Source of the DNA: Acidobacteriota bacterium
GTDB taxonomy: Bacteria > Acidobacteriota > UBA6911
NCBI GenBank assembly: GCA_016934555.1
Contig: JAFGSS010000048.1
Coordinates: 1-33,239 of the forward strand
Reading direction: 5' to 3'
DNA: 33,239 nucleotides
Shown one piece after another: positions 1-33,239 of this stretch. Below the pieces are notes generated by a model. That model did no database searches and had not been told where the DNA came from. It saw only the letters and a list, made by a program, of their open reading frames with translations. Numbering within the stretch: position 1 is the stretch's first letter; each line of letters begins with the position of its first letter. A program made the translations under genes and the position numbers.

Positions 1-2254
1 CCGCCATCGTCACGCGGTCGCGCCCGGCGTTCTTGCTGCGGTAGAGGGCCTTGTCGGCCGCCTCCACGAGCGCCTGGGCGCTGCGGCCGTGGTCGGGGAA
101 GACGGCCACCCCCATCGACGCCGTGATGCGCCCCAGGGGGATCCCGCGGTAGTGGACGTCCAGGCGCTGGATCGCCTCCTTGAAGAACTCGGCCCGCTGC
201 CGGGTGACGTCGCGGCTCCCCTCGGGCAGGATCAGGGTGAACTCCTCCCCCCCGTAACGGCAGGCGATGTCCTCGCCGCGGATGTTGCCCCGCAGCAGCA
301 GCCCCAGCTCCTTCAGCAGCAGGTCCCCCGCATCGTGCCCGAAGTTGTCGTTGAAGTACTTGAAGTGGTCGAGGTCGATCATGATCATCCCCAGCGGGCG
401 CTGGTTCCGGGCCGCCCGGCGCAGTTCCAGCTCGAGCGACTCCTCCATGAACCTCCGGTTGAAGAGCCCCGTCAGCGGGTCGCGGATCGACTGGCTGCGC
501 AGCGTCTCGTGCAGGCGCAGGTTCGACAGCGCCATGGCGATGTGCTCGGACATGGTGACGGCCAGCCGCTGCTTGCTCTCGGTCATCTTGACGTCGTCCG
601 GCTGCATGAGGTGCAGCATCCCGAGCGCCTCGCTCTGCGCCATCATCGGAATGCACATGTAGCCGGCCGGGGCGGGGTGGTGCACGTGGCGGCAGACCAG
701 GCCGGAGCCCGCGTGTTCGACCCAGTGGATGCGCCCCCGCCGCAGCGCCCAGCATTCGGCGGGGGAAAAGGACTCCTCCGCCAGTTCCCGGTTCCCCCAG
801 ACCGCCGCGGCCTCCACCGAGTCGCGGGAGGAGGAGATGACGTAGAGCGCCCCCACCTTCGCCGGGAAGATCTGCTGCGCCACCCGGACGATGGCGCCGT
901 AGGCCTCCTCGGTCGTCAGACAGGCGCGCAGGATGTCGCCCATCTCGTTGAGGAGGACCATCTCGCGCGTCCTCTGCTCGAGCTCGCCCACCCAGGCCTC
1001 GAGCTTCTGGTTCGCCTCTTGGAGCTGCGCCTCCGTCTTCTTGCGCGCGGTGATGTCGCGCGCGATCCCCTGCACCGACACGGCCCTCCCCTCGCGGAAG
1101 AGGGGGCGGGTGCTGACCTCCAGGGCGACGCGCCCGCCGTCTTTGGCCAAAATCTCCAGTTCGTAATTCAGGGGGATTTCGCCCGCCACCTGCGGGTCGG
1201 TCAGCGCCTCCCCAAGGTGGGCGCATTCGGGCGTCAGCAGGTCGGTGAACTTCATCTCGAGCGCCTCGGACCGGGTGTAGAGCGCGATCCGCTCGATCGC
1301 CCGGTTGATCGACAGGATCCTCCCCTCGAAGTCGTGGGTGTAGATGATGTCGCTGGCGTTTTCGAACATCTCCCGGTAGAGCCCTTCGCGCTCCTTCTTT
1401 TCCCCCGTGCCGCTGCGGCGGAAATACTCCCCGGGGTTGCGGAAGACCTCGACCAGGCGCGGCTCCTGGTGCACCAGGGGGAGAAAATGGGCCCGCACCG
1501 CCGGGTGGAGTTCGCTCCCGATTTCGGGGTGCGCCTCCATCCACATGTGCTCCCACCGGACCGTGGCCAGCAGCAGCGTCAGGGAGAGGTACCAGGCGTC
1601 CCCCAGCAGGTCCTTCAGCCCGGCGGTCGCGCGCTCCGCCCCGGGGATCCCCAGAAAGAGGGCCAGGGCGAGGGTGGACACCCCCTCCTCGAACCCGGGG
1701 GTGCCGGCGGGCCAGGCGCCGAAGGGGCGCTCCATGCCGGCCAGGGCCGACAGCGCGCTTTCGATCTCCCCGGCGTCGGGCTCCGGGAGTTCCAGCAGGT
1801 CCCTCACCGCGCGCGCGCCGACCCCCAGCTCGCGCAGGGTGCACGCGTGCACCACGGCGAAATAGGGGGACGTGGTCGAACGGGAGAGGCGCAGCCGGAG
1901 TTTCTCCCTGAAAAGCTCCGGCAGGGGGTTGTCGTAAAAACCGGCGAGGTACCGGCGCCAGAGGTCTTCGAGGATGTCGGGGAACTCGAGGGCGGGGATG
2001 AAGCAGGGGGGGAGGAAGCCGATCCGCTGCTCGATTTCGGCGCGGATGCGGGCCGCGTCCCCGCCGGCGGCCGGGGGCGCCGGTGCGGCCTCCGGGGCGA
2101 GTTCCGGTTCGAGGCGCTTCAGTTCCTCGAGTTTCCCCCAGAGGGCTTCCAGTTCGCCGTCCGTGCTGCCTTCCCGTTCCATTGCGCGATGAACCCGAGT
2201 GAGTAGAATCTGCCCGTGACGCACCAGCGACGACGCATCTGCGGTTTGCTTCAT
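1..2254 (-). CDS. PAS-GAF-GGDEF diguanylate cyclase with N-terminal AhpD-like region (3' end cut by window edge)
   Basis: A soluble sensor predicted to make cyclic di-GMP from two GTP. Reading leftward from an ATG at 2254 there are 751 codons with no stop before the window edge; the last visible residues (GRDRVTMA) align with the end of the neighbouring paralogue, so only a few residues are missing. Order: a helical region (about 60-280) resembling the AhpD/carboxymuconolactone decarboxylase fold, a PAS domain (about 285-405), a GAF domain (about 425-580) and a GGDEF domain (about 590 to the end). The active site is an intact GGEEF at 668-672. An RGED at 659-662, five residues upstream, is a proper inhibitory I-site, so product inhibition is expected. 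DPLTGLFNRRF and DLDHFKYFND are canonical. ATG 2182 is an in-frame alternative start; neither start has a good Shine-Dalgarno sequence. The gene lies 94 bases downstream of a similar gene on the same strand. Confidence 0.9.
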   Translation of the reverse strand, partial: MKQTADASSLVRHGQILLTRVHRAMEREGSTDGELEALWGKLEELKRLEPELAPEAAPAPPAAGGDAARIRAEIEQRIGFLPPCFIPALEFPDILEDLWRRYLAGFYDNPLPELFREKLRLRLSRSTTSPYFAVVHACTLRELGVGARAVRDLLELPEPDAGEIESALSALAGMERPFGAWPAGTPGFEEGVSTLALALFLGIPGAERATAGLKDLLGDAWYLSLTLLLATVRWEHMWMEAHPEIGSELHPAVRAHFLPLVHQEPRLVEVFRNPGEYFRRSGTGEKKEREGLYREMFENASDIIYTHDFEGRILSINRAIERIALYTRSEALEMKFTDLLTPECAHLGEALTDPQVAGEIPLNYELEILAKDGGRVALEVSTRPLFREGRAVSVQGIARDITARKKTEAQLQEANQKLEAWVGELEQRTREMVLLNEMGDILRACLTTEEAYGAIVRVAQQIFPAKVGALYVISSSRDSVEAAAVWGNRELAEESFSPAECWALRRGRIHWVEHAGSGLVCRHVHHPAPAGYMCIPMMAQSEALGMLHLMQPDDVKMTESKQRLAVTMSEHIAMALSNLRLHETLRSQSIRDPLTGLFNRRFMEESLELELRRAARNQRPLGMIMIDLDHFKYFNDNFGHDAGDLLLKELGLLLRGNIRGEDIACRYGGEEFTLILPEGSRDVTRQRAEFFKEAIQRLDVHYRGIPLGRITASMGVAVFPDHGRSAQALVEAADKALYRSKNAGRDRVTMA

Positions 2255-2348
2255 CAGGGGCGGGGGGAGCGCTGTTTGCCTGAAGCGCAATTCTGACCCA
2301 ACTCCCCGGAAACGCCAAGAAAAAAATGCGTTGGGGGAGAGGGGGGCG

Positions 2349-4661
2349 TCAGGAGGCGACCACCACCGAGTCCCCGCCGCCCGAGCGCGCCCGGCCGACG
2401 GCCGCCTCCGCCGAGCGCAGGAGGGCCTCCACCGTCTGCCCGTGATCGGGGAAGAGGGCCATCCCGACCGACGCGGAGATCCGCGCCCCCTCCCGCGCGC
2501 CGGGATACTGCACGTCCATCCCCCGCACCAGGTCCCGCAGCGTCTCGGCGCGCCTCCGGCCGACGTCGCGGCCGCTGTGGGGGAGGAGCAGCACGAAGGC
2601 GTGCCCGCTGAAGCGGCAGGCGATGTCCCCTTTGCGGATCCTGGACTGCAGGAGCGCGGCGGTCCGGCACAGGAGGGAGTCCCCGGCGTCGAGCCCCCAC
2701 TCTTCCGTCATTTTCTGGAACCGGTCGAGCGCCGTCATGATCACCACCAGCGTCCCCTGGGTGCGCGCCGCGCGCCGCAGCTCCAGCTCGAGCGCCTCCT
2801 CCATGAAGCTGCGGTTGAAGAGCCCGGTCAGGGGATCGCGGATCGACTGGTTGCGCAACGTCTCGTGCAGGCGCAGGTTCGACAGCGCCATGGCCACGCG
2901 CTCCCCCATGGCGGTCGCGAGCCGCTGCTTCGATTCGCCGAGCGGCGTCCCGTCGGCGTGGGCCAGGTGGAGCACCCCCACCGCCTCGCTCTGGGCCATC
3001 ATCGGGACGCAGAGGTAGCCGCGCGGAGGAGGGGTCTCCAGGTGCCGGCACAGCAGGCCGACGCCGGTGTCCTCCACCCAGTGCACCCTCCCCCGGCGCA
3101 GGGCCCAGCATTCGTCGGGGGTGAAGGTGGTCGCCATCCGCTCCGTGTCCCCCCACTCGGCGACCGATTCCACGATGTTGCGCAGCGGGCCCATCACGTA
3201 CAGCGCCCCCGCCTCCTCCGGAAAGATCTCCCGGGCGATCCGCACGATCACCTCGTAGACCTCCTCGGTGGTGAGGCAGGCGCGCAGGATGTCGCCCATC
3301 TCGCCGAGCAGCGTCATCTCGCGGGTGCGCTGCTCCAGGTCGCGCACCCAGGCCTCGAGCTTGCGGTTGGCCGCGGCGAGCTCCCCCTCGGCCCTCTTCC
3401 GCTCGCTGATGTCGCGCGCGATCCCCTGGATCCCGTGGGGGCGGCCTTCGCGGAAGATGAGACGGTGGCTCACCTCTAGGGTGAGCCGGGAGCCGTCTCT
3501 GGCGATGACGTCCAGTTCGGCCGTCATCGGCACCGCGTCGGCGATCTGCCGGTCGATCATCCTGCGGGCGGCCGCCCTCGATTCGGGGGCCACCAGCTGG
3601 CTGAACCGCATCCGGAGGGCCTCCTCCAGGGAGTATCCCAGCATCCGCTCGGCCGCCTTGTTCATCGAGGTGATCTTGCCGGAGAGGTCGTGGGTGTAGA
3701 CCATGTCGTAGGCGTTTTCGAACAGTTCCCGGTAGCGCTCCTCGCTCGCGCGCCGGGCCTCCTCGGCCAGCGCCCGCTCGGTCACGTCGCGCACGATGGC
3801 CAGGCCCCCGATCACCTCCCCCTCCCCCGGGCCGTGGATGGGACCGTAGTACCCCTCGAACCACACGCTCCCGGCGCCGCCCGGGACCGTGTAGCACTTC
3901 CCCTTCGAAACGCTTTTGCGCCCCTCGAGCGCCGCGGTGATGTTCGCGTCCTCCCCCAGCTCCTCCAGGAAGGGACAGGCCAGGAAGGCGGGGCGGCCCA
4001 GGACCTCCCCCGCGGCGAGGCCGAACATCCGCTCCATCGCGGGGTTCCAGACGGTGAAGAACCCGTCCCGGTCGAAGGCGATGATGCCGTCGACGCTGCT
4101 GTTGATGAGCCACCCGAGGAGCTGCTTCTCGCTCTCGAGCGCGCGGACCGCCTGGGTGCGGTCGCTCGCGTCCTCGACCACGAGCAGGCACCCCTTCGGC
4201 CCCGCCTCGGGGGAGGCGGAGACGGTGAGCCGGGACCAGAAGCCGTCCCCCCCTTTTCTGACCAGCCGCCCCTCGGCCTTGACCGCCGGCATGACCCCGC
4301 CGGACACCTGCCCGATGAGGCTGGACAGGAGGCCCGTCTCCCCGCCGAGGCGCTCGACGGGCAAGGAACGGAGTTCCGCGCCGGTGTACCCGAACAGGAG
4401 GCCGAACGCCCGGTTGGACCCCATCAGCCTCCCTTCGGCATCCACGAGGGCCATGCCGAGCGGGGCGTCCTCGACGACCCCGGCGGGGAGGGGGGGGCGC
4501 TCCGGGGCGGCATCGCCCGGCGCGCGGACCGGGGCGTCAGGAGCGCTCCCGGCGCGGCGGGGGGACGGACGGAGGATGAGGCTGTGCAGGTGCGCGATTT
4601 CCTCGCGCAGGGACTCCAGCTCCTCTGCAAGATCGCTCCTGGGCGTGTCTTTTGGTTCCAT
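2349..4661 (-). CDS. Multi-PAS/GAF sensor with degenerate GGDEF domain (active site SGHAF, I-site retained)
   Basis: A 770-residue soluble signalling protein. Order: a short helical N-terminus, three PAS domains (about 60-185, 190-305 and 310-435), a GAF domain (about 455-600) and a GGDEF-fold domain (about 605-770). From the third PAS onward it closely resembles the adjacent gene, including the RDPLTGLFNR entry motif, so the two look like a tandem duplication. The catalytic GG(D/E)EF is replaced by SGHAF at 685-689, and the metal-binding loop reads TALDRFQKMTEEW instead of the usual DLDHFKxxND, so cyclase activity is unlikely. RKGD at 676-679 preserves the RxxD inhibitory-site motif at the correct five-residue spacing. 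Degenerate GGDEF domains that keep this site can act as c-di-GMP receptors, which is the inferred role. The start is the ATG at 4661, with only a weak GAG upstream. Probably cotranscribed with the downstream cyclase. Confidence 0.92.
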   Translation of the reverse strand: MEPKDTPRSDLAEELESLREEIAHLHSLILRPSPRRAGSAPDAPVRAPGDAAPERPPLPAGVVEDAPLGMALVDAEGRLMGSNRAFGLLFGYTGAELRSLPVERLGGETGLLSSLIGQVSGGVMPAVKAEGRLVRKGGDGFWSRLTVSASPEAGPKGCLLVVEDASDRTQAVRALESEKQLLGWLINSSVDGIIAFDRDGFFTVWNPAMERMFGLAAGEVLGRPAFLACPFLEELGEDANITAALEGRKSVSKGKCYTVPGGAGSVWFEGYYGPIHGPGEGEVIGGLAIVRDVTERALAEEARRASEERYRELFENAYDMVYTHDLSGKITSMNKAAERMLGYSLEEALRMRFSQLVAPESRAAARRMIDRQIADAVPMTAELDVIARDGSRLTLEVSHRLIFREGRPHGIQGIARDISERKRAEGELAAANRKLEAWVRDLEQRTREMTLLGEMGDILRACLTTEEVYEVIVRIAREIFPEEAGALYVMGPLRNIVESVAEWGDTERMATTFTPDECWALRRGRVHWVEDTGVGLLCRHLETPPPRGYLCVPMMAQSEAVGVLHLAHADGTPLGESKQRLATAMGERVAMALSNLRLHETLRNQSIRDPLTGLFNRSFMEEALELELRRAARTQGTLVVIMTALDRFQKMTEEWGLDAGDSLLCRTAALLQSRIRKGDIACRFSGHAFVLLLPHSGRDVGRRRAETLRDLVRGMDVQYPGAREGARISASVGMALFPDHGQTVEALLRSAEAAVGRARSGGGDSVVVAS

Positions 4662-4705
4662 GGGATCTCGCGCCCCGCTCCGGGGCCGGGCGCCTGGGAG
4701 CTCAA

Positions 4706-4717
4706 ATGTATTTACAT
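4706..4717. promoter_or_regulatory. Small inverted repeat ATGTA-TT-TACAT, possible operator
   Basis: A perfect inverted repeat with 5-base arms and a 2-base centre, in an AT-rich patch 45 bases upstream of the degenerate-GGDEF gene. It could be a repressor site or part of a promoter. No regulator can be named from the sequence. Confidence 0.25.
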
Positions 4718-4761
4718 GAAAGGCTTATGCCCCCCGCACCGCACTCAGGTTATCGTTGGGG

Positions 4762-4791
4762 GGAGGCGGAACCTTTAGACAAATCGCCTCC
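4762..4791. promoter_or_regulatory. Hairpin-forming inverted repeat in the divergent intergenic region
   Basis: GGAGGCG (4762-4768) and CGCCTCC (4785-4791) are perfectly complementary across a 16-base loop. There is no following T-tract, so this is not a standard terminator. It lies between the divergent sensor and radical SAM genes and just upstream of the -35 proposed for the latter. Confidence 0.3.
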
Positions 4792-4805
4792 GGCGCGGCC
4801 CCCGT

Positions 4806-4834
4806 TTGTCATCCGCCCCCCGCCCGTATATATT
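4806..4834 (+). promoter_or_regulatory. Sigma70-like promoter of the radical SAM gene (possibly leaderless)
   Basis: TTGTCA (4806-4811), a 17-base spacer and TATATT (4829-4834). Transcription would begin near 4841, at or within a base of the ATG at 4842, so the message would be leaderless. This agrees with the absence of any Shine-Dalgarno sequence before that ATG. Confidence 0.55.
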
Positions 4835-4841
4835 TAATACC

Positions 4842-5714
4842 ATGAAGTACGAAGGGATGATTTACCGGCCTCCCAGCGAGGCCGACAGTCTGATCCTGCA
4901 GGTGGCGGTGGGGTGCTCCTACAACCGCTGCACCTTCTGCCACTCCTTCCGGGAGAAGACCTTCCGCGTCAAGTCGTTCGAGGAGATCCGGGAGGACATC
5001 GACGAGGCCTCCGCCTACGGCCCGATCCGGCGCGTTTTCCTGGCCGACGGCGACGCGCTGGTGATGACGCAGCCGGAGCTGGTGCGGGTGCTCGGCTACC
5101 TCCGGGAGAAGATCCGCGGGCTCGAACGGGTGGGGGTCTACGCCAACGCCGTCGATATCCTGAAAAAGGAGCCCGCGGAGCTCGAAGAGCTCCGCTCCCT
5201 GGGGCTCGGCATCCTGTACCTGGGGCTGGAATCGGGAAACCCGGAGGTGCTCCGGCGGATCCGCAAGAACGCCACCGCGGAGCAGATGGTCCGGGCGGGA
5301 AAGCGGGTGAAGGCCTCGGGCATCCTGCTGTCGATCACGGTGCTGCTGGGGATCGGGGGGGTCGAGCTCAGCCACGAGCACGCGCGGGACACCGGCAGGG
5401 TCCTGTCGGAGATGGACCCCGATTTCGTCGGCGCCCTCTCTCTCATCGTCGTGCCCGGCACCCCGATCGACGAGGACCTCCAGAGCGGCCGCCTGGTCCT
5501 CCCCTCCCCCTTCGGCCTCATCCAGGAGCTGGGGATCATGATCGCCCACACGGACGTCACCCGCTGCTTCTTCGCCTCCAACCACGCCTCCAATTACCTG
5601 CCGCTCAGGATCCGGATGCCGGAGGAGAAGGGGCGCGCCCTCGACCTCATCCGGGAAGTGCTGGAAAGAAAGGACCCGGAACTGCTGCGCCCCGAATTCA
5701 TGAGGGCGCTGTAG
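4842..5714 (+). CDS. Radical SAM protein
   Basis: A 290-residue protein with the iron-sulfur cluster motif of radical SAM enzymes near the N-terminus: CSYNRCTFC, a C-x4-C-x2-C arrangement found in one branch of the superfamily. It is preceded by a strand ending in QVAVG and followed by FREKTFRVKSFEEI. The downstream GLGILYLGLESGNPEVL is the typical central barrel motif, with a conserved Glu that contacts SAM in related enzymes. No second cluster domain, B12-binding domain or TRAM domain is visible. The substrate cannot be deduced. I chose the ATG at 4842; an in-frame TTG at 4806 coincides with the proposed -35 and is an unlikely start. It lies 62 bases upstream of the ccm operon, which has its own promoter, so a role in haem or cytochrome work is possible but unsupported. 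Confidence 0.9.
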   Translation: MKYEGMIYRPPSEADSLILQVAVGCSYNRCTFCHSFREKTFRVKSFEEIREDIDEASAYGPIRRVFLADGDALVMTQPELVRVLGYLREKIRGLERVGVYANAVDILKKEPAELEELRSLGLGILYLGLESGNPEVLRRIRKNATAEQMVRAGKRVKASGILLSITVLLGIGGVELSHEHARDTGRVLSEMDPDFVGALSLIVVPGTPIDEDLQSGRLVLPSPFGLIQELGIMIAHTDVTRCFFASNHASNYLPLRIRMPEEKGRALDLIREVLERKDPELLRPEFMRAL

Positions 5715-5736
5715 CAGCCGGACCCGGGGCCTGCTA

Positions 5737-5745
5737 TGGTATACT
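5737..5745 (+). promoter_or_regulatory. Extended -10 promoter element ahead of ccmE
   Basis: TGGTATACT is a TGn-extended -10 (TATACT at 5740-5745) with no good -35 at 17 bases. It sits between the radical SAM stop codon and ccmE and would start transcription near 5752, giving a leader of about 25 bases that contains the ccmE ribosome site (GGAGGG). Confidence 0.5.
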
Positions 5746-5776
5746 CAGAGAGATCGGGCGACCGTTTCGGAGGGTT

Positions 5777-6181
5777 ATGGGCGCAGGAAAGAAATTCTGG
5801 GTGGGGGGCCTCATCATCGTCGCGGCCCTGGGCTGGCTCGGGTTCGTGGGCTTCCAGGAGAGCAAGGCCTACTACATCACCGTGGATGAATTCAGCTCCC
5901 TGCGGGGGGAATACGCGGGGAAGCGGCTGAAGCTCGCCGGGGACGTCGTCGAGGGGTCGATCGACCGGAGCCGCCCGCAGATGGAGTTCGTCATCTCCAG
6001 CCCCCGGTCGAGCATCCGCGTCCGCTACACCGGCGCGGACATCATCCCCGACACCTTCACGGACGGGTCGAAAGCCCTGGTGGAAGGGACCGTCGCCCCC
6101 GACGGCGTCTTCGAAGCCCGGCGGATAGAGGCGAAGTGCGCTTCGAAATACGAAGCGGAGTACGACGAGAGAACCTCCTGA
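5777..6181 (+). CDS. ccmE: Cytochrome c maturation haem chaperone CcmE, cysteine-type
   Basis: A 134-residue periplasmic haem chaperone that takes haem from the CcmABCD complex and delivers it to CcmF. One N-terminal transmembrane anchor (about 8-25) is followed by a small OB-fold domain: YYITVDEFSSL, GKRLKLAGDVVEGS, then VRYTGADIIPDTF and ALVEGTV, all typical of the family. The haem-attachment site, usually HxxxY, reads CASKY at 121-125, so a cysteine replaces the histidine. This CxxxY form is known in some sulfate reducers and archaea, where it occurs in Ccm systems lacking CcmG and CcmH; neither is found here. The start at ATG 5777 follows GGAGGG at good spacing. First gene of the ccm operon; ccmF begins 13 bases downstream. 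Confidence 0.93.
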   Translation: MGAGKKFWVGGLIIVAALGWLGFVGFQESKAYYITVDEFSSLRGEYAGKRLKLAGDVVEGSIDRSRPQMEFVISSPRSSIRVRYTGADIIPDTFTDGSKALVEGTVAPDGVFEARRIEAKCASKYEAEYDERTS

Positions 6182-6194
6182 TCTCAGGGATTTC

Positions 6195-8180
6195 ATGGCC
6201 GATTTCGGAAATTTCTGCCTTCTCCTGGCCCTGTGCCTTTCGCTCTACGCCCTCATCGCCTCGCTGACCGGCGCCTCCCTCAACCGGCGCCGCATCGTCT
6301 CGAGCGGGGAACGCGCGGCGCTCGCCGCCTCGGCCGCGGCGGTCCTGGCCTTCGGCGCCCTCCTCTACCTGATGCTGGCGGATGATTTCGCCACCTCCCA
6401 CGTGGCCAACAACAGCAGCCGGTCGCTCCCCCTCCTGTACAAGATCTCGGCCATCTGGGGGGGGCACGACGGGTCGATGCTCCTGTGGGTGTTCTTCACC
6501 GCCCTCCTCTCGGGCCTCGTCATCGTGCAGAACCGCCGCCGCTACCGGGACATGATGCCCTGGGTCGTCGCCGTGCTGATGGTCAACCTCGCCTTCTTCC
6601 TGGCGCTCAACCTCTTTCTGTCCAACCCCTTCGACCAGCTGGTCCGGATCTCGCCCGACGGCGCGACGGCCCCCTTCGTCCCCGCCGACGGGAGGGGGCT
6701 CAACCCGCTGCTTCAGTACTGGGCCATGGTCATCCACCCCCCGATCCTCTACGTGGGCTTCATCGGCTTCGTGGTCCCCTTCGCCTTCGCCGTCGCCGCC
6801 CTCGTCACCCGGCAGCAGGGGAGCGCCTGGGTCCGCATCGTCCGGCGCTGGACCCTGGGGGTCTGGCTCCTCCTGGGGGTCGGCATCATCCTCGGCGGCA
6901 AGTGGGCCTACGTCGTGCTCGGGTGGGGGGGGTACTGGGGATGGGACCCGGTGGAAAACGCCTCCCTGATGCCGTGGCTGGTGAGCACCGCCTTCCTGCA
7001 TTCCATCGTCGTGCAGGAGCGGCGCGGGATGCTGAAGGTCTGGAACGTCATCCTGGTCCTCCTCACCTACCTGCTCGGGATCTTCGGGACCTTCCTCACC
7101 CGGAGCGGGATCGTCAATTCGGTGCACGCGTTCGCCGACTCGAACCTGGGGCGCTTTTTCGTCTACTACATGGCCTTCGTGCTCGCCGGCACCCTCCTGC
7201 TTCTGGCCGACCGGCAGCCGTACCTCCGGAGCGAGCGGCGGCTCGATTCGATGCTCTCGCGCGAGAGCGCCTTCCTGTTCAACAACCTCGTGCTGGTGGC
7301 CGCCTGTTTCGCCGTATTCTGGGGCACGATGTTCCCCGCCCTGTCGGAATGGATCCGGGGGACCCAGATCTCGGTCGGCCCCCTCTTCTTCGACAAGATC
7401 AACGTCCCGATCGGTCTCCTGCTCCTCCTGCTGACCGGGATCGGCCCCCTCATCGCCTGGCACCGGACCTCCGCCGCCGCCCTCAAAAAGGCGTTCTTCA
7501 GGCCCGCCGCCTTCGGCCTCCTGGCCCTGGCCGGGCTCCTCATCGGGGGGCTCCGGAATTTCTACGTGACCGTCTGCCTCACCCTCTGCGCCTTCGTCCT
7601 GGCGACCATCGTGCAGGAGTTCGCCGAAGGCGCCCTGGTACGGATGCGGCAGCACGGGGAGCGCTTCCCGGCGGCCCTCGGCCGCCTCGTGCTCGGCAAC
7701 ACCCGCCGCTACGGGGGCTACATCGTCCACCTGGGCGTGGTGCTCATGTTCGTGGGGTTTGCGGGCAACGCCTTCAACCGGGAGGCCACGCTCCACCTGA
7801 AGACGGGCGAGACGGGGAGGGTGGGCGATTACGCCCTCACCCTGGCCGATTTCCGCCAGGGGCGGGAGGCCCTGTACGAGTACGGGCGGGCGGTGATCGA
7901 GGTTACCCGCAACGGCAGGCCGGCCGGCACCCTGACCCCCGAAAAGCGCATCTTCGATTCCGGGGGGCAGACGACCACGACCGTGGGCCTTCGCAGCACC
8001 CCGAAGGAGGACCTCTACGTGGTCTTCACCGGCATCACGGGGGACGCGTTCGAGATCAAGGCGCACGTGAACCCCCTGGTGTTCTGGCTCTGGCTCGGGT
8101 CCGGGATCCTGGTCCTGGGGACCCTTCTGACCCTTTGGAATTGGAAGCGCAGCAACCGGCCGCGGGAGGCGGTTCGCTGA
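6195..8180 (+). CDS. ccmF: Cytochrome c haem lyase subunit CcmF
   Basis: A 661-residue polytopic membrane protein that ligates haem from CcmE to CxxCH motifs of apocytochromes outside the inner membrane. It has many hydrophobic segments, the N-terminal family motif SLPLLYKISAIWGGHDGS, and the WWD haem-handling motif WGGYWGWDPVENASLMPWL at about 242-260. The C-terminal half ends in a soluble beta-rich domain (about 530-630) and a last transmembrane helix. Length is normal for CcmF. The start ATG 6195 follows AGGGA. It lies between ccmE and a CcmI-like gene, as expected in a System I operon. Confidence 0.96.
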   Translation: MADFGNFCLLLALCLSLYALIASLTGASLNRRRIVSSGERAALAASAAAVLAFGALLYLMLADDFATSHVANNSSRSLPLLYKISAIWGGHDGSMLLWVFFTALLSGLVIVQNRRRYRDMMPWVVAVLMVNLAFFLALNLFLSNPFDQLVRISPDGATAPFVPADGRGLNPLLQYWAMVIHPPILYVGFIGFVVPFAFAVAALVTRQQGSAWVRIVRRWTLGVWLLLGVGIILGGKWAYVVLGWGGYWGWDPVENASLMPWLVSTAFLHSIVVQERRGMLKVWNVILVLLTYLLGIFGTFLTRSGIVNSVHAFADSNLGRFFVYYMAFVLAGTLLLLADRQPYLRSERRLDSMLSRESAFLFNNLVLVAACFAVFWGTMFPALSEWIRGTQISVGPLFFDKINVPIGLLLLLLTGIGPLIAWHRTSAAALKKAFFRPAAFGLLALAGLLIGGLRNFYVTVCLTLCAFVLATIVQEFAEGALVRMRQHGERFPAALGRLVLGNTRRYGGYIVHLGVVLMFVGFAGNAFNREATLHLKTGETGRVGDYALTLADFRQGREALYEYGRAVIEVTRNGRPAGTLTPEKRIFDSGGQTTTTVGLRSTPKEDLYVVFTGITGDAFEIKAHVNPLVFWLWLGSGILVLGTLLTLWNWKRSNRPREAVR

Positions 8181-8219
8181 CGGGCGCCGGCCCGGGGGGC
8201 CGGCTGACAGGGAGTTGCC

Positions 8220-8624
8220 ATGCTCTGGATCGTGTGCGCGGTGGCCGTCGTCACCGCGGGAGGGTTCGTCCTCGCCCCCCTCTTCAGGGAAACCGCCCCA
8301 GGGCCGGACCTCGAGGGGGAAACGGAACGCGACCGCCTGCTCGAGCGCAAGACGGCCTGCTACCGCAACCTCAAGGACCTGGAATTCCAGTTCCGGATGG
8401 GGCGCCTCCTCGAGGCGGATTACGAAGGGCTCCGGGCGGAACACCGGGCCGAGGCGGCCCGCATTCTGGCGGAGCTGGAGCGGCTCGGGGCCCCCGGCGG
8501 CAAGCGGGCGGCCGGGGGCGGGCCGGGCGGAAAAAAGGGGGGGGACGGCACCCGCTGCCCCGCCTGCGGCGCCGCCGCCGCCCCCGGGAAGAAATTCTGT
8601 GCGGACTGCGGAAAGCGGCTTTAA
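8220..8624 (+). CDS. Short CcmI-like membrane protein with C-terminal zinc ribbon
   Basis: A 134-residue protein. An N-terminal transmembrane helix (about 1-20) is followed by a charged helical segment with the CcmI-type pattern of a rolling Glu/Leu helix (RLLEADYEGLRAEH). In place of the large TPR domain of full-length CcmI there is a Gly-rich linker and a C-terminal zinc ribbon with C113, C116, C127 and C130. CcmI normally presents apocytochrome to CcmF; here only the N-terminal part would be conserved. Position in the ccm operon supports a maturation role, but the exact task is inferred. The start follows AGGGAG at good spacing, and the next gene begins 4 bases after the stop. Confidence 0.75.
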   Translation: MLWIVCAVAVVTAGGFVLAPLFRETAPGPDLEGETERDRLLERKTACYRNLKDLEFQFRMGRLLEADYEGLRAEHRAEAARILAELERLGAPGGKRAAGGGPGGKKGGDGTRCPACGAAAAPGKKFCADCGKRL

Positions 8625-8628
8625 AACC

Positions 8629-9675
8629 ATGAAAACGGTGCGCCTGATTCTGATCCTGATCCTCTCTGCGGCCGGGGCGTGGGCCCAGGACCGCGGCGTC
8701 GCCGAAGGGCGGCTGGTCAACCGGACCGATCCCTCGATCCTCCCCTCCGGCGCCCCGCTCGAAATCATCGAACTGGAGGGGGGGATGCGGACCATCCGGA
8801 GCGCCGTCACCGATGCCGCCGGGGCGTTCCGCATCGAGGGGGTCCCCCGGTCGGAGCGGCTGATGCTGCGCGCCTCCTGGCGGGGGGTTTCCTACCACGC
8901 CCCGCTCGCCTTCGACGCCGCGGGGGTGGCCCGGGTGGAGCTCGAAGTCTACGAGACCACCGCTTCCGACGCCGGCATCCGGGTGGAGAAGGTCCAGATG
9001 GCGTTCCAGTTCTCCGGGGACCGGATCCGGGCGCTCGAAACCTGGACCCTCCATAACCGCTCCCGTCCCCCCAGGATCTACGCCGACCCCGCGGGCACCT
9101 TCCGGATCTCCAAGGCGCCGGGGATTCTCGAACCGCCGCGGATGCGGGTGACGGCCCCCGACTCCACCATGCCGCTGGTGCAGCCGGCGCTCGAAAGCGC
9201 CGACGGGGAGAGCTACTACACCCTCTACCCCCTGCGCCCCGGCCTGACCCTCATCGAGGCGGAGCAGGCGCTCCCCTACGCCGACCGCAGGTACACGTTC
9301 GTCAAGAAGTTCCACCGGGACGTGGGAGCGTTCGTCATCGGCGTCCTCCCCGCCGACATGCTGCTCGAGGGGGCGGGGATCGAGCGGGTCGAGTCGCCCG
9401 GCGGCATGGCCGTCTACTCGAGCCCCGCGGCGGGCGCGGGGACGGAGGCGGCCTGGACCTTCTCGGGCGGTACCCCTGCGCCCGAACCGTCCGCGCCCGG
9501 GGCGACGGCGCCCGGGGCGACGGCGGCGGAAGAGGGGGACCGCGTCGTGGCCCGCCCTTCGGCGGTGGGGCGCAACGCCCTCGTCATCGGCCCCCTGTTG
9601 CTTTTGGCCTTCATCCTCCCGCTCTGGTACGCCTGCAACCGACCCCCCGGCCGGGGGCGTCCACTGAAAAAGTAA
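8629..9675 (+). CDS. Secreted, C-terminally anchored protein with carboxypeptidase-regulatory-like domain, in ccm operon
   Basis: A 348-residue protein of unknown function. The N-terminal signal peptide (about 1-19, ending AGAWAQ) is followed by a beta-sandwich segment (about 22-110; TDAAGAFRIEGVP is the characteristic turn of the carboxypeptidase regulatory-like fold). A central domain without recognised motifs follows, then a Pro/Ala/Gly-rich linker containing a short repeat, a transmembrane helix (about 317-335) and a short basic tail. It would project outside the inner membrane with its tail in the cytoplasm. It sits between the CcmI-like gene and ccmA with 4-base gaps on both sides, so it is very likely coexpressed with the cytochrome c machinery. 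I infer an accessory role but see no catalytic residues. Confidence 0.8.
   Translation: MKTVRLILILILSAAGAWAQDRGVAEGRLVNRTDPSILPSGAPLEIIELEGGMRTIRSAVTDAAGAFRIEGVPRSERLMLRASWRGVSYHAPLAFDAAGVARVELEVYETTASDAGIRVEKVQMAFQFSGDRIRALETWTLHNRSRPPRIYADPAGTFRISKAPGILEPPRMRVTAPDSTMPLVQPALESADGESYYTLYPLRPGLTLIEAEQALPYADRRYTFVKKFHRDVGAFVIGVLPADMLLEGAGIERVESPGGMAVYSSPAAGAGTEAAWTFSGGTPAPEPSAPGATAPGATAAEEGDRVVARPSAVGRNALVIGPLLLLAFILPLWYACNRPPGRGRPLKK
9493..9522 (+). repeat. 15-base tandem repeat, two identical copies, in coding sequence
   Basis: The 15-mer beginning GCGCCCGGGG occurs twice in direct tandem (9493-9507 and 9508-9522) and keeps the reading frame. It encodes two copies of APGAT in the linker before the transmembrane helix of the secreted ccm-operon protein. 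Copy number could vary between strains without breaking the frame. Confidence 0.8.
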
Positions 9676-9679
9676 AGCC

Positions 9680-10414
9680 ATGATCGAAGTCCGGGGACTG
9701 GCCAAATACTACGGCAGGCAGAGCGCGCTGCGCAGCCTCGACCTGCGGATCGCGCGGGGGGACTTCATCGCCCTCTTCGGCAGGAACGGCGCCGGGAAGA
9801 CCACCTTCCTGAGGATCCTGGCGGGGCTCGCGCGCCCTTCCGCCGGCTCCTGCCGAATCGCACCGGCGGCCGGAGGCGCCGGCAGGGAGACCGCCGCCCG
9901 GACCCGCGGCCGGATCGGCTACCTCTCGCACCACACCTCCCTCTACCCCGACCTGACCGCCCTGGAAAACCTGCGCTTCTTCGCCCGGCTGGCGGGGGTG
10001 CCGGCGGACGACGCCTTCCTCGCCGGGAGGATCGGCGCGGTGGGGCTCGCCGGGCGGGAGCGCGAACCGGTGCGCACCTACTCCCGGGGGATGCAGCAGC
10101 GCCTGGGCATCGCCCGGGCGTTCCTGCACGACCCCGACCTTCTCCTGCTCGACGAGCCCTTCACGGGCCTTGACCAGGCCGGCGCCGATTTCCTGAAGCG
10201 CTACCTCGTCGGGGCGCGCCGCGCGGGAAAGACGTGCGTCATGGCGCTCCACGACGCCGAGCTCGGCCACCAGCTGGCGAGCCGCCTGGTGGTGATCGAC
10301 CGGGGGACGGCCGCGCTCGACGCCGAGCGGGACTCGCTCCCGCTCGACGCCTTCCGCGCGCGGTACGCCGCCATCCTCGGCCCGCAGCCCCCCGCCGGCG
10401 GGGGGGCGTCATGA
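9680..10414 (+). CDS. ccmA: Haem exporter ATP-binding subunit CcmA
   Basis: A 244-residue ABC ATPase that, with CcmB, drives release of holo-CcmE from the CcmC-CcmE complex. Walker A GRNGAGKTT at 34-42, signature YSRGMQQR at about 134-141, Walker B LLLLDEP at about 154-160, and a switch-region His in MALHDAE. It is longer than the E. coli protein, with an Ala/Gly-rich insertion after Walker A and an extended C-terminus. Its stop overlaps the ccmB start (ATGA), so translation is coupled. Confidence 0.93.
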   Translation: MIEVRGLAKYYGRQSALRSLDLRIARGDFIALFGRNGAGKTTFLRILAGLARPSAGSCRIAPAAGGAGRETAARTRGRIGYLSHHTSLYPDLTALENLRFFARLAGVPADDAFLAGRIGAVGLAGREREPVRTYSRGMQQRLGIARAFLHDPDLLLLDEPFTGLDQAGADFLKRYLVGARRAGKTCVMALHDAELGHQLASRLVVIDRGTAALDAERDSLPLDAFRARYAAILGPQPPAGGGAS

Positions 10415-11079
10415 GAAGGCTCTGGGCCGTATTCCGCAAGGACCTCGCGATCGAGCTGAGGACCAAGGACTCGCTCAACACGATGCTGTTCTTCGGGATC
10501 GTGGTCCTGGTCGTCTTCCACTTCGCCCTCCGTTCGGGCGAGGTCGAAGCGCGGGCGGCCGCACCCGGGGTCCTCTGGGTCGCCTTCGCCTTCGCCGGGA
10601 CGCTGGGGCTCAACCGGATGTTCGCGGCGGAGAAGGAAAACGGCTGTCTGGAGGGGCTGATGATGATGCCGGCGGACCGGGGGGTCCTTTACCTCGGGAA
10701 GATGCTGGCCGGGACCGTCTTCATGCTCGCGGCCGAAGCCGTCATCTTCGTCGCGAGCCTCGTCTTCTTCAACCTGGAGGTCTGGGGCGAACTCCCCTGG
10801 CTCGCGCTGGTGTTTTTCGTCGGGACGCTGGGGTTCACCGCCGTCGGGACGCTCCTGGCGGCCGTCGCCGTGAACACCCGGATGCGGGAGGTGCTCCTGC
10901 CCGTGATCCTCTTCCCCGTGGTCCTGCCGGTGCTGATCCACGCGGTGGAGGCGACGGCCCTCGTCCTGGGCGGGGCGGACCGGGGGGAGCTGAAGCTCCC
11001 GCTCGCGGTCCTGTCGGTTTTCACGGTCGTGTTCGGCACGATCGCCTATCTGCTCTTCGAGCACGTTCTGGAGGACTAG
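10411..11079 (+). CDS. ccmB: Haem exporter membrane subunit CcmB
   Basis: A 222-residue integral membrane protein with about six hydrophobic segments. The N-terminus (FRKDLAIELRTKDSLNTMLFF) and the cytoplasmic stretch AAEKENGCLEGLMMMPADR are characteristic of CcmB. It forms the transmembrane part of the CcmAB ABC complex. It starts at the ATG overlapping the ccmA stop, and its own stop is immediately followed by the ccmC start. Confidence 0.93.
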   Translation: MRRLWAVFRKDLAIELRTKDSLNTMLFFGIVVLVVFHFALRSGEVEARAAAPGVLWVAFAFAGTLGLNRMFAAEKENGCLEGLMMMPADRGVLYLGKMLAGTVFMLAAEAVIFVASLVFFNLEVWGELPWLALVFFVGTLGFTAVGTLLAAVAVNTRMREVLLPVILFPVVLPVLIHAVEATALVLGGADRGELKLPLAVLSVFTVVFGTIAYLLFEHVLED

Positions 11080-11760
11080 ATGAACGAGCGGACCTCCTCC
11101 CGCCTGGACCTGGCCCTGTGGGGAATCCTGGGGATCGCGATGATGGCCGCGCTCTACCTGGCCCTCGTCGACGCCCCCAGGGAGCGGACCATGGGGGACC
11201 TGCAGCGCATCTTCTACTTTCACGTGGCCGCCGCCATCGCGGGGCTGACGGCCTTCGGCGTCAATTTCGCCGCCTCGGTCGCCTACGTGGCCCGCCGGGA
11301 GCGCAAGTGGGACCGGGTGGCGCTCTGCGCAGCCGAGACCGGGGTCGCCTTTTTGGCCATCGTCCTCGTCACCGGGCCGATCTGGGCCAAGCCGGTCTGG
11401 ATGGTCTGGTGGACCTGGTCGCCGCGGCTGACCTCGTCCCTCGTCCTCTGCCTCCTCTACGTCGCCTACCTGCTCGTGCGGCGCTACCTCGAGGACCCCG
11501 ACCGGCGGGCGATGATCGCCGCGGTGTTCGGCATCGTGGCCTTCGTCGACGCCCCGCTGGTCTGGTTCTCCATCCGCTGGTGGCGCGACATCCACCCCTC
11601 GCCGATGCTCGAGAGCGGGGGGATCGACCCCGCCATGCGCCCCGCGTTCTGGGCCTGCCTCGCGGCTTTCGAGCTGCTGCTGGTCTACCTGCTGCGGCGG
11701 CGCTGCGCGTTGGAAGCGCTCGAGGAGGAGCTGGAGCGTCTCGGGCGCCTGGCGGAATAA
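11080..11760 (+). CDS. ccmC: Haem handling protein CcmC
   Basis: A 226-residue membrane protein with six hydrophobic segments that presents haem to CcmE. Family features include MGDLQRIFYFHVAAA, with the first conserved periplasmic His, and FSIRWWRDIHPSP, with the second. The tryptophan-rich segment reads VWWTWSPRLTSS: the acidic residue that gives the WWD motif its name (WxWDARLTS in E. coli) is Ser here, an oddity given the intact motif in CcmF. It begins directly after the ccmB stop with no spacer. Confidence 0.93.
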   Translation: MNERTSSRLDLALWGILGIAMMAALYLALVDAPRERTMGDLQRIFYFHVAAAIAGLTAFGVNFAASVAYVARRERKWDRVALCAAETGVAFLAIVLVTGPIWAKPVWMVWWTWSPRLTSSLVLCLLYVAYLLVRRYLEDPDRRAMIAAVFGIVAFVDAPLVWFSIRWWRDIHPSPMLESGGIDPAMRPAFWACLAAFELLLVYLLRRRCALEALEEELERLGRLAE

Positions 11761-11781
11761 TTTTTTTCGGGAGTCTGCCCC

Positions 11782-11922
11782 ATGAACACCATGACCTACC
11801 TGTTCGCGGCCAACGCCGTCATCTGGATCGTGCTCGCCCTGTTCCTGCTCCGGCTCCACGCGCGCGAGCGGAAACTGGGGGACGAAATCGGGCGCCTGCG
11901 CCGGCTGATCGACAAGACCTAA
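11782..11922 (+). CDS. ccmD: Small membrane protein, CcmD-like
   Basis: A 46-residue protein with one transmembrane helix (about 7-23) followed by a highly charged helix (HARERKLGDEIGRLRRLIDKT). This matches CcmD, the tiny subunit that stabilises the CcmC-CcmE interaction and helps release holo-CcmE. It lies 21 bases downstream of ccmC, where ccmD is expected, after CGGGAG. Its last four bases overlap the stop of the convergent oxidoreductase gene. The call rests on size, topology and position, because CcmD sequences are poorly conserved. Confidence 0.8.
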   Translation: MNTMTYLFAANAVIWIVLALFLLRLHARERKLGDEIGRLRRLIDKT

Positions 11923-14117
11923 TCCGCGGCGACGGGCTGCGGGGCGAGCCGGAGGAGGAGGGCGCGCGCCTCTTCGCCGAGGAATTCCCAGAGCCCGAGC
12001 CCCGAGAGCGTTTCGGGCAGCGGGATCCCCCCGGGGCTCCACCCCCGCTCGCGGTAATAGGCCGCGATCAGCCCGCCGAGCTGCTCCTTGCGGTGGGCCA
12101 TGAGCCGCTCCCGCTTTGCCGCCGTCGGCAGCGCCGCGAGTTCCTCCGCCCCCACCCCGCAGCGGGCACACAGCTCCCCGTCGTTGTACGCGGCCTCCGC
12201 CTCGTAGAGGAGGTCGTCGGTCGGCCCGAGGGCGCGGTCGGGGATCCAGTCGTGGCACGCGGTCTCCCGACCGTAACGGAGCACGTTCAGCACCCGCTGC
12301 AGGTTGATGTCGCGGTCGGTGCGGGCGAAGATCTCCTCCCACCCCAGTTCCGTCCCCAGCACGCCGTTGTAATACTCGGCGTAGATCTCCTGGGTCGCCG
12401 GGTTGATGTTGACGTCGACCCCCTCGCGGGCGTTCGATTCCGGGTTGGAGACGTCGACCCAGGGGAGCTTGCACACCCCCATGTTGTCGTTCCCCAGGCG
12501 CACGCGGGGGTAGCTGACCAGCGCCCGGGCCTTGTCCTCGAAGGTGGGAAAGGCGCCCAGGAGGTCGGCCTTGATCAGCCAGGCGGCGGCATGGTGGGCG
12601 CCGATGTCGCTGGCCGCGGCGTAGGACGCCTGCATCGAAAGGGAGCGGTGGGTCCGGTAGAAGGAGAAGGGGAGCCCCTTGGTCTGCATCGCGAACTTTT
12701 CGAGTTCCGGAAGGATCTCCTCCCCCGTCCGGGCGCGGTGGCGCGCGGCGACCCAGGCGACCAGGTCCCCGATCCCCCCGCCGGCGGCCCGCGCCGTCTC
12801 CGTCGACCCGTGCGCCAGCTGGTGGAGGAACCCGAGCGCGGCCGCCTCGTCCCCCCAGGAGAGGGGGGGCCCTTCGTAATCCTCCGGACGGAGGTAGCCG
12901 CGCTGGAGCGCCTCCATCAGAAAGGCCATGATGCAGGAGGCGGTGATGGTGTCGACGCCGTAGTTGTCGCAGTGCCAGTTGGCTTCCATGATGAACTCGG
13001 GGTTCCAGATGCCGAGGTTCGACCCGAAGCCGGCGGCGGTCTCGTATTCGGGCCCGTCCACCCACACCCGGCGCCCGGCGTGCGGGCCGCTCCGGAGCGT
13101 CACGCACCCCCCCTTGGTGCACTGCAGGTTGCAGCCGGGGAAGCAGCCGTCCATCCCCCGGTGGTCGAAAAGGTGCTCGGCGTAGTGCCTCCCGCAGATC
13201 TGCCCCGCCCTGGGGTCGGAGCCGAGCTGGAAGTTGCGGACCGGGAGCGACTGGTACTCTTCCTTGTTCATGAAGGTGATCAGCCCCGCGCTCCCCTTGC
13301 GCGCCATCTGGAGCGCCCCGGGGTCGACCTCGCGCACCACCTTCTGCAGCCGCCCCCCCGCCCGGCGGGCGCGCTCCCAGTCCGCGGCGCCGTAGGGGTT
13401 TTCGCCGCGCGGGCTCTCGGCCACGACCACGACCGCGCCGAGGTTCTTCCCCCTCATCACGGTGCCGAGGCCCGTCCGCCCCGCCTGCTTGACGCGGAAG
13501 ATCCCCCGCCCCCCCTCGTGCGGCTTGGTGACGTCCCAGTAGTGGCTGTTGATGCAGCCGTAGGCCGTGTGGGCGGCGCCGACGCCGGTGGACAGAAAGG
13601 CGATGCGGCGCCGGTCGATCCCGGCCGCCTCGAAGCGCCGGGCGATCTCCCCCTCCAGCTCGAACGCCTCCTCCCCCGGGGGCGCCTCCTCGATCCGCAC
13701 CTCCCCCCGCAGGCCGTCGATGACCACCATCGCCCGGTCCTCCGACGCCCCGACCACCTCGAGGGCGTCGAACCCCGCGTATTTGAGGTAGGCGCCGAAA
13801 TAGCCCCCGAAGTTGGACACCCCGGGGATGCGGGTCAGGGGGGAGAGCGAGACCGCCATCGCCTTGGCCGTCCCCGGGAACTGGGGGATCCCCCCGAGCG
13901 GGCCGTTGGCCACGATCAGGGGGTTTTCGGGGTCCTCGGGCCGGGTGGCGGCCGTGACCGCCCGGTGCAGCAGGTAGAGGCCCAGGGCGCGCCCCCCCAG
14001 GAAGTAGTCCCGGACCTTCGGGTCGAGCGGCCGGACGGCGGCCGAGCGCGCGGTGAGGTCCACGCGGAGGACCCTGTTGGTGTAGCCGCGCTCGATCGTC
14101 CCTCTGGTATAGTGCAT
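11919..14117 (-). CDS. Aldehyde:ferredoxin oxidoreductase family tungstoenzyme
   Basis: A 732-residue cytoplasmic enzyme predicted to carry a tungsto- or molybdo-bispterin cofactor and a [4Fe-4S] cluster, oxidising aldehydes to acids with ferredoxin. The N-terminal domain starts RVLRVDLTARS and has YFLGGRALGLYLL. Cluster ligands are visible in GCFPGCNLQCTKGG (C-x3-C-x3-C) with a fourth in DNMGVCKLPW. DGPEYETAAGFGSNLGI is the usual cofactor-domain signature. An extra CARCGVG lies near the C-terminus, and the protein is somewhat longer than typical AOR (about 600-620). The start ATG 14117 follows AGGGGAAT; an in-frame ATG at 14168 lies within the proposed promoter. The substrate is not determinable, and no ThiS/MoaD-like or ferredoxin gene is adjacent. 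Confidence 0.9.
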   Translation of the reverse strand: MHYTRGTIERGYTNRVLRVDLTARSAAVRPLDPKVRDYFLGGRALGLYLLHRAVTAATRPEDPENPLIVANGPLGGIPQFPGTAKAMAVSLSPLTRIPGVSNFGGYFGAYLKYAGFDALEVVGASEDRAMVVIDGLRGEVRIEEAPPGEEAFELEGEIARRFEAAGIDRRRIAFLSTGVGAAHTAYGCINSHYWDVTKPHEGGRGIFRVKQAGRTGLGTVMRGKNLGAVVVVAESPRGENPYGAADWERARRAGGRLQKVVREVDPGALQMARKGSAGLITFMNKEEYQSLPVRNFQLGSDPRAGQICGRHYAEHLFDHRGMDGCFPGCNLQCTKGGCVTLRSGPHAGRRVWVDGPEYETAAGFGSNLGIWNPEFIMEANWHCDNYGVDTITASCIMAFLMEALQRGYLRPEDYEGPPLSWGDEAAALGFLHQLAHGSTETARAAGGGIGDLVAWVAARHRARTGEEILPELEKFAMQTKGLPFSFYRTHRSLSMQASYAAASDIGAHHAAAWLIKADLLGAFPTFEDKARALVSYPRVRLGNDNMGVCKLPWVDVSNPESNAREGVDVNINPATQEIYAEYYNGVLGTELGWEEIFARTDRDINLQRVLNVLRYGRETACHDWIPDRALGPTDDLLYEAEAAYNDGELCARCGVGAEELAALPTAAKRERLMAHRKEQLGGLIAAYYRERGWSPGGIPLPETLSGLGLWEFLGEEARALLLRLAPQPVAAD

Positions 14118-14146
14118 ATTCCCCTTCCCGGACCGCAAAAGTACCA

Positions 14147-14176
14147 AAGATAAGGGGGCGGGGTTCACGCTGTCAA
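14147..14176 (-). promoter_or_regulatory. Promoter of the AOR gene
   Basis: On the minus strand, a perfect -35 TTGACA (14176-14171), an 18-base spacer and TATCTT (14152-14147). The -35 falls where the -35 of the divergent peptidase promoter would be, so polymerase could not easily use both at once. Confidence 0.5.
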
Positions 14177-14192
14177 GAAATCAGTCCCTCGC

Positions 14193-14201
14193 TGCTATAA
14201 T
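14193..14201 (+). promoter_or_regulatory. Extended -10 promoter of the Xaa-Pro peptidase gene
   Basis: TGCTATAAT is a consensus -10 (TATAAT at 14196-14201) with a TGn extension. The -35 position (about 14173-14178) overlaps the divergent AOR -35. Expected start near 14208, leaving a leader of about 20 bases with AAAGGAG. Confidence 0.6.
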
Positions 14202-14227
14202 GGGGCACAACGACAAAGGAGCCTGAC

Positions 14228-15631
14228 GTGCACACAGCTTCCCCGAACGCCGACTGGGCCGGAATCTTCCGTGGGCGCCGCGACCGGATCCGGACCCGGA
14301 CCGGCGGCGGCCTGATCCTCTGGATGGGGCACGCGCCCCAGCCGCGCAACTACGCCGCCAACACCTACCCCTTCCGGCAGAATTCCCATTTCCTCTACGT
14401 CACCGGGCTGGCCGAACCGGACCTCCTCCTCCTCTCGCTGCCGGAAGCGGGGCGCGACATCCTCTTCGGCGACGCTGCGAGCCTCGACGACATCGTCTGG
14501 ACCGGCCCGCGCCCCTCCCTCGAAGAGCTGGCGGCCGCGGCCGGGATCGACGACGTCCGCCCCGCGGACGGAATCCGGGCGGTTCTCGACGAAGCGCGGC
14601 GGCAGGGGCAGCCCGTCCACTACCTCCCCCCCTACCGGCACTCCTCGGTCTACGCCCTCTCGCGCCTCCTCGGCATCCCGATGGAGGAGGTGGGGGGGCG
14701 CGCCTCCTCCCTCCTGATGGAACAGGTGGCGATCGAGCGGAGCGTCAAGGGCCCCGAGGAGGTAGCCGAAATCGAGGAGGCGCTCGGCGTCACCGGCCGG
14801 ATGCACCGCGCGGCGATGGCGGCCGCCCGCCCCGGCATGAAGGAGAGCGAGCTGGCGGGCCTGATCCAGGGGATCGCGCTCGCCGCCGACCGCGCGCAGG
14901 CCTACGACCCGATCGTGACGGTGCACGGGGAAGTGCTGCACAACCACTCCTACCAGAACGTCCTCGCCGCGGGGGGGCTGGTGCTCAACGACTCCGGGGC
15001 GGAGTCCCCGATGGGGTACGCCTCGGACATCACCCGCACCTTCCCCGTCTCCGGGCGCTTCTCGCCGATGCAGGCCGACCTCTACCGCGCCGTTCTGCGG
15101 ACGCAGCTGGGCGCCATCGCCATGATCCGCCCCGGGGTCTCCTACCGCGAAGTCCACCTCGGCGCCTGCCTCGTCCTGGCCGAAGCACTCCGCGCGCTGG
15201 GGCTGATGAAGGGGGATCCCGCGGCCGCGGTCGAGGCCGGGGCCCACGCGCTCTTCCTGCCCCACGGCATCGGCCACATGCTCGGGCTCGACGTGCACGA
15301 CATGGAGGACCTCGGGGACATCGTCGGCCACGGGAAGGAGAAGCGCCCGGGGCAGTTCGGGCTCAACTACCTGAGGCTCAGCCGCCCGCTCGAGGCGGGG
15401 TTCGTGCTGACGGTGGAGCCGGGGGTCTACTTCATCCCCGCCCTCATCGAGCGCTGGCGCGCCGAAGGGCTCCACCAGGAGTTCCTGGACTACGACCGGA
15501 TCGCGGCCCTGGCCGGCTTCGGCGGGATCCGCATCGAGGACGACGTCCTGGTCACCCCCGAAGGGGCCCGCGTCCTGGGCCCCCCGGTCCCGAAGACGGT
15601 CGCGGAGGTGGAAGAGGCGTGCGCCCGATGA
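14228..15631 (+). CDS. pepP: Xaa-Pro aminopeptidase (M24B family)
   Basis: A 467-residue dinuclear-metal peptidase that removes the N-terminal residue from peptides with proline second. The N-terminal creatinase-like domain includes the family motif NTYPFRQNSHFLYVTGL. The C-terminal pita-bread domain shows the metal ligands in order: Asp in NDSGAE, Asp in YASDITRTFPVSG, His in HGIGHMLGLDVHD, Glu in LTVEPGVYF and Glu in GIRIEDDVLVT. The start is a GTG at 14228, supported by AAAGGAG six bases upstream and a consensus -10 promoter. The stop overlaps the next start (ATGA), forming a two-gene unit. Confidence 0.93.
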   Translation: MHTASPNADWAGIFRGRRDRIRTRTGGGLILWMGHAPQPRNYAANTYPFRQNSHFLYVTGLAEPDLLLLSLPEAGRDILFGDAASLDDIVWTGPRPSLEELAAAAGIDDVRPADGIRAVLDEARRQGQPVHYLPPYRHSSVYALSRLLGIPMEEVGGRASSLLMEQVAIERSVKGPEEVAEIEEALGVTGRMHRAAMAAARPGMKESELAGLIQGIALAADRAQAYDPIVTVHGEVLHNHSYQNVLAAGGLVLNDSGAESPMGYASDITRTFPVSGRFSPMQADLYRAVLRTQLGAIAMIRPGVSYREVHLGACLVLAEALRALGLMKGDPAAAVEAGAHALFLPHGIGHMLGLDVHDMEDLGDIVGHGKEKRPGQFGLNYLRLSRPLEAGFVLTVEPGVYFIPALIERWRAEGLHQEFLDYDRIAALAGFGGIRIEDDVLVTPEGARVLGPPVPKTVAEVEEACAR

Positions 15632-16209
15632 AGGCGGTGTGCGTCTACTGCGGTTCGAGCGCCGGCGCCGACGGGAAATACCGGGAGGCCGCGCACGCCC
15701 TCGGCCGCACCCTGGTCCGGCACGGCCTCGAGCTGGTCTACGGGGGGGCGCGGGTGGGCCTGATGGGAGAGCTGGCCGACGCCGTGCTCGAAGCGGGAGG
15801 AAGGGTCACCGGCGTCATCCCCGAGGCCTTCGCCCCGCGGGTGGCGCACGGGGGCCTCACCCGGCTCGAGATCACGGGCGGCATGCACGAGCGCAAGCAG
15901 AGGATGTTCGACCTCTCCGACGCCTTCATCGCCCTCCCCGGCGGATTCGGGACCCTGGAGGAGATGACGGAACTCCTGACGTGGGGGCAGCTCGACTTCC
16001 ACCGGAAACCGTGCGGGCTGCTGAACGTCTCGGGCTTCTACGACCCGCTGCTGGCCTTCCTGGATCACGCCGTGCGGGAGGGCTTCATCAAGGAGGCGCA
16101 CCGCCGGATGCTTTTCGCCTCGGAGGACGCCCAAGCGCTGATCCGGCATTTCGGTTCCTACGACGCTCCGAAGACCGATAAGTGGTATAATCGGCCGATC
16201 GATTCCTGA
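15628..16209 (+). CDS. LOG-family (lysine-decarboxylase-like) nucleotide phosphoribohydrolase
   Basis: A 193-residue Rossmann-fold protein. It begins VCVYCGSS, has LVYGGARVGLMGELADA, the MHERKQRM segment (86-93) and the diagnostic PGGFGTLEE at 104-112. LOG proteins cleave N-glycosidic bonds of nucleoside 5'-monophosphates, releasing ribose 5-phosphate; in plants they activate cytokinins. Despite old annotations they are not lysine decarboxylases. The bacterial substrate here is unknown. I start at ATG 15628, which overlaps the upstream stop; an in-frame GTG at 15619 is possible. Its 3' end contains an extended -10 element for the following cassette. Confidence 0.92.
   Translation: MKAVCVYCGSSAGADGKYREAAHALGRTLVRHGLELVYGGARVGLMGELADAVLEAGGRVTGVIPEAFAPRVAHGGLTRLEITGGMHERKQRMFDLSDAFIALPGGFGTLEEMTELLTWGQLDFHRKPCGLLNVSGFYDPLLAFLDHAVREGFIKEAHRRMLFASEDAQALIRHFGSYDAPKTDKWYNRPIDS
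16183..16191 (+). promoter_or_regulatory. Extended -10 element inside the LOG 3' end, driving the ATPase cassette
   Basis: TGGTATAAT (TATAAT at 16186-16191) lies within the last codons of the LOG gene, about 68 bases before the ATPase GTG start. No good -35 is seen. It would give the AAA ATPase pair a promoter separate from the upstream housekeeping pair. Confidence 0.45.
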
Positions 16210-16258
16210 ACGCACGCTCCGGAGCGGCGGCTTTTCCAGAATGACGATAGAGGGGAAA

Positions 16259-17506
16259 GTGATTACGCTTATTGAGGCCCTGAATTTCCGTTCCCTCAGG
16301 TACGTGCGCCAGAGTCTTGGCGGATTTCACGTTCTGATCGGACCCAATGCCAGCGGAAAGACCACTTTCCTGGATGTACCCGCCTTCCTCGGCCGGCTCG
16401 TGTCCGACGGCCTGGAATCGGCCGTCGGCGAGCGCACGGCGAATTTTCAGGATCTGGTATGGCGGCGGGAGGGCTGGAGCTTTGAACTCGCCATCGAGGC
16501 TGCCATACCGGAAAACCTCTGCAAGCAGGGGGGCAACGGGGATTACGATACCATTCGCTACGAAGTCGCCGTCGGGGCGCATGCGCAAACGGAGGAGCTG
16601 TCGATTCTGGAGGAAAGGGTTCTGCTCAAGAAAACCCCGGTGGCCGAACCGCCCCAGAGAGACTTTTTTCCTTTCCTGCGGACGCCCCCCAATACGATCC
16701 TGTCTCCGAGATCATCCCGGGGCTCCAAAACGGTCATCGGGAAGGCGCCCGACGGCAACGACAACTTTTATGACGAAACGCCAAAGGGTTGGGATCACGC
16801 CTTCAAACTTGGCCCGATGAAGAGCGCCCTGGGCAATCTCCCGGAAGACGAATCCAGATTCCCGGTTTCAATCTGGCTCAAAGGGTTCCTGATCAACGGT
16901 CTGCAACAGATCATCCTCAACAGCCTGCTCATCCGGCGGGCCAGCCCGCCCGGACAGACCCGGGGCTTCCGGCCGGATGGCTCCAACCTCCCCTGGGTGA
17001 TTTTCGAGCTCGAAAAGAAGGCTTCCCCTGCCCTGGGGGAATGGATCGCCCACCTGCGGACCGCCCTGCCCGATCTCGAGGGCATCCGTACCGTCGAGAG
17101 GGCGGATGACCGGCATCGTTACATGATGTTGAGGTACCGGGACGGGCTGGAAGTTCCTTCATGGATGGCCTCCGACGGGACGCTCCGGCTGCTGGCGTTG
17201 ACACTGCCCGCGTATCTTCCCGAATTCAGGGGCGCCTACCTGATCGAGGAGCCGGAAAACGGCATCCACCCGCGCGCCGTGGAGACCCTGTTCCAGTCGC
17301 TCTCCTCCGTCTACGACGCCCAGATTCTGGTGGCCACCCACTCCCCCGTGATTTTGAGCATCGTCCGGCCGGAGGATGTGCTCTGCTTTGCCAAAACGGA
17401 AGAGGGGGCCACGGATATCGTGCGCGGCAGCGAGCACCCTGCCCTCGCGGAATGGCGGGGAGAGACCAACCTGGGCGTCATCTTCGCCGCCGGAGTCCTG
17501 GGATGA
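16259..17506 (+). CDS. AAA-family (SMC/RecF/OLD-like) ATPase of a two-gene putative defence module
   Basis: A 415-residue ABC-type ATPase of the AAA_21/OLD-like group. EALNFRSLRYV leads into Walker A GPNASGKTT (28-36). The C-terminal half has the signature-like region WMASDGTLRLLALTLPAYL, Walker B YLIEEPENGIHP (about 325-336) and the switch QILVATHSPVIL. From memory it resembles ATPases annotated as MAD3 in methylation-associated defence systems, but no methyltransferase or specificity gene is nearby. I prefer the GTG at 16259, preceded by AGAGG and giving the family N-terminus MITLIEALNF; an ATG at 16241 is in frame but lacks a ribosome site. Base composition is lower in GC than the neighbours (32 of 60 in 16261-16320). 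The stop overlaps the partner start (ATGA). Defence is inferred from architecture. Confidence 0.85.
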   Translation: MITLIEALNFRSLRYVRQSLGGFHVLIGPNASGKTTFLDVPAFLGRLVSDGLESAVGERTANFQDLVWRREGWSFELAIEAAIPENLCKQGGNGDYDTIRYEVAVGAHAQTEELSILEERVLLKKTPVAEPPQRDFFPFLRTPPNTILSPRSSRGSKTVIGKAPDGNDNFYDETPKGWDHAFKLGPMKSALGNLPEDESRFPVSIWLKGFLINGLQQIILNSLLIRRASPPGQTRGFRPDGSNLPWVIFELEKKASPALGEWIAHLRTALPDLEGIRTVERADDRHRYMMLRYRDGLEVPSWMASDGTLRLLALTLPAYLPEFRGAYLIEEPENGIHPRAVETLFQSLSSVYDAQILVATHSPVILSIVRPEDVLCFAKTEEGATDIVRGSEHPALAEWRGETNLGVIFAAGVLG

Positions 17507-18162
17507 AGGCCGAGGCGCCCGGTAAGGACCTCATCGCCCTGGTCGCCGACAAGAATATGGAACATGCCCTGCGGGGCCTGCTGAATCGTCCCCAATCTCT
17601 GGGAATCCGTCCACTGAAAGAAAAAAGGGACTACGACATATTCGTACACCCGCACAGGGATCCGGGCTGCCTGGCAAAATCCCCTGAATTCCTTCGGCCC
17701 TGGCAGCGGACCTATCGCCGGGCCCTGGTGATGTTTGACCGGGAAGGCTGCGGCCGGGAAGACCCATCGCGCCTGGAACTCGAAAGCGACCTCGAGCAGC
17801 AGCTGGCGCGATCGGGATGGGACGAACGGGCGGCGGTGGTGATCATCGACCCTGAGCTGGAAAACTGGGTGTGGAGTAACTCGCCTCTCGTGGATCGGGC
17901 GCTGGGCTGGACAGGACGATTCCCCGACCTCCGCCAATGGCTCCTGGAAGAAGGCTATCTGAGATCAGCGGCGGAGGCGAAGCCCATCCCCCCCAAACCG
18001 GCCATGGATCAAGCCCTGAGGCTGGGGAAAAAGCCTCATTCATCCTCGCTGTTCCAGCAGCTTGCCGAGACGGTTTCGCTGTCGGGATGCACCGACGACG
18101 CCTTCCTGAAGCTCAGGCGGACCCTGATCGGCTGGTTCCCTCCATCTGCAGCGGAAAACTGA
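17503..18162 (+). CDS. TOPRIM/DUF4276-like partner of the AAA ATPase, putative effector nuclease
   Basis: A 219-residue soluble protein translationally coupled to the ATPase. The N-terminal strand DLIALVADKNME resembles the first TOPRIM strand with its acidic residue (E20). LVMFDREGCGRED (D79, E81) resembles the TOPRIM DxD motif, and IDPELENWVWS (117-124) resembles the conserved acidic/aromatic motif of DUF4276-type proteins. These are read by eye. OLD-family nucleases fuse an ATPase and a TOPRIM domain; here they would be separate chains. From memory it resembles proteins called MAD4. It ends 28 bases before the convergent trpS stop. Alternative: a non-nucleolytic adaptor. Confidence 0.7.
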   Translation: MKAEAPGKDLIALVADKNMEHALRGLLNRPQSLGIRPLKEKRDYDIFVHPHRDPGCLAKSPEFLRPWQRTYRRALVMFDREGCGREDPSRLELESDLEQQLARSGWDERAAVVIIDPELENWVWSNSPLVDRALGWTGRFPDLRQWLLEEGYLRSAAEAKPIPPKPAMDQALRLGKKPHSSSLFQQLAETVSLSGCTDDAFLKLRRTLIGWFPPSAAEN

Positions 18163-18190
18163 TTACGCTCCCGGGCTGGTGCCATGCCGC

Positions 18191-19183
18191 TCAGCGGTTG
18201 GGAATCCCCATCGCCGCGCGCACCTCGCGCAGGAGGGGGGCGGCGATCGCGCGCGCCCGCTCCGCGCCGCTGCGGAGGACTTCGTCGATATACTCCGGCT
18301 GGCTGTCGAGTTCGCGCCGGCGCGCCCGCATCGGCTCGAACCGACGCATGTAGAGGTCGAAGATCGCCTGCTTCACCTCCCGGTAGCCGAGCCCCCCGCT
18401 CGTGAAGCGGTCGCGCCAGGACTCCCGCTCCTCCTCCGTGCAGAAGAGTCTCAGGATGGCGTAGAGCATGCTCTTGTCCGGGTCCTTCGGCTCCTTGAGG
18501 GAGGCCGAGTCGGTGACGATGGAGAAGATCTGCTGGCGCACCTCCTCCTCCGGGGCGAACAGTTCGATGGTGTTGTGGTAGGACTTGGACATCTTGCGGC
18601 CGTCGCGCCCCGGGACCACCGCCACGCTCTCCGGGATGTAGGCCTCGGGGACCGTGAGCAGCTCCCCGTAGAGGTGGTTGAAACTCCCGGCGATGTCGCG
18701 CGTCACCTCGATGTGCTGCTTCTGGTCCTGGCCGACGGGGACGCGGTTGGCGCGCACGATGAGGATGTCGGCCGCCTGCAGGACCGGGTAGGCGAACAGC
18801 CCGTGGTCGGAAGAGAGCCCCTGCGCGACCTTGTCCTTGTAGGCGTGGCAGCGCTCGAGCAGCCCCATCGGCGTCACCGTGGTCAGCAGCCACTGCAGTT
18901 CGCAGACCTCGGGGAGGTCGCTCTGCACGTAGATGGCCGCGAGCTCCGGGTCGAGCCCCAGGGCGATGTAGTCGGCGGCGGTGCTGCGGGTCAACTCCAG
19001 CAGCCGCGCGGGCTCGCGCAGCGAGGTCAGCGCGTGGTAGTTCGCCAGGAAGTAGTAGCAGTCGTGCCCTTCCCGGATGAACTGGAGGAACTGCTGCACC
19101 GCCCCGAAATAGTTGCCGAGATGGAGGTTTCCCGAGGGCTGGATGCCCGAGACAATGATCATCTTTTTCGTCGCGTCGGTCAT
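18191..19183 (-). CDS. trpS: Tryptophanyl-tRNA synthetase
   Basis: A 330-residue class I aminoacyl-tRNA synthetase that charges tRNA-Trp. The HIGH-type signature is PSGNLHLGNYFGA (HLGN at 21-24) and KMSKS is at 197-201 (GRKMSKSYHN). VPVGQDQKQHIEVTRDIA is the usual ATP/tryptophan-site segment. Length is standard. I start at ATG 19183, which gives the typical N-terminus; an in-frame alternative at 19237 adds 18 residues unlike the family. The ribosome site is weak (GAAAGACG). It is a single gene, convergent with the ATPase cassette and divergent from the GWxTD gene. Confidence 0.96.
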   Translation of the reverse strand: MTDATKKMIIVSGIQPSGNLHLGNYFGAVQQFLQFIREGHDCYYFLANYHALTSLREPARLLELTRSTAADYIALGLDPELAAIYVQSDLPEVCELQWLLTTVTPMGLLERCHAYKDKVAQGLSSDHGLFAYPVLQAADILIVRANRVPVGQDQKQHIEVTRDIAGSFNHLYGELLTVPEAYIPESVAVVPGRDGRKMSKSYHNTIELFAPEEEVRQQIFSIVTDSASLKEPKDPDKSMLYAILRLFCTEEERESWRDRFTSGGLGYREVKQAIFDLYMRRFEPMRARRRELDSQPEYIDEVLRSGAERARAIAAPLLREVRAAMGIPNR

Positions 19184-19344
19184 GGCGTCTTTCGTGATTC
19201 CTTTGTGAATGTCGTACGCAAGCGAAAATAGTGTCACTCGGCGCCCCCTTTTTCAACGAAGAGTTTGCCGCCGGGGGCCGCCGGCGGCGGGGGAGCCTGG
19301 TGATTTTGGAACCCCGCGGCGGCCCGGGGCGTATCCAGCCTTCG

Positions 19345-19373
19345 TTGACTCGCTGGTGCAGAATGCCTATACT
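19345..19373 (+). promoter_or_regulatory. Strong sigma70-like promoter of the GWxTD gene
   Basis: TTGACT (19345-19350), an exact 17-base spacer and TATACT (19368-19373), each one mismatch from consensus. Expected start near 19380, leaving a leader of about 25 bases with GGAGG at 19396-19400. Confidence 0.75.
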
Positions 19374-19404
19374 TTTCTGAGGGAATGAACTGTCTGGAGG
19401 GTAA

Positions 19405-21063
19405 ATGATGCGTTTTCCAAGAATTTGGGCCGTTTTGGCCATCCTCAGCCTGGGATTGGGCATCTGCCTTTCAAGCGCAGCTCAGGATAATTCCAGGAAC
19501 AGGGAACGGAGCCGGAACGATCACTACAAAGAATGGCTCGACAAGGACGTGGTCTACATCATCTCCGAGGAGGAGAGGCAGTTCTTCAAGGACCTGAAGA
19601 ACGACGAGGAGCGGGAGAGCTTCATCGAGCAGTTCTGGCAGCGGCGCAACCCCGACCCGCGCTCCCCCTACAACTCCTTCAAGGAAGAGCATTACCGGCG
19701 CATCGCCTATGCCAACCAGCACTACACCTCCGGCATCCCGGGATGGCGCACCGACCGCGGGCGCGTCTACATCCTCTGGGGGGCCCCCGACCAGACCGAT
19801 TCGCGCCCGACCGGCGGCATCTACTACCGGAGCCACCTGGAAGGGGGAGGGTCCACCTCCGTCTTCCCCTTTGAAAAATGGTGGTACCGCCACATCGACG
19901 GCGTCGGCGACGACATCGAGCTGGAGTTCGTCGACAGCTCCAACAGCGGGGAGTACCGCTTGGCGATGAGCCCGGACGAAAAGGACGCCCTGATCAACGT
20001 CCCCGGCGCCGGCCTGACCCTGGCGGAGGAAATGGGGCTGGCGGACAAGCGGGACCGCGCCTTCTTCAACCCGAGCGTCTGGTACGACCACGGAAACCCG
20101 GCGGCCCCGGGGCGCCGCACCAAGGACGGGCCGTTCGACCGGATGGAGCAGTTCTTCACCGTCCAGCGCCCGCCCAAGATCAAGTTCGAGGACCTCAAGA
20201 GCGTGGTCACCACCAACGTCACCTTCAGCAGCCTGACCTACGACCTGAAGACCGATTACATCAAGCTCTCCGAGGACAAGGTCATGGTCCCGATCACCCT
20301 GGAACTGAGCAACCGGGACCTGGAGTTCAAGAAGGACAAGGACTTCAACCGCGCGCACGTCAACGTCTACGGCATCGTGACCGGGCTCACCAACCGCATC
20401 CACGCGGAATGGGAGGACGAGATCGCGCGCGACTTCATCGACCTCTACTTCGACACGGGGAAGGAGAAGCGGTCGGCCTACCAGCGCATCATCGCCCTGC
20501 CGCCGGGACAGCGCTACAAGCTCGACCTGGTGCTCAAGGACATCAACAGCAAGAAGGTGGGGGCCATGAGCATCGGGTTGAACGTGCCCAAGTACGACTC
20601 CCCGGGGCTGCAGTCAAGCACCATCATCCTCGCCAACACGATCGGCCCCGCGCCGATGAACGCCACGCAGCTGGACCAGTACGTCATCGGGGACATGCGG
20701 GTGGTCCCCAACGTCACCGCCGAATACGTCCCGGGGCAGAACCTGGTCCCCTACATGCAGATCTACAACATGGAGATCGACCAGACCAGCGAGAAGCCTT
20801 CGCTCGACATCAAGTTCGTCGTCAAGAAGGACGGGAAGGTGGTGGAGGAGACCGAGGACACGGCCGTCAATTCCGAGCAGTTCTACTACGGCCAGCGGGT
20901 GGTGCTGGTCGGCAGGATCCCCCTGAAGGGGGTCTCCCCGGGAAAATACACCCTGGAAATCCAGGTGGTGGACAAGATCTCGGGCAATTCGCTGACGACC
21001 AAAACGGACTTCAAGGTCAAGAACCCCCCGGCGCCCCCGGTCCAGGCCGCCAACCCGGATTGA
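19405..21063 (+). CDS. Secreted GWxTD domain-containing protein
   Basis: A 552-residue exported protein. The signal peptide covers about residues 1-27 (hydrophobic core AVLAILSLGLGICL, ending SSAAQ). The GWxTD motif reads SGIPGWRTDRGRVYILWG at about 111-128, preceded by EEERQFFKDLKNDEERESFIEQFW, the standard start of this domain. The C-terminal half is beta-rich and ends in a Pro/Ala tail. GWxTD proteins are common in Acidobacteriota and related phyla; their function is unknown. ATG 19405 and ATG 19408 are adjacent; the second has the better spacing from GGAGG. It has the best promoter in the window, so abundant expression is likely. The reductase gene follows after 31 bases. Confidence 0.92.
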   Translation: MMRFPRIWAVLAILSLGLGICLSSAAQDNSRNRERSRNDHYKEWLDKDVVYIISEEERQFFKDLKNDEERESFIEQFWQRRNPDPRSPYNSFKEEHYRRIAYANQHYTSGIPGWRTDRGRVYILWGAPDQTDSRPTGGIYYRSHLEGGGSTSVFPFEKWWYRHIDGVGDDIELEFVDSSNSGEYRLAMSPDEKDALINVPGAGLTLAEEMGLADKRDRAFFNPSVWYDHGNPAAPGRRTKDGPFDRMEQFFTVQRPPKIKFEDLKSVVTTNVTFSSLTYDLKTDYIKLSEDKVMVPITLELSNRDLEFKKDKDFNRAHVNVYGIVTGLTNRIHAEWEDEIARDFIDLYFDTGKEKRSAYQRIIALPPGQRYKLDLVLKDINSKKVGAMSIGLNVPKYDSPGLQSSTIILANTIGPAPMNATQLDQYVIGDMRVVPNVTAEYVPGQNLVPYMQIYNMEIDQTSEKPSLDIKFVVKKDGKVVEETEDTAVNSEQFYYGQRVVLVGRIPLKGVSPGKYTLEIQVVDKISGNSLTTKTDFKVKNPPAPPVQAANPD

Positions 21064-21094
21064 CCCCGGGCCGTTGCCGCAAAGGGGGGAAGGG

Positions 21095-21943
21095 ATGAAG
21101 ATCCTCATCGTCGGTTCGCGCGGGATGCTGGGCACGGAGCTCCTGGAGGCGTTCGCCCTTCGCCACGACACGGCGGGGCTGGACCTGCCCGACATCGACA
21201 TCACCGACGGGGCGTCGTGCGCGCAGCTGGTGCGCGCGGCCGGCCCCGACGTGGTCGTCAACGCCGCCGCCTTCACCCGCGTCGACGACTGCGAGAGCCG
21301 CCCGGAGGACGCTTTCCGCGTCAACGGGCAGGGGGCGGGCCACCTCGCCCGGGCGGCCGCGCAGGCGGGCGCCGCGCTGGTCCACTTCAGCACCGACTAC
21401 GTCTTCGACGGGGAGAAGGCGGACCCCTACGTCGAGGAGGACGTCCCGAACCCCCGGAGCGTCTACGGCCGTTCCAAGCTGCTGGGGGAGACGCTGGTCC
21501 GCGAGCGCTGCCCGGAGCACCTCCTCCTGCGCATCTCCTGGCTCTTCGGCCCGCACGGGAAGAACTTCATCCGTACCATCCTGGACGCCGCCCGGAAAGG
21601 GAAGCCGCTGCGGGTCGTGGACGACCAGACGGGGAGCCCCACCTCCGCCCGGGACGCGGCGGCGCGGACGGTCGAGATGGTCGAAGCCGGCTGCCGGGGG
21701 GTGTACCACGTCACCAACAGCGGCTCCTGCAGCTGGTACGAGCTGGCCCGCCGCTCGGTCGCCTGGGCCGGGCTGACGGGGGTGAGCCTCACCCCCGTCC
21801 CCGCCTCGGAATTTCCGCGCCCGGCGCCGCGCCCCTCCCACTCCATCCTGGCCAACGCCCGGCTCCGGCGCGAGGGCTTCCCGCCGCTGCGCCCCTGGCA
21901 GGAGGCGGCGCGCGAATATGTCGAAAATCACCTGAAAAAATAG
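21095..21943 (+). CDS. rfbD: dTDP-4-dehydrorhamnose reductase (RmlD/RfbD)
   Basis: A 282-residue NAD(P)H-dependent short-chain reductase that makes dTDP-L-rhamnose in the last step of the pathway. N-terminal nucleotide motif VGSRGMLGTEL (4-14), NAAAFTRVDDCE, then FSTDYVFDG and the catalytic YGRSK (Tyr-x3-Lys). Other rml genes are absent from the window, so the pathway is split. The start ATG 21095 follows a long purine tract (AAAGGGGGGAAGGG). Confidence 0.93.
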   Translation: MKILIVGSRGMLGTELLEAFALRHDTAGLDLPDIDITDGASCAQLVRAAGPDVVVNAAAFTRVDDCESRPEDAFRVNGQGAGHLARAAAQAGAALVHFSTDYVFDGEKADPYVEEDVPNPRSVYGRSKLLGETLVRERCPEHLLLRISWLFGPHGKNFIRTILDAARKGKPLRVVDDQTGSPTSARDAAARTVEMVEAGCRGVYHVTNSGSCSWYELARRSVAWAGLTGVSLTPVPASEFPRPAPRPSHSILANARLRREGFPPLRPWQEAAREYVENHLKK

Positions 21944-21962
21944 AACCTACCCCTTCTTATAG

Positions 21963-21968
21963 TATACT
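21963..21968 (+). promoter_or_regulatory. Possible -10 element upstream of smpB
   Basis: TATACT in an AT-rich stretch (TTATAGTATACTTT) between the reductase stop and smpB. No convincing -35. It would leave a leader of about 48 bases before the smpB start. Confidence 0.35.
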
Positions 21969-22022
21969 TTCCCCTCAGGCAGACAGGTTTCCCATACATA
22001 GGGTTTTCGATTCGGCGGGGCC

Positions 22023-22490
22023 ATGGCGGAGAAGCAGGCGGGGGAAAAGGTCGTAGCGACCAACAAGAAGGCGTTTCACGAATATTTCATCCTGGACAAG
22101 CTGGAAGCCGGCATCAGCCTCGTGGGGACCGAGGTCAAGGCCATCCGCGAAGGGCGGCTGAACCTCAAGGACAGCTACGCCCTGGTGAAAGACGGCGAGG
22201 CCCTCCTCTTCAACTGCCACATCAGCCCCTATTCCCACGGCAACCGCGAAAACCACGAACCGACGCGCCCCCGCAAGCTCCTGCTGCACCGGCAGGAGAT
22301 CCGCAAACTGATCGGGAAGACGCAGGAGAAGGGATTGACCCTGACCCCCCTGCGCGTCTATTTCAAGCGGGGGAAGATCAAGGTCGAGCTGGGAGTCGCG
22401 CGGGGGAAGAAGCTGGTGGACAAGAGAGAATCGGAGCGGCGGAAGGACGCGGACCGGGAGGCGGCCGCCGCCATGAAGTACCGTCGCTGA
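22023..22490 (+). CDS. smpB: SsrA-binding protein SmpB
   Basis: A 155-residue partner of tmRNA in rescue of stalled ribosomes. Family motifs: [26 protein letters not shown] (read in two parts), [28 protein letters not shown], and the basic C-terminal tail [13 protein letters not shown] that enters the mRNA channel. The tmRNA gene is not in this window. GCGGGG precedes the start, and pepA follows after 16 bases. Confidence 0.97.
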
Positions 22491-22506
22491 CCACAGGAGG
22501 CTGCAT

Positions 22507-23991
22507 ATGGAGATAGAGTACCGGCCGGGCACTTTTTCCGACATCGCCTGCGACCTGCTGGCGTATCCCGTTTTTGAAGAGGAGGCCGAGGACTTCGCCC
22601 CGCTCGAGCCGCTGGACAGGAGGGTCCGCGGCGCGGTCCGGGGGGCGCTGGAATCGGGCGAGTTCAAACCGGAACTGCACCGGACCTGCACCCTCTTCCC
22701 CGTCGCGGGGGTGCGGGCGCGCCGCCTGCTGCTGGTGGGGGCCGGAAAGAAAGGGCGCTTCGATCCCGCCGTGCTGCGCGACGTCGCCGGCACCGCGGTG
22801 CGCGCGGCACGGGCGGCCGCCTGCCGGACGACGGCCCTCCTCGGCCGGGGGGACCACCCGGCGGGGCTCGCGGCCCGGGTCGCGGCCGAGGGGGCGCTCT
22901 ACGCCGACTACGAGGCCGACATCTACAAGACGCGCGGCCGCGAGCGGCGGGAACTCGAGCGGTTCTACATCCTCCTCCCCGGCGCCCCCGCGCGCGCCGC
23001 GGGCGAGGCGGCCGAAGGGATCCGGCGCGGCGTCATCACCGGGGAGGCCACCAATTTCGCCCGCACCCTGGCCAACGAACCGGCCAATATCCTGACCCCC
23101 GCGCGCCTGGCCGAGCGCGCCCGGGAGATCCCGGGCCTCGCCGTGCGGACCCTGGACCGCGAAGAGATGGAAAGGATGGGGATGCACGCGCTCCTGGCCG
23201 TCAGCCGCGGCAGCGCCGAGCCCCCGGGCCTCATCGTCCTGGAAATCCCCGGGGAGAAGCCGAAGCGGCCGCGCCGCGGTCCCCTGCACGCCCTGGTGGG
23301 CAAGGGCGTCACCTTCGACAGCGGGGGGATCTCGCTCAAACCCGCGGACAAGATGGAGGAGATGAAGGGGGACATGGCCGGGGGCGCCGCGGTCCTCGGG
23401 GCCATGGCCGCCCTGGCCCGGCTCAAGCCCCGGGTCCCCGTCATCGGGCTGGTCCCGGCGGTCGAGAACCTTCCCGGCGGCCGGGCCACCCGGCCGGGGG
23501 ACGTGGTCACCTCGTACCTGGGCAAGACGGTGGAGATCATCAACACCGACGCCGAGGGGCGCCTCATCCTGGCCGACGCGCTGGCCTACGCCCGGACCCT
23601 GGGCGCCGCCCGCCTCCTCGATGTCGCCACCCTGACCGGGGCCTGCATGGTGGCCCTCGGGCGCGTCAACGCCGGGATGATGGGGACGGACCAGAAGACG
23701 ATGGACCTGCTGCGCCGGAACTGCCGCGTCACCGGGGAGGGGCTCTGGCAGCTCCCGATGGACGACGCCTACCGGAAGGCGATCCGGAGCGAGATCGCCG
23801 ACGTGAAGAACATCGGCGACCGCTGGGGGGGGGCCATCACGGCGGCCAAGTTCCTCGAGGAGTTCACCGAGGACACCCCCTGGGTCCACCTCGACATCGC
23901 CGGGATGGACCTCGAAACGGATGGGCGCCCCTTCGCCTGCAAGGGGGCGACGGGGTTCGGGGTAAGGACGCTCGTCGGCTGGCTGGAATAA
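22507..23991 (+). CDS. pepA: Leucyl aminopeptidase (M17 family)
   Basis: A 494-residue dizinc aminopeptidase. The N-terminal domain (about 1-180) is variable. The catalytic domain has VGKGVTFDSGGISLKP, with the first Lys and Asp ligands, and the family signature NTDAEGRLILADAL with the remaining ligands. Length is typical; M17 enzymes usually form hexamers. The start ATG 22507 follows CAGGAGG. Its stop is one base from the convergent pdxA stop. Confidence 0.96.
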   Translation: MEIEYRPGTFSDIACDLLAYPVFEEEAEDFAPLEPLDRRVRGAVRGALESGEFKPELHRTCTLFPVAGVRARRLLLVGAGKKGRFDPAVLRDVAGTAVRAARAAACRTTALLGRGDHPAGLAARVAAEGALYADYEADIYKTRGRERRELERFYILLPGAPARAAGEAAEGIRRGVITGEATNFARTLANEPANILTPARLAERAREIPGLAVRTLDREEMERMGMHALLAVSRGSAEPPGLIVLEIPGEKPKRPRRGPLHALVGKGVTFDSGGISLKPADKMEEMKGDMAGGAAVLGAMAALARLKPRVPVIGLVPAVENLPGGRATRPGDVVTSYLGKTVEIINTDAEGRLILADALAYARTLGAARLLDVATLTGACMVALGRVNAGMMGTDQKTMDLLRRNCRVTGEGLWQLPMDDAYRKAIRSEIADVKNIGDRWGGAITAAKFLEEFTEDTPWVHLDIAGMDLETDGRPFACKGATGFGVRTLVGWLE

Positions 23992-23992
23992 G

Positions 23993-25018
23993 CTACACCC
24001 GGGGGGAATGTCCGGCGCGGGCGGCCGCCAGGCGCAGGGCCCAGCGGATGGCCGAGTTCATGCTGTCGTGGCGCGCCGTCCCCTTCCCCGCGATGTCGTA
24101 GGCCGTACCGTGGTCGACCGAGGTGCGCACGAAGGGGAGCCCCAGAGTCACGTTGACCGTTTCCCCGAAGCCGATGAGCTTGACGGGGCCGAGCCCCTGG
24201 TCGTGGTACATCGCCAGCACCACGTCGAACTCGCCGCTGTAGGCGCGCCAGAAGAGGGTGTCGGCCGGGAGCGGCCCCTCGATGGCGGCGGCCGGAAACT
24301 CCGCGCGCGCCCGCTCGATCGCGGGGAGGATCACGCTTTCTTCCTCCGACCCCATGATCCCCCCTTCCCCCGCGTGCGGGTTGAGCCCCGCCACCGCCAC
24401 CCGCCGGCAGGGGAGCCCGAGGCGCGGGAACTCGGTCAGGAGGATGCGCAGCTTCCCGTACACGATGTCGGGCGAGAGGGTGTCGACGACCGTGCGCAGC
24501 GGGGAGTGGATGGTGGCCAGGACCACCCGGAGCCGCTCGGTCAGGAAAGCCATCGCGATCTCGCGGGCTCCCGAGAGATGGGCGAGAAATTCGGTGTGCC
24601 CCGGGAAATCGTAGCCCGCCTCCTGGAAGTGCCGCTTGTTCAGGGGAGCGGTGACCATGGCGTCGAGGTGCCCCCGGAGGCAGGCGGCGGCGCATTCCAT
24701 GACGTTGCGCGCCGCGGCGGCCCCGCTCGCCCTCGACCCCGTTCCGGCGACGATGCCCGATACGGGAAGGTCCACGACCGCCCGCTCCGGCAGCGGGTGG
24801 GCGCCATGCAGGGCTTCGGGGTCCACGGTTTCGTAGGGGAAGGGGAGCCCGAGCTCCCGCGCGCGCGCCTCGAGCAGGTCACGGCCGCCGAAGAGCACCA
24901 GCCGGCATTTTCCGAACTCCGCTTCCGCGGCCGCCCGGAGGGAGACCTCCGGCCCGACCCCTGCGGGGTCGCCGGTGGTGATGCCGATGCGGGGCGTATG
25001 AGCGGCCTGTTCTGGCAA
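23993..25018 (-). CDS. pdxA: 4-hydroxythreonine-4-phosphate dehydrogenase PdxA
   Basis: A 341-residue NAD(P)-dependent metal enzyme of pyridoxal phosphate synthesis (DXP-dependent route). ITTGDPAGVGPEVSL is the N-terminal signature. The three metal-site His segments are FPGHTEFLAH, AMYHDQGLGPVKL and SVDHGTAYDIAG. No ATG fits the family N-terminus; the only reasonable start is a TTG at 25018, 10 bases after the hfq stop. The nearest ribosome-site-like sequence (GAGGAG) lies inside the end of hfq, so translation is probably coupled to hfq. Confidence 0.93.
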   Translation of the reverse strand: MPEQAAHTPRIGITTGDPAGVGPEVSLRAAAEAEFGKCRLVLFGGRDLLEARARELGLPFPYETVDPEALHGAHPLPERAVVDLPVSGIVAGTGSRASGAAAARNVMECAAACLRGHLDAMVTAPLNKRHFQEAGYDFPGHTEFLAHLSGAREIAMAFLTERLRVVLATIHSPLRTVVDTLSPDIVYGKLRILLTEFPRLGLPCRRVAVAGLNPHAGEGGIMGSEEESVILPAIERARAEFPAAAIEGPLPADTLFWRAYSGEFDVVLAMYHDQGLGPVKLIGFGETVNVTLGLPFVRTSVDHGTAYDIAGKGTARHDSMNSAIRWALRLAAARAGHSPRV

Positions 25019-25028
25019 GGGGACCCGG

Positions 25029-25370
25029 TTACTCCTCTTCGCGGTGGTCCAGATCGACCTCGTCGGGCTCCTGGTCTTCGTTCTGCTTGTGGATGTACTT
25101 GATCACGTGCTTCATGATGAGGAGGTTCGGTCCGTCGCCGCGGTGCACCTTGATGCAGCTCTTGTCGTACCACTCGATGACGCCCCGGATCTCCTCGCCG
25201 TCGATGAGGGCGACGACCATCGGGGTCTTTGCCGCCATCTGCTTGATGTAGTAGTAGTTCTCGGCGTTGGTCACCTCCGGCGGAACGCGCTTGCGAGGCA
25301 CGGAACCGTAACGCGGCATCTGGTCCTTGATCTCGGACAAACTGGGACGAATGAGCTTCCTGTTAACCAT
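25029..25370 (-). CDS. hfq: Divergent, extended Hfq-family RNA chaperone
   Basis: A 113-residue Sm-like protein. The Sm1/Sm2 core runs from about 47 to 94: KTPMVVALIDGEEIRGVIEWYDK, then NLLIMKHVIKYI (KH at 87-88, matching the YKHAIS motif of classical Hfq with Met for Tyr). The Q8-equivalent region reads NAENYYYIKQMAA. A 45-residue basic N-terminal extension (SVPRKRVPPEVTNAEN) and an acidic C-terminal tail (DEVDLDHREEE) differ from the E. coli form. I recall similar long forms in Acidobacteriota. RNA binding is expected, but surface specificity may differ. The start ATG 25370 follows GGAGGATCCT. A divergent promoter lies upstream, and pdxA is directly downstream. Confidence 0.85.
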   Translation of the reverse strand: MVNRKLIRPSLSEIKDQMPRYGSVPRKRVPPEVTNAENYYYIKQMAAKTPMVVALIDGEEIRGVIEWYDKSCIKVHRGDGPNLLIMKHVIKYIHKQNEDQEPDEVDLDHREEE

Positions 25371-25468
25371 AGGATCCTCCGGTGGAGGTTGCTAGAGAGC
25401 GATTGGCGATATTCCGCGAGCCGCCGTAAGCTGCCTGTCCGTGCGGTCGATCAGTCGGATTAAGCGGC

Positions 25469-25497
25469 ATTGTAATCTCTCACTGTCCCTTTGACAA
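25469..25497 (-). promoter_or_regulatory. Promoter of hfq-pdxA
   Basis: On the minus strand, -35 TTGTCA (25497-25492), an exact 17-base spacer and -10 TACAAT (25474-25469). It would give a leader of about 90 bases before hfq. The -35 shares five bases with the -35 of the divergent TPR promoter. Confidence 0.7.
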
Positions 25498-25519
25498 GAG
25501 AAAATTAATCCGCTAAATT
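25491..25519 (+). promoter_or_regulatory. Promoter of the TPR gene
   Basis: A perfect TTGACA (25491-25496), a 17-base spacer and TAAATT (25514-25519). Expected start near 25526, before the ribosome site (AGGGTG) and ATG 25564. It shares its -35 region with the divergent hfq promoter. Confidence 0.65.
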
Positions 25520-25563
25520 TAATGTCCAGTGAGTTTAGAAATGCCTTATTCTCAGGGTGCCGC

Positions 25564-25995
25564 ATGATGAAACCCCTGCTGGTCCTGTCGCTGCTGCTGC
25601 TTGCGCCCGCTGTCCCGCGGCCGGACGCGGCCGCGGCGCAGGACTCCGGCCGGCCCCAGCTGATCCGGGACACCGCCGTGGCCGAAGGGGAAGAGGAGAC
25701 GGCCGCGGAGGAGCCGCTGCCGGAGCCCGATCCCGCCCGGGCGGAGGAAAGCGTCGACATCGGCGACTATTATTTCAAGCGGAAGAACTATCCGGCCGCC
25801 ATCGAGAGATACCTCGAGGCGCTCCGGTACCAGCCCGACTCCGTCCCGGCCTGGGAGGCCCTGTCGAAGGCCTATGAGAAAAGCGGGCAGCGCTCCCTGG
25901 CGATCGACGCCCTGAAGACGCTGATCGAACAGAACCCTGACTCCCCCGGGGTCCCCGAATACCGCCGGAAGATGGAGCGGCTGGAAAAGCCGTAG
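25564..25995 (+). CDS. Small secreted tetratricopeptide repeat protein
   Basis: A 143-residue protein. The signal peptide covers about residues 1-25 (core LLVLSLLLLAPAV, ending AAAAQ). A Glu/Pro-rich linker follows, then about two TPR units: IGDYYFKRKNYPAAIERYLEAL and AWEALSKAYEKSGQRSLAIDAL. It is probably a periplasmic protein-protein interaction module; its partner is unknown. The start is ATG 25564 (or 25567) after AGGGTG. Convergent with holB, 13 bases away. Confidence 0.82.
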   Translation: MMKPLLVLSLLLLAPAVPRPDAAAAQDSGRPQLIRDTAVAEGEEETAAEEPLPEPDPARAEESVDIGDYYFKRKNYPAAIERYLEALRYQPDSVPAWEALSKAYEKSGQRSLAIDALKTLIEQNPDSPGVPEYRRKMERLEKP

Positions 25996-26008
25996 ACCGC
26001 GCCCGGAA

Positions 26009-27106
26009 TCAGCGCCGGGTGATTTCGATGAAGAGGGCCTCGAGCGCGATCTGGCGGTTCACGTTGCTCTTGAGGTTCAGCTTGAGCCTCTGCACCCCCT
26101 CGATGGAGCGCACCAGGGTCTGGTGCCGTACCGACCGGGCGAGCGGGCCGATCCGGTCGAGGAGGTCGCGCTGCCCCACCCGCCCCGGGTCGATCCGGGC
26201 GTAGTAGACATCCTCGAGCAGGGCCGAAACCGAATCGATGTAGATCAGAAAGGACTGCTTGTCCCGGGTCGCCTGGGCCGCCGCGGCGCTGGCTTCGCGG
26301 AAGGACCCCTTCCCCAGCAGGAGGGAGACGAAGTCGAACGCCTGCTCCCGGATCCCGCTGTAGGCGGCGGTGTCGAAATCGAGGGCGGCCCCCAGACTCC
26401 CCCCGCTGAGGGCGGCCGCCAGGCGCGCCTGGGCCGCCGGCCGTCCCTCGGCCTCGACCAGGCGCCGTTCGATCATCTCCGGCTGAATCTCCCCGAAATG
26501 GAGCAGCCGGCAGCGCGAGCGGATGGTGTCGAGCAGCGCGTAGGGGTTGGCGGTCACGAGAATGATCACCGTGCGGCTCGGGGGCTCCTCCAGGGTCTTG
26601 AGCAGGCAGTTCTGGGCCTCGACCGTCATCCGGTCGGCCGGGTCCAGGATCACGACCCGGTAGCGCGCCTCGATCGGCTGGAAGGCGATTTCCCCGATGA
26701 GGCCCCGGATCCGCTGGATGCCGATCGCCGTCTTTCCCTCGTCCGGCCCGACCAGGTGCAGATCGGGATGGCGCATTTCCCTGATCCTGCAGCTCGGGCA
26801 GCTGCCGCAGGGACGGTCCCCCCTTTTTTCGCACTCGAGCCGCCGGGCCAGGATGGCGGCGCCCATCCTCACGCAGGGGGAGCAGCGGCCGCAGGCGTCG
26901 TCCCCTTCCGGGGAGAGGCAGTTGAGGCGGCGGGCGGCCATGAGGGCCAGGGTGCATTTGCCGACCCCGGGCGGGCCGGCGAAGATCATGGCGTGCGGCA
27001 ACCGGTCCCGGCCGATCGCGCGCCGCAGGATATCGACCGCCCGCGCGTTGCCGATGAAGGAGCCGAAGCAGGGAGCCGTCTTCGGGGAAGGCGTGCGCGC
27101 GCTCAC
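26009..27106 (-). CDS. holB: DNA polymerase III delta-prime subunit (HolB) with two zinc modules
   Basis: A 365-residue AAA+ clamp-loader subunit. FIGNARAVDILRRAI leads to a P-loop GPPGVGKCT (44-52). Further motifs are AQNCLLKTLEEPP and the SRC motif IRSRCRLLHF. Unusually there are two consecutive zinc modules: C63-x8-C72-x2-C75-x2-C78 and C92-x7-C100-x2-C103-x2-C106, whereas clamp-loader subunits normally have one. DnaX is an alternative, but the length and lack of tau-type extension favour delta-prime, as does the position next to tmk. The start GTG 27106 overlaps the tmk stop (GTGA), giving translational coupling. Confidence 0.9.
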   Translation of the reverse strand: MSARTPSPKTAPCFGSFIGNARAVDILRRAIGRDRLPHAMIFAGPPGVGKCTLALMAARRLNCLSPEGDDACGRCSPCVRMGAAILARRLECEKRGDRPCGSCPSCRIREMRHPDLHLVGPDEGKTAIGIQRIRGLIGEIAFQPIEARYRVVILDPADRMTVEAQNCLLKTLEEPPSRTVIILVTANPYALLDTIRSRCRLLHFGEIQPEMIERRLVEAEGRPAAQARLAAALSGGSLGAALDFDTAAYSGIREQAFDFVSLLLGKGSFREASAAAAQATRDKQSFLIYIDSVSALLEDVYYARIDPGRVGQRDLLDRIGPLARSVRHQTLVRSIEGVQRLKLNLKSNVNRQIALEALFIEITRR

Positions 27107-27732
27107 GGCAGCCACCGGTCGAGAAGCTCCCGGACCCGGGCGAAAACCTCGTCCGGACTCCCGGCGGCATCCACGACCTCGATCCGGCCGGGAAACCTCC
27201 GGGCCAGCGCGAGGTAGCCCTGGCGGATCTTCCGGTGGAAGGAAAGGTCCTCCGCTTCGAACCGCCCCTCGGCCGCCGCGGCCGGATCGGAGCCGTTGCG
27301 CGCCCGCGCCCGGCCGAGCCCCGTTTCCACGTCGAGGTCCAGCAGGACGGTCCGGTCCGGTTCGATGATGCCCAGAAGCCGGGCCACCCGCTCGATGTCG
27401 TCCATGGGAATCCCGCGCGCGGCCCCCTGGTAGACGCGCGTGGCGTCCTGGTACCGGTCGCACAGCACCACCTGGCCCCGCCCGAGGGCGGGCTCGATCT
27501 CTTCGCGCAGATGCTGGTGCCGGTCGGCGAGGTAGAGGAGGAGTTCCGACCAGGGCTCCCGCCGTCCGCCATCGGGACTGAGCAGGACCCGGCGCAGCGC
27601 CCGCCCGAACTCGGTCCCCCCGGGCTCCCGCGTCAGCAGGCAGGGGATGCCCCGGCGGCCGAGGTGCTCGTGCGCCCGCCCGATCTGCAGGCTCTTGCCG
27701 GAACCTTCTATCCCTTCAAAGGTAATGAACAT
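27103..27732 (-). CDS. tmk: Thymidylate kinase
   Basis: A 209-residue P-loop kinase converting dTMP to dTDP. P-loop FEGIEGSGKS (5-14), the catalytic DRYQDATRVYQG (DRY at 92-94), TREPGGT (35-40), and a lid region that includes RARARNGSD. Length is standard. It lies upstream of holB with a 4-base overlap, a common bacterial pairing, and is divergent from yggS. Confidence 0.95.
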   Translation of the reverse strand: MFITFEGIEGSGKSLQIGRAHEHLGRRGIPCLLTREPGGTEFGRALRRVLLSPDGGRREPWSELLLYLADRHQHLREEIEPALGRGQVVLCDRYQDATRVYQGAARGIPMDDIERVARLLGIIEPDRTVLLDLDVETGLGRARARNGSDPAAAAEGRFEAEDLSFHRKIRQGYLALARRFPGRIEVVDAAGSPDEVFARVRELLDRWLP

Positions 27733-27740
27733 CGGAATCC

Positions 27741-27769
27741 TTGCCAGGGGGGCCGAAGCCTTCTAGAAT
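27741..27769 (+). promoter_or_regulatory. Promoter of yggS-yggU
   Basis: TTGCCA (27741-27746), an exact 17-base spacer and TAGAAT (27764-27769). The expected start near 27776 leaves a leader of about 58 bases before yggS, which has GGAGG at 27826-27830. Confidence 0.6.
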
Positions 27770-27833
27770 GCATCAGGGTAACAAAGCCCGGTCCTCAACT
27801 CAAACCGAATTCTCAGCCGAGGCGTGGAGGCCC

Positions 27834-28529
27834 ATGAACCCGATTGCGCATAACCTTCAATCGATCCGGGAGGAGATCGGCAAAGCGGCCGAGGAGTGCG
27901 GGCGCGCGCCCGGGGACGTCCTCCTCCTGGCGGTAAGCAAGACCTTTCCCCCGGAAACGATCGCGGAGGCGGTCCGTGCGGGGCAGACGCGATTCGGGGA
28001 AAACCGCATCCAGGAAGCCGAGGGGAAGATCCCCCTTTTCGGCCCCGATCCGAAACTCGAATGGCACCTGATCGGCCACCTGCAGTCGAACAAGGCGCGC
28101 CGGGCGGCGGAGCTGTTCGACGTCATCCACTCGGTGGACAGCCTGAAGCTGGCCTCCCGCCTCGACCAGGCCGCGGGGGAAGCCGGCCGGACCCTGTCGG
28201 TCCTGCTGCAGGCCGACCTCGCGGGGGAGGAGACCAAATTCGGCGCGACCGCCGAAGAGGTCCGCGCGCTCCTGGAAGCGGCCGCCGGCTGGCCGAACCT
28301 CCGCGTCGACGGGCTGATGACGATCCCCCCCTTCTTCGACGACCCCGCCCGCTCGCGCCCCTATTTCGAGAGGCTGCGCCGGTTGCGGGAAGAGCTCGAA
28401 TCGGAGCGGCCGGGGTGCCTGGGGCGGCGGCACCTTTCGATGGGGATGAGCCACGATTTCGCGGAAGCGATCCGGGAGGGGGCCACCATCGTCCGCGTCG
28501 GCACCGCCATCTTCGGGACGCGCGCATGA
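27834..28529 (+). CDS. yggS: PLP-binding homeostasis protein (YggS/PLPBP family)
   Basis: A 231-residue single-domain PLP-binding TIM-barrel protein. LLAVSKTFPPETI contains the PLP-binding Lys; FGENRIQEAEGKI and WHLIGHLQSNKARRA are family signatures, and LSMGMSHDFAEAIREGATIVRVGTAIFG (read in parts) binds the phosphate. YggS proteins have no known enzymatic reaction and maintain PLP and amino-acid balance. The start ATG 27834 follows GGAGG. The stop overlaps the yggU start (ATGA). Confidence 0.95.
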   Translation: MNPIAHNLQSIREEIGKAAEECGRAPGDVLLLAVSKTFPPETIAEAVRAGQTRFGENRIQEAEGKIPLFGPDPKLEWHLIGHLQSNKARRAAELFDVIHSVDSLKLASRLDQAAGEAGRTLSVLLQADLAGEETKFGATAEEVRALLEAAAGWPNLRVDGLMTIPPFFDDPARSRPYFERLRRLREELESERPGCLGRRHLSMGMSHDFAEAIREGATIVRVGTAIFGTRA

Positions 28530-28858
28530 CGGGGGAGCTCGACATCCGGGAAACCGCGGAGGGGGTGGAGGTGCGCGTCCACGTCCAGCCGCGGGCGAAG
28601 CGGATGGAAATCGCCGGGACCCACAACCGCGCCCTGAAGCTGAAGGTAGTCGCCCCGCCGGTCGACGACGCCGCCAACCACGCCGTCATCGGGTTCCTGG
28701 CCTCCGTCCTGGGGGTGGCCCGGTCCTCGATCGCCATCGCGGCGGGAGCGAAATCGAGGGACAAGACGGTCCGTATCCGCGGCCTGTCGCCCGCGCAGTT
28801 TCTGGCCCGCCTCGAACCCCGCCGGATCCCGCACGCTGTGCAAAACCTGTGGAAATGA
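28526..28858 (+). CDS. yggU: DUF167/YggU family protein
   Basis: A 110-residue small protein. VRVHVQPRAKRMEIAG and LKLKVVAPPVDDAANHAVI are the two conserved blocks, with AGAKSRDKTVRI as the third. The family function is unknown. It is often encoded near yggS, as here, and is translationally coupled to it. The end of the gene overlaps the first of a group of DnaA-box-like sequences. Confidence 0.92.
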   Translation: MTGELDIRETAEGVEVRVHVQPRAKRMEIAGTHNRALKLKVVAPPVDDAANHAVIGFLASVLGVARSSIAIAAGAKSRDKTVRIRGLSPAQFLARLEPRRIPHAVQNLWK

Positions 28859-28947
28859 TGTGGAAACGGGTGAGGACGTTTTTCTGTTAACGTTGCATCG
28901 AAAGGGTTTGTCGATTATGCACGGGGAGGGGGGCGGCCTGTGGATAA
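28848..28947 (-). promoter_or_regulatory. Cluster of three DnaA-box-like 9-mers
   Basis: TGTGGAAAT (28848-28856), TGTGGAAAC (28859-28867) and TGTGGATAA (28939-28947). The last is the exact reverse complement of the consensus DnaA box TTATCCACA; the first two differ from it by two bases each (ATTTCCACA and GTTTCCACA). All three are in the same orientation, at the end of yggU and in the gap before the phosphatase gene. No AT-rich unwinding element is obvious, so this is more likely a DnaA-binding or regulatory site than an origin. Confidence 0.4.
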
Positions 28948-28988
28948 TTCCGCCCGTCCTCGTCTTATCGGCAGGGAACCCGGAAGGG

Positions 28989-29720
28989 TTACGTTACGGC
29001 CAGGATGCGGACGACGACGGCGGTGATGTTGTCCGGCCCCCCCGCCTCGTTGGCCGACCGGACCAGTTGGCGGCAGGAGTCCTCCGGGGAGGCGGCCGGC
29101 CGCGAGAGGATCCGTTCGATCTCCCCGTCCCCGAGCACGTCGGTCAGCCCGTCGGAGCAGAGGAGGTAGAGGTCCCCTTCCCGGCACCGGTCGGAGCAGA
29201 GATCCACCTCCACCTCGGGGTGGGTGCCGATCGAGCGGGTGACGAGGTGTTTTTGAGGATGGCGGACGATCTCGTCCTTGGACAGGATCCCGTTTTCGTA
29301 GAGCGGCCAGACCAGCGAGTGGTCGCGCGTCAGCTGTTCGAGCCGGTCCCCCCGGAGGAGGTAGGCGCGCGAGTCCCCCACCTGGGCCACGTGGTAGCGG
29401 GGCCCGTCGAAAAAGAGCGCCGTCAGGGTGGTGCCCATCCCGCGGTACTCGGCGTGCTCCCGCTGGGTTTCGTAAACGCGCGTGTTGGCCTGCCGCACGG
29501 CCGAGCCGAGAGTCTCTCCCGCATCCCCGGCGGCGCCCGCGGCACCGATGACGTCGTGCACGACCGAGGAGGCGATCCGGCTGGCGACCTCGCCGGCGGC
29601 GTGCCCCCCCATCCCGTCGGCCACCAGGAAAAGGCGGTTCGGGCCATCGACGACGAAGGCGTCCTCGTTGGACTCCCGCACCCTCCCCTGATCGCTCAGC
29701 ACCCCGAATTCGATACGCAC
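28989..29720 (-). CDS. PP2C-family serine/threonine phosphatase
   Basis: A 243-residue soluble protein phosphatase with two metal ions. Motifs in order: SDQGRVRESNEDAF (Asp/Glu metal site), VADGMGGHAAGE (D35 metal ligand), VGDSRAYLLRG, LLCSDGLTDVL and GGPDNITAVVV. It is the Stp/PrpC type that reverses Ser/Thr kinase phosphorylation. No kinase gene is in the window. The start is GTG 29720; a TATACT lies only two bases upstream, too close to serve this start, so the real promoter is probably farther upstream. Confidence 0.95.
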   Translation of the reverse strand: MRIEFGVLSDQGRVRESNEDAFVVDGPNRLFLVADGMGGHAAGEVASRIASSVVHDVIGAAGAAGDAGETLGSAVRQANTRVYETQREHAEYRGMGTTLTALFFDGPRYHVAQVGDSRAYLLRGDRLEQLTRDHSLVWPLYENGILSKDEIVRHPQKHLVTRSIGTHPEVEVDLCSDRCREGDLYLLCSDGLTDVLGDGEIERILSRPAASPEDSCRQLVRSANEAGGPDNITAVVVRILAVT

Positions 29721-29745
29721 TCAGTATACCCCGGCGTCCGTAATG

Positions 29746-29779
29746 GGGCCGGTCCGCCGCCCGAGCGGCGGCCGGTCCC
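29746..29779. promoter_or_regulatory. Strong GC-rich hairpin in the phosphatase/coiled-coil divergent region
   Basis: CCGCCGC (29754-29760), loop CCGA, GCGGCGG (29765-29771), extended after a short mismatch by GGGCCGG (29746-29752) pairing with CCGG and CCC on the other arm, with a one-base bulge. It lies in the 5' leader expected for the phosphatase gene. No T-tract, so not a standard terminator. Confidence 0.4.
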
Positions 29780-29884
29780 GGACGCTGTTCATCATACCCC
29801 GCTTTCGGCCCGAACGACACCAAAACCATGGGGTGAAATCGGACCCTCCCCCCGGCTCCGGGCACCCTTCCGGCTGGAGCCCTG

Positions 29885-29893
29885 TGTTATGAT
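29885..29893 (+). promoter_or_regulatory. Extended -10 promoter of the coiled-coil gene
   Basis: TGTTATGAT: a TGn-extended -10 (TATGAT at 29888-29893), 28 bases before the ATG. The -35 is weak. The leader would start near 29900 and holds a GGAGG-like sequence. Confidence 0.5.
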
Positions 29894-29920
29894 ATCGCAA
29901 ACCGGAGGCACGAGGCCCTT

Positions 29921-31696
29921 ATGCTCCCAGGACACAAAACCCTGTTCCACTTTCTCTCCCTTCTCCTGTTGCTCGCCTGCGGCTCCCTCCCCGCCGCGGC
30001 CGGGGTTTCCCGCGCCGTCCAGCAGGAATACCGGGAACGCTACGAACACAAGGCGATGGTGCTGAAGGTCCCCCTGTACGGCGACCGGCAGACGGTGCGC
30101 ATCACCGGCCCGGGCTACCGCGTCGAGCCGGGGTCCGGGACCCCGCGCTTCAAGGTGGGGGACCAGCTGCGGGTCCTGGAAATCGCCTTCTCGGGGGACC
30201 AGATCCGTTTCCGCCTGAGCCCCGTCACCACCTCCGAGACGGTCGAGCTCTCCTTCCAGTTCGACGCCGGACTCGAGGACGATTTTCCGAACCGGAAGGT
30301 GTTCGACCAGGCGCTCGGGGCCGTCCTCACGGAGGGGCTCCGGTACGCCGAGATCGACGACGCCCGGCGCCAATTCGTGACCGGCCATTTCGAACGGTCG
30401 GTGCGGGAACTGGCGGAGGCCGCCTCCATCAGCCGTGACGCGGCGCTCGAGCAGATCGCCCCGCTTCTCCCCGCCTACCAGCAGGCGAAGCGGGAAACCG
30501 CCTCCCTGGAGGGACGGCTCCAGAAGATATCGGCCCAGCTGGAAACCGCCCGGAGCGAAAACCGCGGGCTCCAGTCCAAGGTCGGGAGCCTCGAAGCGGA
30601 ATCCTCCCGCCTGAAACGCTCGAGCTCGGAGCTGGAGGAAAGGATGCGCGCCTCCTCCTCCCAGATTTCGCGCCTGGGGGAGGAACTGCGGGCGGCCCAG
30701 GGGACGGCCCAGGGGTACCAGAAGGAGTTGGCGGCCATCCAGCGCTCGCTGAACCTGAAGGCGGAGGCGGGGAAGGACCTCTCCCGGCAGATCGCCGAAC
30801 TGGGCCAGGCGCTGCGCACCCTGCAGACCGAAAAGGACACGCTCACGGCGAAGGTCGCCTCGCTGGAGAAGAACCTCGAGGCCCGGAAAGCGGCCGGCGC
30901 GCGCCTCGAGGGGGAAAACGCGGAGCTCCGGGACGAAAACAGCGGGCTGCAGAAGACCATCCGGACGCTGACCTCGAAGGAGGATTCGCTCGCCCGGCAG
31001 TACCTGGAGCTCAAGAACGAGAAGGAAAAGCTGGACGACTTCGCCGCAGGCGTCCGGGCGCTGCGGACGCGGCTCGTGGAGGAGAAGGAGGCGGACGGCT
31101 TCCGCACCGGCAAGGCGCAGGTGCTCGTCAACGACCTGGTCATCGGCTCCCTCGAATGGAGGATCCCCGCCGCCGTCACGCGCGGCCGGGGGGCGGAGGC
31201 GGAGGCCGCGTTCACGGCCGAATCGATCGATTACGTGCGCGCCACGCCGGAGGAAAAGCGTGTGCTGCGCTCGCTCGGCGACCCCTTCCGGGTCCGCGTC
31301 GGCCTCGACCCGGGGGCCGCGTCCGTCCGGGCGGAGGCGGGGCCGGGGGAACCGGTCCGGGAGATCCGGGAGCGGGAGCGCTCCCTCTGGACATGGACGC
31401 TTCACCACCAGGGAAACCGCGACGCCCGTCTCCGCTTTTCGGTCCGCCTGATCGACCATGGCGGCGCGGAGATCGGGCTCCTCGACCGCGAGCCGGTGCT
31501 CGAGGCCGCGGACGCGCTGCGCCGCGTGCGCGACGCCCTGCGCCCGGTTCCCCTGGCCGTCGGCGCGGTCCTGGGGTTTCTCCTCTTCGGCATCGTCGGC
31601 ATATTCCGGCGCCCGCGGCGCCCGCACCCGCCCGCCCCGCGTTCCGGCGCACGCGCGGAACCCGGGGCGGACCACGTCCCCAGGAAGGAGCTTTGA
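29921..31696 (+). CDS. Coiled-coil envelope protein with C-terminal transmembrane helix
   Basis: A 591-residue protein of unknown function. The N-terminal export signal (core FLSLLLLLACGSLPAAA) could be a normal signal peptide or a lipobox at LLAC. A beta-rich region (about 35-110) precedes a long coiled coil (about 180-400: repeated SLEGRLQKISAQLETAR-type heptads and TLQTEKDTLTAKVASLEKNLE). A second globular domain (about 400-530) ends before a transmembrane helix (about 547-565) and a Pro/Arg-rich cytoplasmic tail. It would span the periplasm as a rod. It is divergent from the phosphatase and convergent with the PEGA protein. No family can be named. Confidence 0.85.
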   Translation: MLPGHKTLFHFLSLLLLLACGSLPAAAGVSRAVQQEYRERYEHKAMVLKVPLYGDRQTVRITGPGYRVEPGSGTPRFKVGDQLRVLEIAFSGDQIRFRLSPVTTSETVELSFQFDAGLEDDFPNRKVFDQALGAVLTEGLRYAEIDDARRQFVTGHFERSVRELAEAASISRDAALEQIAPLLPAYQQAKRETASLEGRLQKISAQLETARSENRGLQSKVGSLEAESSRLKRSSSELEERMRASSSQISRLGEELRAAQGTAQGYQKELAAIQRSLNLKAEAGKDLSRQIAELGQALRTLQTEKDTLTAKVASLEKNLEARKAAGARLEGENAELRDENSGLQKTIRTLTSKEDSLARQYLELKNEKEKLDDFAAGVRALRTRLVEEKEADGFRTGKAQVLVNDLVIGSLEWRIPAAVTRGRGAEAEAAFTAESIDYVRATPEEKRVLRSLGDPFRVRVGLDPGAASVRAEAGPGEPVREIRERERSLWTWTLHHQGNRDARLRFSVRLIDHGGAEIGLLDREPVLEAADALRRVRDALRPVPLAVGAVLGFLLFGIVGIFRRPRRPHPPAPRSGARAEPGADHVPRKEL

Positions 31697-31697
31697 T

Positions 31698-33239
31698 TTA
31701 CTCCACCTTGTCGCCGACGATGATGTGGCGGGTGGAGGAGATCCAGGCGCGGATGCGCTCGGAATCGCCGGCGTTGAGGAAACGGAAGTTGTATTTCCGG
31801 TTGTCGCGGGTCCGGACCGACATCTGGTCCCCCTCGATCGCGAAGTGGCGCATTTCGCGGTAGGACTCGTAGAAGCTGTGGTCGGTCTCCGACGTCCGGT
31901 ATTCCATCCCCTGCTCCGAGAAATGGAGGTTCCCCCGGCAGCTCGAAAAAGCGTGGCGGTGCTCCACCGGGTAGGATTTCTTCATGACGGCGGCGGCGCG
32001 GTCCCGGTCCCTCAGGTCCTGGATCATGGACAGGAGGCGCTCGGGGGTGTACTGGTCCGCCCCCCCGAGTTCGCGGGCCCGGACCAGGTGCCCCTCGGCC
32101 CGCCCGAGGTCGTTGCGGTGGTAGTCGTAGAGCAGGCCCAGGTTCAGGTGCGCCAGGACGTTGCGGGGGTTCAGCTGGAGGCACTTCTCGAAATTCAGGA
32201 TGGCGGTATCGAGCTGCTTCCGGTTCTGGTGGCTGGCGCCGATGTAAAAGTAGGCCTCGTCGCTCGACGGCTCCGATTTGAGATATTCGCTCCACTCCGC
32301 GATCGATTTTTCGTAGGCGCCCGCCCGAAAGGACTGGAGCGCCGACCGGCGCAGCGCGCCCGTCCTCTCCCGCGACTCCTTTTCCTCGCTCGTGCGCCGC
32401 TCGGTCTGCGCCGCCTCCGCCAGGCGGGCCTCGACCGTCTCCAGGCGGGCGCGGCTGTAGCTGTCCTCGGGGAAATACTGGAGCATCGCCCGGAAATCGG
32501 CGCGCGCCCCCGCCCAGTCCGAGGCGGCGATCTTGGCGTCCCCGCGGTTCTGCATCAGCTCCTTGAGGTGCGCGATCGCCTCCCGGATGTAGCCGTTGTT
32601 CGGGTCGAGGCGCTGGATGCTCCGGATGGCGTCGAGCGCGTTGTCCCGGTCGGGGGGGAGGAGGCTCCCTACCTTCATGGCGGCTTCGGCCCGGGCGCGC
32701 CACTCGAGGATCTGCTCCTCGCGGTCCTGCACCCTCGCGTCGAGCTTGGCCGCGATGTCCTCGAGGCGCTCCCCGATAACGCCGTCCTCCGGGAAAAGGA
32801 GGAGGAGGTTCTTGTACTGCTTTTCCGACTCCAGCCAGTCCTCCCGCGCGTAGGCCAGTTCGGCGCGCCGGCGGAGGGTATCGGCCAGGCGGGCGCGGGT
32901 GTCGGCCGCGTCCTTGTTGGCGGGGTCGATCTCGAGGATCCGGTCGACGAAATAAAGAACGTTGTAGTCCTCGGGCGGGGGGAGGAGGATGTTGTCCTTC
33001 AGGGCGCCCTCCAGCTTCCTGCCGAGCGCCTCGATTTCCGCCAGCTGTTCGTTGCTGAGCCGGGGGACGACGGGCTCCAGTTCCCAGTGCACGCTTTCGG
33101 TCGCATACGGGATCACCATCACCTGCCGGGTCTGCTCCCGGTACCCCTCGAGCCGGACTCCCACCTGGTGCCCCCCGCTCGGGAGGCTCCCGATCGAGAG
33201 GGGCGAACTCCCCCTCACCTTGCCGTCGATGGAGACCAG
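31698..33239 (-). CDS. PEGA-TPR protein with possible C-terminal PH-like domain (5' end beyond window)
   Basis: At least 513 residues; the frame is open to the right edge, so the N-terminus is missing. The visible start, LVSIDGKVRGSSPLSIGSLP, is a PEGA domain (about 1-45), a beta-rich module often attached to kinases or envelope proteins. It is followed by a long alpha-helical solenoid with TPR-type repeats; AYFYIGASHQNRKQLDTAILNFEKCL and AHLNLGLLYDYHR are clear. The last about 85 residues (FSSCRGNLHFSEQGMEYRT onward to RAWISSTRHI) look like a small beta-barrel PH-like domain, by eye. It may be a signalling or envelope scaffold. Without the N-terminus, a kinase domain upstream cannot be excluded. 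It ends one base past the convergent coiled-coil stop. Confidence 0.85.
   Translation of the reverse strand: MVSIDGKVRGSSPLSIGSLPSGGHQVGVRLEGYREQTRQVMVIPYATESVHWELEPVVPRLSNEQLAEIEALGRKLEGALKDNILLPPPEDYNVLYFVDRILEIDPANKDAADTRARLADTLRRRAELAYAREDWLESEKQYKNLLLLFPEDGVIGERLEDIAAKLDARVQDREEQILEWRARAEAAMKVGSLLPPDRDNALDAIRSIQRLDPNNGYIREAIAHLKELMQNRGDAKIAASDWAGARADFRAMLQYFPEDSYSRARLETVEARLAEAAQTERRTSEEKESRERTGALRRSALQSFRAGAYEKSIAEWSEYLKSEPSSDEAYFYIGASHQNRKQLDTAILNFEKCLQLNPRNVLAHLNLGLLYDYHRNDLGRAEGHLVRARELGGADQYTPERLLSMIQDLRDRDRAAAVMKKSYPVEHRHAFSSCRGNLHFSEQGMEYRTSETDHSFYESYREMRHFAIEGDQMSVRTRDNRKYNFRFLNAGDSERIRAWISSTRHIIVGDKVE

Follow-up and report, generated by a model that had tools for sequence, protein, structure and literature searches.

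Two adjacent genes at the end of the analysed contig, A and B, are probably the products of a tandem-duplicated cyclase gene, of which B would make c-di-GMP and A would be a pseudo-cyclase that binds c-di-GMP and acts by protein contact. To judge from trees and synteny, a gene encoding an AhpD/CMD-like, a PAS, a GAF and a GGDEF domain would have been duplicated in tandem in the ancestor of part of the family. The motifs of B suggest that it retained the active site and makes c-di-GMP under restraint by its own I-site, and A would have lost the catalytic residues and kept the I-site surface whole (RxxD and R313). The PAS and GAF modules of A may sense a second input, and c-di-GMP bound at its RKGD motif may lock or alter the A dimer. 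Because A has no output domain, its signal would be relayed through protein contact, with B as one plausible partner via the shared PAS-coil-GAF-coil region; since A persists where B is gone, it could also read a pool made by other cyclases.

The two genes, their domains and their surroundings

The window is one whole contig of 33,239 nucleotides (G000:C15) from a 3.25-Mb assembly that comprises 233 contigs. Both genes lie on the minus strand, with A upstream and B downstream. Their features are as follows (positions are those of the window).

4661-2349, minus strand: gene A, PAS-PAS-PAS-GAF-degenerate GGDEF, 770 aa, predicted pseudo-diguanylate cyclase
3771..4103, minus strand: second PAS of A, residues 187-297 (Pfam)
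3408..3740, minus strand: third PAS of A, residues 308-418, the one common to B (Pfam and A/B alignment)
2883..3275, minus strand: GAF of A, residues 463-593 (Pfam)
2373..2843, minus strand: degenerate GGDEF of A, residues 607-763 (Pfam PF00990, E=4.7e-34)
2625..2636, minus strand: I-site motif RKGD of A, residues 676-679, PleD 359-362; R and D invariant in 12/12
2595..2609, minus strand: SGHAF, eroded active-site motif of A, residues 685-689, PleD 368-372
1..2254, minus strand: gene B, AhpD/CMD-like, PAS, GAF and canonical GGDEF domains, ATG at 2254
1439..2065, minus strand: N-terminal all-helical domain of B, predicted AhpD/CMD-like fold without the CxxC cysteines
14..487, minus strand: canonical GGDEF of B (Pfam PF00990, E=1.1e-47)
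269..280, minus strand: I-site motif RGED of B, residues 659-662
239..253, minus strand: GGEEF active-site motif of B, residues 668-672

Gene B is truncated by the contig end and lacks only the stop codon and about one residue, since the orthologue in genome G005 ends one residue later. The motifs, spacing and coordinates reported in the preliminary description were confirmed: five residues separate RGED from GGEEF in B and RKGD from SGHAF in A, and Pfam detects a GGDEF domain in both products. Its view of the genes as tandem paralogues holds as well, the gene that it called the right one (A) being upstream on the minus strand; A and B are true paralogues, with 56% identity across 467 residues, from the PAS domain to the C-terminus. 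The claim that they share their sensors holds for the GAF domain and one PAS domain (the third of A), which are common to both, but not for the AhpD/CMD-like N-terminal domain of B, which is missing from A in the genus of the window.

The PAS and GAF domains of A are intact and constrained, and a model of its GAF-GGDEF part predicts an intact GGDEF fold; the PDB entries closest to it are GGDEF structures, and many of these have c-di-GMP bound. A domain search of the A product identified no output domain.

By motif criteria, B is a canonical diguanylate cyclase: GG(D/E)EF, the metal-binding Asp and the GTP-binding Asn and Asp are all invariant across its orthologues. The structural model of its N-terminal domain has a pLDDT of 78, with ten-residue blocks at 82-97 over residues 71-270, and the first 22 PDB fold matches are all of the AhpD/CMD type (probability 0.98-1.00; best match with E=0.018 and probability 1.00). 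Pfam CMD matches three of the ten members of this domain (best E=0.0034), and the score of the copy in the window is below the curated cut-off. In all B orthologues having the domain, the CxxC positions read SPYF, APYS or SPYS, and the histidine after the lost CxxC is invariant. This combination suggests a pseudo-peroxidase-like sensor or dimerisation domain. Among 396 Acidobacteriota genomes searched, with six candidates scored per genome, it was found in this family only, in 10 genomes; a five-genome search gave no match, a result to be read only beside the positive matches of the 396-genome search. A literature search found no report pairing CMD with cyclases, which leaves the absence of such reports unproven. 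In the B genes of the sister genus (L067, L068), glycine replaces the arginine that follows the last helix in the other copies (GRD to GGD).

Upstream of A there is a divergent radical SAM gene, followed by CcmE and a CcmF-type gene (CcmF assigned by inspection). Downstream of B, relatives carry convergent genes for an ABC-2 transporter, SpoU, tRNA-synthetase genes and, in some, a MIP channel gene. No output gene with a tie to c-di-GMP was found among the neighbours up- and downstream of A and B. Promoter and terminator scans found no signal on the minus strand between the two genes, a result that speaks neither for nor against a common transcript. The gap between them is about 25 to 290 bp across the genus, so A and B likely share one transcript.

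Residue conservation in the degenerate GGDEF domain

We compared 12 A-type GGDEF domains and aligned A to WspR chains. Residues of both A and B are numbered as in PleD, and R313 is the secondary I-site arginine of PleD, supplied by the partner subunit. GG(D/E)EF is broken in all 12 domains. D327, replaced by A, S or E, and E371 are gone throughout, K332 is gone in 11 of the 12 (mostly replaced by Q), and N335, G368, G369 and E370 are eroded, each surviving in few sequences only. R313, R359 and D362 are invariant in 12/12, and B keeps them together with the catalytic residues; the equivalent of PleD R390 is absent from both A and B. Because 12 domains show it, the motif pattern of A in the window is not due to chance, and what was proposed from the window alone, a lost active site beside a retained I-site, extends to the whole A-type set.

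The R359 codons in A are CGC, CGG, CGA and AGG, and the D362 codons are GAC and GAT. Since the codon changes at these invariant residues are synonymous, they suggest that purifying selection acts on the amino acids, which is the outcome of the alignment check suggested in the preliminary description. Orthologues with a decayed RxxD, which would speak against a receptor role, were sought among the 12 A-type sequences and none was found. All A sequences carry a lysine at position 360, where all B sequences have glycine or alanine. Residues 676-683 of A form the most conserved eight-residue window of its GGDEF domain beyond the N-terminal helix (six invariant positions versus a median of one).

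These data bear on three alternative explanations of A. It is rather doubtful that the RxxD motif is a structural or historical relic to which c-di-GMP no longer binds, A being a PAS/GAF sensor or scaffold. Such a relic could be explained by the general conservation of the domain: of the 61 GGDEF columns that were fixed ancestrally, 27 have stayed invariant in A, and many of these are plainly structural; random survival of 27/61 columns would retain R and D with P=0.19, or with P=0.08 when R313 is added, so that the column statistics alone are not decisive. RxxD is also near-universal among canonical relatives (75/76), and therefore its persistence in A could be partly structural. However, RxxD is surface-exposed in solved GGDEF domains, and the block containing it is nevertheless the most conserved stretch described above; the secondary arginine R313 is kept as well. 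None of the eight catalytic or GTP sites but all three I-site residues are kept throughout A (one-sided Fisher P=0.006, for sites picked from prior knowledge and not independent along the tree), and we take this contrast to be stronger evidence than the column statistics. Activity of A as a non-canonical enzyme, a weak or altered-substrate cyclase, is very improbable: D329 is found in all A-type sequences and D344 in most, and active cyclases with a substituted first motif residue exist (PMC6637768), but D327, a metal ligand, and the glutamates in the GGEEF motif have given way to unlike residues that vary by species. We give practically no credence to A being a decaying pseudogene, although it evolves faster than B (median GGDEF identity 55% among A versus 78% among B), for all 11 long A orthologues are free of internal stops and the PAS, GAF and I-site residues are strongly conserved.

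Distribution, duplication history and the relation of A to B

The family search covered 15 genomes. The pair, which the preliminary description proposed to look for in related genomes, is present on one contig in ten of them (eight of the genus of the window and two of the sister genus), in all cases on the same strand and in the order A then B. The genes are directly adjacent in nine genomes, and in the tenth (G012) they are separated by a gene for a 663-aa TPR protein. Genome G003 (L065:7156-9483) has A alone: the upstream context is unchanged, an MFS gene occupies the place of B, and the N-terminal domain of B was matched nowhere in this assembly, which is rated 100% complete. Genome G011 has a single catalytic gene with an unchanged downstream context. 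The named relatives with long matches at 51-81% identity are MAGs of uncultured Acidobacteria; one single-copy relative, which is more distant, bears the label 'gp18'.

In the GGDEF tree all A sequences are apart from all B sequences and outgroups (100/97), and the A clade is also single in the PAS-GAF-GGDEF tree (95/94); A most likely lost its catalytic residues once. The A genes of the sister genus (L067:6175-9159 and L068:2-3046, genomes G012 and G014) still bear the AhpD/CMD-like domain, and hence the duplication probably took in the entire gene. In the genus of the window, A has evidently lost this domain and kept the N-terminal ELESLR coil.

Within a genome, A and B are 78-100% identical in the GAF-GGDEF linker, 57-98% in the PAS-GAF coil and 38-62% in the GGDEF domain. 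In the sister genus (L067, L068) the PAS-GAF modules of A cluster with those of B (96/95), whereas the GGDEF heads stay separate, which suggests recombination between the paralogues limited to the sensor modules. At four-fold sites in this genus the A-B divergence is about equal to the divergence between species; any conversion is therefore old.

These observations could also be explained if A served chiefly as a subunit that regulates B, in heterodimers formed through the shared PAS-coil-GAF-coil region, with the activity of B as the readout. Such a heterodimer would be inactive because of its one dead half-site, and c-di-GMP bridging both I-sites would make it product-dependent. We regard this as a possible but tentative explanation. 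It agrees with the linkers being where A and B of one genome resemble each other most, with the joint grouping of the sensor modules but not the heads in the sister genus, with the constant strand, order and near-constant adjacency of the genes, and with the example of E. coli CdgI, a c-di-GMP-binding protein that forms heteromers with active cyclases (PMC5635695). However, mere homodimerisation of each protein would also predict high linker identity, the exchange between A and B, if any, is old, and G003 has A without B. It is unlikely, in our view, that the two proteins make up a product-sensing heteromer in which A, with PAS inputs of its own and c-di-GMP bound at its I-site, sets the activity of B, with sensor modules and coils matched by recombination (in one genus) and heads held apart by selection.

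The preliminary description had further proposed that A and B form a self-contained pair for synthesis and readout. A profile census of the genome found 10 GGDEF matches (eight besides A and B), two EAL, two HD_5 and six PilZ. This genome-wide set of c-di-GMP genes and the retention of A alone in G003 led us to reject a closed circuit, and the lack of an output domain in A also speaks against self-containment. The same genome has another degenerate GGDEF domain (GNQGF) with a retained RxxD (RGTD), located in an open frame that also matches HD_5 (L077, G000:C18). Nearly all relatives flagged as degenerate outside the A clade are cyanobacterial variants in the last motif residue (GGEEL, GGEEI or GGEEM), which are probably active cyclases. 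RxxD is kept in many of these cyanobacterial relatives (L094-L098, L100-L102, L110-L112, L120-L121, L128, L135, L138, L154).

Comparison with known degenerate GGDEF receptors

A pseudo-cyclase that would act as an I-site receptor, as we propose for A, belongs to a well-documented kind; what is new here is the group, an uncultured Acidobacteriota family. At this locus the evolution of a likely receptor from a cyclase can be followed cleanly, with duplication, loss of the active site and an I-site frozen over the divergence of the family, and the catalytic sister B next door is an internal control for A. The heteromer and receptor models of pseudo-cyclases thereby become testable in uncultured Acidobacteriota.

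With the known I-site degenerate GGDEF receptors, A shares the GGDEF fold, the loss of the active site and the conserved spacing of RxxD, and its likeness to CdgA/Bd3125, CdgI, PelD and SgmT makes binding of c-di-GMP by A most likely. In the portions of PMC3271064 that we cite, CdgA/Bd3125 of Bdellovibrio bacteriovorus has a degenerate GGDEF domain (GVNEF) with RxxD five residues upstream, shows no cyclase activity and binds c-di-GMP with a Kd of about 2 uM. The broken GG(D/E)EF and the five-residue spacing to RxxD are as in A. The same portions do not mention a tandem arrangement of CdgA/Bd3125 with a paralogous cyclase, whereas A adjoins B, and A differs further in having three PAS domains and a GAF domain. 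CdgI of E. coli, a stand-alone degenerate GGDEF protein with an intact I-site, heteromerises with other GGDEF domains and has an N-terminal domain common to active cyclases; PMC5635695 does not place it beside a catalytic paralogue, whereas A and B are adjacent. PelD of Pseudomonas and Bacillus cereus is a degenerate GGDEF receptor that binds c-di-GMP via the RxxD I-site (PMC7112168); it is encoded in an exopolysaccharide operon, whereas such genes were not recognised beside A or B. SgmT of Myxococcus xanthus is a sensor protein whose C-terminal degenerate GGDEF domain binds c-di-GMP (PMC4877007), but it has a histidine kinase output, whereas A has none.
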